DNA from: Actinophytocola xanthii
GTDB taxonomy: Bacteria; Actinomycetota; Actinomycetes; Mycobacteriales; Pseudonocardiaceae
DNA: 57,322 nucleotides
Reading direction: 5' to 3'
NCBI RefSeq assembly: GCF_001921205.1
Contig: NZ_MSIE01000068.1
Location: forward strand, 1-57,322
Shown here in pieces: positions 1-57,322 of this stretch. The notes beneath the pieces were generated by a model. That model was not told the origin of the DNA. It made no database searches and saw only the letters and a program-made list of their open reading frames with translations. Numbering within the stretch: the stretch's first letter is position 1; each line of letters starts with the position of its first letter. The translations under genes were made by a program, and so were the position numbers.

Positions 1-279
1 CATGATCCTCATAGTCCATGCCTCCACGATCTTGGGGGAAGCTCAATGAACACCCACCGGCTGAAGACGCATCGGGTCAGTAGGGTGCAACTCCTGCCTC
101 GGACACGCGCACTATTCCTACGCGATTGGCGCTCGCCCGGTCCCCGACTCCGTCCAGGCCCTCTCGGCGAGGACTCCTCTCTGGCCGCCGCATCGTCAAC
201 CGGCGCGTGCGCCTCATTCGTTATCGGCCCTTGCGCCGACTGGTGACACAGTCGACCCTTGCGCGCCGACGTAGTGACC

Positions 280-1071
280 ATGGACTCGAACCGGATCAAG
301 GTGTTGGCCGTGGGCGCTGCGGTCGGGCTCGTCCTGGCGGTGGTCATGATCCTGGTGCTGGAGCGCGACGACGACGTGTCCGCCAGTCCAGCTCTCGCGG
401 AGACGACCACGTCTACCAGGAGCACCTCCACGACTACCCCCGCACCGACATCGGTTCCGCTTCTCGTCACCCTGGACTGCCACGAAGCCCACTCCACGAC
501 GTCGATGCAGTTCATGGTCGAAGAGCGGGCCAACTTTTCCCCGGCATGGGCGGCAAAGCCAACCTCGTGCGAAGCGAACCGCAACGGTGCGGCGCTGACC
601 CCACTGGAGAACCGAGCGCTCGCCGCGTCCAAGTACCCGGACGAGACTTCGATCACGACCTTGTACGGCCTGTGCGCCGCGGTCGATCCCGCCAACCCCT
701 ATCTCGACCCGACAGGTGACGTAACACCCGAGTGGTCGGCCGCGGTCAACGGCATGCTCGCCCTGTGCCCCAAGCATCCGCAGGCAACGGCACTACGTGA
801 AGCGATGACCGAGGCCACCGAGAGCGCTCGTCTCGAGGCCGCCGGCGAACTGTTCTACGAGGGCACATTCCGCGTCGGAGTGGACGTGCAGCCGGGGACC
901 TATGCCGTCGAGCAGGCGTCGGCGGGATGCTACTGGGCACGGCTCGACGAAACGGGTGAGACCATCGACAACAACTTCGTGGAAGGCGCGTCACGGGTCG
1001 AGGCCACGATCTCCGCCAGCGACTACTCCTTCCACAACGAGGGCTGTGGCCAGTGGCGCAAGGTCGGATGA
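280..1071 (+). CDS. Membrane-anchored secreted protein of unknown function
   Basis: A 263-residue protein. Residues 7-27 form one strongly hydrophobic segment, best read as an uncleaved N-terminal anchor or signal sequence. A Thr/Ser/Pro-rich linker follows (about residues 43-65) and then an extracytoplasmic domain. The last 70 residues contain VGVDVQPGTY, CYWARLDETGE and a closing CGQWRKVG, a Gly-Tyr-Cys-Trp pattern I have seen at the C-terminus of many actinobacterial lipoproteins and exported proteins; the paired cysteines probably form a disulfide. An upstream in-frame GTG (274) and TTG (259) exist, but the ATG at 280 places the membrane segment close to the start. No enzymatic motif is visible. 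It stands alone, so its role is unknown. Confidence 0.7.
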   Translation: MDSNRIKVLAVGAAVGLVLAVVMILVLERDDDVSASPALAETTTSTRSTSTTTPAPTSVPLLVTLDCHEAHSTTSMQFMVEERANFSPAWAAKPTSCEANRNGAALTPLENRALAASKYPDETSITTLYGLCAAVDPANPYLDPTGDVTPEWSAAVNGMLALCPKHPQATALREAMTEATESARLEAAGELFYEGTFRVGVDVQPGTYAVEQASAGCYWARLDETGETIDNNFVEGASRVEATISASDYSFHNEGCGQWRKVG

Positions 1072-1312
1072 CCGATCTTCGTCGAAGCACCCTAGGTCTT
1101 CGGGCAGTCTGACCCCTCGAAAAGTTCTAAACATACTTTCACGAGGCGGGATTCCCCGTCACGAGTAGTGCTCAAGGAGCTTGGACGATAACCCGTCAGG
1201 AAGAGGCCACGACTCGGTTCTTCCTGTAGAGCCCTACCAGAGGGCTTGCTGTCCTCCCTCTCCGCCGACACCGGTCATCGCGGTTGTTCGGTGGTCGGGG
1301 ATGCTGGGACAC

Positions 1313-1873
1313 ATGGAACCACGGCGAGAGCTGAGCGACGTCCGGCTGGTCACCGAGCGACTGGTGCTCCGCGAGTTCGCCCTCGACGACGAGGACGCGG
1401 TGCACTCCTTCACCTCGGACCCGGTGGTTACGCGGTTCACCGACTGGGGGCCGAACAGCCCGGCGGACACCCGCCAGTTTCTGGCCTACGCCCTCGCCCA
1501 CGCCAACGACCCGTGGCGGCGCGGCTTCAACCTCGCCGCGATCGAGACCGGCTCCGGACGGCTCGTCGGCAGCGTCGAGATCGGCGTCACCAGCACCGAT
1601 CACCAGCGGGGCGAGCTCGGCTTCGTCTTCCACCGCGACGTCTGGTCCCGGGGCTACGCCACCGAGGCGACCACCGCGCTGCTGCGCTTCGGCTTCGAGC
1701 AGTTGGGGCTGCACCGGATCAGCGCGACCTGCCACCCGGACAACCGGGCCTCCGCCCGCGTCCTGGAGAAGGTCGGGATGGAGCTCGAGGGCAGGTTGCG
1801 CGGGCACATGCTCGTCCGCGGGGTTCGGCGGGACTCGCTGCTGTACGCGATGGTCGCCGCTGCCGCCAGGTGA
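1313..1873 (+). CDS. GNAT family N-acetyltransferase (RimJ/RimL type)
   Basis: A 186-residue acetyl-CoA-dependent N-acetyltransferase. It opens with VRLVTERLVLREF, the usual beta-1 of RimJ/RimL-like proteins. The core has GELGFVFHRDVWSRGYATEA, where the RGYATEA loop binds the pyrophosphate of acetyl-CoA, followed by GLHRISATCHPDNRASARVLEKVGM, typical of the C-terminal half. This family acetylates N-terminal or side-chain amino groups of proteins, antibiotics or small amines; the substrate cannot be read here. The start at 1313 is preferred because homology begins just after it; ATG 1301 and the longer frame from 1181 are possible but carry unconserved sequence. The frame of the next gene remnant continues directly after its TGA. 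Confidence 0.85.
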   Translation: MEPRRELSDVRLVTERLVLREFALDDEDAVHSFTSDPVVTRFTDWGPNSPADTRQFLAYALAHANDPWRRGFNLAAIETGSGRLVGSVEIGVTSTDHQRGELGFVFHRDVWSRGYATEATTALLRFGFEQLGLHRISATCHPDNRASARVLEKVGMELEGRLRGHMLVRGVRRDSLLYAMVAAAAR

Positions 1874-2290
1874 GCGGCGGGCCTTGGCCGAGCAGTCGCC
1901 GCCGAGCGGATCACCGACGACGAGCTGGCCGTGCTCGACGATCTCATGGCGCGCATGCGCGCCGCGGTCACGACGCTGGACGGACCGGGGTTCTCCGAGC
2001 TGAACCAGGAGTTCCACCGCACGATCATCGCCGCCTGCGGCAACGGGATGCTGCGGGACCTGACAATGGACATCTGGCAGCGCCACTCCGGTTTCCAACG
2101 CGTGTTCCGCATGGTCCCGGGCCGGCTCGCGGCCTCCCAGGCCGAGCACGAGGGGATCATGACCGCCCTGCGCGCCCGGGACTCCGAGCGAGCCGCGAAG
2201 CTCGCCCTCTGGCACAAGCTCTCGGTGGGCAGCACCGTGAGCACCCTCCTCGACGAGAAGTCCGAAAAGGACACCGGAGCGACCGCATGA
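1874..2290 (+). pseudogene. GntR-family regulator remnant, FCD domain only
   Basis: The reading frame directly after the GNAT stop codon encodes most of an FCD ligand-binding domain (FadR C-terminal type), including ELNQEFHRTIIAACGN and SQAEHEGIMTALRARD. These are the conserved FH and H..I..AL.ARD elements, whose histidines usually bind a metal. GntR/FCD regulators are normally 210-240 residues with a winged-helix DNA-binding domain of about 70 residues first; that domain and the first FCD helix are absent. A GTG at 1931 could start a 119-residue protein, but it could not bind DNA in the family's usual way. The GNAT gene abuts the break, so a deletion or insertion probably fused the two. The full-length gene presumably controlled the downstream transporter operon. 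Confidence 0.75.
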
Positions 2291-2343
2291 CGCGTTGACC
2301 CGCCCAGCGCCGCCACCGGAGCCGGCCGAAGGGAGAGCCATCG

Positions 2344-3153
2344 ATGCACCAGACCACCGATGCCACGACCAGCGCCGTCGGGTTCGACCACGTCTTCAAG
2401 GCATTCGTCTCCCAGGGACGGCGCGGTGAGCCGGTACTGGCACTGCAGGACGTCGCGTTCGAGGCGCGGGCCGGCGAGTTCGTCAGCCTGGTCGGACCCT
2501 CCGGATGCGGCAAGTCCACCTGCCTCAACCTGCTCGCCGGGCTCGACACCCCCTCCGACGGCACCGTCTCCCACCGCGGCAGCCCCGTACGTGGGGTCAA
2601 CACCGCGGTCGGCTACATCACCCAGGACGACAACCTGCTGCCCTGGCGTTCCCTACGAGGCAACGTGGAGCTCAGCCTCGAGTTCCGGGGCGTTCCGCGC
2701 CGCGAGCGGCGGGAACGCGCCCAGGAGCTCATCGACCTCGTCGGGCTCGGCGGTTTCGAGGAGCACTACCCGCACGAGCTCTCCGGCGGGATGCGCAAAC
2801 GCGGGGGCATCATCCGCACGCTGGTCTACGACAGCGACGTCGTGCTGATGGACGAGCCGTTCGGCCCCCTGGACGCGCAGACGCGGGTGATCCTGCAGGC
2901 CGAGCTGCTCAAGCTCTGGCACCGCGCACGCCCGACCGTCCTGTTCGTGACCCACGACCTCGTCGAGGCCATCGCGCTGTCCGACCGGATCCTCGTGTTC
3001 ACCGCCAATCCCGGCCGCGTCAAACGAGAGTACACAGTAGACATCCCACGACCCCGGGACCCTTTCCACATCCACGACGCGCCAGGCTTCGCGGAGCTGT
3101 ACGACGCGCTGTGGGACGACATCCGGGCCGAGATCGGGCAGGCGGCGAGATGA
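2344..3153 (+). CDS. ABC importer ATP-binding protein (NitT/TauT family)
   Basis: A 269-residue cytoplasmic ATPase that powers the importer encoded by the next three genes. Visible motifs in order: Walker A GPSGCGKST (about residue 52), Q-loop TQDDNLLPW, signature LSGGM, Walker B VVLMDEP and the switch histidine in FVTHDLVEA. The TQDDNLLPWRS stretch after the Q-loop is characteristic of the SsuB/TauB/ThiZ-like subgroup. The residues after the signature (RKRGGIIRTL) differ slightly from the common RQRVALARAL. GGGAGA precedes the ATG. Its stop overlaps the next start as ATGA. Substrate is not readable; the family imports nitrate, sulfonates, taurine, pyrimidine or riboflavin precursors. Confidence 0.92.
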   Translation: MHQTTDATTSAVGFDHVFKAFVSQGRRGEPVLALQDVAFEARAGEFVSLVGPSGCGKSTCLNLLAGLDTPSDGTVSHRGSPVRGVNTAVGYITQDDNLLPWRSLRGNVELSLEFRGVPRRERRERAQELIDLVGLGGFEEHYPHELSGGMRKRGGIIRTLVYDSDVVLMDEPFGPLDAQTRVILQAELLKLWHRARPTVLFVTHDLVEAIALSDRILVFTANPGRVKREYTVDIPRPRDPFHIHDAPGFAELYDALWDDIRAEIGQAAR

Positions 3154-4004
3154 CGCTCACCGAGCCCGCGGTGCGGCACACCGACCGGGCACGGGCGGTC
3201 CTGCACCGCGTGGCCACCGACGAGCGCCGCCACCGGCAGCGGCAGCGAGCCCTCGTCTGGCTCGGCACCGCCGTCCTGGGCATCGCCCTCCTGCTGTTCT
3301 GGCAGTTCGGGCTGGGACTGCTGGTGAACCCGCGCTATGTCAGCGACCCGGCCACCGTCCTCGCCCGGATCGGCGAGTTGCTCGCGGGCGGTGAGCTGCT
3401 CGCCCACCTGTCGGTCACCCTCGGCGAGGCGGGTGCGGGCTTCCTCATCGGCGTCGTCGCAGGTCTGGTCAGCGCGGTCGCGCTGACCAGCAGCCGACGC
3501 GGGTACGAGGTGTTCGAGCCGTTCCTGGTCGCCTTCTACTCGATCCCCAAGATCGCCCTCGCGCCGCTGTTCATCCTCTGGTTCGGCCTTGGCACCACCC
3601 CGAAGATCGTCATGGCCGCACTGCTCGTCTACTTCATCGTCCTCGTCAACACCGCGACCGGTCTGCGCGGTGTCCAACCGGGACTGTTTCGGGTGTGCCG
3701 GGTGTTCGGGGCGAGCCGGCGGGACCTGTTGGTCAAGGTCACCCTGCCGGCGGCGGTTCCGGCGGTCGTGGCCAGCATCCGGATCACCTTCACCCGGGCG
3801 ATCGAGGGTGCGGTGCTGTCCGAGTTCGTCGCCTCGACCCAGGGGCTCGGCTACCTGGTCGCCCGGGCGTCCCGGGCGTTCGACATCGCCACGGTCTTCG
3901 CCGGGATCGTGGTCATCGCCGCGGTCGTGATGGTCGCGAACGGACTGTTGCGGGCGCTGGAGTCCCGGCTCCTGCCCTGGCACGGCGGGCGGGTGCACGG
4001 ATGA
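3150..4004 (+). CDS. ABC importer permease 1 (NitT/TauT family)
   Basis: A 284-residue inner-membrane permease with about six transmembrane helices, the first around residues 35-55. The coupling-helix EAA-type loop is seen as VCRVFGASRRDLLVKVTLPAAVPAV, which contacts the ATPase. IALAPLFILWFGLG and GLGYLVARASRAFD are family signatures of SsuC/TauC-like permeases. It overlaps the ATPase gene by ATGA and the second permease gene by four bases, so the operon is translationally coupled. Two different permease genes suggest a heterodimeric channel, as in some riboflavin- or pyrimidine-type importers; that is inference. Confidence 0.92.
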   Translation: MTLTEPAVRHTDRARAVLHRVATDERRHRQRQRALVWLGTAVLGIALLLFWQFGLGLLVNPRYVSDPATVLARIGELLAGGELLAHLSVTLGEAGAGFLIGVVAGLVSAVALTSSRRGYEVFEPFLVAFYSIPKIALAPLFILWFGLGTTPKIVMAALLVYFIVLVNTATGLRGVQPGLFRVCRVFGASRRDLLVKVTLPAAVPAVVASIRITFTRAIEGAVLSEFVASTQGLGYLVARASRAFDIATVFAGIVVIAAVVMVANGLLRALESRLLPWHGGRVHG

Positions 4005-4856
4005 GCACGACGACCGGCAGCCGGCTCAGCCCTCGGGGCGTGGCCGTGCTCGACACCACCGCGCGCGACCACCTCGCCGCCCGCCGCACGCACCGCCGGT
4101 TCCTGCTCCTGACCCGGCTCGCCGTCGTCGTGGCCGTGCTCCTCGCCTGGGAGCTCGCCTCCGGCACGCTGGTGCGGCCGTTCTTCCTCAGATCCCCCAC
4201 CGAGATCACCCGGACCTGGTCGAATGGGCCGTCTCCGGCCAGCTCTGGTACCACGGTCAGTTCACGGTGGCCGCCGCCCTCCTCGGCTACCTGCTCGGCG
4301 CGGTGTCGGGCGTGCTCGTCGCCTGGCCGCTGGGCGTGCTGCGCCTGGCCCACCGGATCGTGGAGCCCTACTTCCTGGTCGCCTACTCGGTGCCGGCCGT
4401 CGCCATGGGCCCGGTGTTCATCCTGTGGTTCGGTCTCGGGCTGACCCCGAAGATCCTCATCGCGGCGTACTTCGTGTTCTTCATCGTGTTCGTCAACACG
4501 GTCGCCGGCTTCCACCAGGTGCCCCGCGGCCTGCTCGACGCGACCCGGGTGATGGGCGCGTCCCGGCGCGCCCAGCTGCGAACGGTCATGATCCCGAGCG
4601 CCATGCCGTTCATCCTGGCGGCGCTGCGCGTGACGCTGCCCGCGGCCATGATCGGCGCCGTCACCGGGGAGTTCATCTCGGCCAACCGCGGCCTCGGCTA
4701 CCTCACCCGCGCGGCGCCGCCGGCTTCTCCACCGCCGGCGTGCTCGCCGGGGTGCTCTCGCTGAGCGCGATCGTCCTGCTGATGAACGTCCTGCTCCGCC
4801 CGCTGCGGCACGCGCTGCGCTGGCAGCACGAGATCGACGCGAAGGAGACAGCATGA
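4001..4856 (+). pseudogene. ABC importer permease 2, broken by two single-base frameshifts
   Basis: Full-length permease homology is spread over three frames. Residues 1 to about 70 (from MSTTTGSRLS to SPTEITR) are in the frame of the ATG at 4001. From about 4213 the frame beginning DLVEWAVSGQLWYHGQF carries the membrane core (AMGPVFILWFGLGLTPK, DATRVMGASRRAQLRTVMIP). From about 4716 the frame ending GFSTAGVLAGVLSLSAIVL to EIDAKETA finishes the protein. Both shifts are one-base losses, near 4212 and 4715, and restoring one G at each gives a normal permease of about 285 residues. The ATGA overlaps with both neighbours are intact, which argues for a functional gene with sequence errors rather than decay. 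If real, the importer lacks one subunit. Confidence 0.85.
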
Positions 4857-5872
4857 GAGTGCTCGCGCGGTACCTGGCTCTCGCGAGCGTCGTCGGGCTG
4901 GTGCTGCCGCTCGCCGGCTGCACCGGCTCGGCCCGCACCCAGATCACCGTGGCCTCCCTGCCCAGTGCGTTCCCCGCCCCGATGTACGTGGCGGAGCGGG
5001 ACGGGACGTTCGAGCGGGAGGGCCTGGAGGTCACCATCGTCGAGCTGCAGAGCGGGGCGGACGGGGTCGCGGCCGCCGTGTCGGGCAGCGCGCAGATCGC
5101 CGACATCGGGTTCGACGACCTCGTGACGCTCGCCGAGGAGGGCGAGGAAGGCCTCGTGATGGTGCACAACCTGGTGCGGCGGGTGACGCTCGCGCTCGTG
5201 ATGGACCAGGAGGTGGCGCGCGAACGCGGGGTGAGCAGGTCCTCCCCGCTGCCGGAGCGGTACGCGGCGCTGCGCGGGCTGCGACTCGGCGTCACCTCGC
5301 CGGGCGCCGCGTCGGACCGGTACCTGCGCTACTACCTGCGGGAGGCCGGGCTCGACCCGGAGCGGGACGCGGAGATCATCGCCATCGGCGACGGCTCGTC
5401 GCTGCTGGCCGCGCTGGAGACCGACCAGATCGACGCCTACCAGCTCTCGCCGCCGACGCCCTACGTGGCCGAGGCGGAGGGCTTCGGCACCATCCTCATC
5501 GACGGTGCGGCCGGCGACGTGCCGGCGCTGGCGGACTTCGCCTACACCGGCTTCGCCGCCAACCGCGAGTGGGCGCGGGGTAACCCGGACGCGGTCCGCG
5601 CCTTCACCCGGGCGCTCGACACCGCCATGGAGACGGTCCGCGCGGACGCCGCCGCGACCGCCGAACAGATCGCCGACCGGATGTCGGAGGACGACGTGGG
5701 GATCCTCCGGCGCACCCTCGAGGCCCTGATGCCCGCGCTGTCCACGGACGGCTGCTTCGAGGCCGAGGCGGTGCGGACCACGCTCACCACGATGCACGAC
5801 ATCGGCATCACCCCGGCGGCGGGCGATCCGGCCGAGAGTGCATTGTGGACGAACGAGTACAACGACTGCTGA
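4853..5872 (+). CDS. Substrate-binding lipoprotein of the NitT/TauT-type ABC importer
   Basis: A 339-residue extracytoplasmic binding protein. The N-terminus is a lipoprotein signal peptide with lipobox LAGC (Cys about residue 23), so the mature protein should be lipid-anchored outside the membrane. The body fits the NMT1/THI5-like fold: an early strand TVASLPSAFPAPMYVAERDG, GVAAAVSGSAQIADIGFDD, and LRGLRLGVTSPGAASDRYLRYYL before the second lobe. The start overlaps the preceding stop (ATGA). It gives the importer its specificity, but the ligand cannot be deduced; the adjacent FAH-family enzyme suggests a carbon compound that is catabolised. Confidence 0.9.
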   Translation: MRVLARYLALASVVGLVLPLAGCTGSARTQITVASLPSAFPAPMYVAERDGTFEREGLEVTIVELQSGADGVAAAVSGSAQIADIGFDDLVTLAEEGEEGLVMVHNLVRRVTLALVMDQEVARERGVSRSSPLPERYAALRGLRLGVTSPGAASDRYLRYYLREAGLDPERDAEIIAIGDGSSLLAALETDQIDAYQLSPPTPYVAEAEGFGTILIDGAAGDVPALADFAYTGFAANREWARGNPDAVRAFTRALDTAMETVRADAAATAEQIADRMSEDDVGILRRTLEALMPALSTDGCFEAEAVRTTLTTMHDIGITPAAGDPAESALWTNEYNDC

Positions 5873-5885
5873 GAAGGGGACTCCC

Positions 5886-6665
5886 GTGAAGATCGTTCGC
5901 TACGAGACCGCAGGCGGCGCCCCCGCCTGGGGAGTCCTCGACGACGGCGTCGTGCTGGCCGCCCGGGGCACCCCGTTCCTCGACCTGGAGCCCACCGCGG
6001 AGCCGGCGGGCAAGGTCCGACTGCTCGCCCCGGTCACCCCGCGAACGGTGCTGTGCGTGGGGCGCAACTACCGGTCCCACGCCGAGGAGTTCGGCAACAA
6101 GGTCCCCGAGGAACCTCTGCTGTTCCTCAAGCCGCCGGCGGCGGTCGTCGGCCCCGACGCCGAGGTCGTCTACCCGGCCCTGTCCCGCCGGCTCGACCCC
6201 GAGGCCGAGCTCGTGCTGGTGATCGGCCGGACCGCGCGGCACGTCGCCGCCGCCGACGCCTGGGCCGTGATCGGCGGCTACACCTGCGGCAACGACATCA
6301 CCGCTCGGGACATCCAGAAGTCCGACGGCCAGTGGACGCGCGGCAAGGGCTTCGACACCTTCTGCCCGATCGGCCCCTGGGTGGAGACCGACTACGACCC
6401 GACCGACGTCGCCGTGTCCTGCACGGTCGACGGCGAACGCCGCCAGGACGGCCGGACCAAGGACCTGATCTTCCCGATCCCGTACCTGATCGAGTACATC
6501 ACCCGCTTCACCACGCTCGAGCCCGGCGACGTCATCCTGTCCGGGACCCCGGAAGGCGTCCGGCCGGTCGAGCCGGGCAACACGATCACGGTGGAGATCG
6601 ACGGCCTCGGGTCGCTGACCAACACCGTCGTCGCCGAGGACCCGGCGCGACTCGCCGGAAGCTGA
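5886..6665 (+). CDS. Fumarylacetoacetate hydrolase family protein
   Basis: A 259-residue enzyme of the FAH fold, which cleaves or isomerises carbon-carbon bonds in beta-diketo or 2-oxo acids using a divalent metal. Visible family elements: CVGRNYRSHAEEFGN, LFLKPPAAVVGPDAEV, the metal-binding acidic LDPEAELVLVIG, GYTCGNDITARDIQ, KGFDTFCPIGPWV and the C-terminal LSGTPEGVRPVEPG. The GTG at 5886 is chosen because GAGAAGGGG precedes it at good spacing and the KIVRYE start is typical; the frame is open further upstream into the binding-protein gene. It closes the importer operon, so it probably acts on the imported compound or a derivative. The exact reaction is unknown. Confidence 0.9.
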   Translation: MKIVRYETAGGAPAWGVLDDGVVLAARGTPFLDLEPTAEPAGKVRLLAPVTPRTVLCVGRNYRSHAEEFGNKVPEEPLLFLKPPAAVVGPDAEVVYPALSRRLDPEAELVLVIGRTARHVAAADAWAVIGGYTCGNDITARDIQKSDGQWTRGKGFDTFCPIGPWVETDYDPTDVAVSCTVDGERRQDGRTKDLIFPIPYLIEYITRFTTLEPGDVILSGTPEGVRPVEPGNTITVEIDGLGSLTNTVVAEDPARLAGS

Positions 6666-6671
6666 GCGCGC

Positions 6672-7379
6672 TCACCCCACGGGGAGCGCCGCCGCCGCGG
6701 CCAGGGCGCGGACCACGGGATGGGGCTCGGTCCCGTCCCCGGCCAGCTCGGGCTGGAACAGCGTGGCGAGGAAGAACGGGTGGTCGGGCAGCTCGGCCAT
6801 CCGCACCTCCCCCGACTCGTCGTGCCCGCTGAACCGAAGCCCGTGCGCCGCGAGCACCTCGAGGTGGGCGGTGCCGAGCCCGTAGGCGCAGTGGTAGCGG
6901 ACCACGGTCCGGTCGGTGCCCAGCACGCGCTCGGCGAGCGTGCCGGGCACCGCCGTCACCACGGTCTCGTGACCGACGAGCGAGCAGGACAGCGGGACGA
7001 TCAGCGGGTCGGCGGCGTCCGGGTGGACCTCGGCGTGCTCGACGCCGCCGAGGCCGCACACGTGGCGGGCGTACTCGACCATCGCGTACTGGAAGCCGCC
7101 GCAGGTGCCGAGGAAGGGGACGCCCCGCTCACGGGCGGTGCGGACGGCGGTGAGCGCCCCGGCCTCGCTGCGGTAAGGGCTGCCGGGGACCAGCCAGATC
7201 GCGTCGAACCCGTCCAGCGCGCCGGGTTGCTCGGCGTCCTCGGTCGGGACCCAGTAGGCGTCGAGGACCAGCCGCTCCCGCCGGGCCAGGGCGTCGAGGA
7301 GTCCCGGGATGCGGGTGTGCGCGCGGACGGCGGGCGAGCGGTCACCGACGAGGGCGAGGCGGGCGGGTGCGTAGGTCAT
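6672..7379 (-). CDS. CTP synthase C-terminal region-related GATase-like protein (Cys form)
   Basis: A 235-residue class I glutamine amidotransferase-like protein. The nucleophile elbow GTCGGFQYAMVEYAR is present. The position that carries the catalytic His in true amidotransferases (usually FHPE) reads FQPEL. This change, together with VPLSCSLVG, is typical of the family annotated as CTP synthase C-terminal region-related (seleno)protein, so it is a family trait and not damage. Here the SCS site is an ordinary Cys codon and no in-frame TGA is seen. The start at 7379 (MTYAPARLALVGD) gives the usual N-terminus; a longer frame from 7415 exists. It is divergent from the LysR gene 75 bp away, which may regulate it. 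The biochemical role is not established. Confidence 0.75.
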   Translation of the reverse strand: MTYAPARLALVGDRSPAVRAHTRIPGLLDALARRERLVLDAYWVPTEDAEQPGALDGFDAIWLVPGSPYRSEAGALTAVRTARERGVPFLGTCGGFQYAMVEYARHVCGLGGVEHAEVHPDAADPLIVPLSCSLVGHETVVTAVPGTLAERVLGTDRTVVRYHCAYGLGTAHLEVLAAHGLRFSGHDESGEVRMAELPDHPFFLATLFQPELAGDGTEPHPVVRALAAAAALPVG

Positions 7380-7453
7380 GGGCTCATCCTGGGCCTCGTC
7401 GTCGAACAGTTCCAACGATGATCGGGCTGGGTGCCATAAGCGATACTGATGGA

Positions 7454-8332
7454 GTGGACCCGCACCTCCTCCGGAGCTTCGTCGCCGTGGCCCGCCGGCG
7501 GTCGTTCTCCGCGGCGGCCCGGGAACTCGGCTTCACCCAGTCGGCGGTGTCCCAGCAGGTCGCGGCGCTGGAGGCCGACCTGGGTGCCGTCCTGCTGAAC
7601 CGCAGGCCGGTGACCCCGACCCGAGCCGGGGCGCGGCTGCTCGACCACGCCGTCCCGCTGCTGCTGCGCCTGGACGCCGCCCGGGCGGACGTCGCCCGGC
7701 TCGCCGCGCCGCCGTCGGCCCGGGTTGTGGTCGGGGCGTCGCCGCTGGCCGTGACCGCGCTGGGACCGGCTCTCGCCGACGTGCGCCGCGAGCACCCGGA
7801 CCTCGTGGTCACGGTCCGGGTGCTCGGGCGCTCGGCCCTCATCCGGGAGGTCGCGACGGCGGCGGTCGACGTCGGACTGGCCGACGGCGCGGTCGCGCCC
7901 AGCGACTCGCTCCCCCTCCCCGACGCCGGTCCGCTCAGGGCGGTCGGTGTCCTCGAGCGACCGCTCGCGGTGCTGCTCCCGCCGCGGCACCCGCTGGCCG
8001 GGCGGGCGGGCCTGCGGCTGGCCGACCTCGCCGCCGCCGGGTGGATCGACGCCCCGGACACGGCGGTGCCGCTGGGCAGGCTGCGCACGGCCGCTGGGGC
8101 CGAGGGCTACCGCGCATCGGTCCGGTACGAGGGAACCGACGTGGGCGGTCTGGTCGCCCTCGTCGGCGCTGGTCACGGCCTGGCGGTCCTGCCCGACCCG
8201 ACCGGCGCCGCGCTCTCCGGCGTCACCGCCGTGCCCGTGACCGAACCCCGACTGGTGCACCGGGTCGAGGCCGTGCACAGTCCCACCCTGGCCGGCGTCC
8301 CGGCCGCACTCGCGGCGGCGCTGACCGGGTAG
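7454..8332 (+). CDS. LysR-family transcriptional regulator
   Basis: A 292-residue regulator. An N-terminal winged helix reads VDPHLLRSFVAVARRRSFSAAARELGFTQSAVSQQVAALE, the canonical LysR HTH, followed by a periplasmic-binding-like effector domain (residues about 90-290; LVALVGAGHGLAVLPDP near the end). The GTG at 7454 is chosen because the family begins with DPHLLR; ATG 7418 would add 12 residues. The 74-bp divergent gap contains ATAAG and CTGAT half-sites in the order expected for a LysR box, though symmetry is weak. Likely targets are the divergent GATase-like gene and itself; the effector is unknown. Confidence 0.9.
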   Translation: MDPHLLRSFVAVARRRSFSAAARELGFTQSAVSQQVAALEADLGAVLLNRRPVTPTRAGARLLDHAVPLLLRLDAARADVARLAAPPSARVVVGASPLAVTALGPALADVRREHPDLVVTVRVLGRSALIREVATAAVDVGLADGAVAPSDSLPLPDAGPLRAVGVLERPLAVLLPPRHPLAGRAGLRLADLAAAGWIDAPDTAVPLGRLRTAAGAEGYRASVRYEGTDVGGLVALVGAGHGLAVLPDPTGAALSGVTAVPVTEPRLVHRVEAVHSPTLAGVPAALAAALTG

Positions 8333-8338
8333 CCGGCT

Positions 8339-8722
8339 TCAGCCGGTGAGGGCGCCGCCCATCGCGCCGAGGACGAGCAGCTTCAGCAGCCAGTCCCCGC
8401 CGTGCAGTGCCGCGAGACGGACCGGGGTGCGTTCGTGCACGACCGCGCCGAGCAGGAGGACCAGCGGGAAGCCGACCCACAGGGCGAGGCCCAGGAGCAG
8501 CCCGCCCCACCAGGTGGCGGTGTCGGTGGCCGCGACCAGCCCGGTCACCGCCGAGGCCAGCAGCAGGCACCGCAGGAGCTCGACGAGCAGGATCAGCGGA
8601 GAGGACGTGCCGAGGTCGGCGTCCTCGGTCCGGGCGGTGGCGAGTACCGCGTAGTAGCCGCCGCCGATCACGAACGCCGCGGCGGTGCCGACGAGCACCG
8701 CGAGCCAGGGAAGCTCAGGCAT
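8339..8722 (-). CDS. DUF1761 family membrane protein
   Basis: A 127-residue protein with four predicted transmembrane helices: residues 5-25, 43-63, 70-92 and 108-124. The opening PWLAVLVGTAAAFVIGGGYYAVL and the closing HGGDWLLKLLVLGAMGGAL match the usual arrangement of DUF1761 proteins, which have no assigned function. The start overlaps the end of the upstream DUF4287-type gene by eight bases, so the two are probably cotranslated. It converges with the LysR gene with only six bases between stops. Confidence 0.75.
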   Translation of the reverse strand: MPELPWLAVLVGTAAAFVIGGGYYAVLATARTEDADLGTSSPLILLVELLRCLLLASAVTGLVAATDTATWWGGLLLGLALWVGFPLVLLLGAVVHERTPVRLAALHGGDWLLKLLVLGAMGGALTG

Positions 8723-9392
8723 CGGCCCGCTCCTGCCGGGTCTCGACGGCAGCCCTCAGCTCGGCCAGCCGTTCCCGCCAGAACGCGCGCAGTCGTTCGG
8801 CCTCCCCGGCGTCGGTGATCCGCGAGTGCTCGACGGTCACGGTCGACCTGGTGGCGTCCCTGGCCCCGACGAACAGGGCGACCCGGCTCTCGCCGTAGTC
8901 GTAGCGTGCCGTGCGCGCCGCGGTCGTGGGGCGGGGACGCAGGCCCTCGCCGAACCAGCGGGCCGGGTCCTCGGTGATCGTGGCGTGGAGGTCGTCCGCG
9001 GAGACCCCGACGGTCCTGGAGACGCTCACGGTGAACGTGCCGTCGTCCTTCTCGCCGACCGCGCGGCCGCCGCGGGCCCGTTCGTAGCTCTTGGTGACGG
9101 CCTGGGCCGACCAGGCCAGCGGGGCGACGTCGAGCAGGGCGGCGACGTGCCGGGCGATCTCCCGATGGGGGCGGGTGGTCATGCCCTCGGCGTCGAGCAG
9201 GTCGAACCACTCCTCCCAGCCGCGGCCGGTCCGGTCGCGGATGGCGGCGTCGGAGGTGACGAGCACGGGCGCGTCGCCCGGCCCCGCGCTCGGCGCGGCG
9301 GCGAGGAGGTTGGCCCTGGCCGCCGTGTAGCTCTCCCCGGTCTTCGCCATGCGGGCCCGGACGAGCTTCTTGAAGGAACGGTGCACGGTCAT
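8715..9392 (-). CDS. DUF4287-type protein with C-terminal SRPBCC-like region
   Basis: A 225-residue soluble protein. The middle third (TGRGWEEWFDLLDAEGM through SAQAVTKSYERARGGR) resembles the DUF4287 domain, and the C-terminal part (FTVSVSRTVGVSADDLHATI, VTVEHSRITDAGEAERLRAFWRERL) looks like an SRPBCC/AHSA1-like helix-grip fold. The N-terminal FKKLVRARMAKTGESYTAARANLL is a basic helix pair. The ATG at 9392 has AAAGGA seven bases upstream; ATG 9398 sits too close to that site. It is the first gene of a two-gene operon with the DUF1761 membrane protein. Function is unknown. Confidence 0.65.
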   Translation of the reverse strand: MTVHRSFKKLVRARMAKTGESYTAARANLLAAAPSAGPGDAPVLVTSDAAIRDRTGRGWEEWFDLLDAEGMTTRPHREIARHVAALLDVAPLAWSAQAVTKSYERARGGRAVGEKDDGTFTVSVSRTVGVSADDLHATITEDPARWFGEGLRPRPTTAARTARYDYGESRVALFVGARDATRSTVTVEHSRITDAGEAERLRAFWRERLAELRAAVETRQERADA

Positions 9393-9583
9393 TCGCATGT
9401 CCTTTCCGCGGCGGCGACCCGCGACCCACGCTCGCGCATCCCCGCCGGAAAGGGCAGTGCTCGACCGGCATCCCGAGGGCAGTGGCCCCCTTTGCCCCCG
9501 CACGGCCGATGGCGTGGGCACCGGGACCGGGGGTTGGGCGCAGGACGGCGCCCGTCCCCGGAACCGTAACAGGACCGTTCCTA

Positions 9584-10426
9584 TCAGGACAGGGGTGGCG
9601 CGACCTCGTCGAGGCGCCGCAGCTGGTCCTCGTCGAGCCGGACCGAGGCCGCGGCGACGTTCTCGGCCAGGTGCGCCAGGCTGTTGGTGCCGGGGATCGG
9701 CAGCACGACCGGTGCCCGGTGCAGCAGCCAGGCCAGCGAGACCTGCGCGGCGGTGGCGCCCAGCTCGGTCGCGACCGCGGCGATCTCGCCCCGCGGGTCC
9801 GCCACCGCCGGGTGCACCGGCCGCCAGGGCAGGAACGCGATGCCGGCCGCCGAGCAGGCCTCGAGCACGGGCTCGTGCTCGCGGTCGAGGATGTTGTAGC
9901 GGTTCTGCACGCTCGCGACGTCGACGATCCGCCGTGCCTGTTCGAGCTCGGCGGCGGTGACCTCGGACAGTCCGATGTGGCCGATCTTGCCCTGGACCTG
10001 GAGCTCGCGCAGCGCCCCGAGCTGGTCGGCCAGCGGTACGTCCGGGTCCACCCGGTGCAGCTGGAGCAGGTCGAGCCGGTCGACGCGGAGCCGGCGCAGG
10101 CCCTGCTCCACCTGGTCGCGCAACAGCTCCGGCCGGCCGTCGACCCTGGCCTCGAGCGGCGGGGCCGGCGGTGCGACGCCGACCTTGGTCGCGATCAGCA
10201 GGTCGTCCGGGTAGGGGTGGAGTGCCTCGGCCAGGAGCTCCTCGTTGGCGCCCCAGCCGTAGAGGTGCGCGGTGTCGATGAGCGTGACGCCCAGCTCGAC
10301 CGCGCGGCGGGCCACGGCGATGGAGGCTTCGCGCGCCGGGGCGGGGTCGGTCTCGAGGTGCATGGCGCCGAACCCGAGGCGGCGGACGGGGTGCTCACCG
10401 CCGATGCGGAAGGTGTCGATGTCCAT
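9584..10426 (-). CDS. Aldo/keto reductase
   Basis: A 280-residue NADPH-dependent oxidoreductase with a TIM-barrel fold. The catalytic tetrad is visible: Asp and Tyr in LIDTAHLYGWG, Lys in LLIATKVGV and His in LLQLHRVDP. GKIGHIGLSEV and the C-terminal VLPIPGTNSLAHLAENVAA (cofactor phosphate binding) are also typical. Such enzymes reduce aldehydes and ketones; the substrate is not predictable. The start at 10426 gives the standard opening IGGEHPVRRLGFGAMHL; the open frame extends to 10513 without homology. It is divergent from the DUF817 gene. Confidence 0.92.
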   Translation of the reverse strand: MDIDTFRIGGEHPVRRLGFGAMHLETDPAPAREASIAVARRAVELGVTLIDTAHLYGWGANEELLAEALHPYPDDLLIATKVGVAPPAPPLEARVDGRPELLRDQVEQGLRRLRVDRLDLLQLHRVDPDVPLADQLGALRELQVQGKIGHIGLSEVTAAELEQARRIVDVASVQNRYNILDREHEPVLEACSAAGIAFLPWRPVHPAVADPRGEIAAVATELGATAAQVSLAWLLHRAPVVLPIPGTNSLAHLAENVAAASVRLDEDQLRRLDEVAPPLS

Positions 10427-10487
10427 GGTGCTCAGTGGATCATGTCCTTGCCGGCCAACCGAATGCGGGCGGGCGCGTCCTCGGTAC

Positions 10488-11300
10488 ATGGCACGCCTCG
10501 CGTTCGCGGCCACCCAGTTGTTGCGCTTCGCCTGGGTCGAGGCGCGGTGCTGTGCGTTCGCGGTGGCCGTGTTCGCCGGGCTGGCGCTGTCGACGGTCGT
10601 GCCGCTGCCGATCGCCCGCTACGACGCGCTGCTGGCCTACTGCGTGCTGGTCACCGCCGTGTTCCGGGCGGTCGGGTGGGAGACGACGAGGGAGGTCGCG
10701 GTCATCGCCGGCTTCCACGCCGTGGGCCTGGCGTTCGAGCTGGTCAAGGTGCCACTCGGGTCGTGGTCCTACCCGGAGCCGGCGGTGACCAAGGTGCTCG
10801 GCGTCCCGCTCTACAGCGGTTTCCTCTACGCGGCCGTCGGGAGCTACGTGGTGGCGGCCTGGCGGCTGTTCGACCTGCGGGTCTCCGGCTACCGGGCGGT
10901 GCCGACCGCGGCCGTGGCGGCCGCGATCTACGCCAACCTCATCACCCACCACTGGCTCCCGGACCTGCGGTGGCCGCTCGCCGGCCTGCTGATCGCCGTG
11001 ACCTGGGGCGCGAACGTCCACTTCACCGTGGGCGACCGGCGCTACCGGATGCCGCTCGCGCTCTCGTTCGCGCTCATCGGCTTCTTCCTGTGGCTCGCCG
11101 AGAACATCGCGACGTTCTTCGGCGCCTGGCACTACCCCCACCAGCTCGAGACCTGGCGCCTGGTCGACCCGGCGAAGTTCGGTGCCTGGGCGATGCTCGT
11201 CAGCGTCACGTTCGTCCTCGTGGCCGCCTGGCGTTCTCGGGCCGGCCCCCTCCCGGAGCCGTCCCGGACACCGCCGCGCGGTATGCTGTCGGGGTCATGA
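10488..11300 (+). CDS. DUF817 family integral membrane protein
   Basis: A 270-residue protein with seven to eight hydrophobic helices. The stretch VAVIAGFHAVGLAFELVKV through SWSYPEP, with FLYAAVGSYVVAAWRLFDL, LITHHWLPDLRWPL and IATFFGAWHYPHQ, matches the DUF817 family. Conserved His and Trp residues lie at helix ends. No function is established. The ATG at 10488 follows the end of the divergent promoter region. Its stop overlaps the next gene's start (ATGA), so the two are probably coupled. Confidence 0.8.
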   Translation: MARLAFAATQLLRFAWVEARCCAFAVAVFAGLALSTVVPLPIARYDALLAYCVLVTAVFRAVGWETTREVAVIAGFHAVGLAFELVKVPLGSWSYPEPAVTKVLGVPLYSGFLYAAVGSYVVAAWRLFDLRVSGYRAVPTAAVAAAIYANLITHHWLPDLRWPLAGLLIAVTWGANVHFTVGDRRYRMPLALSFALIGFFLWLAENIATFFGAWHYPHQLETWRLVDPAKFGAWAMLVSVTFVLVAAWRSRAGPLPEPSRTPPRGMLSGS

Positions 11301-11671
11301 CGAGTTCTCATGACGACCCCACACTTCCGTTCTCGACGTTCCTGTCCGGGTTCGCCGCGCGTGATCTCGACGTCGTGGAGCAGGCCTACGAGCCGGCCGC
11401 GGTGCTGGTGCCCCGTCCCGGTTTTCCGGTGACCGGAACGGAACGGGCGGAGGCCAACGCGCACCTGATGTCCTTCGACGGGTTCAGCGCGACGCTGCGG
11501 CACCTGTACCGCGCGGGCGATCTCGCGTTGCTCGTCGTCGACTGGTCGGTGGACGGCCGCGCACCTGATGGAAGCCAGGTCGAGCTGACCGGCACGGCCG
11601 CGGACGTGGCCCGGCGAGGCGCGGACGGCCGGTGGCGGTACGTGATCGACAACCCCGCGGGCACGGCATGA
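11297..11671 (+). CDS. SnoaL-like / NTF2-fold protein
   Basis: A 124-residue protein of the NTF2-like cone fold. FLSGFAARDLDVVEQAYEPAAVLVPRPG is the usual first helix and strand of DUF4440/SnoaL-like proteins; GTERAEANAHLMSF and the closing GADGRWRYVIDNP complete the pattern. Members act as small-molecule isomerases, hydrolases or ligand binders; nothing indicates which. It overlaps the DUF817 stop codon, and the overlap lies in a short inverted repeat (GTCATGA, spacer, TCATGAC; 11294-11314) that could influence translational coupling. Confidence 0.75.
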   Translation: MTSSHDDPTLPFSTFLSGFAARDLDVVEQAYEPAAVLVPRPGFPVTGTERAEANAHLMSFDGFSATLRHLYRAGDLALLVVDWSVDGRAPDGSQVELTGTAADVARRGADGRWRYVIDNPAGTA

Positions 11672-11725
11672 CGGGCGGATCTCGACCTACGATGACCGGG
11701 ATCGTTCTCTCGGGAGGTGGCGACG

Positions 11726-13048
11726 GTGGAGCAGCGTCGGGTCCTGGTCACGGAGGTTCCCGGGCCCCGGTCGCGGGAGTTGCACGCACGCAGGGCCGCG
11801 GCGGTGTCGTCGGGGGTGGGGACGACGCTGCCGGTCTACGTGGAGCGGGCCGGCGGCGGGATCGTGCGGGACGTCGACGGGAACCAGCTGATCGACTTCG
11901 GGTCGGGGATCGCGGTCACCTCGGTGGGCAACGCGGCGCCGCGGGTGGTGGACGCGGTCCGGGAGCAGGTCGGCGCGTTCACCCACACCTGCTTCATGAT
12001 CACGCCCTACGAGGGGTACGTGGCCGTCTGTGAGCAGCTGAACGGCTTCACCCCCGGTGGGTTCGAGAAGCGCTCGGCCCTGTTCAACTCGGGTGCCGAG
12101 GCGGTGGAGAACGCGGTGAAGGTCGCCCGGCACGCGACCGGGCGGCCGGCGGTGGTCGTGTTCGAGCACGCCTACCACGGGCGCACCAACCTGACGATGG
12201 CCCTGACCGCGAAGTCCATGCCCTACAAGCACCGGTTCGGCCCCTTCGCCGGTGAGGTCTACCGGGTGCCGATGGCCTACCCGTTCCGCTGGCCCACGGG
12301 CCAGGAGAACTGTGCCGCCGAGGCGTTCGAGCAGTTCACGACGCTGGTGCACACGCAGGTGGGGGAGGCGAACGTGGCCGCGGTCGTCGTCGAGCCGATC
12401 CAGGGCGAGGGCGGCTTCGTCGTGCCGGCGCCCGGGTTCCTCGCCTCCGTGGCGCGGTGGTGCCGCGAGCACGACATCCTGCTGGTGGCAGACGAGGTGC
12501 AGACGGGGTTCTGCCGGACCGGCGACTGGTTCGCCAGCGAGCACGAGGGCATCGAGCCCGACCTGGTCACCACCGCGAAGGGCATCGCCGGCGGCCTGCC
12601 GCTGGCCGCGGTGACCGGTCGCGCCGAGCTGATGGACGCCGTCCACACCGGCGGGCTGGGCGGAACCTTCGGCGGCAACCCGATCGCGTGCGCGGCGGCG
12701 CTCGCCACGATCGAGACCATGCGCACCGACGACCACGCCGGCGCGGCCAGGGCCATCGAGTCGGTGATGCGCCCGCGCCTGGACGCCCTGGCCGAGAAGT
12801 TCCCCTTCATCGGCGACGTGCGTGGGCGGGGCGCGATGCTGGCGATCGAGCTCGTCGGCGCCGACAAGGCACCCGACCCGGCGCGCACCGCCGCGATCGC
12901 GGCGGCCGCGCACCGGGCGGGGCTCGTCGTCCTGACCGCCGGGACCTTCGGCAACGTGCTGCGCTTCCTGCCGCCGCTGGTGATCCCGCACGACCTGCTG
13001 ACCGAGGGCATGGACATCCTCGAGGACGCGATCACCAGTACGGGGTGA
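11726..13048 (+). CDS. gabT: 4-aminobutyrate aminotransferase (class III, PLP)
   Basis: A 440-residue class III aminotransferase that moves the amino group of GABA or a related omega-amine to 2-oxoglutarate. The PLP lysine lies in TTAKGIAGGLPL, the phosphate-binding site in NSGAEAVENAVKVAR, and the cofactor Asp in LLVADEVQTGFCRTG. GLGGTFGGNPIACAAA is the family's second-subunit loop. GTG 11726 is preferred because GGGAGG (11712-11717) sits eight bases upstream; GTG 11717 overlaps that site. It is monocistronic with its own promoter region. GabT is the best match, although beta-alanine or other omega-amines cannot be excluded. Confidence 0.88.
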   Translation: MEQRRVLVTEVPGPRSRELHARRAAAVSSGVGTTLPVYVERAGGGIVRDVDGNQLIDFGSGIAVTSVGNAAPRVVDAVREQVGAFTHTCFMITPYEGYVAVCEQLNGFTPGGFEKRSALFNSGAEAVENAVKVARHATGRPAVVVFEHAYHGRTNLTMALTAKSMPYKHRFGPFAGEVYRVPMAYPFRWPTGQENCAAEAFEQFTTLVHTQVGEANVAAVVVEPIQGEGGFVVPAPGFLASVARWCREHDILLVADEVQTGFCRTGDWFASEHEGIEPDLVTTAKGIAGGLPLAAVTGRAELMDAVHTGGLGGTFGGNPIACAAALATIETMRTDDHAGAARAIESVMRPRLDALAEKFPFIGDVRGRGAMLAIELVGADKAPDPARTAAIAAAAHRAGLVVLTAGTFGNVLRFLPPLVIPHDLLTEGMDILEDAITSTG

Positions 13049-13086
13049 AGGCCCCGACCGACTGTTCGCGACTCGTGGCGTCGTGC

Positions 13087-13245
13087 CTACCGCCTGCCTC
13101 GCGCGAACGCCGTCAACTGGGCCAGTGCCCGACGTTCCAGGGACACGACAACCTCTGGGTTCTTGCTGTCCCGAACAGCCGCGAGGTCATGCCGAACCTC
13201 CACGCACTGGCTGGCGTCCGCAGACTTGCTCGATTTGCGCCACAT
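13087..13245 (-). CDS. DUF397 small protein, partner of the XRE regulator
   Basis: A 52-residue protein that I translated by hand. It begins MWRKSSKSADASQCVEVRHD, contains AVRDSKNPE and ends TAFARGRR, the standard layout of DUF397: an opening WRKSS, a central CVEV and a VRDSK strand. These proteins are almost always encoded directly after a DUF5753-type XRE regulator in actinobacteria, where such pairs resemble the whiJ-type developmental loci. Here the start lies 59 bases inside the regulator gene, an unusually deep overlap, so translation is probably coupled. DUF397 proteins are thought to antagonise or modulate their regulator; the mechanism is not settled. Confidence 0.9.
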   Translation of the reverse strand: MWRKSSKSADASQCVEVRHDLAAVRDSKNPEVVVSLERRALAQLTAFARGRR

Positions 13246-14068
13246 GATCGAATCCCTTCACCTGTCGCTGAAGGAGCGTTCGCGTATCGCTCTGTGAAAA
13301 AGCTACCTGGTCGAGGCGCTGAAGGACGACCTCGTACGGACGCACCTCCTTGTCGTGGATGTAGAACCCGCCCGCAGCCATCTCGACATGTACGACTGGC
13401 GCGGTGTTGGCGAAGCGCATGAGGTGGAACGGGTGCAGGGTTGTGACCCGTGTCTGGTGGGCGGGGATGATGCGCACCTCGACGCCCCTGTCCTGGGCTG
13501 CCAGGAGGTGTTCCAGCTGCTCGCGGAGGGCATCGGGGCCCCCGTACGGTGTTCGAAGGGCCGTCTCCGAGATAAAGGCTGTGTAGTCGACTCGCGTCAG
13601 GATCTGCTGACGGTGGAGCCGAGCCATCCAGTTCGTCTCCATGTCCTGTGCCTGCACGCCGTCGGCGGTGAGGGCGGCCACGGCGGTCTTGTACGTCTGC
13701 AACAGACCAGGAACAAGCGTGATCGCGACGGAGACCAGCTCGTTGGCGTCGGCCTCGTACGACGCCAGGGCGCCGACTTCGTGGGGCACGCCCGGAATGG
13801 GCCGGTCCCACCACCCCGAGGACGCTCCGATCTGTAGCTCCTCGAGAAGCCGGTCGCGTTCTTTCGCCGGCAGTTGCCACGACGTGATGAGCGTGGCCAC
13901 CTCCTGGTCGGTGATGCGACGCAGCCCTCGCTCGGTGCGGCTGAGTTTCGCGGGCGCCCACTGCGCCATCGTCGACGCCGCTTCGAGGCTGAGGGTGGTG
14001 TACTCCTTCCGTATCGCCCGGATGCGTGCTCCGATAAGGCGGTCCCGAGCGCGCGGCTCGTCTTTCAT
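13187..14068 (-). CDS. XRE-type regulator with DUF5753 domain (WhiJ/Scr1-like)
   Basis: A 293-residue regulator. Residues about 8-65 form the XRE HTH (LIGARIRAIRKEYTTLSLEA, then WAPAKLSRTERGLRRI as recognition helix). Residues about 100-280 are the DUF5753 domain: YEADANELVSVAITLVPGLLQT, ISETALRTPYGG, HLLAAQDRGVEVRIIPAHQ. ATG 14068 follows GGAGAGGG at good spacing; the frame stays open to 14149 without homology. It is followed by the DUF397 gene, the classical pair that affects development or secondary metabolism in streptomycetes. The 266-bp region upstream, before the nSTAND gene, should hold its promoter. Confidence 0.92.
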   Translation of the reverse strand: MKDEPRARDRLIGARIRAIRKEYTTLSLEAASTMAQWAPAKLSRTERGLRRITDQEVATLITSWQLPAKERDRLLEELQIGASSGWWDRPIPGVPHEVGALASYEADANELVSVAITLVPGLLQTYKTAVAALTADGVQAQDMETNWMARLHRQQILTRVDYTAFISETALRTPYGGPDALREQLEHLLAAQDRGVEVRIIPAHQTRVTTLHPFHLMRFANTAPVVHVEMAAGGFYIHDKEVRPYEVVLQRLDQVAFSQSDTRTLLQRQVKGFDHVAQIEQVCGRQPVRGGSA

Positions 14069-14170
14069 GTATCCCTCTCCGATCACCAAGCGAAAGGCGG
14101 TCTCCTTCGGTCGAATGGGAGCGTAGCGTGTGATTGTCGAAAGGGACACTGGAGGAGAAAGGACAACCCG

Positions 14171-14203
14171 ATGGTCGAAACTCCCGGTTGCCCCGTCGCC
14201 TGA
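14171..14203 (+). CDS. Possible ten-residue peptide ORF
   Basis: Divergent from the XRE gene, a reading frame MVETPGCPVA begins at ATG 14171. It follows an unusually strong purine-rich ribosome-binding stretch, GGAGGAGAAAGG (14151-14162), with eight bases between. Such a site in otherwise unconserved DNA is noteworthy, but nothing in the peptide identifies it. It could be a leader peptide, a signal peptide sensed by the DUF5753 regulator, or chance. Confidence 0.2.
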   Translation: MVETPGCPVA

Positions 14204-14292
14204 ACAGCGTCGTCATGCCCCAAGCAGAAACGCGTGGGCAATTCGGGAAGATGTGGTTTACGCGCGAATTCCGACAACTGAATACGAGTGGG

Positions 14293-14323
14293 CCTCCGGG
14301 ATTTTGTCTCCCTACCCCGGAGG
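14293..14323 (-). terminator. Hairpin after the nSTAND-WD40 gene
   Basis: An eight-base perfect inverted repeat, CCTCCGGG and CCCGGAGG, separated by 15 bases lies just past the stop codon of the nSTAND-WD40 gene. There is no U-tract, as is common for actinobacterial terminators, so the assignment rests on position and symmetry. Confidence 0.4.
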
Positions 14324-14334
14324 TCTTCTCGGCG

Positions 14335-17300
14335 TTACGGACAGATTCGCCGGTATGGCGCGTCCGGGATGTGCTCGGCCCATTCGCTGCCGGTGATCGG
14401 GTCGCCGGTGTTCGCGCAGACGCGGCGGATCGCCCGGGCCGGGTCGGTGTCCCACAGGTGGACGTCGCCGCTGGCGGAGGCGAGCAGGTGGCCGCCGGGG
14501 GCGAACCTGAGGGCCCAGGTGGATGTCGTCGACGCGCTCAGGATCGCCACGCGGTCGAGGCGGTGTCGGTCGGTCAGGCGCCAGAGCCAGGTCTGGCCCG
14601 CTCCCGCGCCGCCGGCGAGCACCGAACCGTCGGGGCTGAACGCCAGGGCGTGCACGATGCCGTCGGGGCCGGCGACGGGGGGCGCGGCTCGGCTGGGGCG
14701 GCGCGGGTTCGTGATGTCCCACATTTCCACGGTGCTGTTGGCCACGCCGACGGCGAGCGTGGTGTCGTCGGGGCTGATCGACAGCGAACGCGCGTCGTCG
14801 GGGGCCACCTGGACGGTGCCGAGCGGTTGTGGGCGCCGGGGGTCGCGCACGTCCCACAGCGCGGCGAAACCGCCCTGGGCCACGGCGATGAGCGTCCTGT
14901 CGTCGGAGGTGAACGCCGAGGCGTAGACGAAGCCGACGCCCGGGTCGAGTGCGGCCAGGGGCTTGGGCCGGGCGAGGTCACTGATGTCCCACAGGCGCAC
15001 CCTGCCGTCGTCGCCGGAGCTGGCCAACAGGTCGCCGCCGTGGCTGAAGCCGAGGTGCTCGATCAGGCCGGTCTGACCGGTCAGCCGTGCCGGGAGCCGC
15101 CGCGGACGGTCGGGGCGGCCGATGTCCCAGAGCAGGATCGCGTTGCCCGAGCGGGTCGCGGCGGCGAGGACGTCGCCGTCGGGGTGGAGCGCGACGGCGC
15201 CGGTCATCCGGTCGTACTCGGGCGCCCCGCTCACCACCGGGCCGAGCGGCACCGGGCGGTCCCGCTCGGTCACGTCCCAGAGCCGCAGGTCGACGCCGGC
15301 GTCGATCAGCAGTGGGCGGTCCGGGTGGAAGGCCAGGCCGGTGATCTCCCGGCCTTCGGTGGGCAGGACCGGGCCGGGCACCAGCCAGCGGCGGGCGACG
15401 CCGTCGGCGCCGTTGGTGTAGAGCACCCGGTCCTCGTCGCGGAACGCGACTGCGGTCGTCGGCGCGGCGTGCGGAAGGTCCAGGCGCAGCCGCTGGGTGG
15501 TCAGGTCCCAGAGCTGGACCCGGGCTGAGGCGTTGGCCGCGGCCAGGAGCTTCCCGTCGGCGCTGAAGGTGATCGCGTTGACCCAGCCGGTGGCGTCGGT
15601 CAGCGTGCCGATCGGCACGGGACGAGCCGGGTCGGCCATGGAGAACAGGCGGATCGCGGAGTCGTTGCTCCCAGCGGCCAGCGTGGCGCCGTCGGGGCTG
15701 AACGCGACGGTGTTGACCCGGCTGGACACCGTCAGCGGTGAGCCGAGGAAGCGCGGCCGGTCGCGCAGGTCCCAGAGGCGGACCGCTCCCCCGGCGTCGG
15801 CGAGCGCCATGAGGTCGCCGCCCGGGGTGAACGCGATCGACTGCACGGCGCCGGTCGCTCCGGTGAGCGGCTGCCCCCGGGGAACCGGGTTCTCGCGGTC
15901 GCGGACGTCCCACAGGCGGAGCGTCGTGTCGCGGCTGCCCACGGCCAACGTGGTCCCGTCGGAGGTGAACTCGACGGCGAGCACCCGGTCTCCCGGGCCG
16001 GTGAGCGGCCGGCCGATCGGCCGGGCGCGCGCCGGGTCGGCGACGTCCCAGAGGCGCACGGTGCCGTCGGCCGAGCCGGTGGCGAGGGTGGCGCCATCGG
16101 CCGAGAACGCGACGGCGTAGACCGAGTCGGTGTGCCCGGTGAGCCTGGCGTCCAGCATCCGCGGCCGCGCCGGGTCGGCGAGGTCCCACAGCAGTACGGC
16201 GGTGTCGGAGTCGCTCGCACCGGCCGCGGCCAGCATCGTTCCGGCCGGGTTGACCGCGACCGCCTGCCGCGCCCCGCCCGGGCGGACCATGCGGCTGACC
16301 GCCGGGCGGCCGGCCGCGGCGAGCAGGGCCGAGGTGGCCTCGACGGTCGGCGCGATCCGGTACGCCGCCACCGCCAGCTGCGCGGCGAGCGCCGGGTCGC
16401 TGTCGGCGAGGCGGGTGGCGGTGCCGGCGACCTGCCGGGAGACCGCCAGGTTCCGTTCCCGGTCGGCGGCGGCACGCTGCTCGACCGAGTAGAGCGTCGC
16501 CGCGCCGGACACCAGGAGCAGTGCGGCGAGCGCCGCGGCGAGCCAGCGCAGGCGCCTGGTCCGGCGGCGCTCACGCAGGCGCTCCGCCCGGTCCGCCGTC
16601 ACGCTGGCGTCGATGAACTCCTGTTCCAGCTGGTTGAGCTCGTCGCGGTGGTCCTGTCTGCCGACCCAGTCAGTCGTGGCGTCCAGCCGCACGCCCCGGT
16701 ACAGGGCGTCCGGGTCGCGCTCTGCCTCCTGCCAGCCGCGCGCGGCCTCGGTCAGCCGCCGGTGCAGGCGGTGGCCGGTCCGGTCGGTGTCGATCCACTC
16801 CCGCAGCCGAGGCCAGGACTCCAGCAGCGCCTCGTGGCTGATCTCGACGCCGTCGACGTCGGCGCTGATCAACCGGCGGTCGACGTAGCGGCCCAACAGC
16901 TCCCTGATCCTGACGTCGCGGTCGTCGTCGAGGCCCCCGGCGAGCTCCTCGAGGGCGACCCGTCGCCTGGTGTCGGGGGTGTTGTCGCCGACGTGCACCA
17001 GCCGCAGGAACAGCTGCCGCACCAGGGTCCGCTCCTGTTCGCTGAGCCCGGTGAAGACGTCCTCGGCCGTCTTGGCGATCGCGCCGTCGATCCCGCCGGT
17101 CGCCCGGTAGTCCTCAAGGGACATACGGCTGCGCCGGCCCTGCTCCCAGGTGGCCAGCAGCGCGTGGGACAGCAGCGGCAACGCGCCGGTGTCCCGCCGC
17201 CCGCCGAGCGCGCCGGCCGGGGCGAGGTCACGCAGCAGGACGTCGATCAGGCCGCTCTCGATGTCCATGCCCGCTCGGCGAGCCGGCTCGACGATCGCCT

Positions 17301-18270
17301 GGCACAGCTCCTCCTCGGTCATCGGGCCGACCGTGACCTGGTTGTCCTGCAGCGCCGCCGCCAGCACCGGCCAGTGCAGCGCGTCGGGGTAGAAGTCGGC
17401 CCGCATGCCGGCGACCACGCGCAGCGCGTCGTCGTGCGGCTCGGACAGCTCGGCGAGTGCGCGGAGGAACGCCTCCTGCTCGGCGAGGTCGGCCCCGGTG
17501 CTCGTGAAGACCTCCTCGAACTGGTCGACGACCAGGAGCAGCTGCCCGGGAACCGACCGCCGCAGCCGGCGCGCGACCAGTGCGGGGTCGTCGCGGAGCT
17601 CGGCCTCGAGGGTGTCCGGCGCCGCGTCGGCCACCAGCGCGAGCTGGGCGGACAGCGCGGAGGTCGGCCGTCGCCCGGGGGTCAGCAGCAGCCCCTGCCA
17701 CCGGCCGGGCGCCCGGTGGCCGTTCCCGCACAGCGCCGGGACCAGACCGGCGCGCAACAGCGACGACTTCCCCGACCCGGACGAGCCGACGGCGACGACC
17801 ATCCCCGGCGACCCGGAGGTGACCCGCAGTACCAGCGTCTCGGTCAGCCGGGAGCGGCCGAAGAACCAGTCCGCGTGCTCGGCCTGGAACGGTTCGAGGC
17901 CCCGGTACGGCGTGGGCGCGTCGCTGCGCTGGTGCCCCAACGGCCGCCGCAACCGCAGCCAGCAGGCCAGCCACTCCTCGACCTGGTCGTCGTCGCCGAC
18001 GCCGCAGCTGGCGAGCAGCCGCAGGAACAGGTCCCGCTGCGAGAGCGTGGGGAGGTGGCGGCCGGTGCACCACCCGCTGACGGTGCCCAGGGGAACCCCG
18101 ACCCGCCGCGCGAGGTCCCGCACGGTGAGGCCGGCCGCCTCCCGGGTCGCCGTGAGCGCGCGACCGAAGTCGCGCTTGGTGTGAACGGCGGCGGGGCTGG
18201 GAATTTCCGGACCGCCGCCCGTCCGCCCTTCCGGCTGCTCGTGGTTCGCGACTTCTGCGGGCAAGACCAA
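14335..18270 (-). CDS. HTH-nSTAND NTPase with transmembrane segment and 14 WD40 repeats
   Basis: A 1311-residue signalling ATPase. Residues 33-85 form an XRE-like HTH (ATREAAGLTVRDLARRVGVP). Residues about 119-560 are an nSTAND1 module opening TPYRGLEPFQAEHADWFFGR, with Walker A GSSGSGKSS (162-170) and Walker B LLLVVDQFEE (244-253). Residues 574-594 form one membrane helix, followed by ERNLAVSRQVAGTATRLADSDPALAAQLAVAA. I count 14 WD repeats (about 650-1280), each ending in an LWD-type motif, enough for two seven-bladed propellers, then a Cys-containing tail. The first possible start is TTG 18270; TTG 18264 has better spacing (seven bases) from AGGGG. STAND proteins oligomerise on ligand sensing; with no effector domain, the propellers probably bind the trigger and the HTH or a partner gives the output. 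Confidence 0.9.
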   Translation of the reverse strand: MVLPAEVANHEQPEGRTGGGPEIPSPAAVHTKRDFGRALTATREAAGLTVRDLARRVGVPLGTVSGWCTGRHLPTLSQRDLFLRLLASCGVGDDDQVEEWLACWLRLRRPLGHQRSDAPTPYRGLEPFQAEHADWFFGRSRLTETLVLRVTSGSPGMVVAVGSSGSGKSSLLRAGLVPALCGNGHRAPGRWQGLLLTPGRRPTSALSAQLALVADAAPDTLEAELRDDPALVARRLRRSVPGQLLLVVDQFEEVFTSTGADLAEQEAFLRALAELSEPHDDALRVVAGMRADFYPDALHWPVLAAALQDNQVTVGPMTEEELCQAIVEPARRAGMDIESGLIDVLLRDLAPAGALGGRRDTGALPLLSHALLATWEQGRRSRMSLEDYRATGGIDGAIAKTAEDVFTGLSEQERTLVRQLFLRLVHVGDNTPDTRRRVALEELAGGLDDDRDVRIRELLGRYVDRRLISADVDGVEISHEALLESWPRLREWIDTDRTGHRLHRRLTEAARGWQEAERDPDALYRGVRLDATTDWVGRQDHRDELNQLEQEFIDASVTADRAERLRERRRTRRLRWLAAALAALLLVSGAATLYSVEQRAAADRERNLAVSRQVAGTATRLADSDPALAAQLAVAAYRIAPTVEATSALLAAAGRPAVSRMVRPGGARQAVAVNPAGTMLAAAGASDSDTAVLLWDLADPARPRMLDARLTGHTDSVYAVAFSADGATLATGSADGTVRLWDVADPARARPIGRPLTGPGDRVLAVEFTSDGTTLAVGSRDTTLRLWDVRDRENPVPRGQPLTGATGAVQSIAFTPGGDLMALADAGGAVRLWDLRDRPRFLGSPLTVSSRVNTVAFSPDGATLAAGSNDSAIRLFSMADPARPVPIGTLTDATGWVNAITFSADGKLLAAANASARVQLWDLTTQRLRLDLPHAAPTTAVAFRDEDRVLYTNGADGVARRWLVPGPVLPTEGREITGLAFHPDRPLLIDAGVDLRLWDVTERDRPVPLGPVVSGAPEYDRMTGAVALHPDGDVLAAATRSGNAILLWDIGRPDRPRRLPARLTGQTGLIEHLGFSHGGDLLASSGDDGRVRLWDISDLARPKPLAALDPGVGFVYASAFTSDDRTLIAVAQGGFAALWDVRDPRRPQPLGTVQVAPDDARSLSISPDDTTLAVGVANSTVEMWDITNPRRPSRAAPPVAGPDGIVHALAFSPDGSVLAGGAGAGQTWLWRLTDRHRLDRVAILSASTTSTWALRFAPGGHLLASASGDVHLWDTDPARAIRRVCANTGDPITGSEWAEHIPDAPYRRICP

Positions 18271-18512
18271 TCCCCTAGTTCGCGTGGACCGCGCTCACTG
18301 TACGGACTTGTGCGGACCTGTCAATCGGCCTTTCAGGGCGTCGCGGGAACTGGTCGACTGGGTGCGCACCAAGGGGGAGCGCCGCCGGCTCGCTGGGAGA
18401 ACAGCCCGGTCCGCACACCGGCGAAGGCCGTACGGACCGATTTCCCGCGGATCGGCGCGACGGCGGGCCGGCGACGCGGTTCCCGGTTTTCGCGGAATAT
18501 CCAGGGGGATTT

Positions 18513-19301
18513 ATGCGCACGAAAAAAACGATCATTCGTTCCGCGCTGGTCGCGGTGACGACGCTCGGGCTGTTACTCGGCTCCGTGGTCGCCGCCGCCG
18601 CGGCGACCAGTCACGGGACGGTCACCCACGCCGACGGCGCGCCCGCGGGCGAGGTGTGGTTCAACTCGGGCAACCACGCCGCGCACGCCGGTCACCCCGA
18701 GCACGGGTTCAACTCCTTCACGATCAAGGACCTGTTCTGCGGCGACGGCTGGGGGATCGGCGTCGAGTGGCGGCTCAGCGACGGCGTGTTCACCCACCAG
18801 AGCGCCGGCGACTGCGAGCCGGTGGAACTCACCTACGAGACGGGGCAGGCGATCAACATCGTGGTCGACTTCAACTGGCGGCCCTACATGTGGGCCGTGG
18901 ACGGACTGCACGAGACCGAGTACGGAAGCTGGTCCACCGACTGGATGGGCTCGGACTCGACCGAGGGCGACACCGACCTGTTCACCAGGACCAGCGTGTA
19001 CAACGACGTCCTGGGCGAGGGCCACACGTTCACGGCCAGCATGTGGCCGACCGCGCTCGCCCGCGTGATCGGCGCCGGTGCCACGCCCGCGATGTGGCGC
19101 GACCTCCAGGAGCGCACCCCCCTGCCCTCGTCGCTGAGCGAGGAGCGGCGGGAGTCGCTCTACAAGCAGCTCTGGTGCCATGCCGCGTACGGCCGGCTCC
19201 CTCAGCTCGGCGGCCCGACCTGGGACATCGAGGCCGAGCGCCCCAACATCTCGTGGTGGCGGGTGGCCGCCCAGGTCGCCGACCACGGGTGCAACTGGTG
19301 A
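18513..19301 (+). CDS. Secreted protein with DUF2599-like C-terminus
   Basis: A 262-residue exported protein with a clear Sec signal peptide: basic MRTKKTIIRS, a hydrophobic core and cleavage near VAAAAAT (about residue 32). AGGGGGA precedes the ATG. The mature part is rich in Trp, Asp and Gly. The last 45 residues, with CHAAYGRLPQLGGPTWDIEA, RPNISWW and a closing DHGCNW, resemble the DUF2599 tail of secreted actinobacterial proteins, with two cysteines likely bonded. An internal FCGDGWGIGVEWRLSDGVF segment has no assignment. It is monocistronic, transcribed away from the nSTAND gene and ends at a strong hairpin. No function can be given. Confidence 0.7.
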   Translation: MRTKKTIIRSALVAVTTLGLLLGSVVAAAAATSHGTVTHADGAPAGEVWFNSGNHAAHAGHPEHGFNSFTIKDLFCGDGWGIGVEWRLSDGVFTHQSAGDCEPVELTYETGQAINIVVDFNWRPYMWAVDGLHETEYGSWSTDWMGSDSTEGDTDLFTRTSVYNDVLGEGHTFTASMWPTALARVIGAGATPAMWRDLQERTPLPSSLSEERRESLYKQLWCHAAYGRLPQLGGPTWDIEAERPNISWWRVAAQVADHGCNW

Positions 19302-19334
19302 CGCCTCCTCCGCCAGGAGCGCGACACCGGTGAG

Positions 19335-19374
19335 CCGTAGCGCGTCGGGCCCCGTCACCCCCGGCGCGCTACGG
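19335..19374. terminator. Bidirectional terminator hairpin
   Basis: A ten-base perfect stem, CCGTAGCGCG and CGCGCTACGG, with a 20-base loop lies between the converging secreted-protein gene and PASTA lipoprotein gene. It includes the TAG stop codon of the latter. It would serve both strands. Confidence 0.6.
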
Positions 19375-19722
19375 GCATGTCTCCTCGGCCTTCACCGCAC
19401 CGAAGTCGATCCGGGTGTCGGTGGTGATGCGCGTGCCGGGGGCGACGTTCTGCGTGCAGACGATCCAGTCGCCGTCCAGGACCTGGGCTCGGTCCTGGCC
19501 CGTCGCGTCGTGGGAGTCGGTGACGAGGAGCTGTCCCCCGGTGAGGCGCTGGATCTCGTCCTGCGCCTCCTGCAGGGTCGAGCCGACGACGTCCGGCATC
19601 GTCCACGGCGCTGCCTCCGGGTCCGGTGGGCTGGTGGTGGTTTCGGTGGGAGCCACGCCCTCACAACCGGCCAGGACGACCGCCGTGAGCGCGGCGACTA
19701 CGACACGCACCCAGTACCTCAT
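19369..19722 (-). CDS. PASTA-domain lipoprotein
   Basis: A 117-residue lipoprotein. The signal peptide ends in lipobox LAGC (Cys about residue 20), then a Thr/Pro linker, then one PASTA domain: MPDVVGSTLQEAQDEIQRL, VLDGDWIVCTQNVAPGTRI and a final strand. PASTA domains bind peptidoglycan fragments or act as extracellular interaction modules. The Cys in IVCTQN and the one near the C-terminus are commonly paired in small actinobacterial PASTA lipoproteins. It appears monocistronic and converges with the secreted-protein gene. Confidence 0.85.
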   Translation of the reverse strand: MRYWVRVVVAALTAVVLAGCEGVAPTETTTSPPDPEAAPWTMPDVVGSTLQEAQDEIQRLTGGQLLVTDSHDATGQDRAQVLDGDWIVCTQNVAPGTRITTDTRIDFGAVKAEETCP

Positions 19723-19767
19723 CCCTCCTTTTTACGACGTGGCAAGGAAGAACACCACACGAGCAGG

Positions 19768-20790
19768 TCACCGCGCCGCGGCGACCGCCTCGATCTCGCG
19801 CAGCAGAGCGGTTTTCCGCTCCTCGCCGAGGAACGAGGCGCGCACGGCGTTCGCCGCCAGCCCGGCGAGCTCGGCCCGTCCCAGGCCGAGCTCGGTGGCC
19901 ACCGCGAGGTACTCCCCCTCCAGCGTCGCGCCGAACATCGGCGGGTCGTCGGTGTTGAGCGTGACGACGACGCCGTGGTCGAGCATGCGGCGCACCGGGT
20001 GCGCCGCGATCGAGGGCACCTGGCGGGTGGCGACGTTGGAGGTCGGGCAGACCTCCAGCGGGATGCGGTGCTCGGCGAGGTAGGCCAACAGCGCCGGGTC
20101 CGCGGTGGCGCTGGTGCCGTGACCGATCCGCTCCGCACCCAGGTCGTGCAGCGCGGCCCAGACGGTCGCCGGGCCGGTGGTCTCCCCGGCGTGCGGGACG
20201 CTGTGCAGGCCGGCCTCGCGGGCCGCGGTGAAGAACGGCTCGAACATCGCCCGGCCGACGCCCACCTCCGGACCGCCGAGGCCGAAGGCGACCAGGCCCT
20301 CCGGCCGTTCCCGCAGTGCGAACAGCAGCGTCTCCCGGCCGGCGCGGACCCCTTTCTCGCCGGGGATGTCGAAGCACCAGGCCAGGTCCACCCCGTGCTC
20401 GACCGCGGCGAGCGCACGCCCCTCGGTCAGCCCGGAGAGCAGCTCCTCGCCCGCCATGCCGTCCAGGAGGTGGTTGTACGGGGTGACGGTCACCTCGGCG
20501 TACCGGACGTTCTGCCGCGCCAGCTCGGCGGCGAGCCCGGTGACGAGCAGCCGGATGTCGTGCCGGTCGGTGAGCATCGACTGGACGGCCCAGTAGACCC
20601 GGAGGAAGTGGTCGAAGTCCCGGAACGCGTAGAAGCGCTCGAGCTCCGCCCGGTCGGTGGGCACGCCGGCCGCCGGATGGCGCCGCGCCAGAGCGAGGAC
20701 CGTGTCGACGCTCGCCGAGCCGACCAGGTGGACGTGCAGCTCGACCTTGGGCAGGGCATGGACGAACGAACGCAGGCTGTCGCCGGACAT
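19768..20790 (-). CDS. add: Adenosine deaminase family protein
   Basis: A 340-residue metal-dependent deaminase. Metal and catalytic residues are visible: KVELHVHLVGS (two His), SVPHAGETT (His and the proton-shuttling Glu), RIGHGTSA (His) and VTLNTDDPPMFGATL (Asp pair). The family converts adenosine or deoxyadenosine to inosine. The LVGS in place of the common LEGS and the NTDDPPMFG tail are shared with actinobacterial paralogues, some of which prefer adenine or aminodeoxyfutalosine, so substrate preference is not certain. MSGDSLRSFVHALPK is a normal N-terminus. Confidence 0.85.
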   Translation of the reverse strand: MSGDSLRSFVHALPKVELHVHLVGSASVDTVLALARRHPAAGVPTDRAELERFYAFRDFDHFLRVYWAVQSMLTDRHDIRLLVTGLAAELARQNVRYAEVTVTPYNHLLDGMAGEELLSGLTEGRALAAVEHGVDLAWCFDIPGEKGVRAGRETLLFALRERPEGLVAFGLGGPEVGVGRAMFEPFFTAAREAGLHSVPHAGETTGPATVWAALHDLGAERIGHGTSATADPALLAYLAEHRIPLEVCPTSNVATRQVPSIAAHPVRRMLDHGVVVTLNTDDPPMFGATLEGEYLAVATELGLGRAELAGLAANAVRASFLGEERKTALLREIEAVAAAR

Positions 20791-20847
20791 GGGTGTGCTC
20801 CCTGAGGGGTTCGCGTGGACGTGACGGGACGAGGACGAACCGGCGGG

Positions 20848-20916
20848 TCAGGGAGCGAGGTCGCCGCGTTCGGTGTCCGCCCCGTAGAGGGGCAGCTTGA
20901 AGTCCGTCACGCCCAC
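20848..20916 (-). CDS. Possible 22-residue ORF between ltrA and add
   Basis: In the 167-bp gap between two minus-strand genes, a frame opening at clustered GTG codons (20910, 20916) encodes about 20-22 residues: TDFKLPLYGAD then TERGDLAP. The codons follow the strong third-position G/C preference of real genes here, unlike random gap sequence. I do not recognise it. It could be a tiny protein, an upstream leader of add, or coincidence. Confidence 0.25.
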   Translation of the reverse strand: MGVTDFKLPLYGADTERGDLAP

Positions 20917-20957
20917 ACCGTAGCCCACACCCCGGTGCGACGTCAGCGGTCTGGTCC

Positions 20958-22073
20958 TCAGGCGCGGGCCGGCCGGCGGCGTACCCGGAGCAGCTCGACC
21001 ACGTTGAGGCCGACGACGGCGGCCGCGAGCAGCAGGACCGCGCCCAGCGCGGGCAGCACCCAGGCGACCGAGAGCAGGGCCAGCACGACGGCCGCGGCCA
21101 CGAGCCTGGTGGTCGACACGAGACGGAACATCATCCAGCGGGTGTAGCCGAACGTCGCCAGGAACAGTGCCGCACCGCCGTAGAGCAGGCCCAGGTAGGC
21201 CCAGTCGAGGTGGTGGGTGGGCTCGGCGACCGCCTCCTCCATGCCGACCGCGATGGCCACGATCGCCCCGATGAACACCACATGGCCGTAGGACAGGACG
21301 TGCCGGGTGATGGTCAGCTGCACCGCGGCCGTGCTCAGCGCGTGCCTCATGGCGTCGTTGGCGAAGTGGAAGTAGACCCACCACAGCGCGCAGGACAGCA
21401 GGAACGCGGCGATCGCCGAGGACAGCGTCGCCACCCCGACCGGCTCCCCGGAGTTGGCCACCGGAGCGCCGACCGCGACGACCGACTCGCCCAGCGCGAT
21501 CAGGACGAACAGGCCGAACCGTTCGGTCAGGTGGCGGGCGTCGAAGTGCATCGCGGCGAGCCTGCGCCGCAGCAGCGACGGCACCGCCAGGTCGAGCAGC
21601 GCGCCGGCCAGCCAGAGGATCTCCCTGGCCGGCCCGTCCAGCAACGCACCCAGCACCAGCAGCGGCCCGGTGAGCACGATGCTGACCGTGAACGGCTGGA
21701 GCCTCAACAGCTCCCCGCGGAACGCGAACACGCCGTAGACCAGGCGCGCCGCCCAGTAGGCGCCGGCGAACAGCAGACCGCGGTCGTCGTAGGCGTACGG
21801 CACGGCGAACGCCATCACCAGGCCGCACATCGCCACGAAGAAGATCGCGATCCGCTCCGCCGGGCGCTCCAGGTCGCGCTGGTTGGCCTGCATGGTCGTC
21901 CCCACCCAGACCCAGTAGAGCGGCAGGAACAACACTACGGTGGCACCGACACCGGACCAGGAGTGGTCCTCGTGCAGCACCGCCGTGAGCTGGGTGATGG
22001 CGAACACGAACACCAGGTCGAAGAACAGCTCCGCCCAGCTGACCCGCTTGCCCTCGGCCTCCACGTCGCTCAC
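20958..22073 (-). CDS. Low temperature requirement A (LtrA) family membrane protein
   Basis: A 371-residue integral membrane protein with about ten helices. The opening VSWAELFFDLVFVFAITQLT is the defining LtrA motif. ARHLTERFGLFVLIALGESVVAVG, with the conserved ERFG and GES, marks the centre, and LLLAAAVVGLNVVELLRVRRR the end. The family name comes from a Listeria cold-growth phenotype; the molecular function is unknown. The GTG at 22073 directly precedes SDVEAEGKR. Confidence 0.88.
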   Translation of the reverse strand: MSDVEAEGKRVSWAELFFDLVFVFAITQLTAVLHEDHSWSGVGATVVLFLPLYWVWVGTTMQANQRDLERPAERIAIFFVAMCGLVMAFAVPYAYDDRGLLFAGAYWAARLVYGVFAFRGELLRLQPFTVSIVLTGPLLVLGALLDGPAREILWLAGALLDLAVPSLLRRRLAAMHFDARHLTERFGLFVLIALGESVVAVGAPVANSGEPVGVATLSSAIAAFLLSCALWWVYFHFANDAMRHALSTAAVQLTITRHVLSYGHVVFIGAIVAIAVGMEEAVAEPTHHLDWAYLGLLYGGAALFLATFGYTRWMMFRLVSTTRLVAAAVVLALLSVAWVLPALGAVLLLAAAVVGLNVVELLRVRRRPARA

Positions 22074-22170
22074 GCGGACAGCTTAAGGTGCTGATCACCG
22101 CCGCTCGAACACGGAGCGCCGCACAGACGCGCGCCGATCTCCGGCACGTCGTCCCGGCCGCGACGCGAAC

Positions 22171-22186
22171 CGGTCCGGCCGGACCG
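22171..22186. terminator. Palindrome downstream of the PAS kinase gene
   Basis: A 16-base perfect palindrome, CGGTCCGGCCGGACCG, lies 30 bases past the stop of the PAS histidine kinase and upstream of ltrA. It may terminate the kinase transcript or be an operator; symmetry alone does not decide. Confidence 0.3.
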
Positions 22187-22215
22187 TACCCCTGCGGATG
22201 TCGCGGCTCCCGCGG

Positions 22216-24105
22216 TCAGCCTGGTACGTCGGGCCCCAGGGTGAAGAAGAACGTCGCTCCCCGCCCTGGTTCCGCGTCGGCCCAGATCTTGCCGCCGTGG
22301 CGGTGCACGATGCGGGCGACGAGCGCCAGGCCGATCCCGGTTCCCTCGAAGTCCTCGGCGCGGTGCATGCGCTGGAACACCTGGAACAGCTTGTCCGCGT
22401 AGCGCATGTCGAAGCCGACCCCGTTGTCGCGGACGAAGTAGACCGGGACGCCATGCTCGCGGGTGGCTCCGACCTCGACCCGGGCCGGGGACCGCATGCG
22501 GGAGTACTTGATCGCGTTGCCGAGCAGGTTGCCGAAGACATGCCGCAGCAGTCGGGGATCCGCCTCGGCGAGCGGCAGGTCGGCCACGGTGAGGTCGACC
22601 TCCCGGCCGTCCCGTTCCGGCGCGAGCTCCTCCCAGATGGTCCTGGCGAGCGCGGCGAGGTCGACCGAGGTCCGCACGAGTGCCTGGCGCTGGAGGTTGG
22701 AGAACGCGAGCAGGCCGTCGATCAGCTGCCCCATCTGCTTGGCACCGGCGCGGATCTTGCCCAGGTAGCGCCGGCCCTCCTCGTCGAGCGCGTCGACCGC
22801 AGTGCGCTCCAGGACCTTCGCGAAACCGTCGATCGCGCGCAGCGGGGCGCGCAGGTCGTGGGAGACGCTGTAGGAGAACGTCTCGAGCTCGTCGTTGGTC
22901 GCCTTCAGCACCGCCGCCTGCGCGGTCAGGGCCGCGGTGCGCTCGTCCACGCGCGACTCCAGCTCGTTGTTGGCCTCGCGCAGGTCGGTGTTGAGCGCCT
23001 CGATCTCGCGGTGGGCACGGCGGCGGCCGGTGATGTCCCGGATCGCGGCCGACACGATCCGGCCCTCCTTCGTCACCAGCGTGCTCAGGCTGACCTCCAC
23101 CGGGAACTCGGTCCCCTCCCGGTGCCGGGCACTCAGCTCGAGGCCGGCACCCATCGGCCTGGTGCGCGGGTGAGCGGCGAAGCTCTCCCGGTGGTGGGCG
23201 TGGCGCTTCCGGATGTGCAGGGGCAGCAGCATCTCCATCCGCTGGCCGATCAGCTCGGCCCGGGAGTACCCGAACAGGGCCTCCGCCTGGAGGTTCGCGA
23301 ACACCATCCTGCCGTCCGGGTCGACCCCGATCATGGCGTCGGGCGCGCTGTCCAGCAGCCCGCGGAACTTCGCCTCCGCGTTCTCGCGCTCGCTCTCGTC
23401 GTGGATGATCGTGACGAAGTTGCTCACCCCGCCGTCGGCGTCGTGCACGGGCGTGACGGTGCCGAGCGCCGAGAAGCACCCGCCGTCCTTGCGCCGCACC
23501 TCCCCGGCGAGCTGCATCGGGCCGCACCAGGCAGCCGCCAGCACCTCGTCGAACCCACCGTCCTCGGCGGCGACCGGCGCGAACAGGCTCGCGTAGGGAC
23601 GGCCGATCGCCTCCGCCTCGCTGTAGCCGGTGAGCCGTTCGGCGCTGGCCGACCAGTTCATGACCCGGCCGTCGGGGGCGAGGATGTTGATGGCGTAGTC
23701 CTCGGTGCCGTTGAGGATCAGCCACAGCTGCTTCTCGGCCACGCGGAGGTCGTTCTCCGCGATCCTGCGCTCGGTGATGTCGTCGTTGATCTCCACCACG
23801 GAGACGACCCGCCCGCCCTCCCGGCGCGCGACCTGCCGGCTGCTGACCACGATCGGGGTGCCGTCCGGACGGTGGTGGACGAGCTCGCCGCACCACTGCC
23901 CGGTGGTCTCGAGCTGGCGCTGGACCTCCTCGCGGGACACCGGGAACGTCGTCCCGAGCACGTCGTGGACGACCTGTCCGAGCAGCTCCTCGGGTCTCCG
24001 TCGGTACAGCTCCACCGCGCCCTGGTTGACGTAGGTGAGCCGGCCGTCGGCGTCACGCTTGAGTACCGCGTCGTGCAGGATGTCCAGCAGGTCGTTGTCC
24101 GACAT
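22216..24105 (-). CDS. Triple-PAS sensor histidine kinase (Cph1-type kinase core)
   Basis: A 629-residue soluble kinase without transmembrane segments, so it senses a cytoplasmic signal. Three PAS domains come first (about residues 5-115, 130-245, 250-370), each ending near an ITERR/ESEREN/ITGRRR linker. A coiled coil follows (REIEALNTDLREANNELESRVDERTAAL in outline), then the HisKA H-box SYSVSHDLRAPLRAIDGF and a HATPase domain with NLLGNAIKYSR, VRDNGVGFDMRYADKLF and GTGIGLALV. FETFSYSVSHDLRAPL-type kinases resemble the output module of bacterial phytochromes, whose partners are Rcp1-like regulators; such a gene is divergent 146 bp away. ATG 24105 fits better than the GTG seven codons upstream. 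Confidence 0.9.
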   Translation of the reverse strand: MSDNDLLDILHDAVLKRDADGRLTYVNQGAVELYRRRPEELLGQVVHDVLGTTFPVSREEVQRQLETTGQWCGELVHHRPDGTPIVVSSRQVARREGGRVVSVVEINDDITERRIAENDLRVAEKQLWLILNGTEDYAINILAPDGRVMNWSASAERLTGYSEAEAIGRPYASLFAPVAAEDGGFDEVLAAAWCGPMQLAGEVRRKDGGCFSALGTVTPVHDADGGVSNFVTIIHDESERENAEAKFRGLLDSAPDAMIGVDPDGRMVFANLQAEALFGYSRAELIGQRMEMLLPLHIRKRHAHHRESFAAHPRTRPMGAGLELSARHREGTEFPVEVSLSTLVTKEGRIVSAAIRDITGRRRAHREIEALNTDLREANNELESRVDERTAALTAQAAVLKATNDELETFSYSVSHDLRAPLRAIDGFAKVLERTAVDALDEEGRRYLGKIRAGAKQMGQLIDGLLAFSNLQRQALVRTSVDLAALARTIWEELAPERDGREVDLTVADLPLAEADPRLLRHVFGNLLGNAIKYSRMRSPARVEVGATREHGVPVYFVRDNGVGFDMRYADKLFQVFQRMHRAEDFEGTGIGLALVARIVHRHGGKIWADAEPGRGATFFFTLGPDVPG

Positions 24106-24251
24106 GTCGATCCCAATCGGCAGCACCAGCGTGCCGCTGAGGCGAAATCACCCGAACGAGAACGCACCACCCCTCACCCGGCGCGCCGGCGCTGCCGATC
24201 CTGGAAGTGGTGCGCGCCCCGGCGGCCGTACGAGGGAGGAAGGGACCACGC

Positions 24252-24695
24252 ATGGCGGAGGGCGCGCCGACGGTTCTCCTGGTGGAGGACAACCCCAACG
24301 ACATGGAGCTGGCCCTGCTCGCCCTGCGCGACGGCGGAGGTGTCAGCCACGTCGACGTCGTGCGCGACGGCGTGGAGGCGCTGGACTACCTCTTCCGCCA
24401 GGGGACCTACGCCGACCGCCCGGCGGGACACGAGCCCCGCGCCGTTCTCCTCGACATCAAGCTCCCGCTGCTCAACGGCATCGACGTGCTGCAACGGCTG
24501 AAGACCGACGACCGGACGCGACACCTGCCGGTGATCATGCTGACGTCCTCGGCCCAGCGGAGCGACCTGGCCAGGTGCTACCGGCTCGGCGTCAACAGCT
24601 ACATCGTCAAACCGGTGGACATGGACACCTTCTTCGACACGATGCGGCACATCGGACACTATTGGCTGGTCCTGAACCAACCAGAGTCCCTGTGA
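24252..24695 (+). CDS. Rcp1-like single-domain response regulator
   Basis: A 147-residue REC domain with no output domain. The acidic pocket is in LLVEDNPNDMELAL, the phosphoacceptor Asp in VLLDIKLPLLNG, the switch Ser/Thr in IMLTSSAQ and the Lys in YIVKPVDMDTF. The YIVKPVDMDTFF loop and the extended C-terminal helix are typical of Rcp1-like partners of phytochrome-type kinases. GAGGAAGGGA precedes the ATG at 24252. Its stop overlaps the GTG start of the hybrid kinase gene, so the two are translated together. It probably shuttles phosphate between the divergent PAS kinase and downstream components. Confidence 0.92.
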   Translation: MAEGAPTVLLVEDNPNDMELALLALRDGGGVSHVDVVRDGVEALDYLFRQGTYADRPAGHEPRAVLLDIKLPLLNGIDVLQRLKTDDRTRHLPVIMLTSSAQRSDLARCYRLGVNSYIVKPVDMDTFFDTMRHIGHYWLVLNQPESL

Positions 24696-26254
24696 GCGCG
24701 ATGGGGCATCCGCTCACGGTCCTCATCCTGGAGGACAACCCCGACGACGCCGAGTTGCTGGCGATCGAGCTGACCGCGGCAGGGTTCGCCCCGGAGTGCA
24801 CCCGGGTCGAGGACGAGGCCGCCTTCCGGGCGGCGCTGCGGCAGGCACCGGACGTGCTGATCGCCGACTACCACCTGCCGCAGTTCGACGCGCTCACCGC
24901 GCTCAAGGTCGCTGTCGAGGTCGCGCCCGATGTCCCGGTCATCGTGGTCAGCGGGGTCATGGACGAGGAGACCTGTGTCCGGTCCCTGCGCCACGGAGCG
25001 GTCGACTACCTGTTGAAGGACCGGTTGACCCGGCTCGGCCCGGCCGTGCGCCACGCCCTGGAGACCAAGGAGCGGGAAGCCGCCCGCCTCCGGGCCGAGC
25101 AGGACGCCCGCGACGCCGGCACGATCCTGCAGTCCCTCGTCGACGGCGCGCCCACACCGATCTACCTCGCCGACGACCTGGGCCGGTTCGTCCTGGTGAA
25201 CCGCGCCTTCGAGACGGCGTTCGGCAGCAGCCGTGACCACCTCGTCGGCCGTACCGCGCTCGACACGATCGAGGTCGAGACAGCGCGCGGCATCGCCGGA
25301 CGGGACCGGCGCTGCCTCACCGACCGGACCGTCCAGGAGGCCGAGGAGGTCCTGCCGGGCACGGCGGGTCCGCGGACCTACGTCTCGATCAGGTACCCGA
25401 TGTCGATCCAGGGCGGCAGCCCGGCCGTCGCGGCGGTCTACACCGACATCAGCCGCCAGAAGGAGACCGAGACCGAGCTCCGGGCGGCCAAGGCGGACCT
25501 GCGCGCACAGGCCGACGCCCTAGCCGAGGCCAACGCCGAGCTGCAGAAGCTCGACGCGATGCGGAACCGGTTCATCGCCACCGTGTCCCACGAGCTGCGC
25601 ACCCCGCTGACCAGCATCCTCAGCCTCACCCAGGTCCTCGGCGACGACGACCTCGTTCCCGGTGGCCGGGAGATCGTGGCGACCATCGAGCGCAACGGGC
25701 AGCGTCTGCTCGACCTGATCGAGACGCTGCTGGCGTTCGCGAAGATCGAGGGCGACGCGATCAGGCTCAACCTCACCGAGGTCGACCCCGCCGAGCTGGT
25801 CCGCACCTGCCGCGCGGCGATCGAGCCCGCCGCCTCCGCCGCCGACGTCACGCTGGCCGAACACCTGCCCGAGCGCCTGCCCCCGCTTCGCGCCGACCGC
25901 CAGCAGCTGGAACGTGTCCTGCTGAACCTGCTCGGCAACGCCGTCAAGTTCTCCCCCGGCGGCGGCACCACCACGATCACCGCCGACGTGCTGGAGGACG
26001 GCGGCGCCGTCTCCATCGCCGTGCGCGACACCGGGATCGGCATCCCGGCCGACGAGGTGAAGCACATCTTCACCCGGTTCTTCCGCTCGTCCAACGCCGA
26101 GGAGCAGGCGATCGGCGGCACCGGGCTCGGCCTGGCGATCTCGAAGGCCATCGTGGAGAACCACGACGGCCGCATCGACATCGACTCCCGTCCCCACGCC
26201 GGCACCACGGTCACCGTCACCCTGCCCACGGCCGGCCCGCGGGCCTGCCGCTGA
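24692..26254 (+). CDS. REC-PAS-histidine kinase hybrid
   Basis: A 520-residue protein that begins with a receiver domain (residues about 10-130: ILEDNPDDAELLAIEL, phosphoacceptor in VLIADYHLPQFDAL, VVSGVMDEE, DYLLKDRLTRL). A PAS domain follows (about 150-265), then a coiled coil, HisKA with FIATVSHELRTPLTSIL and HATPase with NLLGNAVKFSPGGG, RDTGIGIPADE and GTGLGLAISKAIV. Unlike the divergent kinase it has a standard PhoR-type core. An N-terminal REC controlling a kinase suggests that phosphorylation of this domain tunes the kinase. The GTG at 24692 overlaps the previous stop; ATG 24701 is an alternative. Confidence 0.9.
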   Translation: MSAMGHPLTVLILEDNPDDAELLAIELTAAGFAPECTRVEDEAAFRAALRQAPDVLIADYHLPQFDALTALKVAVEVAPDVPVIVVSGVMDEETCVRSLRHGAVDYLLKDRLTRLGPAVRHALETKEREAARLRAEQDARDAGTILQSLVDGAPTPIYLADDLGRFVLVNRAFETAFGSSRDHLVGRTALDTIEVETARGIAGRDRRCLTDRTVQEAEEVLPGTAGPRTYVSIRYPMSIQGGSPAVAAVYTDISRQKETETELRAAKADLRAQADALAEANAELQKLDAMRNRFIATVSHELRTPLTSILSLTQVLGDDDLVPGGREIVATIERNGQRLLDLIETLLAFAKIEGDAIRLNLTEVDPAELVRTCRAAIEPAASAADVTLAEHLPERLPPLRADRQQLERVLLNLLGNAVKFSPGGGTTTITADVLEDGGAVSIAVRDTGIGIPADEVKHIFTRFFRSSNAEEQAIGGTGLGLAISKAIVENHDGRIDIDSRPHAGTTVTVTLPTAGPRACR

Positions 26255-26270
26255 CCCGAGCGATCCGCTC

Positions 26271-26288
26271 ATCAACCGATCGGTTGAT
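26271..26288. promoter_or_regulatory. Perfect TetR-type operator palindrome
   Basis: ATCAACCGATCGGTTGAT is an 18-base perfect palindrome 80 bp before the ABC efflux ATPase gene. The core AACCGATCGGTT is the kind of site bound by many TetR/AcrR repressors of multidrug exporters. No TetR gene is present within the window, so the regulator would act in trans. Confidence 0.6.
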
Positions 26289-26368
26289 GGACGGGTCCCC
26301 CGCGGTCGGCGCAAGCGCTGGCCGCGCAGTCGATCCGGGTGAGGGGCCTCGCGCGGCAGGCTTCTCGT

Positions 26369-27277
26369 ATGGCAATCATCGAGGTGGACGGCCTCGTCAA
26401 GCGCTACGGCGACCACACCGCTGTGGACGGTGTCAGCTTCGCCGTCGAGCAGGGCGAGATCTTCGGCATCCTGGGCCCCAACGGGGCCGGCAAGACGACG
26501 ACGGTCGAGTGCGTGGAGGGGTTGCGCACGCGGGACGGCGGTGCGATCCGGGTCTGTGGGATCGACCCGCGGGAGGACAGTGCTGAGCTGCGCGAGCTGC
26601 TCGGCGCACAGCTCCAGGAGAGCGAGCTGCCCGAGAAGCTCAAGGTCGGCGAGGCGATGGAGCTCTACAGCTCCTTCTACCGGGAACCGGCGGACTGGCG
26701 GGAGCTGCTCGCCACCCTGAACCTCACCGACAAGATCGGCGCGCAGTTCCGGCGGCTTTCCGGCGGGCAGAAGCAACGCCTCTCGATCGCGCTCGCGTTG
26801 GTCGGGAACCCCCGGGTGGCCGTGCTCGACGAGCTCACCACCGGGCTGGACCCGCAGGCCCGCCGCGACACGTGGAGCCTCATCGAGACGATCCGCGACC
26901 GCGGCGTCACGATCCTGCTGGTCACGCACTTCATGGAGGAGGCGGAACGGCTCTGCGACCGGATCGCCGTGATCGACTCCGGCCGGCTCGTCGCGCTCGA
27001 CTCCCCGGCCGGGCTGGTCGCGAAGGTCGACGACCGGCAGCGGCTCCGCTTCCGGCCCTCCGCGCCGCTGGACCACGCCCTGCTGACCGCGCTGCCCGAG
27101 GTCACCTCGGTGGAACGGGCCGGCAGCCAGCTCGTCGTGACCGGCACCGGCAACCTGCTGCACGCCGTGACCACCGTGCTCGCCCGCAACCAGGTCATCG
27201 CGGCCGACCTGCGCGTGGACCAGACCTCGCTCGACGACGCGTTCGTCGCGCTCACCGGCCGTTCCATCGACTCCTGA
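26369..27277 (+). CDS. ABC exporter ATP-binding protein (DrrA-like)
   Basis: A 302-residue ATPase of the drug-resistance exporter type. Walker A GPNGAGKTTT (residues about 36-45), signature LSGGQKQRLSIALAL, Walker B VAVLDELTTGLD, and switch His in LLVTHFMEEAE. The Walker B glutamate is followed by LTTGLD, a normal DrrA variation. The C-terminal 80 residues (DSPAGLVAKVDDRQRLRF onwards) form the accessory domain of this class. It should energise efflux of a hydrophobic compound through the next gene's product. The start at 26369 (MAIIEVDGLVKRYGD) is standard. The operator palindrome upstream suggests repression until an inducer is present. Confidence 0.92.
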   Translation: MAIIEVDGLVKRYGDHTAVDGVSFAVEQGEIFGILGPNGAGKTTTVECVEGLRTRDGGAIRVCGIDPREDSAELRELLGAQLQESELPEKLKVGEAMELYSSFYREPADWRELLATLNLTDKIGAQFRRLSGGQKQRLSIALALVGNPRVAVLDELTTGLDPQARRDTWSLIETIRDRGVTILLVTHFMEEAERLCDRIAVIDSGRLVALDSPAGLVAKVDDRQRLRFRPSAPLDHALLTALPEVTSVERAGSQLVVTGTGNLLHAVTTVLARNQVIAADLRVDQTSLDDAFVALTGRSIDS

Positions 27278-27287
27278 GGAGACCACC

Positions 27288-28028
27288 ATGTCCGCCCTGT
27301 CCCGGCTCACCGCCACCGAGACCAGACTGTTCTTCCGCGAGCCGGTTGGCGTGTTCTTCGTGCTCGCGTTCCCCCCGCTCCTGCTCGTCATCCTCGGCGC
27401 GATCCCCGCGATGCGCGAACCCGACACGGACCTCGGCGGGACGCGGCCGATCACCCTGTACGTGCCGATCATCATCGTGATGGGGCTCGCCCTGTTCGCC
27501 CTCAACGTCCTGTCCCAGATGTTCGCGACCTACCGGGAGAAGGGCGTCCTGCGGCGCATGCGGACCACCCCGGTCAAGCCCCAGGCCATGCTCGGTGCCC
27601 AGCTGCTGATGTCCACGATCCTGTCGATCGCGACGATGCTGGCCGTGCTGCTCATCGGCTGGTTGGCGTTCGACGTGGGCCTGCCCCGGCAGCTGCCGGC
27701 CTACCTGGTGGGCTACGTGCTGGCGGCGCTGGCGATGTTCGCGCTCGGGCTGCTCGTCGCCTCGGTCGCCCCCAACGGCAGGGCCGCCGGCGGGATCGGG
27801 ATGCTGCTGTTCTTCCCGGTCATGTTCTTCGCCGGGCTCTGGGTGCCGCGCGACGCGATGAACGACGTCCTGCGGACGATCAGCGACTTCACCCCGCTCG
27901 GCGCCGGCGTGCAGTCACTGCAGGACGCCACGGCCGGTCACTGGCCACAGCTGCTGCACGTCGCCGTCATGCTGGGGTGGACGGTCGCCGCCGGCGGGCT
28001 GGCGGCCCGCTACTTCCGCTGGGAGTAG
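27288..28028 (+). CDS. ABC-2 type exporter permease
   Basis: A 246-residue inner-membrane permease with six helices. It shows the ABC-2 pattern: an N-terminal cytoplasmic RLTATETRLFFREPVGVFF amphipathic segment, a first helix, then LNVLSQMFATYREKGVLRRMRTTPVKP, the hallmark cytoplasmic loop, and a C-terminal GMLLFFPVMFFAGLWVPRDAM before the last helix. It lies ten bases after the ATPase gene and forms the transport pore with it. Substrate is unknown. Confidence 0.92.
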   Translation: MSALSRLTATETRLFFREPVGVFFVLAFPPLLLVILGAIPAMREPDTDLGGTRPITLYVPIIIVMGLALFALNVLSQMFATYREKGVLRRMRTTPVKPQAMLGAQLLMSTILSIATMLAVLLIGWLAFDVGLPRQLPAYLVGYVLAALAMFALGLLVASVAPNGRAAGGIGMLLFFPVMFFAGLWVPRDAMNDVLRTISDFTPLGAGVQSLQDATAGHWPQLLHVAVMLGWTVAAGGLAARYFRWE

Positions 28029-28057
28029 AGCGTGAGGCACCTTCCGGAGGCGGACAC

Positions 28058-29338
28058 GTGAGCATCGAGGCCGAGCTGCGGGCCGAGTTCGACCGCTGGG
28101 AGCGCAAGGAGGACACGGCGTTCAAGGTCGTGCCCTACGTCCTGCTGGCGGTCAGCCTCACCATCACGCTGCTGCAGCCGCTCTGGGACGCACCGGTGCA
28201 GCTCACGGCGGTGCTCGGGCTGAGTGCCGCGGCGGCGCTCTGGATGCTCTGGTTCCACACCCTCCGCTGGGGACGGAACAGGAACCGCGCGCTGCTGGTG
28301 GTGTACTACGTCGTGCTGCTCGCGCTGACCGCGGGGTTGGTGGCGATAGCGCCCTGGTACGGCTTCTTCGCCTGGATCGGCTACCCGCAGGCGATCCAGT
28401 ATCTGAAGGGCCGCTGGAGCTACGCCGGCGCCGCCGGCACGGCGATGATCTCGGCGATGGCGTTCCTCGGCGGGGCGGCCAACATCCACGAGAACCGCCT
28501 GTGGGGGGCCTGGGTCGCCGTCGGCCTGGTCTCCACGCTGTTGGCCGTGGTGCTCTTCTACTTCACCGAGTTGGCCGACCACCGCAACGCCAGGCAGAAG
28601 CAGGCGCTCGCCCAGCTGCACGAGGCCAACCTCAAGCTGGAGGCGGCACTGGAGGAGAACGCCGGCCTGCACGCCCAGCTGCTGGTCCAGGCCCGTGAGG
28701 CGGGGGTGGTGGACGAGCGGCAGCGGATGGCCCGCGAGATCCACGACACCCTCGCCCAGGGCCTGGCCGGAATCCTCACCCAGCTCCAGGCCGCCGAGCG
28801 GGTCCTCGACGAGCGGCCGGCCCTGCGGCGACACCTGGGCAACGCGATGGGCCTAGCCCGGGAGAGCCTCACCGAGGCACGGCGGACGGTCCACGCGGTG
28901 GAGCCGGCGGTGCTCGCCGAGGCCCGGCTCCCCGACGCCATCGCGGACGTGGCCAGGCGCTGGGCGGAGGTGAACGACATCCCCGCGGCCCTGACCACGA
29001 CCGGCGACGCGCGACCCATGCACGCCGAGGTCGAGGTGGCGTTGCTGCGGACCGCGCAGGAGGCACTCGCCAACGTGGCCAAGCACGCGCGGGCCAGCCG
29101 GGTCGGCCTGACCCTGTCCTACATGGAGGACCTGGTCACCCTCGACGTCCGGGACGACGGGACGGGCTTCGACCCGAACGCCAAGCGGGTCAACGGATCC
29201 GGGACCGGGGGGTTCGGGCTCGCCGGCATGCGGCAGCGCGTGCAGCGCCTGGCCGGGCGGTTGGAGATCGAGTCGGAGCCGGGCGCCGGCACGGCGATCT
29301 CGGCGACGCTGCCGGCCATCCCCGCCGGCGGCGACTGA
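28058..29338 (+). CDS. NarL/DesK-type membrane sensor histidine kinase
   Basis: A 426-residue kinase. Five to six transmembrane helices occupy residues 22-180 with very short loops, so it probably senses within or near the membrane. A coiled coil follows, then the HisKA_3 H-box MAREIHDTLAQGLAGILTQLQ and a HATPase domain with RTAQEALANVAKHARA, VRDDGTGFDPN and GGFGLAGMRQRV. GGAGG precedes GTG 28058 by seven bases. It directly follows the exporter genes, the usual arrangement where such a kinase and a LuxR-type regulator control an exporter. The expected regulator gene is missing: the next gene is on the other strand. The kinase must use a remote partner. Confidence 0.9.
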   Translation: MSIEAELRAEFDRWERKEDTAFKVVPYVLLAVSLTITLLQPLWDAPVQLTAVLGLSAAAALWMLWFHTLRWGRNRNRALLVVYYVVLLALTAGLVAIAPWYGFFAWIGYPQAIQYLKGRWSYAGAAGTAMISAMAFLGGAANIHENRLWGAWVAVGLVSTLLAVVLFYFTELADHRNARQKQALAQLHEANLKLEAALEENAGLHAQLLVQAREAGVVDERQRMAREIHDTLAQGLAGILTQLQAAERVLDERPALRRHLGNAMGLARESLTEARRTVHAVEPAVLAEARLPDAIADVARRWAEVNDIPAALTTTGDARPMHAEVEVALLRTAQEALANVAKHARASRVGLTLSYMEDLVTLDVRDDGTGFDPNAKRVNGSGTGGFGLAGMRQRVQRLAGRLEIESEPGAGTAISATLPAIPAGGD

Positions 29339-29350
29339 CTCCCTGCTGGC

Positions 29351-30043
29351 TCAGCCGGGCGAGGCGTCCGGTTGGTCGTGCCATCTCCACCAGACGTAGG
29401 GCGGCGTCTGGGGGTAGCCCGGAGGCGAGTCCTCCCACTCCTCCTGTCGCCCGAGAGCGGTCAGATCCAGGTAGCTCCAGGTGGTGCCCAGCGCCTCGTC
29501 ACCCCGGTTGTTGACGAAGTAGGTGCGGAACACCCGGCCCTCGTGCTGGATGAACGCGTTCGTACCGTGCCACTCGTCCACGTCGAAGTCGGCGTCGAAC
29601 CGGTCGGTCAGCGTGTACCAGGGCATCGACCAGCCCATCCGCGTCGCGACCCGCCTGATGTCGGCCTGCGGGGCGCGCGAGACGAAGACGAGGGTGGTGT
29701 CCCGGGCGTTGAGGTGGGCGAGGTGGGCGACCTGGTCGGCGACCATCGAGCAGCCCTTGCAGGCGTGGTCCGGCCAGCCCGACACCCCGGGCTCCAGGAA
29801 GGCGCGGTAGACGATCAGCTGCCGGCGGTTCTCGAACAGGTCGAGCAGGCCGACTCTCCCGTTAGGACCGTCGAACGCGTACTCCTTCTCCACCGCGAGC
29901 CAGGGCATCCTGCGGCGCTCCGCGGCCAGGGCGTCGCGGGCGCGGGTCAGCTCCTTCTCCCGAACCAGGAGACGCTGGTGTGCGGCCGTCCACTCCTGCC
30001 GCGAGACGATCGGGGGTGTCCTCATCGGAGCTTGCTCATCCAT
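29351..30043 (-). CDS. DUF899 family thioredoxin-like protein
   Basis: A 230-residue protein of the DUF899 family, a thioredoxin-like fold. The active-site-like CKGC is in WPDHACKGCSMVADQVAHL, followed by TTLVFVSRAPQADI and RMGWSMPWYT, all conserved. The C-terminal region (TWSYLDLTALGRQEEWEDSP) is typical. DUF899 proteins occur with ArsR/SRPBCC pairs as here, but their reaction is unproven. ATG 30043 overlaps the ArsR gene's stop by eight bases; ATG 30025 is an alternative. It is the third gene of the operon. Confidence 0.85.
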   Translation of the reverse strand: MDEQAPMRTPPIVSRQEWTAAHQRLLVREKELTRARDALAAERRRMPWLAVEKEYAFDGPNGRVGLLDLFENRRQLIVYRAFLEPGVSGWPDHACKGCSMVADQVAHLAHLNARDTTLVFVSRAPQADIRRVATRMGWSMPWYTLTDRFDADFDVDEWHGTNAFIQHEGRVFRTYFVNNRGDEALGTTWSYLDLTALGRQEEWEDSPPGYPQTPPYVWWRWHDQPDASPG

Positions 30044-30401
30044 CCTGGTTCTCCTCCGGGAAGTGGGTTACCGCGCGGTCGAGGTGGTCGCGCAACGCGT
30101 CGAGCGGGCCGTCCCAGTCACGGGCCAGGGCGGCCAGAAACTGCTGGGCCACCCGCATCGGGGCGGAGCGCAGCCGGTACCGCACCCGGCGCCGCTCCCC
30201 CGGCTCGGCCCTGACCAGGCCCGCCTCGGCGAGCAGGGCCAAGTGCTTGGCGATCGCCTGACGGGTGATCGGCAGCCGGCCGGCCAGGTCGGTGGCCGTC
30301 GCGGGGCCACCGGAGGCCAACGCCGCGAGGATCGACCGCCGGGTCGGGTCGGCCAGCGCGACGAAGACCTGCTCGGCGACCGCCTCGACGTCAGGCCGCA
30401 T
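30036..30401 (-). CDS. ArsR-family regulator
   Basis: A 121-residue winged-helix regulator. FVALADPTRRSILAALASGG is the classical ArsR opening; LPITRQAIAKHLALLAEAGLV is the recognition helix and RRRVRYRL the wing. There is no CxC metal site, so it is not a metal sensor of the ArsR/SmtB type. It belongs to the subgroup paired with SRPBCC (AHSA1-like) proteins and overlaps that gene by 11 bases. It probably represses the operon through the inverted repeat upstream of the SRPBCC gene. Confidence 0.9.
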   Translation of the reverse strand: MRPDVEAVAEQVFVALADPTRRSILAALASGGPATATDLAGRLPITRQAIAKHLALLAEAGLVRAEPGERRRVRYRLRSAPMRVAQQFLAALARDWDGPLDALRDHLDRAVTHFPEENQDG

Positions 30402-30822
30402 CGAGGTAGGCGACCAGCTCGCCCAGCTCGCTCGCCCATCCCTGTGTGTTGCCGCCGAACGCCTTGTCGTGGGCGTCGTCGGGCAGCTGGGCGAAGCCGC
30501 TCTCGACCACGGTCAGCCGGGTGCCCCCGACGTCCGGCTCGAGCGTGAACTCGACGTAGGTGCGCCGCGGGTCCTCCTCGGGCAGGCCGTAGATGTGCCA
30601 GGTGAAGCCGAAGATCCGCGGCTCCTCCACCCGCTCGACCCGCATGCTCGCACTCGCCCCGTCCGTCCACGTCATCCGCGCGGACCCGCCCGGGCGCAGG
30701 TCGATCGTCGCCTCGTTGCCGAACCAGCCGCCGAGCCCTTCGGCCGTGGTGAGCGCCGCCCACACCGCCGCCGGCGGGTGCGCGAGCTCGACGACGCGCT
30801 CGATGCGATCGGGGAACGCCAT
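30391..30822 (-). CDS. SRPBCC (AHSA1-like) domain protein
   Basis: A 143-residue helix-grip protein. IERVVELAHPPAAVWAALTTAEGLGGWFG is the conserved first strand and helix, followed by GGSARMTWTD, FGFTWHI and GGTRLTVVESGF, with a C-terminal helix. The fold holds a hydrophobic ligand in a cavity. Pairing with ArsR regulators is very common and suggests ligand-responsive control or detoxification. ATG 30822 has GGAGG immediately upstream; it is the first gene of the three-gene operon. Confidence 0.9.
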   Translation of the reverse strand: MAFPDRIERVVELAHPPAAVWAALTTAEGLGGWFGNEATIDLRPGGSARMTWTDGASASMRVERVEEPRIFGFTWHIYGLPEEDPRRTYVEFTLEPDVGGTRLTVVESGFAQLPDDAHDKAFGGNTQGWASELGELVAYLDAA

Positions 30823-30865
30823 GAGAACCTCCAGTAAGTAGCAACTCAACGATTGCGACACTATG

Positions 30866-30881
30866 GCAACCGCCCGGTTGC
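30866..30881. promoter_or_regulatory. Candidate ArsR operator
   Basis: GCAACCGCCCGGTTGC, a seven-base perfect inverted repeat with two central bases, lies 44 bp before the SRPBCC start. GCAAC and a related ATTGC half-site recur within 20 bp. Its position in a divergent promoter region fits autoregulation by the operon's ArsR protein. Confidence 0.5.
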
Positions 30882-30921
30882 GTCAAGCCCGGTTCCGGAA
30901 CGGCTGCCGTAGGTTGTCGCC

Positions 30922-31473
30922 GTGGACCGCGACGCGATCGTGCTGCCGGGTGGGCGCTACGGAGCCCACGCACCGCTGCTCAGCTACGCCGCCGATGCCG
31001 CCGAGGCACGCGGGGCGCGCATCCGGTACGTGCACTGGGATCCGCCCTACGACCCGGAGCGCGTACCGCCGGAGTCGACCGAGTCCTGGGTGGTGAACCA
31101 GGTTCCCGCGGTGCCCGGGCGGCCGCTGCTGGTCGGCAAGTCGCTCGGCACCCACGCCGCCGGCCTCGCCGCCGACCGGAGCCTGCCGGCGGTGTGGCTG
31201 ACCCCGCTGCTGACCGTCGACCCGGTCCTCGAGGGCCTGCGCCGCGCGAGCGCACCGGTGCTGCTGGTCGGCGGGACCGCGGACCGGTTCTGGGACGGAC
31301 GGCTCGCCCGGGAGCTGTCCCCGCACGTGCTGGAGGTCGACGGGGCCGACCACGGCATGTACGTCCCCGGCCGGCTCGCCGCCTCCGCCGCGGTGCTCGG
31401 CCGGGTGGCGACGGCGGTCGAGGACTTCCTCGACGAGGTGGTCTGGCCTGGTACTGCGACGGCACTTGCCTGA
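30922..31473 (+). CDS. Small alpha/beta hydrolase
   Basis: A 183-residue protein with a compact alpha/beta hydrolase fold and no lid. The nucleophile elbow is GKSLGT, the acid is in LLVGGTADRFWD and the catalytic His is in VDGADHGMYVP. The opening AIVLPGGRYGAHAPLLSYAAD is a first-strand motif of this subgroup. Substrate is unknown. GTG 30922 starts the homology. It is divergent from the SRPBCC operon across a 99-bp region holding the candidate operator, so it may be co-regulated. Confidence 0.8.
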   Translation: MDRDAIVLPGGRYGAHAPLLSYAADAAEARGARIRYVHWDPPYDPERVPPESTESWVVNQVPAVPGRPLLVGKSLGTHAAGLAADRSLPAVWLTPLLTVDPVLEGLRRASAPVLLVGGTADRFWDGRLARELSPHVLEVDGADHGMYVPGRLAASAAVLGRVATAVEDFLDEVVWPGTATALA

Positions 31474-31636
31474 GGCGCGTAGTGGATCATGACGAGTGAA
31501 GTGACTGATCTCCTGCCTCGCGAGCCGTGGCCAGCGCAAGGCCCCTGCGTAGCCGCCGGGGCCCCGACACCGTGCTCCCCTGTCCGAATTCTGGCGTATC
31601 CGGTCTGGTTCGCGATCACCTGAGCAGCAGTTGAGG

Positions 31637-32182
31637 TCAGGCGCAGCCCGTGTTGGCACAGTAGACTCGAACGCCGACCCGGTAGGCGCCGCGGTTGTCG
31701 CCGAAGGCATCCCAGATGTCGTTGATGCCGACCAGGAACATCCGCGGGCCGGCGCCGCCGTTGGGGATGACGAAGCAGGTGTTGTGCCGCACCAGGGTGG
31801 CAGTCGGGTTCCACCAAGCGGCGACGGAGTATTGGGACGCTCCGGGGTAGTTCCACGCCGTGTCGCCTGGGTCGACGAGGTGTCCGTTGCCGTCAGGGCC
31901 CCATTCCCCTGCCGAGCCGAGGAAGCCGCCGTAGTGGACGCTGCCGGTGGCTACGATGCGTACGACATTCCCTGGTCTCATCGTGCTGATTTCCGCAGGG
32001 AACCAGTTGGGGTTCGTTCCCTGCAACTCGAAGCTCATGCTGTTCTCGAACCACTGGTCGTTCCGGCATCGACCGAGCGCTTCGGCGGTGTCCGCACTCG
32101 CCGCGGGGGCGGGCACGGCGATCGGGACGGTTAGCATCGCAACCACTACAGCCACCCGTCTCAGGATTTGGGCGAAATTCAT
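31637..32182 (-). CDS. Secreted LecA (PA-IL)-like lectin-domain protein
   Basis: A 181-residue exported protein. A Sec signal peptide (MNFAQILRRVAVVVAMLTVP then cleavage near ASADT, about residue 30) precedes a beta-rich domain. It shows the LecA plan: RPGNVVRIVATGSVHYGG, a KWGP-like EWGPDGNG segment, a late VGINDIWDAFGDNRGAYRVGV. In Pseudomonas LecA the corresponding region (YNDVPGTYGNNSGSFSV) binds calcium and galactose; here IND, DN and the HYGG tyrosine fall at equivalent places. Two cysteine pairs are present. A good GGGAGACAGAG site precedes ATG 32182. I infer a calcium-dependent sugar-binding role outside the cell; sugar specificity is not readable. Confidence 0.7.
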   Translation of the reverse strand: MNFAQILRRVAVVVAMLTVPIAVPAPAASADTAEALGRCRNDQWFENSMSFELQGTNPNWFPAEISTMRPGNVVRIVATGSVHYGGFLGSAGEWGPDGNGHLVDPGDTAWNYPGASQYSVAAWWNPTATLVRHNTCFVIPNGGAGPRMFLVGINDIWDAFGDNRGAYRVGVRVYCANTGCA

Positions 32183-32276
32183 TCTCTGTCTCCCTGTCGC
32201 GAAATCTGGCTCGGTTCTCGTACGGTGGACTTCTCTTTGCCGTAACCAGCCACCCTGGTTCCTAACAGCAAAGTGG

Positions 32277-32302
32277 GTTGTCCAGCAACGCTGCTGGACA
32301 AC
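32277..32302. terminator. Perfect 11-bp hairpin
   Basis: GTTGTCCAGCA and TGCTGGACAAC pair perfectly around the loop ACGC. It lies between the divergent lectin gene and the NACHT remnant. No gene ends into it from either strand, so it may be the end of a lost gene, a mobile-element terminus or a regulatory stem. Confidence 0.4.
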
Positions 32303-32362
32303 CGCGGACAACAGGCCAGGGGAACGCCGACGCGGGATAATGGGCTCAACTACCCGTCGCAG

Positions 32363-33022
32363 TTGCAGGTGTCCTGGCGCACGGCCGGTAGGCCGCACTC
32401 GGCGGATTCCTCGCTGAAGGCGGTGTTTGAGCAACCACCCGTCCGACGTCTCGTGATACTCGGCCCACCAGGAGCGGGGAAAACCGTGCTGGCAGTGCGG
32501 CTGATCCAGCAGTTGTTGAGACAGCGCGAGCCGGGCGGGCGGGTACCCCTCGCGCTGACCAGTCGACCGACCGAGTACACACACATTCGCATGGCCTCTT
32601 CGGCGCACGACATCGAGACGCTCGCCGAGGCCACGGTCATCCACCTCGCTCCGCTGGAGCAAGAGGTCGTCGAGAAGTACCTGCGGGACGCAACTCCCGA
32701 GCACGATCGGGAGAAATGGACGCCTGTTCTCATGCGGCTACGCGAGGACCCGACCGGGCCGCTCGCGCAGGCGCTGTCCAGACCGCCGACCACAGCACTG
32801 GCCCGGGCCGCGTACGCGGAAACGGCCGCCGACCCCGCCGTACTGCTGGACCGACCTCTCAAGACGCGGGCACAGATCGAGGAGCACCTGCTCGACGGTT
32901 TCATCCCCGCTCGTTATCCCAGCCCCGCCAGCCTGACAGCGACCGTGGGCCCGTGGCGGGCTCAGCAGGCCGAGGCATGGCTGAGGTTCCTCGCCATGCA
33001 TCTCAGGAACGTGAGAACCCCG
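32363..33022 (+). pseudogene. NACHT-type ATPase remnant with internal deletion
   Basis: The frame shows clear NACHT/STAND homology: RRLVILGPPGAGKTVLAVRL (Walker A), then after only about 20 residues VPLALTSRPTEYTHI, which normally lies 90-130 residues further on after Walker B. The intervening Walker B and sensor region is deleted in frame at about 32543. Downstream, HLAPLEQEVVEKYLRDAT, LIEEHLLDGFIPARYPS-like and AEAWLRFLAMHL match the helical part of actinobacterial NACHT proteins. Homology stops at about 33022, and the remaining ORF is unrelated. No convincing start codon precedes it. It cannot hydrolyse ATP as it stands and marks this area as a graveyard of conflict-type ATPases. Confidence 0.8.
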
Positions 33023-33103
33023 AGTTGCGGCGGGCGGAACCAGGGGTTCAACGCACCCCGCCATGGTGTACGTCCTTGCCTCGTCCCGGATCGGGAGTCT
33101 TTC

Positions 33104-33730
33104 TCAGGGTGCCCCGTCTCGGACGTCGAGTGGATCCCCCGGCAACCAGAAGCTCACGGGTTGGGTCGTGGAGTCGGGCAACCACTGACCCTTGTCCGCG
33201 TTCCACCGGAGGACCGTGTGGCGCATTGCCGGATCGGTCAGGTCGATCTCGCGCAGGGAGTCGACGGCGGCGCGATCCACCGAGGAATCGATGATGACGC
33301 GTACCTCTGACTGCTTGTCGTCCAGCACGATCCGCTCCGGATCGTCGCGCTGATCGCTGTGTCGGGTCTTCGACCGAACCAGCTTGGTCAATGCCTTGTA
33401 GACATCGTTGCCCGCGTTCTGTACCAGGGATTGCAAGAAAGGCAGGAGGACGGTGGTGATTCCCACCGTCGACGCGATTGTCAGGAAGTCGATACCTCGG
33501 TTACCCAGATCGCGCACCGCATCGACGTCAACCCCTGGATTGGTTCGGGTGAGTTCGAATACGGCCCGCTCTGCCTTGGCCACCAGCTCCACGGTTTCCA
33601 TCAGTAGGTCGGGCTCGATCGGTGACTCGCTTGACCGCAGGTCGTCGCGCAGCGAGCTGAGTTGGTCGAGAGCCGACAGGAGTTCAGTGCGCCATGCCGA
33701 CTGCGAATGCCCGTTCGTCACACGATCCAC
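33104..33730 (-). CDS. Membrane-associated protein divergent from the CHAT protease gene
   Basis: A 208-residue protein. Residues 5-75 are helical and charged (LLSALDQLSSLRDDLRSS, ETVELVAKAERAVFEL). Residues about 86-108 (IDFLTIASTVGITTVLLPFL) are hydrophobic, followed by QSLVQNAGNDVYKALTKLV, and the C-terminal 90 residues form a small soluble domain with VRVIIDSSVDRAAVDSL. The hydrophobic-then-PFLQ...A.NDVY pattern recalls the small constant components (EACC-like) encoded with NTP-dependent conflict systems in actinobacteria; I am not certain of that. GTG 33730 lies only 20 bp from the CHAT start, so the two share a divergent promoter and are probably one unit. Confidence 0.6.
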   Translation of the reverse strand: MDRVTNGHSQSAWRTELLSALDQLSSLRDDLRSSESPIEPDLLMETVELVAKAERAVFELTRTNPGVDVDAVRDLGNRGIDFLTIASTVGITTVLLPFLQSLVQNAGNDVYKALTKLVRSKTRHSDQRDDPERIVLDDKQSEVRVIIDSSVDRAAVDSLREIDLTDPAMRHTVLRWNADKGQWLPDSTTQPVSFWLPGDPLDVRDGAP

Positions 33731-33750
33731 TTTAGGGCAGGATTGATCCC

Positions 33751-36700
33751 ATGGGCTGGGGGTGGAACAGACGACGCGTCAGCGAGTTGGTCGCCGGTGC
33801 CGTGGACTCGGTCCTCGATCCGGCGACGAGCTGGCCGGATCGAGACACCGCCATCGAGGTCCTCCGCGACAAGCTGCCGCGGTTGTCACCGGACCACCCT
33901 GGGCTCGGGCGGCTTCACCTCGTCCTGGGTGATGCTCTCCGTTCCCGGTTCCACCGGCAGGAGGCGCTCAGTGACTTGGAGGCAGCGCTCGATTCGTTCC
34001 AGCGAGGCTTGACGCTGCTGCCACCCGATGCTCCCGAGCGCGGTCCCGCGCTGGCCGAACTGGCATTGCTCCACGTCATCCACTTCCACGAAGCGGGTCG
34101 AGCGCACTCCGACCTCGAACTCGCTGCCTCGGCGTGTGAGACGGCACTGGACCTGACCGGACAGTCTCCGGTCCTGCTCACCCGGCTCGCTCACATTTAT
34201 CAGCAAGCCGGCGAATCCGGTGAACAGATCCGCTGCGCCGAACAAGGCCTCACCGTCACCGGCGTGAACGATCCCTATCGGCGGATACTGCTCTCCCTCC
34301 TCGCGACCGGGTACGATGACCGGTACGAACGCGAGGGTGACCTTCGCGATCTCGATGCGTCGATTGCCGCGCGAGTCGACGCCGTGAACGACGGCGTTCT
34401 CGAGGGCGACGACGCCGTCACGTTCGAGTCCGACCTCTCCTTCAACCTGCTGAGCCGATATCGCGTCACTGGATCGGCCCAAGACCTCGAGGACGCGCTC
34501 GCACATGCCCAGCGAGCGGCTGCGGCGACCGGTGAGGACCATCCCCACCACGCTGAACTGCTGTCCAAACTCGCCATGGTGCACAACGCCCGGTTCGCGC
34601 TGACCGGCGACGACGCAGAGTTGGACCGCGAACTCGAACTGGCACGGGAGGCACGTCGAACAACGACCCCCGACTACGCAGGCGTCGCCCTCTTCAACCT
34701 GGTCGTGACTCTGACCAGGCGGTTCGACCACGGTGGGGACTATCGCGACCTCGACGCCGGGATCGACCTCGCCGAGGAGGCCCTGGCCCACCCCGGCCTG
34801 GGGCCGGAGGCCCGGGTGACGTGCCTGGCGGGCCTCGGCGTGGCGTACAGGAAGCGATTCGAGCGCTTCGGCGCGGCCGCCGACCTGGATCAGGCGATCC
34901 AGCTCGGTCACCGTGCCATGCGTGTTCTGCGGGAAGGCGATCCGCAGGCTCCGAAGGTGTTCACCGCGCTCGCGGGCACCTATGTGTCCCAGTTCGAGCG
35001 TAGCCGCGACCCGGAGGACATGGACACCGCGACCTCTCTGACGACGCGTGCGCTGGCAGTCGCGCCTCCCGGCGAGCGGCCCCCGCTGCACGCGGAGCTC
35101 GCGGTCCACCACCTGACCCGGTACCAGGTGACGGGTGAGGCCGGCGCGCTGCAGGGCGCCATCGAGCACGGTGAGTTCGCTGTGGCGGGGCTGACGCGGC
35201 CACATCCGCGATGGACCCACGCTGCTGATGTGTTGGCAGGCGCGCTGGTCAGCCGGAACGAGGCCGACAGGGATCCCAGCGATCTCGACCGGGCCGTCCA
35301 ACTCATCGAGGAGGTCGTGGCGGCGACACACCCCGCGCAACTCCTGGGAAGGCTTCGGAATCTCGCCGTCGCCTACCAAGCACCCGGGATCGACACCAGT
35401 CGCAAGGCGGACGCCGTCAGGCGCCTTCTCCTCATGGTCGAAAGAGCACCGGCCTACGACCCCGCGCTACTCGCCGCGACGCAGTCCAACATCGGGCAGT
35501 TGGCCCTGCAAGCGGGATTGCTGCCCGAGGCCGCCGCAGCCTTGCGCCGAGCGGTCGAACTCCTCCCGGAATGCGCGCCACTCGGCCTCAGCTGGACCGA
35601 CCAGGAACACCAGCTCTCCTCCGCCGGCGATCTCGTCAGTGACGCGACCGCGGTGCACCTGGCCATCGGCGACATCGAAGGCGCCGTCGAACTCGCCGAA
35701 ACAGGTCGCGGCACGGTGCTCTCTCACAGCCTCGACACCGGCACCGAGCTCGACGAACTCGAATCCGTCGCCCCGGATCTCGCTGGTGAATTTCGACGAC
35801 TGGCAACAGAGAGCACCGCCCGCGCCCGGCTCGACGGCCGGTTGCACGACCTCGCCGCAGCGCCCGGTAGCCGCATCTCACCGCAGCGGGTCACCGATGA
35901 CTGGAGCGCGCTGCTCAACCGCATCCGGGAGCTGCCCGGCTGGGCGGAGTTCCTCCGCCGGCCCACACCCACACGGCTTCGCCGTGTCATCACCGACGGT
36001 GCGATCGTGCTGGTCACGGCAGGAAGGATCGGCGGCGGCGCTGTGGTGCTCCGCGACGATGATGCCGTACACGTCCCGCTGCCCGATCTGACGTTGACGG
36101 CCGTGCGCGACAGAGCGAACGTGCTGGCCGGCATCGAGATGCTGTCCGACCAGCCGGGTCGCCAGGCCCAAGTGGCAGTGGCACGCGGCGCGGACGACGA
36201 GATGCTCGCCTGGTTGTGGGACAACGTCGCCGGGCCGGTGCTCGACGCCATCGGTGCCACCACAGCAGGCCCCACCTCGGCTCTGCCCAGGATCTGGTGG
36301 GTGGCCACAGGATCGCTCGGACTCCTGCCTCTACACGCGGCCGGGATCTCGGACGGGCCCTGCGCGTTGGACCGGGTGGTCAGCTCCTACACGCCGACCA
36401 TCGACGCGCTCGTACGCACGCGAAAACAACCGGGCGCACGAACACGGCTTGCTGTCGCGGTCCAGCACACCGCCGGGATGCCGGATCTGCCCGCCACCGC
36501 TCGCGAAGCCGACCACCTGCGTAAGCGGTCCCCGGACACGACCATGCTGCTCGACGCCGAAGCCACCGCCGACGCTGTTCTCGCCGCGCTGCCGAACGCG
36601 GGGTGGGCGCACTTCGGCTGCCACGCGACGAGCCACCCCTTACGAGCGTCCGCGAGTGGGCTGTACCTGCACGACAGGGTGCTCCGCGTCCCGGAGATCG

Positions 36701-37020
36701 GCCGCGCCGGCGTCCGGGACGGGGAACTGGCATACCTGTCGGCGTGCTCGACCGGGCAGAGCAGTCTCTTCCAAGCCGATCAGGCAATGCACCTGGCCTC
36801 CGCGTTCCGGCTCGCCGGGTACCGGCACGTGGTGGCGACGCTGTGGCCGGTCAACGACGGAGTGGCCGCGATGGCCGCCCGCCGGTTCTACCGGAGTCTC
36901 GGGGACGCGCCAACAGCCGACGGCGCCGCGGTGGCACTGCACGATGTGACGGTCCGGCTCCGGGCACGGTTCCCTCGCGACCCGGCGTTGTGGGCGCCGT
37001 TCGTCCACTACGGGCCATGA
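33751..37020 (+). CDS. TPR-CHAT domain protein (caspase-like protease)
   Basis: A 1089-residue protein. Residues about 40-700 are tetratricopeptide-like helical hairpins, recognisable by recurring LxxALxxxxxAL and ERPxxHAEL-type spacing about every 35-50 residues (for example LADLELAASACETAL-like and EDALAHAQRAAAATGEDHPHH). Residues about 800-1088 form a CHAT domain with catalytic His958 in HFGCHATSH and Cys999 in LAYLSACSTGQS, then LASAFRLAGYRHVVATLWPV and AVALHDVTVRLR. Both catalytic residues are intact. CHAT proteases are clostripain/caspase relatives activated by sensor domains, as in TPR-CHAT of type III-E CRISPR and gasdermin loci. No CRISPR gene or gasdermin is nearby, so the cognate substrate is unknown; the divergent membrane protein is the best candidate partner. 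Confidence 0.9.
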   Translation: MGWGWNRRRVSELVAGAVDSVLDPATSWPDRDTAIEVLRDKLPRLSPDHPGLGRLHLVLGDALRSRFHRQEALSDLEAALDSFQRGLTLLPPDAPERGPALAELALLHVIHFHEAGRAHSDLELAASACETALDLTGQSPVLLTRLAHIYQQAGESGEQIRCAEQGLTVTGVNDPYRRILLSLLATGYDDRYEREGDLRDLDASIAARVDAVNDGVLEGDDAVTFESDLSFNLLSRYRVTGSAQDLEDALAHAQRAAAATGEDHPHHAELLSKLAMVHNARFALTGDDAELDRELELAREARRTTTPDYAGVALFNLVVTLTRRFDHGGDYRDLDAGIDLAEEALAHPGLGPEARVTCLAGLGVAYRKRFERFGAAADLDQAIQLGHRAMRVLREGDPQAPKVFTALAGTYVSQFERSRDPEDMDTATSLTTRALAVAPPGERPPLHAELAVHHLTRYQVTGEAGALQGAIEHGEFAVAGLTRPHPRWTHAADVLAGALVSRNEADRDPSDLDRAVQLIEEVVAATHPAQLLGRLRNLAVAYQAPGIDTSRKADAVRRLLLMVERAPAYDPALLAATQSNIGQLALQAGLLPEAAAALRRAVELLPECAPLGLSWTDQEHQLSSAGDLVSDATAVHLAIGDIEGAVELAETGRGTVLSHSLDTGTELDELESVAPDLAGEFRRLATESTARARLDGRLHDLAAAPGSRISPQRVTDDWSALLNRIRELPGWAEFLRRPTPTRLRRVITDGAIVLVTAGRIGGGAVVLRDDDAVHVPLPDLTLTAVRDRANVLAGIEMLSDQPGRQAQVAVARGADDEMLAWLWDNVAGPVLDAIGATTAGPTSALPRIWWVATGSLGLLPLHAAGISDGPCALDRVVSSYTPTIDALVRTRKQPGARTRLAVAVQHTAGMPDLPATAREADHLRKRSPDTTMLLDAEATADAVLAALPNAGWAHFGCHATSHPLRASASGLYLHDRVLRVPEIGRAGVRDGELAYLSACSTGQSSLFQADQAMHLASAFRLAGYRHVVATLWPVNDGVAAMAARRFYRSLGDAPTADGAAVALHDVTVRLRARFPRDPALWAPFVHYGP

Positions 37021-37027
37021 GACGACG

Positions 37028-38098
37028 TCAGCCGGACCGGAACGGTCCGAACAGCTTGGACAACGCCGACGCCTTTCCCGAGAGGCGGCGGTTCACGCCC
37101 TTCGCGAGCGTCCGAGCCATATTGTCCAACCCCACCTCGCCGAGCACGTTGATGATGTCTTGTGCAACTGTCTGCAAGGTCGCCACATCAGCGGTTCGAC
37201 GCGCGCACAGAGCGCACCTCACCGCGGCCGATTGCACCCGCGACACCGCTTGGGCACGTTGGCCGAGCTGGAGGTAGGCCTTGGCCGCGTTGTTCAGCGC
37301 CGTCGCGTGGGTGAGGGAGTACTTGAACGTCCCTCGTCGGCCGGCCACCCGGTAGAGACTGATCGACTCTTCCAGCAGGGGAAGGGCTTCCGACCACCGA
37401 CTGCTGTTCGCGAGCAACTCCGTCAGCCTGTCCAACGCGTTGGCCAACAACCGCGCGTTGTCTCCGCTCGGCTCAGCGGTGTAGATCCTGCGTGCGATGG
37501 CGACGGCTTCCTCGGCTGGTCCCCACGCGTCCTCGAACTGTCGCCGAAGCGACAACAGGTAACAGACGGTGTCCAGTGCTTGAACCACGGTGCGATCGTG
37601 CTGGCCGGGCTGCTCGGCGGCGCGGGTGCGCCAGATCCCGAGCGCCTCTCGGGCGGAGCTGAGGGCTGCCTGGTGCTCACCTGCCGCGCTGAGCGCGTAC
37701 GCCGACAAACCCAGCGCCAGTGCCAGTTGGGTCTCGTACAGTTCATATTGCTGGGTACCGACGCGTTGACGTGCGCCCTGTCGCAACAACGCCGTCCCTT
37801 CGACCAGGCTCTCCCGGGACTGCTCAGCCCGGCCGAGTTGGTGCAGTGCGTAGCCTTGCCAGCCCAGCATCAGTCCGAGAGCCCCGATGAAACTCTGGTC
37901 GCGTCGCTGCAACCGCCGCAGCACGCCGATCCCCTCCTCGAGGATTTCCAGGTAGGCGGACGTCACCGGATCCTGATGATTCCGCAGCTCGAAGCAGTAG
38001 GCGTAGATCGCCCATCCCAAGTCAGGTAACCGGCTCTCATCTCCGGCCGCTTGTTCCCGTGCCGAAACCACTGCGGCCCGTAGCGCCTTGAGATCCAC
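37028..38098 (-). CDS. TPR-repeat protein
   Basis: A 356-residue all-helical protein of TPR type. Repeated pairs such as YALHQLGRAEQSRESLVEG, YALSAAGEHQAALSSAREAL, QFEDAWGPAEEAVAIARRI, RWSEALPLLEESISLYR and KAYLQLGQRAQAVSRVQSA give at least six to seven repeats. There is no catalytic motif or membrane helix. GTG 38098 is chosen for its GGGG six bases upstream; GTG 38104 abuts that site, and the longer frame to 38452 has no TPR character. It converges with the CHAT gene with seven bases between stops. It may be a scaffold or inhibitor of the CHAT protein, but nothing in the sequence proves a link. Confidence 0.75.
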   Translation of the reverse strand: MDLKALRAAVVSAREQAAGDESRLPDLGWAIYAYCFELRNHQDPVTSAYLEILEEGIGVLRRLQRRDQSFIGALGLMLGWQGYALHQLGRAEQSRESLVEGTALLRQGARQRVGTQQYELYETQLALALGLSAYALSAAGEHQAALSSAREALGIWRTRAAEQPGQHDRTVVQALDTVCYLLSLRRQFEDAWGPAEEAVAIARRIYTAEPSGDNARLLANALDRLTELLANSSRWSEALPLLEESISLYRVAGRRGTFKYSLTHATALNNAAKAYLQLGQRAQAVSRVQSAAVRCALCARRTADVATLQTVAQDIINVLGEVGLDNMARTLAKGVNRRLSGKASALSKLFGPFRSG

Positions 38099-38573
38099 GT
38101 CCACCCCCAGTACCAGAACAACTTCACTGTATAGACCACTACCAGCGACACCCCGTCGCGCCCCGGTTGCTGGAGGCATCGAACGCCGAGGAACCTGGAG
38201 TTGTGGCGGCACCACGAAAATACCCCGAAGAGTCGGATGAGCGGGCAACGCGTCTGACCGTTGAGACCATCTCCACGCCGCCCCAACCCCCGACGCCGCA
38301 CTCGTTGCTCTCGACGAACTCGAGGGGAAATGAGGAAAGAGGCACGGCGCGATCTCCCCACAAAGCAGGCGGCGACGAAACGCCGGTATGTCGTGGCCCG
38401 CCAGCCGCGACCGTCGGCGCAGGCCGCTCCCGGTGAGCTGGGCGAGGGGCACCGTGGAGCCGGCGCCGGCGGGTTGCCGCCTCGACCGCCTCCGGCGCGT
38501 TGTGCTGCGCTCGACACGACTGCCGTCCTCGTCATGGGGTCGCGGAGGTCAGGTCTGCCTCCTCGCGGTGACC
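38099..38573. other. Gene-free gap
   Basis: 475 bases between the start of the TPR gene and the broken ArsR-type gene. All open frames here look like noise; there is no recognisable domain. The left end must contain the TPR promoter. I see no strong repeat or hairpin. Confidence 0.6.
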
Positions 38574-38960
38574 ATGATCGTGACCGAGCCACCCCCTCCC
38601 GAGGAGATCGTCGACCCGGACGTGCTCAAGGCGTTTCGCGCATCCGATGCGCCGGCGCATCTCACGGTGCGCCGCGGGCCAGCGTCGGCCACCACGTTGG
38701 CCGCCGAGCTGGGCGTGAACACGGGCGCCACCAGCTACCACCTGCGCGAGCTGGCCAAGCACGGCTTCGTCGAGGAGGACCCCGGCCTCGGTCACGGCAA
38801 GGAGCAGTGGGAACGCGCCAGGCGGCGGGACCTGCGGTTTCCGCGCCGCGGCCAGCAGGCGAGGAGATGCGCGTGCTGTTCGACGATGTCAGCAGCCGCA
38901 TGTTCGACCGTTCTACGACGAGTATCTCGCACTGCTCAAGCCGTACCGGCGGCCTGCCGA
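38574..38960 (+). pseudogene. ArsR/HTH_20-type regulator, broken by two frameshifts
   Basis: From ATG 38574 the frame encodes PDVLKAFRASDAPAHLTV, ATTLAAELGVNTGATSYHLRELAKHGFVEEDPG and a wing region ending RRRDLRFPRRGQQ, a clear winged-helix regulator. The homology then moves to the next frame at about 38858 (GEEMRVLFDDVSSRMFDR) and again at about 38910 (FYDEYLALLKPYRRPAD). Both shifts are one-base losses, each repaired by one extra G. No stop codon soon ends the last frame; a long palindrome begins at 38951. If the bases are errors, the real protein is about 130-150 residues and functional; otherwise it is a truncated HTH. Confidence 0.7.
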
Positions 38961-38974
38961 CGCGTCGGCAGGCC
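38951..38974. repeat. 24-bp perfect palindrome
   Basis: The 12-base arm GGCCTGCCGACG is followed directly by its reverse complement CGTCGGCAGGCC. It sits where the broken ArsR-type gene loses homology. It may be a terminator-like cruciform, an operator or a recombination scar; there is no U-tract. Confidence 0.6.
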
Positions 38975-39120
38975 GCGGGCTCTTCCACTTCGTCACGCGA
39001 GGTCACGGACGCGCTCCCGACTGGTCGTCCCTGGCTGGTGTGGGGCACCCGGGCGCGATACCAGCCGCGGCGGGGTGGGCTGTAGCGGCGCGGCTGGTGT
39101 CGTCACTGTGGTGCGGTCGG

Positions 39121-39816
39121 TCAGGGGCGGGGGTTGACGAGTTTGGCGTAAGCGACGATGTTGTCGCGGTAGCTGCTGTGTGAGCTGTCGAATTCGCCGC
39201 CGCAGGTGATGAGGCGTAGTCCCGCGTGGTCGATGGCCCCGTAGACCTTGTTGGTGGGGAAGGCGTTCTTCGGGTATTGCTGGACCGAGGTGACGGCGAA
39301 GGTGGCGGTGCTGTCGTCGGTGCGGCGGACCTGGATCTGGTCGCCCGGTCGCAGGGTGTCGAGCCGGTAGAACACGCCGGGTTGGCCGTCCCAGTCGACG
39401 TGGCCGGCGATGATCGCCGGCCCGAGCGCGCCGGGTGTTGGTGCGCCGGTGTACCAGCCGGCGTTCTGACCGTTGAGGGGAACTTCCATCGCGCCGTCGT
39501 TCTGCAGACCCAGATCGACCAGCGGGGAGGAAACGTCCATGGCGGGAATGGTGATCTCGACCGGCGTGGCCGAGTCCATCAGCGGCCCCGTGGTCAGGGC
39601 CCGGGGTGTGCTGGGCGAGGGCTGTTCCTGCGGCGAGGTGGTCGACATGGGTGGCGCGGCCACGTGCCGGGACGGTGCCGGCGGTGTCGGCGGTGCGGAT
39701 GGGCGGGTCAACAGGCCGAGTACGAGCAGGACGACACCGGTCGCAGCGAGACTGACGGCCGCCGCCACGCCCCTACGGACGCGGCGGCGACGGTCAGCGT
39801 GGACCTTCACGGTCAT
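39121..39816 (-). CDS. Class F sortase
   Basis: A 231-residue membrane-anchored transpeptidase. Residues about 12-38 form the N-terminal anchor, then a Pro/Ser/Thr linker of about 45 residues. The catalytic beta-barrel carries His in IIAGHVDWDG, Cys in LRLITCGGEFD and Arg in SYRDNIVAYA. Sortases cleave a C-terminal sorting motif and attach proteins to the cell wall; class F is the actinobacterial class. The adjacent gene, 15 bp upstream on the same strand, encodes a likely substrate with a C-terminal hydrophobic and basic tail. Start ATG 39816 (MTVKVHADRRRR) gives the normal cytoplasmic tail. Confidence 0.92.
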   Translation of the reverse strand: MTVKVHADRRRRVRRGVAAAVSLAATGVVLLVLGLLTRPSAPPTPPAPSRHVAAPPMSTTSPQEQPSPSTPRALTTGPLMDSATPVEITIPAMDVSSPLVDLGLQNDGAMEVPLNGQNAGWYTGAPTPGALGPAIIAGHVDWDGQPGVFYRLDTLRPGDQIQVRRTDDSTATFAVTSVQQYPKNAFPTNKVYGAIDHAGLRLITCGGEFDSSHSSYRDNIVAYAKLVNPRP

Positions 39817-39831
39817 GACGGGGTCTCTCGG

Positions 39832-40623
39832 CTACTGCCGGCGGGTGCGTCGGCGCACCAGCACGGTCCCGGCCGCGCCGAACAGCACGAGCCCGCCGGA
39901 CAACAGCAGTGTCTGCGTGCCGACGCCCGAGGTCGGGCCGGACCCGGTTTCGACACCGCCGGCCGGCACCGAGCCTGGAGCCGCGCCGGAGACCATGCCG
40001 CAGGTGGCCGGGTTCGTGGCCTCCTCCGGGATACCGTCGACCCCCAACGACTTGGCGAAGGTCGACTCGCCGAGGGCCTCCATGTCGTAGGCCCCGTTGT
40101 CGTTGACGTCGATGCCGTGCTGCACGACGTGCAGATCCTTGAGGTGCTCGATGGTGCCCGCGGGCAACGCGCTCGCCTCGATGGTGCGCTCGTAGTTCAG
40201 CACGCCTTCGGCGTTGGCGGTGGGCATGCGGTCCACTGCCAACCCGCTGGTCTTGGTCGTGTCGCCCTGGGTGGTCAGCGAGACGAAGATGTCGCCGTAG
40301 GCGGGCAGACCCTCCTCGGTGTTGACGAACCCGTCACCGTCGGTGTCGGCGGACTTGGTCGGGCACATGAAGTCATGGCCCGACGCCGACCCGTGAATGT
40401 GCTGAGCATGCGGCGCGTTGGGAGTCATCCCGCTCGCTTCGATCGACACCGTGAGCGCACCACCGGCGGCCGGAGTCAGGATCGCGGTACCAGTGGCCCC
40501 GGTACCGTTGAGATCCAGCAACTGGATCTGGACCGCTTCCTGCTGGGCGTGAGCGACAGGTCCGAACAGCAACGCCAGCCCTGCCACCGGGATCGCCAAC
40601 AGAACATTACGCGACTTCATCAT
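39832..40623 (-). CDS. CHRD-like surface protein with two calcium loops, putative sortase substrate
   Basis: A 263-residue exported protein. A Sec signal peptide ends near AHAQQE (about residue 27). A CHRD-like beta domain contains HAQHIHG, followed by DTDGDGFVNTEEG and later DVNDNGAYDMEAL, two DxDxDG-type calcium-binding loops. Then comes a Gly/Pro/Ser linker and a C-terminal hydrophobic helix (LLLSGGLVLFGAAGTVLV) ending RRRTRRQ, the layout of a cell-wall sorting signal. No LPXTG is seen; the region before the helix reads PTSGVGTQ, so the cleavage motif is unclear. ATG 40623 has GGAAGG at better spacing than ATG 40620. The neighbouring class F sortase is the obvious anchoring enzyme. Confidence 0.8.
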   Translation of the reverse strand: MMKSRNVLLAIPVAGLALLFGPVAHAQQEAVQIQLLDLNGTGATGTAILTPAAGGALTVSIEASGMTPNAPHAQHIHGSASGHDFMCPTKSADTDGDGFVNTEEGLPAYGDIFVSLTTQGDTTKTSGLAVDRMPTANAEGVLNYERTIEASALPAGTIEHLKDLHVVQHGIDVNDNGAYDMEALGESTFAKSLGVDGIPEEATNPATCGMVSGAAPGSVPAGGVETGSGPTSGVGTQTLLLSGGLVLFGAAGTVLVRRRTRRQ

Positions 40624-40931
40624 GAAGCGCCTTCCGATCGCCTGTGTCTGATACCGGTAGTTCGCCACCGACAACGGATCGGATTGGTCAACCGCGAACA
40701 TCCACCACACACACGGACAACACCGGCCGACGCCAGCCCTCCCGACCGCAGCACCGAGCCAGACGACGGCAATGCGCCGCCACCTCCTGTGGAAGTCGAG
40801 GCCCGGGGCATTTCGGGGATGCGTCGAAAAAATCGCTGGCCGACGAGGCCCGGCTGATGGTCCTCGCCGGACATCGGGACGTGACCGCATCCTGATTTCG
40901 GTAGGAATTGCCAGCCGCCGTCGAACGCCGG

Positions 40932-40960
40932 ACGGCCGCGCTCCACCGGGGCGCGGCCGT
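40932..40960. terminator. Terminator hairpin after the RTX gene
   Basis: A ten-base perfect stem, ACGGCCGCGC and GCGCGGCCGT, with a nine-base loop lies 38 bases past the RTX-protein stop codon (minus strand). The rest of the 374-base gap from 40624 to 40997 holds no gene that I can recognise; its left end carries the promoter of the CHRD-protein/sortase operon. Confidence 0.6.
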
Positions 40961-40997
40961 TCTCCTCACCCTGCTCATCAAGGGCGAGAAAACCAGA

Positions 40998-41741
40998 TCA
41001 ACTGGCGGAGCGGGCGTTCGGGAGGAGGCAGGCGTAGCTCACCGGGAGCAGCAGACTCACGAACGTTCCGCCGGACCCGGTGCAGATGCGGCGGGCTTCC
41101 GCGACGCGGCGGTCAGCGGGGCGGAGTGGGTTGAACACGCAGATGTATCCCACCGGGTTCACGGTCAGGGACAGCACACCGCCGGTCGCGGTGCACAGCG
41201 CGGTCGCGTTTCCCAGACCCGAGCCCGGACCCGTTCCCGGCGGGGTGCTCGTGTTCTCGCAGCTGGCGTGGATGTCGGGGTCCGGCGCCGGGCCCTGACA
41301 GGTGTCGATGCCGTCGCCACCGTCGAGGCTGTCCTGGGCGCCGTCGTTGGACGAGCCGATGAGGACGTCGTTACCGGCGCTGCCGGAGATCGTGTCGGCG
41401 CCCAGACCACCGGTCAGGGAGTCGGCGCCGGTGCCACCGGTGATCGTGTCGTTGCCGTCACCGCCGTCGATGGTGTCGTTGAAGGCCGAGCCGGTGATCG
41501 TGTCGTTTCCGCCGTTGCCGGTGATCGTCTTGCCGGGGTCCGTGCCGCCACAGTCGATCGTGTCGTTGCCGGGACTTCCGACTACGGTCGTACCGGTCTG
41601 GGTCACACCGGCGCTCACGACACAGAGGACCGCGGCGTGCGCGGTCAACGGGGCAACTGCCCATAAGACCGGGACCACGAGGACCGCTGCCAGCGTGCCG
41701 CTGATCCCCCGACGGAGGAGGTGGTTCTGTCGAATTCTCAT
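40998..41741 (-). CDS. Secreted RTX-repeat calcium-binding protein
   Basis: A 247-residue exported protein. A signal peptide (basic MRIRQNHLLRRG, hydrophobic core, cleavage near AHAAVL, about residue 37) precedes nonapeptide repeats of the form GGxGxDxxx: GSPGNDTID, GNGGNDTIT, GSAFNDTID, GGDGNDTIT, GGTGADSLT, GGLGADTIS, GSAGNDVLI. These build a calcium-filled parallel beta-roll. The C-terminal 90 residues contain several Cys (ICVFNPLRPADRRVAEARRICTG, SYACLLPN) and resemble no enzyme. It is small and lacks toxin or protease domains, so it may be a structural surface protein. Export would be by Sec rather than type I secretion, because a signal peptide is present. Confidence 0.85.
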   Translation of the reverse strand: MRIRQNHLLRRGISGTLAAVLVVPVLWAVAPLTAHAAVLCVVSAGVTQTGTTVVGSPGNDTIDCGGTDPGKTITGNGGNDTITGSAFNDTIDGGDGNDTITGGTGADSLTGGLGADTISGSAGNDVLIGSSNDGAQDSLDGGDGIDTCQGPAPDPDIHASCENTSTPPGTGPGSGLGNATALCTATGGVLSLTVNPVGYICVFNPLRPADRRVAEARRICTGSGGTFVSLLLPVSYACLLPNARSAS

Positions 41742-42229
41742 GTCTTCATTTCCTGGAACACAGTCGGATTGGCTCGGCTGACGGTGCGCCAGCGAGAGTG
41801 ACTACGATTAATCGAATGAAAAGGACCTCAGCTCGTGATCTGATTTCGCCTCTGTCGCGGAGGTGCCACGTCACCGAGGTCCGGGGTAACAAATGCAATC
41901 TACTCCGTCATCGACACAACTCATACCGTGGTCCCCCAGATGGACGCACGGGGACCAACGCGAAGCCCGAGGCGACAGTCGTCAAATATGACGAGAACTG
42001 GACTCTGTTGCGAATTTGTCGACATGAAGGACAACCCCAGATGCGGGTGGAAGTCCATCCCGCCGAACGCGATTTGTGCTACCATCGCGAGATCAAAGAT
42101 CAGTTCGCTATTTCGAACCAAGTGGTGTAGCGTTCAGGCTGGTTAGTTATTGACCGCCGGTGGCCGCTCCTGCGGGACGTTCGAGCTTCTTGCTCCTCCA
42201 CCATCGGTCCAAGTTCCAGGATAGTCCTC
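41742..42229. other. Gene-free, comparatively AT-rich gap
   Basis: 488 bases between divergent secreted-protein genes. The base composition is visibly less GC-rich than the surroundings (for example runs near 41811, 42084 and 42110). Open frames on both strands lack recognisable domains and normal third-position GC bias. It must contain two divergent promoters; the AT-richness may signal imported DNA. Confidence 0.6.
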
Positions 42230-42378
42230 ATGCGACACAATCGCACAATTCTCACCCTTGCCGCGGGCACCGTTCTCGCCGCCGGTACCGCCCTACTACT
42301 GCCCCTGACCGCGCAGGCAGCGGTCGCCTGCAACGAGTCGGCACTGGTCACCGCGGCCAACGCGGCCGGTGGCGGGAC
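42230..42378 (+). pseudogene. 5' stub of a secreted protein gene
   Basis: ATG 42230 begins a normal signal peptide (MRHNRTILTLAAGTVLAAGT, hydrophobic core, cleavage near AQAAVA) followed by CNESALVTAANAAGGGTV, the usual start of actinobacterial right-handed beta-helix secreted proteins. The homology stops at about 42378, where transposase-derived sequence begins. The gene is therefore truncated after about 50 codons; the remainder is not elsewhere in the window. Confidence 0.7.
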
Positions 42379-42380
42379 AG

Positions 42381-42640
42381 TACCCCCACATCACCCTCGC
42401 GATGCTCGGCCACGCCTGGCTGGCCGTGTCCCGCTCCCTTGCCACAAAAGGGGAACCAGCGCGAGCAAGCCAGACATGATCGCTTTCACGCTACCGGAGA
42501 TCCGCCGCCTGTTGACCAAGCTCGTCCTACGGATCGCCGACACCGCCGAACACGTCTGGGCCTGGTCGACCTGGCGACGCCGCCGACAACACCAAGCCCG
42601 ACTCAGCCACTACAAAGGACGCGGCTACCCACTCACCTGA
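42381..42640 (+). mobile_element. IS701-type transposase C-terminal remnant
   Basis: The frame YPHITLAMLGHAWLAVSRSL through ATKGEPARAS, continued after a one-base loss at about 42473 by DMIAFTLPEIRRLLTKLVL and AEHVWAWSTWRRRRQHQARL, matches the C-terminus of IS701-family transposases as I know them. It ends in a stop at 42640. Only about 85 codons remain, so the element cannot move itself. It replaced the 3' part of the secreted-protein gene. No intact terminal repeat is visible. Confidence 0.7.
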
Positions 42641-42724
42641 GTGCCGTTGCAGTACTAGGTGAGTTGTAATGGATGGTCGTAGATCTGGTGGTTGCGGGTT
42701 TGGCGCGGAGGAACGGTTGCGCCC

Positions 42725-42890
42725 TAGGGCACGTCTGGTGGATCTCCGGCCGCGCGGTCCGCGCCCGGATGGCCCCTGGCGGCGTTGTCGCATCGCCCGA
42801 GTACAACCCTGTACGAGGCCGACGCTCCGCCTTGCCAGGAACCATCCGGATCACGAACCGCATCGACCAAGATCCACCAAACGCGCCCTA
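42725..42890 (-). repeat. 166-bp MITE-like element, copy 1
   Basis: It begins TAGGGCACGTCTGGTGGATC and ends with the near-exact inverse, TAGGGCGCGTTTGGTGGATC on the minus strand, with TA at both ends as expected for TA-target duplication. The second copy at 52097 has exactly the same length and shares internal blocks (GAGTACAACC, GTACGAGGCC, CTCCGCCTTGCCAG). The two arm mismatches become G-U pairs in a minus-strand RNA. The TAG stop of the LuxR gene coincides with its end. It encodes no protein. Confidence 0.75.
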
Positions 42891-43535
42891 GCCCACCAGG
42901 CCTGCCTCGTGGGCGAGCAGGCCCGCCTGGGTCCTGTTGCGACAGCCCACCTTGACCAGCATCCGCGAGACATAACTCTTCACCGTCGCCTCGGAGAGGC
43001 ACAGCTCGGTGGCTATCTCCGCATTGGACAGGCCGCGGCCGAGGCAGGACATCACCTCCAGCTCGCGGTCGGTCAGCTCGCGCAGCCGGGCCCGAGCGTC
43101 CTCGCCGCGTCGCCGGCCGTCGGTCGAGGCGGTGACCAGTCGGGCGGTCGCGGCGGGGGACAGCACGGTGTGTCCGGCCGCGGCGACCCGCACCAGCTCG
43201 GCCAGGTCCTCCGGAGGTGTCGTCTTCAGCAGGAAGCCGGCGGCGCCGGAGCGCAGTGCGCGCAGCACGTAGCTGTCGGCGTCGAAGGTGGTGAGCGCGA
43301 CGACCGGCGGCGGCGCGGGCAGCGTCGCGATGCGTTCGATCGCGGTCAGGCCGTCGACGCCGGGCATCCGCAGGTCCATCAGCACCAGGTCGGGACGGTG
43401 CCGGACGACCGCCTCCACCCCCTCGGCGCCGTCGTGAGCGGCGGCGACCACCGCGATGTCGCCGGCGGCGTCGAGGATCACCCGCAGGTGGGCGCACACC
43501 ATCGGCTCGTCGTCGACCACGACGACCCGGATCAT
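42888..43535 (-). CDS. NarL/LuxR-family response regulator
   Basis: A 215-residue regulator. The REC domain has VVVVDDEPMVCAHL, phosphoacceptor in DLVLMDLRMPGVDGL, VVALTTFDAD and Lys in AGFLLKTTPPEDL. The LuxR HTH covers residues about 150-210 (LTDRELEVMSCLGRGLSNAEIA, LSEATVKSYVSRML). It overlaps the kinase gene by ATGA, a canonical two-component pair. Its stop codon is provided by the end of the 166-bp repeat, so the native C-terminus may have been altered slightly by insertion. Target genes are unknown. Confidence 0.93.
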   Translation of the reverse strand: MIRVVVVDDEPMVCAHLRVILDAAGDIAVVAAAHDGAEGVEAVVRHRPDLVLMDLRMPGVDGLTAIERIATLPAPPPVVALTTFDADSYVLRALRSGAAGFLLKTTPPEDLAELVRVAAAGHTVLSPAATARLVTASTDGRRRGEDARARLRELTDRELEVMSCLGRGLSNAEIATELCLSEATVKSYVSRMLVKVGCRNRTQAGLLAHEAGLVG

Positions 43536-44755
43536 CTCGGCTCTCCCCGCGTCGGCACGTAGGCCGGCAGTATCGCAGCGACCCGGTAGCCGCCCTCGGG
43601 CAGCGGACCGGCCCTCAGCGTGCCGCCGACCAGCTCGACCCGCTGCCCGAGTCCGAGCAGGCCGACCCCCGACCCGCTGCCGGCCAGGGCGCCGTCGGCC
43701 CGGCGACGGCCCGCCCCGTTGGTCACGTCCACGTGGACGCCGTCAGTGCGGTAGGTCAGCTCGACGGTCACCGGGGCGCCGGGGGCGTGCTTGCGCGCGT
43801 TCGTGAGCGACTCCTGCACGATCCGGTACACGGTCCTGCGGACGGTCGGCGTGGCCCGTTCCGGCTCACCGTCCACTTCGTACTCGACGTCCTCGCCGAC
43901 GGCGCGGGCCTCGTGGACCAGCGCCCGCGGGTCCGGGACGGTCGGCTCGGCCGGCCGCGCCGCGGTGGCCTCCCCGGCGTCCCTGAGCACCCCGACCAGG
44001 TCCCGGAGCTCGTCCAGTGCCTGCGTACCGGCCTGCCGGATCTCCTCGGCGGCCGACCGCACCGCCGGGTCACCCGAGCTCGTGCGCAGCGCCCCGGCGT
44101 GCAGCACCATCAGGCTCAGGCGGTGGGTCACCACGTCGTGCATCTCCTCGGCGAGCCGGCGCCGCTCCTGCGCCCTGGCCTGCTCGGCGAGCAGCAGCTG
44201 CTCGCGCTCGGCCCGCTCGGCGCGCTCGCGCAGGGAGTCCACCAGCTCCTTCCTGGCCCGCAGGTACAGCACGGCGAGCGCCGGGAGCACCGTGTTGACC
44301 ACCCCCAGCGGCGTGATCTCCCAGCTGGGGTCCCAGAACCGGGTGCCCAGCACGGCGAGCAGACCGACGAGGGTGAACACCACCCGCCGGCGCCGCAGCG
44401 GGACCAGGTTGGTGACGATCGCCGGCGTGGCGAACGGCAACGCGACGTGCGCCGCGGGCGCCACGGGGGTGAGCAGGCCGGGCGCGAGCTGCTCGGAGAG
44501 GAGCATGAGCACCGCGACGGTGACCGCCCACGAGGCGACCCGCAGCGGGAAGCGGGTGAGCAGCAGCAGCGAGAGGTCCACCGACAGCTGGAGCAGCAGC
44601 GCCGCGTGCGGGCCGGCCCAGCCGGTCGTGGGCGGGCCCAGCCCGTAGACGAGCAGGTCGATCGCGCCGAAGAGCACGACCGCGAGGACGAGCCAGCGCG
44701 CGTCCCGCCACGGCGGCCAGCGGGCGGCCCGGTCGGAGGTCTGCCGGCTGCTCAC
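43532..44755 (-). CDS. Sensor histidine kinase (HisKA_3 type)
   Basis: A 407-residue membrane kinase. About four to six transmembrane helices fill residues 20-165, followed by a coiled coil (ERAERAEREQLLLAEQARAQ) and the H-box RRLAEEMHDVVTHRLSLMVLHAGAL. The HATPase has IVQESLTNARKHAPGA, and the ATP lid GSGVGLLGLGQRVELVGG. It lacks an extracellular sensor domain and so belongs to the intramembrane-sensing group common in actinobacteria. GTG 44755 begins SSRQTSDRAARWPP; the frame is open to 44887 but without conservation. It is cotranscribed with the LuxR-type regulator. Confidence 0.92.
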   Translation of the reverse strand: MSSRQTSDRAARWPPWRDARWLVLAVVLFGAIDLLVYGLGPPTTGWAGPHAALLLQLSVDLSLLLLTRFPLRVASWAVTVAVLMLLSEQLAPGLLTPVAPAAHVALPFATPAIVTNLVPLRRRRVVFTLVGLLAVLGTRFWDPSWEITPLGVVNTVLPALAVLYLRARKELVDSLRERAERAEREQLLLAEQARAQERRRLAEEMHDVVTHRLSLMVLHAGALRTSSGDPAVRSAAEEIRQAGTQALDELRDLVGVLRDAGEATAARPAEPTVPDPRALVHEARAVGEDVEYEVDGEPERATPTVRRTVYRIVQESLTNARKHAPGAPVTVELTYRTDGVHVDVTNGAGRRRADGALAGSGSGVGLLGLGQRVELVGGTLRAGPLPEGGYRVAAILPAYVPTRGEPR

Positions 44756-44869
44756 CCCGACACCGTATTGCCGCCGGCCTCCGCCACCGCGCGGTCGGCA
44801 ACTTTCGTGGGTCCAGGTGTCCACGTTCGCCGCTCCCGCCGGGGCACGGCGGCGCGGTCCACTGGGGAC

Positions 44870-45834
44870 ATGGGAGACACGAGGCATTCCAGGCGAACGC
44901 CCTGCACGCCGCCGCCGTCGGGATCGCGGCCGCCGGGTTCACCACCACCGCGGGCGGCCCGGCCGCGGCGCAGCGGCATCCCCGGCGCGGCACGACGACG
45001 TTCGTCGTCGTCACCGGCGCGAGCGGCACCCCCGGCGGCATCGACGCGCTGTCCCTGCGCGGGCACCGCACGGTGGGGGTGAACCTGCCCGGGCACGGCG
45101 TCGCCGACGCGCAGTTCGCCCACGACTACCAGTGCCCGCAGGACCCGACCTCGCTGGCGACCCGCCCCTCGCCGATGGCGGGCGTGGGGCTGGACGCCTA
45201 CGAGGCGGCGGCCGTCGAGGTGGTCCGCGCGGTGGCCCCGTTCGGCCCGGTCGTCCTCTACGGCGGCAGCATGGGCGGCGCCACGCTCAACCGGGTCGGC
45301 AACGCGGTGCCGCACCTGGTCGACCGCGTCGTCTACGACACCGCGTTCTGCTGCGTCGACCTGCCCTGCCCGGAGGACTACCTGTCCACGCCGGAGGGGT
45401 CCTCGACGCTGGCCGGCAGCCTCGCCTCGCTGGTGGTCGCCGACCCGGCGGTCGTCGGCGCGGTGCGGGCCAACTACCGCACCGGCGACCAGGACGCGCT
45501 CGCCCGACTGAAGGAGGCGCTGATGGCCGGCGCCCCGGACAGCGAGTTCTACGCGCTGCTCGCCCACCTCCAGCCCGACGAGTCGCTCACCGTCGGCCGG
45601 GAGGACTCGCGGGTGCGGGCGGACACCTGGGGACGCATCCCGCGGACCTTCATCCGGCACACCGCCGACCGCATGATCCCACTCGCCCTGCAGGACAGGA
45701 TGATCGCCGAGGCCGACCGGCTGACCCCGCGCAACCGCTTCGACGTGCACACGGTGGCCGCGCCGCACGCCGCGACCAGCGAGCAGTTCCGGGAGATCGT
45801 GGACATCCTGGACCGGTTGCCCGAGTGCCGGTGA
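44870..45834 (+). pseudogene. Tat-exported alpha/beta hydrolase with one frameshift
   Basis: ATG 44870 starts MGDTRHSRRT. After a one-base loss at about 44899 the protein continues in the next frame as ALHAAAVGIAAAGFTTTAGG, so together they form a twin-arginine signal peptide (SRRTALH). The mature enzyme has FVVVTGASGTPGG, the VGVNLPGHG strand-loop, nucleophile elbow VLYGGSMGGATL, and catalytic His in TVAAPHAATSEQF; IRHTADRMIPL carries the acid. One added G restores the whole 321-residue protein. If the loss is real, translation could begin at GTG 45073 but would lack the export signal. Substrate is unknown. Confidence 0.75.
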
Positions 45835-45847
45835 GGCCGGCGGTAGC

Positions 45848-47170
45848 GTGGGCGCGGTGGCGCCACCCAGCTTCGACTCCGGTCACCCCGCCCACGACGC
45901 GGCCTACGCGAAGGCCGTGCGGGACGTGGCGGACAGCGTCTCCGGCGGCGTGTTCGTCGCCGGGGAGTCCTGGCCGACGGTCTGGGTCCGGGACGCCTCG
46001 TTCGCCATCGACCTGGCCACCGCGCTGACCCATCCGACGGTCTCCACCGCCACCCTGCGCGGCGTGGCCGGCTCGGGCGCGGCGTGGCCGCAGGACCGGG
46101 CCGCGCACTTCGGCGGCTGGCCCCGCCTCACCGACTCCGTCGTCGGTGCCGTGGGCGCCTGGGCCTGCTACCAGGCCACCGGCGACCTGGACTTCCTGCG
46201 CTGGAGCCACGGGGTGACCAGGGCGAGCCTGGCCCGGGCCGAGCGGGAGGTCACCGACGGCGGGTTGTTCCGCGGCTGCGCGAGCTTCATGGAGTCCAAC
46301 AGCGGCTACCCGCCGCGCTTCGCCTTCCGCGGCCGGGCCGTCGGCGCCACGAAAGCGTTGAGCACCAACGTTCTCCACCACCGCGGCTACGTCCTGGCCG
46401 CGCGAGCGGCCGCGTTGCTCGGGGAGGACCCGGAGCCGTTCGAGGCGGCGGCCGCGAGGCTCCGGCAGGCGATCAACGAGCGGCTGTGGCAGCCGGACCG
46501 GGGCCACTACGCGTACTACGAGGACGCCGACGGCCGGACGAGCGACCGCTGGGAGGGCCTGGGCAACGCGCTGGCCGTGCTGTGGGGCGTGGCCGACGAC
46601 GACCAGGCGGCCGCGATCCTCCGGACCGTGGTCCCGACCCGGCACGGCCTGCCCTGCCTCTGGCCGCCGTACCCGCTGTGGAAGCCGTGGCTGGTCCGGG
46701 ACGAGTACTACTACCACAACGCGACCGTGTGGCCGTTCGTCCAGGGGTATTGGGGCTGGGCGGCCGCGACCCGCGGCGCGGTCGAGGTGTTCGCCGCGGA
46801 GCTGGCCGCCCTCGCCGCTCTCGCCGGCCGCGCCCCGACCTACCACGAGTTCTACCGCCCGGACAGCGGAGCGCCGGACGGCTCGGCCCGTCAGCTGTGG
46901 AGTGCCGCGGGATATCTCGCGATGGTCCACTACGGACTCCTCGGCCTGGCACCCGACGGCGACGAGCTCCGCTTCCGGCCCGTGGTGCCGGCCGGCTTCT
47001 CCCGGCTGCGGCTGTCCGGTCTCGCCTACCGGAACCTCACCCTGGAGGTCACGGTCACCGGCTCCGGCACCCGCGTCCGGTCCTTCGCACTCGACGACGT
47101 GGCGCGCCCCGACCACGCCGTGCCCGCCGCGCTGAGCGGCGTGCACCGGGTGGACATCGCCATGCACTGA
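45848..47170 (+). CDS. Six-hairpin glycosidase-like protein
   Basis: A 440-residue soluble protein with the alpha/alpha six-barrel pattern of glycogen-debranching and related glycoside hydrolases. WPTVWVRDASFAIDLATALTHP, with the conserved Trp-x-Arg-Asp, and ALAVLWGVADDDQAAAIL, PPYPLWKPWLVRDEYYYHNATVWPF are characteristic; acidic residues in the RD and DEYYYHN motifs are candidates for catalysis. There is no signal peptide, so it should act in the cytoplasm on oligosaccharides. No CAZy family is assigned with confidence. GTG 45848 lies 13 bases after the hydrolase stop, so it may be in an operon. Confidence 0.75.
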   Translation: MGAVAPPSFDSGHPAHDAAYAKAVRDVADSVSGGVFVAGESWPTVWVRDASFAIDLATALTHPTVSTATLRGVAGSGAAWPQDRAAHFGGWPRLTDSVVGAVGAWACYQATGDLDFLRWSHGVTRASLARAEREVTDGGLFRGCASFMESNSGYPPRFAFRGRAVGATKALSTNVLHHRGYVLAARAAALLGEDPEPFEAAAARLRQAINERLWQPDRGHYAYYEDADGRTSDRWEGLGNALAVLWGVADDDQAAAILRTVVPTRHGLPCLWPPYPLWKPWLVRDEYYYHNATVWPFVQGYWGWAAATRGAVEVFAAELAALAALAGRAPTYHEFYRPDSGAPDGSARQLWSAAGYLAMVHYGLLGLAPDGDELRFRPVVPAGFSRLRLSGLAYRNLTLEVTVTGSGTRVRSFALDDVARPDHAVPAALSGVHRVDIAMH

Positions 47171-47195
47171 CGCCGCCGGCGGCGCACCAGGTGGT

Positions 47196-48455
47196 CTAGC
47201 GGTCCAGGTCGGCGAGCTTGCCTTCCAGGACGGACCGCTCCCTGGCGTTGGCGCACAGCCGCACCGCGCGCTCCAGCTCGGTCCGCGCCTCCTCGCCCCG
47301 TCCCAGCCGGACGAGCAGCTCGCCGCGCACAGTCGGCAGCAGGTGCGAGGCCGACAGCGTTCCGGCGGCGACCAGGTCGTCCACGATCGGCAGGGCCGCG
47401 GCCGGGCCCTGGGCCATCGACACCGCCACCGCCCGGTTCAGGTCCACGACCGGTGAGGGCGCGAGCCGGCCCAGCGCCTCGTAGAGGAGCACGATGCGAT
47501 CCCAGTTGGTCGTCTCGACCGAGTCGGCGGTCGCGTGGCACTCCGCGATCGCCGCCTGCAGGCCGTAGGCCCCGAGGCCCCGGCCGGCCTGTTCGACCCG
47601 GGCCAGCGCGGCTCGTCCCCGCCGGATCGCCGACCGGTCCCAGCGGCGGCGGTCCTGCTGTTCGAGCAGCACCGGCTCCCCGCCGGGCCCGGTCCGGGCG
47701 GGGAAACGCGCGGCGGTCAGCTCGAGCAGCGCCAGCAGGCCGTGCACCTCGGGCTCCTGGGGCACCAGCCGGGCCAGCACCCGGGCGAGGCGCCGTGCCT
47801 CGCCGGCGAGGTCGAACCGGATCAGGTCCTCGCCGCTGCTCGCCGAGGCACCCGCGGTGAAGATCAGGTAGAGCACGCTGAGCACCGTGCCCAGGCGCTC
47901 GGTCCGCTCCCGCGCCGAGGGCACCACGAACGGCACCCGGGCCGCGGCCAGGGTCTTCTTGGCCCGGGTGATCCTGGCCTGCACGGTGGCCGTCGGGACC
48001 AGGAACGCCCTGGCGATCTCGTCGCTGGTCAGACCGCCGACGACGCGCAGGGTGAGCGCGACCCCCGCCTCCCGCGAGAGCACCGGGTGGCAGGAGATGA
48101 ACATCAGCGCCAGGACGTCGTCGTCGAGCTGGTCGGGGTCCCACAACACCTCCCCGCCGTCGGACGCTCCGCCCTCGCCCAGGTCACGGGCGAGGGCGGC
48201 GTACCGCTCGTCCAGCGCGGAACGCCGGCGGAAGGCGTCGACGGCCCGCCGCCGGCCGACGGTGAGCAGCCACCCCGCGGGGTTGCGGGGCGCGCCGTCC
48301 CGGGGCCAGCTCACCAGCGCCTCGGCCAGTGCCTCCTGGGCGAGGTCCTCGGCCAGGGCGAAGTCGCCGGTGTACCGGGCCAGCGCGCCGACGATGCGCG
48401 CCGACTCGATCCGCCAGACCGCGGCGACGGCCTCACGGCCGGTCGGGTCGCTCAT
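47196..48455 (-). CDS. ECF42-type RNA polymerase sigma factor
   Basis: A 419-residue sigma factor. Sigma-2 (ARYTGDFALAEDLAQEALAEALVSWP, NPAGWLLTVGRRRAVDAFRR) and sigma-4 (LRVVGGLTSDEIARAFLVPTATVQARITRAKK) occupy the first 180 residues. A C-terminal extension of about 230 residues, starting VPSARERTERLGTVLSVLYLIFTAGASAS and containing ETTNWDRIVLLYEALGRLAPSPVVDLNRAVAV, is the helical TPR-like domain that defines ECF42. There is no anti-sigma gene; control is thought to run through the extension and the DGPF protein encoded 15 bp upstream. It probably transcribes its own operon. Confidence 0.93.
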   Translation of the reverse strand: MSDPTGREAVAAVWRIESARIVGALARYTGDFALAEDLAQEALAEALVSWPRDGAPRNPAGWLLTVGRRRAVDAFRRRSALDERYAALARDLGEGGASDGGEVLWDPDQLDDDVLALMFISCHPVLSREAGVALTLRVVGGLTSDEIARAFLVPTATVQARITRAKKTLAAARVPFVVPSARERTERLGTVLSVLYLIFTAGASASSGEDLIRFDLAGEARRLARVLARLVPQEPEVHGLLALLELTAARFPARTGPGGEPVLLEQQDRRRWDRSAIRRGRAALARVEQAGRGLGAYGLQAAIAECHATADSVETTNWDRIVLLYEALGRLAPSPVVDLNRAVAVSMAQGPAAALPIVDDLVAAGTLSASHLLPTVRGELLVRLGRGEEARTELERAVRLCANARERSVLEGKLADLDR

Positions 48456-48470
48456 CTCCGCCCACCCCGC

Positions 48471-48890
48471 TCAGAGCTGGCCGGTGGCCTCGCGCCAGGC
48501 GCGCTCCCGGCGGATCCACTCGTTGTCCTGCGGGAACTCGTCGATGGTGGTGACCCGGCGGATCTCGGTCTTGAAGCCGCGACCGGTCATCGGCGACCGC
48601 TTGGCCCACTCCACGGCCTCCTCCTTCGAGCTCACGTTGAGGATGTAGAAGCCGCCGAACAGCTCCTTGGTCTCCCCGTAGGGGCCGTCGGTCACCACCG
48701 GCGGGTCGGAGGAGTAGTCCACGACCACGCTCTCGGCGGGGTCCTCGAGGCCCTCCGCGGCCAGCAGCACGCCGGCCCGGATCATCTGATCGTTGAACCT
48801 GCCCATGGTCTCGAGCATCTCGGTGAAGTCGGCATCTCCCATCGACGCGTAGGCCTCGTCGTCGGCGCGCATGATCAGCATGTACTTCAT
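48471..48890 (-). CDS. DGPF (YCII-related) protein
   Basis: A 139-residue ferredoxin-like-fold protein. The signature VTDGPYGETKELFGGFYIL is the DGPF motif for which the family is named. MKYMLIMRADDEAYA opens the first strand. DGPF genes are the hallmark neighbours and targets of ECF42 sigma factors; the biochemical function is unknown, with dehydration or lyase activity sometimes proposed for YCII proteins. ATG 48890 follows GGGAGACACC; the longer frame to 49118 is non-conserved. It is the first gene of the DGPF/ECF42 operon. Confidence 0.93.
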   Translation of the reverse strand: MKYMLIMRADDEAYASMGDADFTEMLETMGRFNDQMIRAGVLLAAEGLEDPAESVVVDYSSDPPVVTDGPYGETKELFGGFYILNVSSKEEAVEWAKRSPMTGRGFKTEIRRVTTIDEFPQDNEWIRRERAWREATGQL

Positions 48891-48945
48891 CGTCGGTGTC
48901 TCCCTGTCCGCCCGGGTCCCTCTTCCGGACCCTCTCACCCCCTGG

Positions 48946-48972
48946 TCGAACGAGGAACGCCGGGGATCGACA
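48946..48972 (-). promoter_or_regulatory. Candidate ECF42-dependent promoter
   Basis: On the minus strand, TGTCGA (48972-48967) is followed after 18 bases by CGA (48948-48946), 55 bp before the DGPF start. As I recall, ECF42 promoters have TGTCGA at -35 and a short CGA-type -10, so this fits autoregulation of the DGPF/ECF42 operon. The boxes lie between the MFS stop and the DGPF start. Confidence 0.55.
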
Positions 48973-48975
48973 CGT

Positions 48976-50205
48976 TCAGGACGTTTTTTCCGCGGGGGAA
49001 CCCGCGGCGCCGGCCACCTCGCGCATCCCGCGCAGCGGCGAGACCAGCAGCCATCCCCCGGCGAGGCAGGCCAGCGCCCCGCTGACCAGTAGGGCCTCCC
49101 GGGTACCGGCCCAGGCACCGAACGCGCCGCCGAGCAGGCTGCCCACCGGCATCACGCCCCACGCCATCAGCTCCATGGTCGCGCTGACCCGGCCGAGCAG
49201 CTCCGGCGGGCAGACCGTCTGCCGGATGGTCGCCTGCACCACGGCGGTGAGGATGATGCAGAAGCTCGCCGCGAGCGCGCTCGCGCTCCACCAGACGAGC
49301 CCCCAGCCGGGCGTGGTGAACGCCTGCGCCAGCAGTGCCGGACCGAGCAGCAGCGTGCCGCCCACCAACGCCCTGGCCTGCCCCAGCCGCGCCACCAGCC
49401 GGCCGGCCACCGCGGAGGCGGCCAGGGCGCCCAGCAGGCCGACGGTGCCCAGCAGGCCGATCACGCCGGCGGTGAGCCCGATGTCCCGGACCAGGAACAC
49501 CGCGCTCACCGCCATCCCCGCGGACTGGCCGAGGACGGTCGTCGCCGTGCTCAACGCGATCGGGCGGAGCAGCGGGTGGCCGAACACGAACCGCAGGCCG
49601 GCGACGATCTCGCGCCCGAGGTGGCGGTCGGGCGAGCGGGGCACGCGCCGCTCTCGGTGCCGGATGGCGCGGATCCACAGCGCCGACCACACCATCGACA
49701 CCGCGTCGACCACGAACACGAACGGCGCGGTCAGCAGCTGGACCAGGTACCCGCCGCCGGCGGCTCCCGCCAGCGCGGCGACCGAGGCGTTGGCCGAGAG
49801 CCTGGCATTGGCCGACACCAGCTCCTCGGGCGGCAACAGGCGCGGCAGGTACGTCTGGTGCGCGACGTCGAAGAACACGGTCAGCACCCCGACGAGGAAC
49901 AGAACCAGGTACAGTTGCCAGAGCGCGAGCACCCCGAGCAGCGCGGCCGCCGGCACCCACAGCATCAGCGCCGCGCGCCCGAGGCTGGTGCCCAGCAGCA
50001 CCGGCCGGCACCGCACCCGGTCCACCCACGCCCCGGCGAACAGGCCGAACAGCAGCATGCCGAGCGTCTCGCAGGTGCGCACCAGCGCCACCTCGAACGT
50101 GGACGCCTCCAGGTACAGCACCGCGAGCAGCGGCGCGGCGAGGAAGGTCATCCGCATGCCGAGCTGGGCGGCCGCGTCCGCTAACCAGAGCCGACGGAAG
50201 TCCAC
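48976..50205 (-). CDS. MFS exporter
   Basis: A 409-residue protein with 12 predicted transmembrane helices. FRRLWLADAAAQLGMRMTFLAAPLLAVLYL is the usual first-helix region, and GLFAGAWVDRVRCRPVLLGTSLGRAA carries the inter-helix G-x-x-x-D-R motif of the family. The EntS/MefA-like subgroup exports siderophores or macrolides. It is divergent from an ArsR-type regulator gene with a perfect inverted repeat between, a classical repressor-exporter pair. Substrate is unknown. Confidence 0.9.
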   Translation of the reverse strand: MDFRRLWLADAAAQLGMRMTFLAAPLLAVLYLEASTFEVALVRTCETLGMLLFGLFAGAWVDRVRCRPVLLGTSLGRAALMLWVPAAALLGVLALWQLYLVLFLVGVLTVFFDVAHQTYLPRLLPPEELVSANARLSANASVAALAGAAGGGYLVQLLTAPFVFVVDAVSMVWSALWIRAIRHRERRVPRSPDRHLGREIVAGLRFVFGHPLLRPIALSTATTVLGQSAGMAVSAVFLVRDIGLTAGVIGLLGTVGLLGALAASAVAGRLVARLGQARALVGGTLLLGPALLAQAFTTPGWGLVWWSASALAASFCIILTAVVQATIRQTVCPPELLGRVSATMELMAWGVMPVGSLLGGAFGAWAGTREALLVSGALACLAGGWLLVSPLRGMREVAGAAGSPAEKTS

Positions 50206-50212
50206 AGCGACA

Positions 50213-50230
50213 CCCTAGCGATTGCTAGGG
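50213..50230. promoter_or_regulatory. Operator between MFS exporter and ArsR regulator
   Basis: CCCTAGC-GATT-GCTAGGG is a seven-base perfect inverted repeat in the 43-bp divergent gap, eight bases before the MFS start codon and 18 before the regulator start. A regulator bound here would block both genes. Confidence 0.65.
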
Positions 50231-50248
50231 GGTAGGCATACTGAGGTC

Positions 50249-50785
50249 GTGGTCGACCCCGTCCTGCGTGCCCTCGGGCACCCCACGCGCCTGCGCATGC
50301 TCTCGCTCATGTGGAGCGGGCCGCTGAGCGCCGCAGCGCTCGCCACCGAGCTGGGGATCTCCCACGGCCTGGCCAGCCAGCACCTGCGTACGCTCGAGCG
50401 GGCGGGCCTCGCGGAGCTCGCCGAGGTGCGCCCCAAGCGCGGCGGCCGCGAGCGCCTGTACCGGACGGTCAAGGGCAGCCCGCTGTCCGACCGCCGTGAC
50501 GCCTCCCCGCTGCTCACCGAGGCGATCGTGAGCAACCTCCGCCAGCGGCTCACCGAGCGGGCGCCCGACTCGGCCTCGGTCGTCACCGACGCCGAGCTGT
50601 GGGTCTCCCCCGAGGCGTGGGCCGAGTACCGGGCCCGGCTGCGCGTCCTCATGGCCGAGCTGCACGAGCTCGCCCACCCGCCGCGCACCCCGGGCACCAC
50701 GCGGATCGCCGCCACCCTGATGGCCTTCGAGATGACCGGCGTCGACAGCCCCGGAGCGGCCGGTCAGCCCGGGTCGACCCGGTAG
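50249..50785 (+). CDS. ArsR-family regulator of the MFS exporter
   Basis: A 178-residue winged-helix regulator. VDPVLRALGHPTRLRMLSLMW is the ArsR opening, LATELGISHGLASQHLRTLERAGLAEL the recognition helix, GGRERLYRTV the wing. A C-terminal extension of about 80 residues (LTEAIVSNLRQRLTER, SPEAWAEYRARLRVLMAELHELA) is helical and probably dimerises or binds an effector. GTG 50249 is preferred over TTG 50222, because the latter lies inside the operator. It probably represses the divergent exporter and itself. Confidence 0.88.
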   Translation: MVDPVLRALGHPTRLRMLSLMWSGPLSAAALATELGISHGLASQHLRTLERAGLAELAEVRPKRGGRERLYRTVKGSPLSDRRDASPLLTEAIVSNLRQRLTERAPDSASVVTDAELWVSPEAWAEYRARLRVLMAELHELAHPPRTPGTTRIAATLMAFEMTGVDSPGAAGQPGSTR

Positions 50786-50808
50786 CGGCGCTTCCCACGC
50801 CGCGGCGG

Positions 50809-51540
50809 TCAACCGGTCACGGTCGCGAGGACGTCGCCCCGCGCGTCGTGGGCGGTGAAGACGGCCCCGTCGACCGGCCCGTCCAGGTCGAACAGGAAGT
50901 GCTTGCCGGAAAGGCCGTCGAGCATGCTCGGGATTCTGGCCGGGGTGCCGGCGCCCCGCCGGGCGGTCATCGAGGCGACGTCGTCGCGGGCGAAGACGAC
51001 GACCAGGCCCTCGAGCTCGGCCAGCAGGTCGGGTGGTGCCTCCAGTTGCGTGGCCATCTCCAGGGGCGAGCGGGGGGCGAGGACCGCCCGCTCCAGGTCG
51101 AGGCCGGCCATCGGCTCCCGCCACTGCGGCGGGTGCGGCCCCGGCTCGCCGAGCTCGTACAGCAGCCAGCCGACCTCGGCGTTCTCCAGGTACGCCAGGC
51201 CCAGCCGCAGCCCGGACTCGGGCTCCCGGCCCAGCGGAAGGGGCAGCGGGGGGGTGGCGAAGCCCGGCCACTCCGCGCGCCAGTCTTCGCGGGACTCGGT
51301 CGAGGTCGACGGCGCCTGGCCGGCGCGGACCGGGTCACCGCGGTCGAGGGCGACCGGCGCGACGACGCCGGCGAGGGCGACGGTCGCCGCCGCGGCGGCG
51401 GCCAGGGTGGGCAGCCGGTGACGTGACCGGCGGCTCGCCGCGAGCCGCCGGTCCAGGTCGCCCCGCGGGTCACGGCTCTCCGGCACGTCCTCGGCCATCG
51501 TGGTCAGCGCGGCACGCAGCCGGTCCTCGAGCTCGGGCAT
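50809..51540 (-). CDS. Membrane protein paired with a SigE-type sigma factor (probable anti-sigma)
   Basis: A 243-residue protein. Residues 1-45 are cytoplasmic (LEDRLRAALTTMAEDVPESRD, then RLAASRRSRHR), one helix at about 46-66 (LPTLAAAAAATVALAGVVAP) crosses the membrane, and the rest is extracytoplasmic. The start overlaps the sigma stop as ATGA, the usual arrangement for a sigma/anti-sigma pair. There is no zinc-binding HxxxCxxC motif in the short cytoplasmic part, so it is not a ZAS-type anti-sigma; a direct inhibitory role is inferred from context only. Confidence 0.65.
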   Translation of the reverse strand: MPELEDRLRAALTTMAEDVPESRDPRGDLDRRLAASRRSRHRLPTLAAAAAATVALAGVVAPVALDRGDPVRAGQAPSTSTESREDWRAEWPGFATPPLPLPLGREPESGLRLGLAYLENAEVGWLLYELGEPGPHPPQWREPMAGLDLERAVLAPRSPLEMATQLEAPPDLLAELEGLVVVFARDDVASMTARRGAGTPARIPSMLDGLSGKHFLFDLDGPVDGAVFTAHDARGDVLATVTG

Positions 51541-52064
51541 CAGCGTTCTCCCCGTTCGGGCCACGCGCGGCGCAGGTTGGCCAGGGCGTGGCTGGTGGTG
51601 GCCTTGACGGTGCCGACCGCGATGCCGAGGGTCTCGGCGATGGCGTTCTGGTCGAGGTCGAGCCAGTAGCGCAGGACGATCACCTGCCGCTGCCGCCTGG
51701 GCAGCGCGGCCAGGACCGCGCGCAGGCGCGGGTGGTCGTCGCCGGCCAGCACCGCCTCCTCGGCCGACACCTCGTGGATCGGGCGCGCCTCGGGCACCCG
51801 CCGGACCACCCGCAGGTGACGCAACCGGGTCCGGGACAGGTTGACCACGGTGCGGCGCAGGTAGCCCGCCGCCCGGTCGGGCGCCGCCAGGGTGTCCCAG
51901 CGTTCGTGCAGCCGCACGAACGACTCCTGCGCGATGTTCTCCGGATCGTCCGCGCCGAGCAGGTACGCCAGGCGCTTCATCGTCTCGAAGCTCGAGTCGA
52001 ACAACGCGTCGAACTCAGCACCGGGCTCGATGCGGGCTGGTGTGTCCTCGGTCGCCGTGTCCAC
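51540..52064 (-). CDS. SigE-family ECF sigma factor
   Basis: A 174-residue sigma factor with region 2 (FDALFDSSFETMKRLAYLLG, DDPENIAQESFVRLHERWDTL, YLRRTVVNLSRTRLRHLR) and region 4 (LAALPRRQRQVIVLRYWLDLDQNAIAETLGIAVGTVKATTSHALANLRR). This is the SigE-type ECF group common in actinobacteria. GTG 52064 follows GGAGG with one base between, a tight spacing, but homology starts directly after; upstream frame to 52235 runs into the 166-bp repeat and is not coding. It is cotranslated with the membrane protein. Confidence 0.92.
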   Translation of the reverse strand: MDTATEDTPARIEPGAEFDALFDSSFETMKRLAYLLGADDPENIAQESFVRLHERWDTLAAPDRAAGYLRRTVVNLSRTRLRHLRVVRRVPEARPIHEVSAEEAVLAGDDHPRLRAVLAALPRRQRQVIVLRYWLDLDQNAIAETLGIAVGTVKATTSHALANLRRAWPERGER

Positions 52065-52096
52065 GCCTCCTACATGCCCGACCCGGCCGTGGGGAT

Positions 52097-52262
52097 TAGG
52101 GCACGTCCGCACAGCCCTCGATCGCGGTCTTCGCGCCCAGCTCGCCGCTGGCCGCGTTGTCGGACAGACCGAGTACAACCCGGTACGAGGCCCGCCCTCC
52201 GCCTTGCCAGCGACGACCTGGATCACGAAGCCCATCGACCGGGACTGCGCGGACGCGCCCTA
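52097..52262 (-). repeat. 166-bp MITE-like element, copy 2
   Basis: It begins TAGGGCACGTCCGCACAG and ends with the near-inverse TAGGGCGCGTCCGCGCAG on the minus strand. Length and internal blocks equal copy 1 at 42725, but the inner arm sequence differs (CCGCACAG against CTGGTGGATC) while still pairing with its own other arm. The two mismatches become G-U on the minus strand. It fills most of the 310-bp gap between the divergent sigE-type gene and the wrbA gene; the right remainder holds the wrbA promoter. Confidence 0.75.
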
Positions 52263-52374
52263 GCCCCGCCCGGCCGCGCGTGGCCGCCCGATGGGGTGAC
52301 CGGGGGTTGGCGAGGCGCCACGGGGGTATTACCGACCGGAAGTTGACTGTTCAACCGAAGGAGGAGGGGACCCA

Positions 52375-52992
52375 GTGTCGGACCTGAAGACCTCGATCAT
52401 CTACTACTCGGCGACCGGGAGCGTGTACGCGATGGCCCAGGCCGCGGAGAAGGCGGCCGAGCACGCCGGATCGGAGGTCCGCCTGCGCAAGGTGCGGGAG
52501 CTGGCCCCCGAGGAGGCGATCGCCAGCAACGAGGGGTGGGCCACCCACGCCCGGCAGACCCAGGACGTCCCCGAGGCCACGCTGGACGACCTCGACTGGG
52601 CCGACCTGCTGATCCTGGGCGCGCCGACCCGCTACGGCATGCCGGCCGCCCAGCTCAAGCAGTTCGTCGACACCACCGGACCGCTCTGGGGCGCCGGCAA
52701 GCTGGTGAACAAGGCCGCCACCGCGTTCACCTCCGCCGCCACCGCGCACGGGGGGCAGGAGACCACGATCACCGCCCTGAACAACACCTTCTACCACTGG
52801 GGCTGCGTCATCGTCCCGCCCGGCTACGCCGACCCCATCCAGTTCCAGGCCGGCAACCCCTACGGCGCCAGCCACACCTCCAACAACGGCCAGGTCCCGC
52901 CGGGCCAGCTCGAGCTGGACGCGGTCTCCTTCCAGACCCGACGTGCGGTCGAGATCGCCCGGGCGCTGAAGGTGGGGCTCGCCAGCTCCTGA
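52375..52992 (+). CDS. wrbA: NAD(P)H:quinone oxidoreductase, WrbA type
   Basis: A 205-residue flavodoxin-like protein that reduces quinones by two electrons with FMN. SIIYYSATGSVYAMAQAAE is the FMN phosphate loop, LLILGAPTRYGMPAAQLKQFVDTTGPLWGAGKL the flavin-binding core and TITALNNTFYHWGCVIVPPGY the family's C-terminal loop. AAGGAGGAGGGG precedes GTG 52375, one of the best ribosome sites in the window. It stands alone with a 24-base gap to the potassium-channel gene and may be cotranscribed with it. Confidence 0.92.
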   Translation: MSDLKTSIIYYSATGSVYAMAQAAEKAAEHAGSEVRLRKVRELAPEEAIASNEGWATHARQTQDVPEATLDDLDWADLLILGAPTRYGMPAAQLKQFVDTTGPLWGAGKLVNKAATAFTSAATAHGGQETTITALNNTFYHWGCVIVPPGYADPIQFQAGNPYGASHTSNNGQVPPGQLELDAVSFQTRRAVEIARALKVGLASS

Positions 52993-53016
52993 GCCCGCCT
53001 CGGTTAACAATGGGGC

Positions 53017-53844
53017 ATGTCGAGCGAGACGCCGCCCCGGCCCGGGACGGGAGCGGAGGAGGAGCCGAGGCTCGCCGCGTGGCGGCGGCGGACGGACTGG
53101 CCGCTGACCGCCCTGGCCGGGCTGTTCCTGGCCTGCTACGCGGTGCAGGTGCTCTACGTCAGCGCGTCCGAGGGCACCAGGGCCGCGCTGGAGGCCGTGA
53201 TCTGGGTGACGTGGTCGCTGTTCGCCGTCGACTACGTCACCCGGTTCACGCTGGCCAGGCGCAAGCTCGCGTTCGTCCTGGGCCACCCGTTCGACCTCGC
53301 GATCGTGGTGTTGCCGATGCTGCGGCAGCTGCGTGTCCTGCGGATGGTGGCGGCGGTCACGCTGCTCAACCGCCTGCTGATCCACAGCCTGCGGCAGCGG
53401 GTGGCGCTCTACGCGAGCGGGGCGACCCTCCTGTTGGGACTCAGCGCCTCGCTCGCCGTGCTCGACGCCGAGCGGTACGCCCCCGACGCCACGATCACCG
53501 ACTTCCCCAACGCCCTCTGGTGGACCCTGACCACGATCACCACCGTGGGCTACGGCGACCGGTACCCGGTCACGTCCGAGGGCAGGCTGGTCGCGGCCAC
53601 GCTCATGATCGGCGGCATCGCCCTGCTCGGCGTCGTCACGGGGTTGGTCGCCTCGTGGTTCGTGCGCACCCTGTCCGGCGCCGAGGAGACCGCCGAGGCC
53701 CGCACGGTCGCCGCCGTGGCCGAACTGCGCGCCGAGCTGGCCGGGTTGCGCCAGCAGTTGGCCGACCTGACCCCCGAGCAGCGCGCGGCCCTCGGCACCG
53801 GCACGACCGGCGACGGCCGCGAGGACCGCGCGTCGAGTCCGTAA
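53017..53844 (+). CDS. Voltage-gated-type potassium channel
   Basis: A 275-residue ion channel of the 6-TM type. S1-S4 span residues about 32-130, with a basic S4-like segment LPMLRQLRVLRMVAAVTLLNRLL. The pore has the filter TTITTVGYGDRYPV between S5 and S6. A C-terminal coiled coil (VAAVAELRAELAGLRQQLADL) probably holds the tetramer. It should conduct potassium across the membrane; S4 has fewer charges than eukaryotic Kv channels, so voltage dependence is uncertain. It follows wrbA by 24 bases. Confidence 0.92.
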   Translation: MSSETPPRPGTGAEEEPRLAAWRRRTDWPLTALAGLFLACYAVQVLYVSASEGTRAALEAVIWVTWSLFAVDYVTRFTLARRKLAFVLGHPFDLAIVVLPMLRQLRVLRMVAAVTLLNRLLIHSLRQRVALYASGATLLLGLSASLAVLDAERYAPDATITDFPNALWWTLTTITTVGYGDRYPVTSEGRLVAATLMIGGIALLGVVTGLVASWFVRTLSGAEETAEARTVAAVAELRAELAGLRQQLADLTPEQRAALGTGTTGDGREDRASSP

Positions 53845-53858
53845 CGGACCGGTCGGCG

Positions 53859-54985
53859 TCAGTCGACGCGTTCCACCTCCGGGTGGGTCGGCACCGGGCG
53901 TGACCGTCCTTTCAGGTGCGTGTCGAAGAGGAACCGGAGCACCTGCCGCTGGGCGTGCACCACGTCCCGCCCCACCGCGCCGAGCAGGCCGGTCTGGTCG
54001 TAGCCCAGCTGGGGAAGGAACCACTGCACGTCGGTGAAGGTGTAGTGGCGGCCTCTGGGCACGGCGAGGTCGAGGTGCCACCCGGTGGACGCGTTCCAGA
54101 ACGCCGCCCAGCCCGGATCGCTGCGGTGGGTGCGCACCGCGCCGAACAGCGGCGGCTGCTGGGGATGGGACGCGGCACCCATCAGCAGGAACGGCCGGTC
54201 CACCCCCCGTTCGGGATAATTCTGGCCGAACTCGAAGAAGCCGTCCAGGTTCGCGCCGGCGCGCACCCGGCTGTCGGCACGCATGACGCGGGTCGCGATC
54301 ACCCCGCCCGCCGAGTGGCCGAACACCCCGATCCGGCCGAGGTCCACGGGCTCGTCCCGCAGCCGGTCCAGGACGAAGTGGACGTCCGCCTCCCGGGTGT
54401 CCATGAACAGGCGCTTCGCCGCCTCGAGGTCGGGTGGATCGCTCGGGATCCCCGCCTCGACGAGCCGGCCGCCGGGGAACTCGACGGGCGTCTCGTAGGT
54501 GTGGTCGATGGTGACGACCGCGTAGCCGTGGCTCGCGAGGTCCTCCACCAGGGCCGTGCCCAGCGCGCGGCTGTTGCCGGCGCCCGGCGGTACACGACCA
54601 GGGGGTGAACGCCGAGCGGCGGCGCACCCCGCCGCGCGGTCACGGTCGGAGCCGCCCAGCGGATCTCGTTGGCCGGCAGTCCGAACACACCGTCCGATGT
54701 GTACTTCTCGGCCACCAGCGGGTCCAGGTACGGCGCGCGGGGGCGAGCCGAGCGGTGCGCCGGGTACCAGATGCTGATCATCAGCTCGCGGTCGGCCGCC
54801 GGATGCCAGGGGTCGGGACGCCCGTGGTCGACGAGGTGTCGGCGACGCACCCCGACCGGGTAGGGACCGGAGGGCGCGGGGAGCGTGAACGTGGCCGCGG
54901 CGGACGCCGAGGCCACCGCCGGCGCGGCGAGGAGCAGGCCGGCGGCGGCCGTCCCGGTGAGGAAACAGCGGCGTGAGGTGGTCAT
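53859..54985 (-). pseudogene. Exported alpha/beta hydrolase with one frameshift
   Basis: MTTSRRCFLTGTAAAGLLLA is a twin-arginine or lipoprotein-like export signal. The first frame runs to about HPLVVYR (54590), where a one-base loss moves homology to the next frame: PGAGNSRALGTALVEDLASHGY, nucleophile elbow VFGHSAGGVIAT, and the acid and His in the C-terminal third. The family is a platelet-activating-factor acetylhydrolase/esterase-like exported hydrolase. One added G repairs the gene (about 376 residues). If the loss is real, no enzyme is made. Confidence 0.75.
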
Positions 54986-55036
54986 GGCGCCTGAGCCTGC
55001 CCGGCCGCCGCGGCCGGCACATCCGCCCGCGGCCGG

Positions 55037-55891
55037 TCAGACCCCGGTATGACCGACGGTCTCCCGGAGCCAGTCGAGTGCGGCCGGAGCGTGGTCGAGC
55101 ACCGAGATGTGCCCGTCGTCGCGGTACAGCCGCAGTCGCGCCGTGGAGCACCGCCGCGCCAGCCAGCGGCTGTGCGAGGCCGGCACCATGCGGTCCCGCT
55201 CACCGTGCAGCAGCAGGACCGGCGGGGTGAGCCGGGCGGCGTCGAACCCCCACGGCCCGACGTTGGCCAGGTCGTCGTCGACCGCCCCGGCGCCGCCCGC
55301 CGCCACGGCCGGGCCGACGACCTCGTCGAACCAGGCCCAGGGCCCGGCGAGGGCGCTGTAGTCGGCGGCGGTGAACGACTCCGGGTCGAACTCCGCCCCC
55401 GTCTCGTACTCCTCCTTGGCCGCCCGTCCCGCCGCCGCGGCACGCAGCGAGGCCTCGCCGCCCGCGGCCATGCCGGCGAACCAGTCCAACCCCTCGGCGG
55501 CGTAGGGGGCCAGCCCGGCCACGGCGACCGCGGCGACCACCCGCTCGGGCAGCAGCGCCGCGCAGGCCAGGGCGTGCGGACCACCACTGGAATGACCCAT
55601 GACAGCGAACCTGTCGACACCCAGGGCGTCGGCGACGGCGCTGACGTCGGCCGCCACCGACGCCATCGTCCGCCCCGGTCGGGGAGTGGAGCCGCCGTAG
55701 CCGGGACGGTCGAGGGACAGCCAGCGGATGCCGAGCCGGGCCGCGTCGGCGAAGAGGGGCTCCGGCGGCGTACCGATGTTGGGCGTGCCGTGGTGCCAGA
55801 AGACCACGAGCGCGTCGGCCTCCCCCGGCGGGCCGGTGTCGTAGGCGTGCAGGGTCCGCCCGTCGGCGAGGACCAGGTCGACTTCGCTCAC
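55037..55891 (-). CDS. Alpha/beta hydrolase
   Basis: A 284-residue hydrolase. The oxyanion strand reads VVFWHHGTPNIGTPPEPLF, the nucleophile elbow FAVMGHSSGGPHALACAALL, the acid lies in LLLHGERDRMVPASHS and the catalytic His in YRDDGHISVLDHA. HHGTPNIGTPPEPL is typical of a soluble esterase/epoxide-hydrolase-like group. GTG 55891 begins SEVDLVLADGR; another GTG lies one codon earlier. The open frame continues far upstream through the opposite frame of the serine hydrolase gene but is non-coding. Substrate is unknown. Confidence 0.9.
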   Translation of the reverse strand: MSEVDLVLADGRTLHAYDTGPPGEADALVVFWHHGTPNIGTPPEPLFADAARLGIRWLSLDRPGYGGSTPRPGRTMASVAADVSAVADALGVDRFAVMGHSSGGPHALACAALLPERVVAAVAVAGLAPYAAEGLDWFAGMAAGGEASLRAAAAGRAAKEEYETGAEFDPESFTAADYSALAGPWAWFDEVVGPAVAAGGAGAVDDDLANVGPWGFDAARLTPPVLLLHGERDRMVPASHSRWLARRCSTARLRLYRDDGHISVLDHAPAALDWLRETVGHTGV

Positions 55892-55992
55892 CACCCGGCC
55901 GACCCTATCTCGCGCCCGGCCCCCGGGTGAGCGGTCGGCGCCCCGGCTGAGCCGCCCTGGGCGTGGACAGGTACGTGCCCCGAGCCGAACGC

Positions 55993-57168
55993 TCACCGCG
56001 CAAGGCGACCAACCGGGACAAACCCCGGGGAGGCGGAACACCAGACGTCGCGCATCCACTCCGGGGTCGTGGGTCCGTCCAACCCCACCTGGGTGAACAG
56101 GATCGCGACGGTGCCGGTCGCGGGAACGATGTGCGCGGCGGTACCGGTCCCGCCGACCCAGCCGTACCGTCCCGGCACGTGCCAGGGCTCGGTGCGCACG
56201 ATGTCGACCGAGCCACCCATCCCCCAGCCCTGGCCCTCGAGGAACAGCTCGCCGAGCTCGCGCCGGGCGGGGGTGGTGTGGTCGCTGGTGATCAGCCGCA
56301 CCGCCTCGGGCGAGAGCAGCCGGCGGCCGTCGGCGGTCTCGCCCCCGGCTAGCAGCATCCGCCCGAACGCCAGCCAGTCGTCGGCGGTTCCGGTCAGTCC
56401 GGCCGAGCCCAGCGGGAACGCCGGCGGCGTGCTCCACTGCCCGTCCGGGCCGTCGGCGAGCGTGAGCCGACCGGTGGAGTCCACCCGGTAGTGGCTGGTG
56501 AACCGCTGGCGCTTGGCCGCGGGGACGTCGAACGCCGAGTCGACCATGCCCAGCGGGGCGAACACCCGCTCGGCGAGGAAGTCCGGCAGCGGTCGACCGG
56601 TCGCCCGCTCGACCAGCACCCCCTGCAGCGTCGAGCACGTGTCGTAGAGCCAGAACTCGCCGGGTTGGCTGAGCAGGGGAACCCGGGCGAGCTCGGCCAG
56701 CCACACGTCGGCCGGGGGGAAGCTCGCCGGCTCGCGGCCGTCCTTCTGCACCGTGGCCAGCAGCCGCACGGCGGGCAGGGTGAAGTCCGAGGGGAACCCG
56801 TAGCCCGCGCACGAGGTGAGCAGGTCGAACACGGTGATCGCCCGCGCCGCGGGGACCACGTCCTCGACCGGGCTCGCCGGGGTGCGCACGACGACCGGCT
56901 CGGCCAGCTCCGGCAGCCACCGCGCCACCGGGTCGTGGAGGCCCACCCGGCCCTCGTCGACCAGCAGCATGACCGCCGCGGCGGTCACGGGTTTGGTGAG
57001 CGAGGCGATGCGGAAGATCGAGTCCCGGGCCATCGGCGCGGACCGCTCGAGGTCCATCCAGCCCACGGCGGCCGCCTCGACCCGGTCGCCGTGGGCGACC
57101 AGGCCCACCGCGCCCGGCAGGGAACCGTTGTCGACCCAGGTCTGCAGCACTCCACGCAGGTCCGCCAT
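55993..57168 (-). CDS. Serine hydrolase (class C beta-lactamase/esterase family)
   Basis: A 391-residue penicillin-binding-protein-like hydrolase. The active-site SxxK is SLTK in FRIASLTKPVTAAAVMLLV; the second motif is YDT in FWLYDTCSTLQGVL, where YxN is usual, as in EstB-type esterases; the third is near YGWVGGTGTAAHI. There is no signal peptide, so an intracellular esterase is likelier than a beta-lactamase. GAGGAGACACG precedes ATG 57168. Substrate is unknown. Confidence 0.88.
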   Translation of the reverse strand: MADLRGVLQTWVDNGSLPGAVGLVAHGDRVEAAAVGWMDLERSAPMARDSIFRIASLTKPVTAAAVMLLVDEGRVGLHDPVARWLPELAEPVVVRTPASPVEDVVPAARAITVFDLLTSCAGYGFPSDFTLPAVRLLATVQKDGREPASFPPADVWLAELARVPLLSQPGEFWLYDTCSTLQGVLVERATGRPLPDFLAERVFAPLGMVDSAFDVPAAKRQRFTSHYRVDSTGRLTLADGPDGQWSTPPAFPLGSAGLTGTADDWLAFGRMLLAGGETADGRRLLSPEAVRLITSDHTTPARRELGELFLEGQGWGMGGSVDIVRTEPWHVPGRYGWVGGTGTAAHIVPATGTVAILFTQVGLDGPTTPEWMRDVWCSASPGFVPVGRLAR

Positions 57169-57224
57169 CGTGTCTCCTCCTCGTCGTGCGTCGACGAGGT
57201 AGACCTCGCGCGGGTCCGGAACTC

Positions 57225-57261
57225 ATCGGGGGTGGGCCGCGGCGGCGGGCCACCCCCGATG
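57225..57261 (-). terminator. Terminator hairpin after groEL
   Basis: ATCGGGGGTGG and CCACCCCCGAT form an 11-base perfect stem with a 15-base GC-rich loop, 12 bases past the groEL stop codon on the minus strand. No U-tract follows, as usual in this kind of genome. Confidence 0.6.
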
Positions 57262-57272
57262 CGTGTCCCGGT

Positions 57273-57322
57273 CAGAGGTCCATGCCGCCGGTGGGGTCGC
57301 CACCGGCCGGAGCGGCGGCGGC
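57273..57322 (-). CDS. groEL: Chaperonin GroEL, C-terminal fragment
   Basis: Only the last 16 residues are in the window: AAAAPAGGDPTGGMDL followed by TGA. The Ala-rich stretch and the Gly-Gly-Met tail are the flexible C-terminal tail of GroEL, which projects into the folding cavity. The C-terminal residue is Leu rather than the usual Phe. The rest of the gene lies to the right. Confidence 0.8.

Follow-up and report, generated by a model that had tools for sequence, protein, structure and literature searches.

Small hairpin elements of many actinobacteria: a MITE family in which the fold of one strand appears to be kept while the sequence changes

Two hairpin elements in the window

The window, that is the whole stretch of 57,322 nucleotides of Actinophytocola xanthii DNA analysed here, contains two repeats (elements A and B), each adjoining or lying beside protein-coding genes. 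The features are the following:

42725..42890, minus (the strand with the conserved fold): element A, a complete 166-bp hairpin MITE, matched by covariance model R1 on the minus strand (165.8 bits)
42725..42746, plus: left terminal inverted repeat of element A, TAGGGCACGTCTGGTGGATCTC, with 2 differences in the first 20 positions from the left end of an IS5-family insertion sequence (IS) at L095:3009-3987
42757..42859, minus: conserved core of element A, the apical part of the hairpin (R2 match, E 2.5e-21)
42869..42890, minus: right terminal inverted repeat of element A, its terminal CTA being the TAG stop of the minus-strand response-regulator gene
42888..43535, minus: response regulator gene (Response_reg and GerE), ending in the terminal TAG of element A
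51540..52064, minus: sigma factor gene (Sigma70_r4) beside element B; codon usage does not call the start of the longer open reading frame, inside element B
52097..52262, minus: element B, likewise a complete hairpin MITE of 166 bp, from the larger subfamily (R1 match on the minus strand, 176.6 bits)
52097..52116, plus: left terminal inverted repeat of element B, TAGGGCACGTCCGCACAGCC
52129..52231, minus: conserved core of element B (R2 match, E 2.2e-21)
52243..52262, minus: right terminal inverted repeat of element B
52375..52992, plus: flavodoxin/FMN reductase-like gene flanking element B opposite the sigma factor gene

Both elements start with TAGGGCACGT, finish with ACGCGCCCTA and have TA at both ends, in agreement with an earlier note on this DNA that had described two palindromes of this length with near-inverse termini, and they are identical at 122 of 166 positions in an ungapped comparison. 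In each, the minus strand forms a single hairpin (A: -132.5 kcal/mol, z -14.3; B: -126.5 kcal/mol, z -11.0), a stability that none of 200 shuffles attained in either case; the plus-strand folds come to -94.7 (A) and -88.8 (B). The two minus-strand folds have 67 pairs in common, 15 of which are changed on both sides and 6 on one side, with pairing retained in all 21, in line with the note's observation that the inner stems differ while each arm still pairs with its partner. The note had also counted four arm mismatches in the first 20 bp, all of them G-U on the minus strand; the wobbles are indeed G-U, but there are 2 in A and 3 in B.

The 10-bp end motif alone shows weak enrichment in the window (2.4 matches with at most one mismatch expected, 6 found, a number that 5 of 100 shuffles attain), and the significance of the repeats rests on their length, their fold and the copies elsewhere, not on this motif. 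No U-tract follows the stem in either window copy. A search against Rfam gave no match in the window at gathering score, and at E ≤ 1 three sub-threshold miRNA-precursor matches and nothing else among 8 loci. A small peptide encoded on the minus strand was also considered, as a frame of 46 codons is open through A and B, and was rejected because a one-base insertion in 10 of 38 subfamily-B copies shows that the frame is not conserved.

Copies, target sites and ends

Further copies, which the note had proposed to look for, were found in the own genome and, with the covariance models R1 and R2 that detect the family, in others. In the A. xanthii genome at least 45 copies are full-length, falling into two subfamilies; the lists behind this number may be incomplete, as 40 of 248 candidates were scored in the first look and 40 of 140 in the second list. 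Four partial copies out of 48 were left out, and L037, which had been filtered since its element is identical to that of L036, was restored. With the own genome counted in, the best model matches listed came from 5 of the 6 genus genomes, 23 of the 60 family genomes and 22 of the 81 order genomes; match totals such as 86, 149 or 75 may hold one place on both strands, so that the number of copies cannot be read from them. Three Streptomyces plasmid loci were matched too, while no phage match was found for one order-level element and no plasmid match for another. Exact matches to solo CTAGGGCRCGTC ends number 98, versus 24 for a control with the pattern reversed; many of them are termini of copies already known, while two belong to deletion derivatives of 50-52 bp (L081:1001 and L088:3012). 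A larger composite between inward-facing ends (L072:1010-2959) was rejected, its interior being filled by long ordinary-looking gene frames.

A typical copy lies within CTAG with TA at each end. Element B is preceded by T and followed by G, so that its left junction reads TTAG and its right one CTAG. At the locus of copy L002 a related genome (G005) retains the two flanks with one CTAG (L357), and at that of L004 five congener matches show CTAG at the stop codon in three cases, TTAG in one and neither in one. The short target duplication and the empty site with one target are as for an IS5-family MITE, and bear out the note's view of a TA-targeting MITE. In 88 of 150 copies the end of the element overlaps the stop codon of an adjoining gene, and 66 of 150 lie between convergent genes, as judged, like the gene neighbours throughout, by our own codon-usage gene caller; the choice of CTAG as target can alone account for this location. 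Orientation to the neighbouring genes is unbiased (94 sense, 102 antisense, one place entering these counts twice as L109 and L029).

The ends of subfamily A match those of the IS at L095:3009-3987 in the same genome, whose transposase lies in two overlapping frames with PF13340 (DUF4096, E 2.5e-26) and PF01609 (DDE_Tnp_1, E 1e-21). About 22 bp per end are shared, and the MITE interior is not a shortened IS. Across the own genome and the 30 loci of relatives described next, this is the only IS found to share its ends with MITEs of the same genome; no partner was found for subfamily B. Among the DUF4096 loci of relatives (30 of 63 matches), nine had 2, 2, 4, 5, 5, 5, 6, 6 and 6 mismatches in 40 end positions, the three with 6 being copies of one IS, and the other 21 had 7-12, while a backwards control gave 8-12 and never fewer than 8. 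The IS630-like origin suggested earlier was rejected, as DDE_3 (PF13358) has no match in the own genome (the control gave matches in 3 of 14 genomes) and the ends match IS5-family elements with DUF4096 and DDE_Tnp_1. Nor do the elements look domesticated, as had been proposed: within the genome, identity to a window copy reaches 98%, six of the copies fetched from genome G003 are identical, some orthologous sites lack the element and orientation is unbiased. The window repeats are members of a large family of small mobile elements in many actinobacteria, in which evolution has kept the hairpin of one strand while the arm sequence changed repeatedly. In the full text of openly licensed papers we found no prior description of it.

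Covariation and strand polarity

The core alignment comprises 40 sequences and was built without structure information. Of 44 representatives, L160, L186 and L208 and, in a further step, L292 had been left out. Its cells are paired in 93.4% of cases versus 72.0% after shuffling, 29 of 34 core pairs have double changes, and on the tree pair-keeping double changes fall on 123 branches, versus 5-27 for controls with shifted partners. Covariation is thus very strong, in the core as well as at the ends, which agrees with the structural selection that the note had read from two copies. The polarity of the wobbles towards the minus strand likewise extends to the family, with 197 G-U versus 10 A-C in the core alignment and 255 versus 25 over 40 cluster representatives. 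Fourteen elements outside the model's family, folded on each strand, gave G-U counts of 116 versus 33, several of them being loosely trimmed with flank included and one having equal G-U on both strands. G-U is concentrated at particular pairs (36 of 40 sequences, then 23, 21, 21 and 20), from which it follows that the arms are not copied from each other. One-strand covariation beyond relatedness, as is asked of a structured RNA, is present in these alignments, and they show strong selection on the hairpin fold of one particular strand. Since G-T is a tolerated mismatch in DNA as well, polarity alone cannot separate RNA from single-stranded DNA.

Where this selection acts is suggested by the variants within the family, analysed with five columns per end omitted and the re-fetched own loci L109, L114, L118, L125, L129 and L136 dropped. 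Transition variants common to copies keep the fold by 18:2 (p=0.0004), private ones by 30:19 (p=0.15); variants with a changed partner, counted apart, gave 6 G-U and 3 A-C among shared and 4 and 5 among private ones. Because shared variants keep the fold and private ones hardly do, and orientation to neighbouring genes is unbiased, the target of selection seems to be the propagating lineage, by way of a folded single strand. Against the explanation that we prefer below, consensus pairs are lost to 12 shared transversions that have no matching change in the partner. The internal loop is absent from several subfamilies, which speaks against a single, fixed motif for protein binding.

Interpretation and known systems

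We think it on balance probable that A and B are non-autonomous MITEs of about 166 bp, mobilised by the IS5 family, in which a strand-specific hairpin is selected, presumably as an RNA needed for propagation. The repeated copies, the empty sites, the IS5-family end match, the target and the selection on one hairpin strand come directly from the sequence. IS5-family (DUF4096/DDE_Tnp_1) transposases would move the elements into CTAG, where TA is duplicated and which in these GC-rich genomes is often a stop codon; the selected molecule would be a minus-strand RNA hairpin arising by read-through from neighbouring genes, which an active lineage would need to propagate (for example for tolerance, stabilisation or mobilisation), and resident copies would then decay almost neutrally. 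It is plausible that the folded strand is RNA, and RNA is our favourite over the main rival, single-stranded DNA. A wider reading, that this is a fold-dependent mobile structured non-coding RNA of at least nine actinobacterial families, which moves as a MITE, propagates via a folded single strand and has joined successive IS5-family transposases by re-evolving their terminal repeats, is possible but can be offered only tentatively.

The main rival holds that folded single-stranded DNA is selected: one strand would form a hairpin, either where DNA is being replicated or during transposition, and would be moved in this form, as has been proposed for REPINs and is known for integron attC sites. 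It is well matched by selection that acts when the element propagates and not on resident copies, and by the missing cis orientation bias. Single unpaired bases recur at similar places of the 5' arm, and in a study on REPINs hairpins show compensatory changes and a possible single-stranded DNA intermediate is discussed (PMC3116915). However, the ends and the duplicated TA are signs of a DDE transposase that works on double-stranded DNA; insertion of the REPIN type, without target duplication, is not what we find, with TA at both ends and one CTAG at empty sites. Among the listed matches of five genomes beginning at dnaA, orientation to replication showed no strong bias (36 leading versus 52 lagging, p=0.11; 2:10, p=0.04, in one of the five), as counted over 88 listed places (30 of 75 matches in G018) with the terminus assumed at the midpoint and opposite-strand duplicates removed by hand. 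We regard this rival as rather unlikely.

Folded-strand selection would be dispensable if these were ordinary hairpin MITEs, whose outer arms track a changing transposase and whose inner arms are equalised by gene conversion or template switching. Template switching can correct palindromes, and the outer 20 bp do follow IS terminal repeats. But covariation spans the whole core, far from the ends, and the particular G-U pairs, retained by as many as 36 of 40 divergent sequences, would be erased by conversion, which also leaves the one-strand polarity unexplained, so that this explanation is already disfavoured and quite improbable. A benefit to the host in cis, as a bidirectional terminator or a stabiliser of mRNA 3' ends at stop codons between convergent genes, is suggested by the 66 of 150 copies that lie between convergent genes, by gene 3' ends within 10 bp of the element (66 sense and 65 antisense cases, with one place counted twice) and by the reported action of the related ERIC and NEMIS/CREE on mRNAs. 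Target choice can account for the location, though, the window copies carry no U-tract, there is no orientation preference despite the one-stranded fold, and sense and antisense copies are not clearly distinct in their private changes that break the structure. A cis-acting role in mRNA, including a 3'-UTR function, is therefore not supported, and we consider it highly improbable.

In this bacterial MITE family evolution keeps the fold of one strand, and not its sequence or ends, through many replacements of the ends and across many actinobacterial genera including Streptomyces. Whether a MITE needs folded RNA (or single-stranded DNA) to propagate becomes a testable question, and the family may explain some of the long hairpins at stop codons of actinobacterial genomes.

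Like IS5-family MITEs, these elements are short and geneless, with IS5-family (DUF4096 and DDE) ends and a short target duplication; unlike them, they have as interior a full-length hairpin, conserved and covarying, which is found again behind many different ends. Integron attC sites are imperfect palindromes with extrahelical bases, moved as a folded single strand, in which structure is conserved above sequence. Our elements would resemble them in palindrome, structure and extrahelical bases but differ in their DDE-type ends and TA duplication. REPINs, which are tied to RAYT transposases, are doublets of REP sequences, whereas here we find IS5-type ends and TA duplication. In REPINs, length and hairpin-forming ability are reported to outweigh spacer sequence, and compensatory changes occur in the hairpin (PMC3116915), and here too the hairpin matters more than the sequence. 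ERIC, YPAL, NEMIS/Correia and RUP are reported to be repeats of about 106-169 bp, many of them one long stem-loop and some with TA targets, and some repeats of this type act as RNA within mRNAs (PMC2267715, PMC2229807, PMC2649163). So described, they are similar to our elements in size, single long stem-loop and TA target, but occur in other bacteria and have other sequences. Compared with ERIC, NEMIS and YPAL as they are described, the actinobacterial elements stand apart by a fold kept across genera and families, by repeated compensation, by wobbles confined largely to one strand and by ends that turn over.

Structure and distribution of the elements

The window holds two MITEs, each representing a subfamily of similar copies, of which subfamily B is the larger:

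42725-42890, conserved fold on the minus strand: element A, 166 bp, palindromic over its entire length
52097-52262, conserved fold on the minus strand: element B, 166 bp, palindromic over its entire length

The two are identical at 122 of 166 positions, and the minus strand of each folds into a single hairpin (-132.5 kcal/mol, z -14.3, for A; -126.5 kcal/mol, z -11.0, for B), the plus-strand folds being far weaker (-94.7 and -88.8, respectively). Fifteen of their 67 common pairs are changed on both sides yet still paired, which bears out the earlier note's description of two 166-bp palindromes with co-varying arms; the four arm mismatches it placed within the first 20 bp are by our count two (A) and three (B). 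The minus-strand hairpins contain 11 G-U pairs each. Element A also provides the TAG stop codon of a response-regulator gene. Just to its left lies a frame with a secreted-protein-like start (signal peptide; 42230-42640), the end of which we take to resemble a transposase C-terminus and which is possibly a gene broken by an old insertion left of element A. The minus-strand gene at 40998-41648 encodes RTX calcium-binding repeats (HemolysinCabind, E 2.9e-16).

The genome of Actinophytocola xanthii contains about 40 subfamily B-like places (search with the window copies; 40 of 248 candidates scored) and seven full-length subfamily A-like copies (40 of 140 candidates scored). A covariance model built from 45 aligned full-length copies (38 of subfamily B and seven of subfamily A) has matches in five of six genus-level genomes and in 23 of 60 from the family Pseudonocardiaceae. 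With a model of the conserved apical core, made from 40 divergent copies, 22 of 81 order-level genomes gave matches, representing nine of 16 sampled families (own genome counted in throughout). The five named matches to a core pattern in a genome collection are all contigs of the MAG Actinophytocola sp. Dino_bin25, and the core model recognized all three Streptomyces plasmid loci (two of them gene-annotated; E 1.4e-15 to 1.9e-8) chosen among 12 records with a DNA match, 11 of which were Streptomyces. Copies within the genus may have wholly different outer arms, with for example TAGTGTCCCGCGCC or AGTGCCGCGTCC replacing TAGGGCGCGTCC, and despite this replacement apical core and length are constant. 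The 11 order-level copies from other families have the same fold; six carry CTAG at both ends, and in the rest one end or both show a close variant of it.

Several subfamilies (L153-L157, L306, L308) have a fully paired stem in place of an AA / ACAA internal loop, the presence or absence of which defines two structural classes of one element. Mini-hairpins of 50-52 bp at two loci (L081:1001-1052 and L088:2961-3012) seem to have arisen from subfamily B by deletion, with the ends and some of the outer stem retained. In G018, a family member whose small genome (4.8 Mb) is a single contig, the core model has 75 matches, which may count both strands of one place; so high an element density would suit a population study.

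Covariation and the selected strand

Of all cells in the own-genome alignment, 97.9% are paired, and double changes occur at 20 of 70 pairs, a level reached in 0 of 500 shuffles. In the core alignment they affect 29 of 34 pairs, and tree parsimony counts 123 pair-keeping double changes vs 5-27 with the partners slid by one to three columns. For 40 cluster representatives in an alignment made without structure, RNAalifold scored the minus strand at -74.6 and the opposite strand at -35.6. The consensus-pair cells comprise 1485 Watson-Crick, 255 G-U, 25 A-C and 160 others, although this consensus comes from a minus-strand prediction, which favours G-U there. As an independent check on this bias, 14 elements from outside the models' family were folded on each strand; the model strand was more stable in 14 of 14 and carried 116 G-U pairs vs 33. 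Single G-U pairs are retained in up to 36 of the 40 sequences. Because arm-to-arm copying would remove them, we take the covariation to reflect selection on the folded strand, in agreement with the earlier note.

Variants were analysed in 11 clusters of at least four copies (129 copies). Transitions altering a Watson-Crick pair with the partner unchanged gave 18 G-U vs 2 A-C when shared (p = 0.0004), a class inflated in so far as some of its G-U may be ancestral, and 30 vs 19 when private (p = 0.15). Pair-breaking transversions were private in 29 cases and shared in 12, the latter counting against selection at propagation. Private breaks per copy, in small numbers, were 0.32 for copies in sense-only and 0.41 in antisense-only position to neighbouring genes, 0.52 where genes end on both sides and 0.30 among all others. 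Since shared variants keep the fold, private ones hardly do, and sense and antisense positions to neighbouring genes are balanced (94 vs 102), the evidence leans away from a cis role that serves the host and towards one in propagation or in trans; the fold seems important to the spreading lineage and of little importance to the resident copy.

Insertion site and transposase

Copies usually stand in the context C/TA...TA/G, with element B, which has TTAG on its left, as an exception. Seven own-genome sites, their flanks joined, were compared with five congeners, and 17 matches at five loci were inspected. Locus L002 gives the clearest case of an empty site: in the relative G005 (L357) both flanking genes align with a single CTAG between them. 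At the L004 site three of five matches (L332, L335, L337) retain one CTAG where an M23 peptidase gene has its stop codon, the other two having TTAG (L342) or neither form (L334). The gene's stop at the L037 site reads GATCTAG in L339 and L360 (right flank discontinuous) and TGA in L333, L348 and L354; the remaining matches (loci L066 and L008, and L350) are ambiguous or without CTAG. Because the L002 site, between orthologous genes, holds different subfamilies in our genome and in the relative G004 (L341), two independent insertions seem to have used one and the same CTAG. From these alignments we conclude that the target is CTAG, with TA duplicated. Tandem same-orientation copies overlapping by 2-3 bases occur in G004 (L261, L264, L211): CTAG is restored at every element end, which can then accept another insertion. 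Among 150 classified copies (one place counted twice), 88 have the stop codon of a neighbouring gene on an element end (55 on the sense side, 52 on the antisense side, 19 on both), and 66 lie between convergent genes.

The IS630-like affiliation proposed earlier is not supported, as the own genome has no match to DDE_3. In this genome an IS5-family IS of ~980 bp, with frames for DUF4096 and DDE_Tnp_1, abuts one subfamily A copy (L095:2999-4150). IS and MITE have matching ends and one CTAG in common, and on the far side of the IS lies a 14-bp end resembling that of subfamily B, for which no partner IS was found in this genome. The MITE is not a shortened form of this IS, because the two are alike over only ~22 bp at either end. 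DUF4096 gave 63 matches in the 14 genomes searched, and 30 loci from 12 relatives were compared with the MITE ends: nine, including three copies of one IS, have both ends within 6/40 mismatches of a known MITE end (as few as 2 in two cases), and the other 21 lie at 7-12/40, with 8-12 in a control with the ends read backwards. None of the nine shares a genome with the matching MITE.

Nature of the folded strand and known stem-loop elements

The G-U/G-T polarity would be expected from RNA and from single-stranded DNA alike. Elements moving as single-stranded DNA are expected to show an orientation bias to replication; the 36 leading vs 52 lagging orientations (p = 0.11) in five genomes starting at dnaA, one of them with 2:10, neither support nor exclude this. 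RNA is favoured over single-stranded DNA as the putative form of the selected strand, since a DDE transposase acting on double strands would fit both the ends and the duplicated TA.

The nearest kind are the stem-loop MITEs ERIC, YPAL, NEMIS/Correia and RUP (PMC2267715, PMC2229807, PMC2649163), and compensatory change in the hairpin of a small mobile element of bacteria has its closest precedent in REPINs (PMC3116915). The main text of a 2024 review of prokaryotic MITEs makes no mention of Streptomyces, Frankia, mycobacteri- or actinobacteria (PMC10969869), and in a Streptomyces ncRNA survey the terms "repeat", "transpos", "inverted" and "mobile" are all absent (PMC3765725). No Rfam family matched the elements. 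From this comparison with known stem-loop MITEs, REPINs and Rfam, we regard the element as a hairpin MITE in which the strand-specific fold, rather than the sequence or the ends, is the conserved unit.
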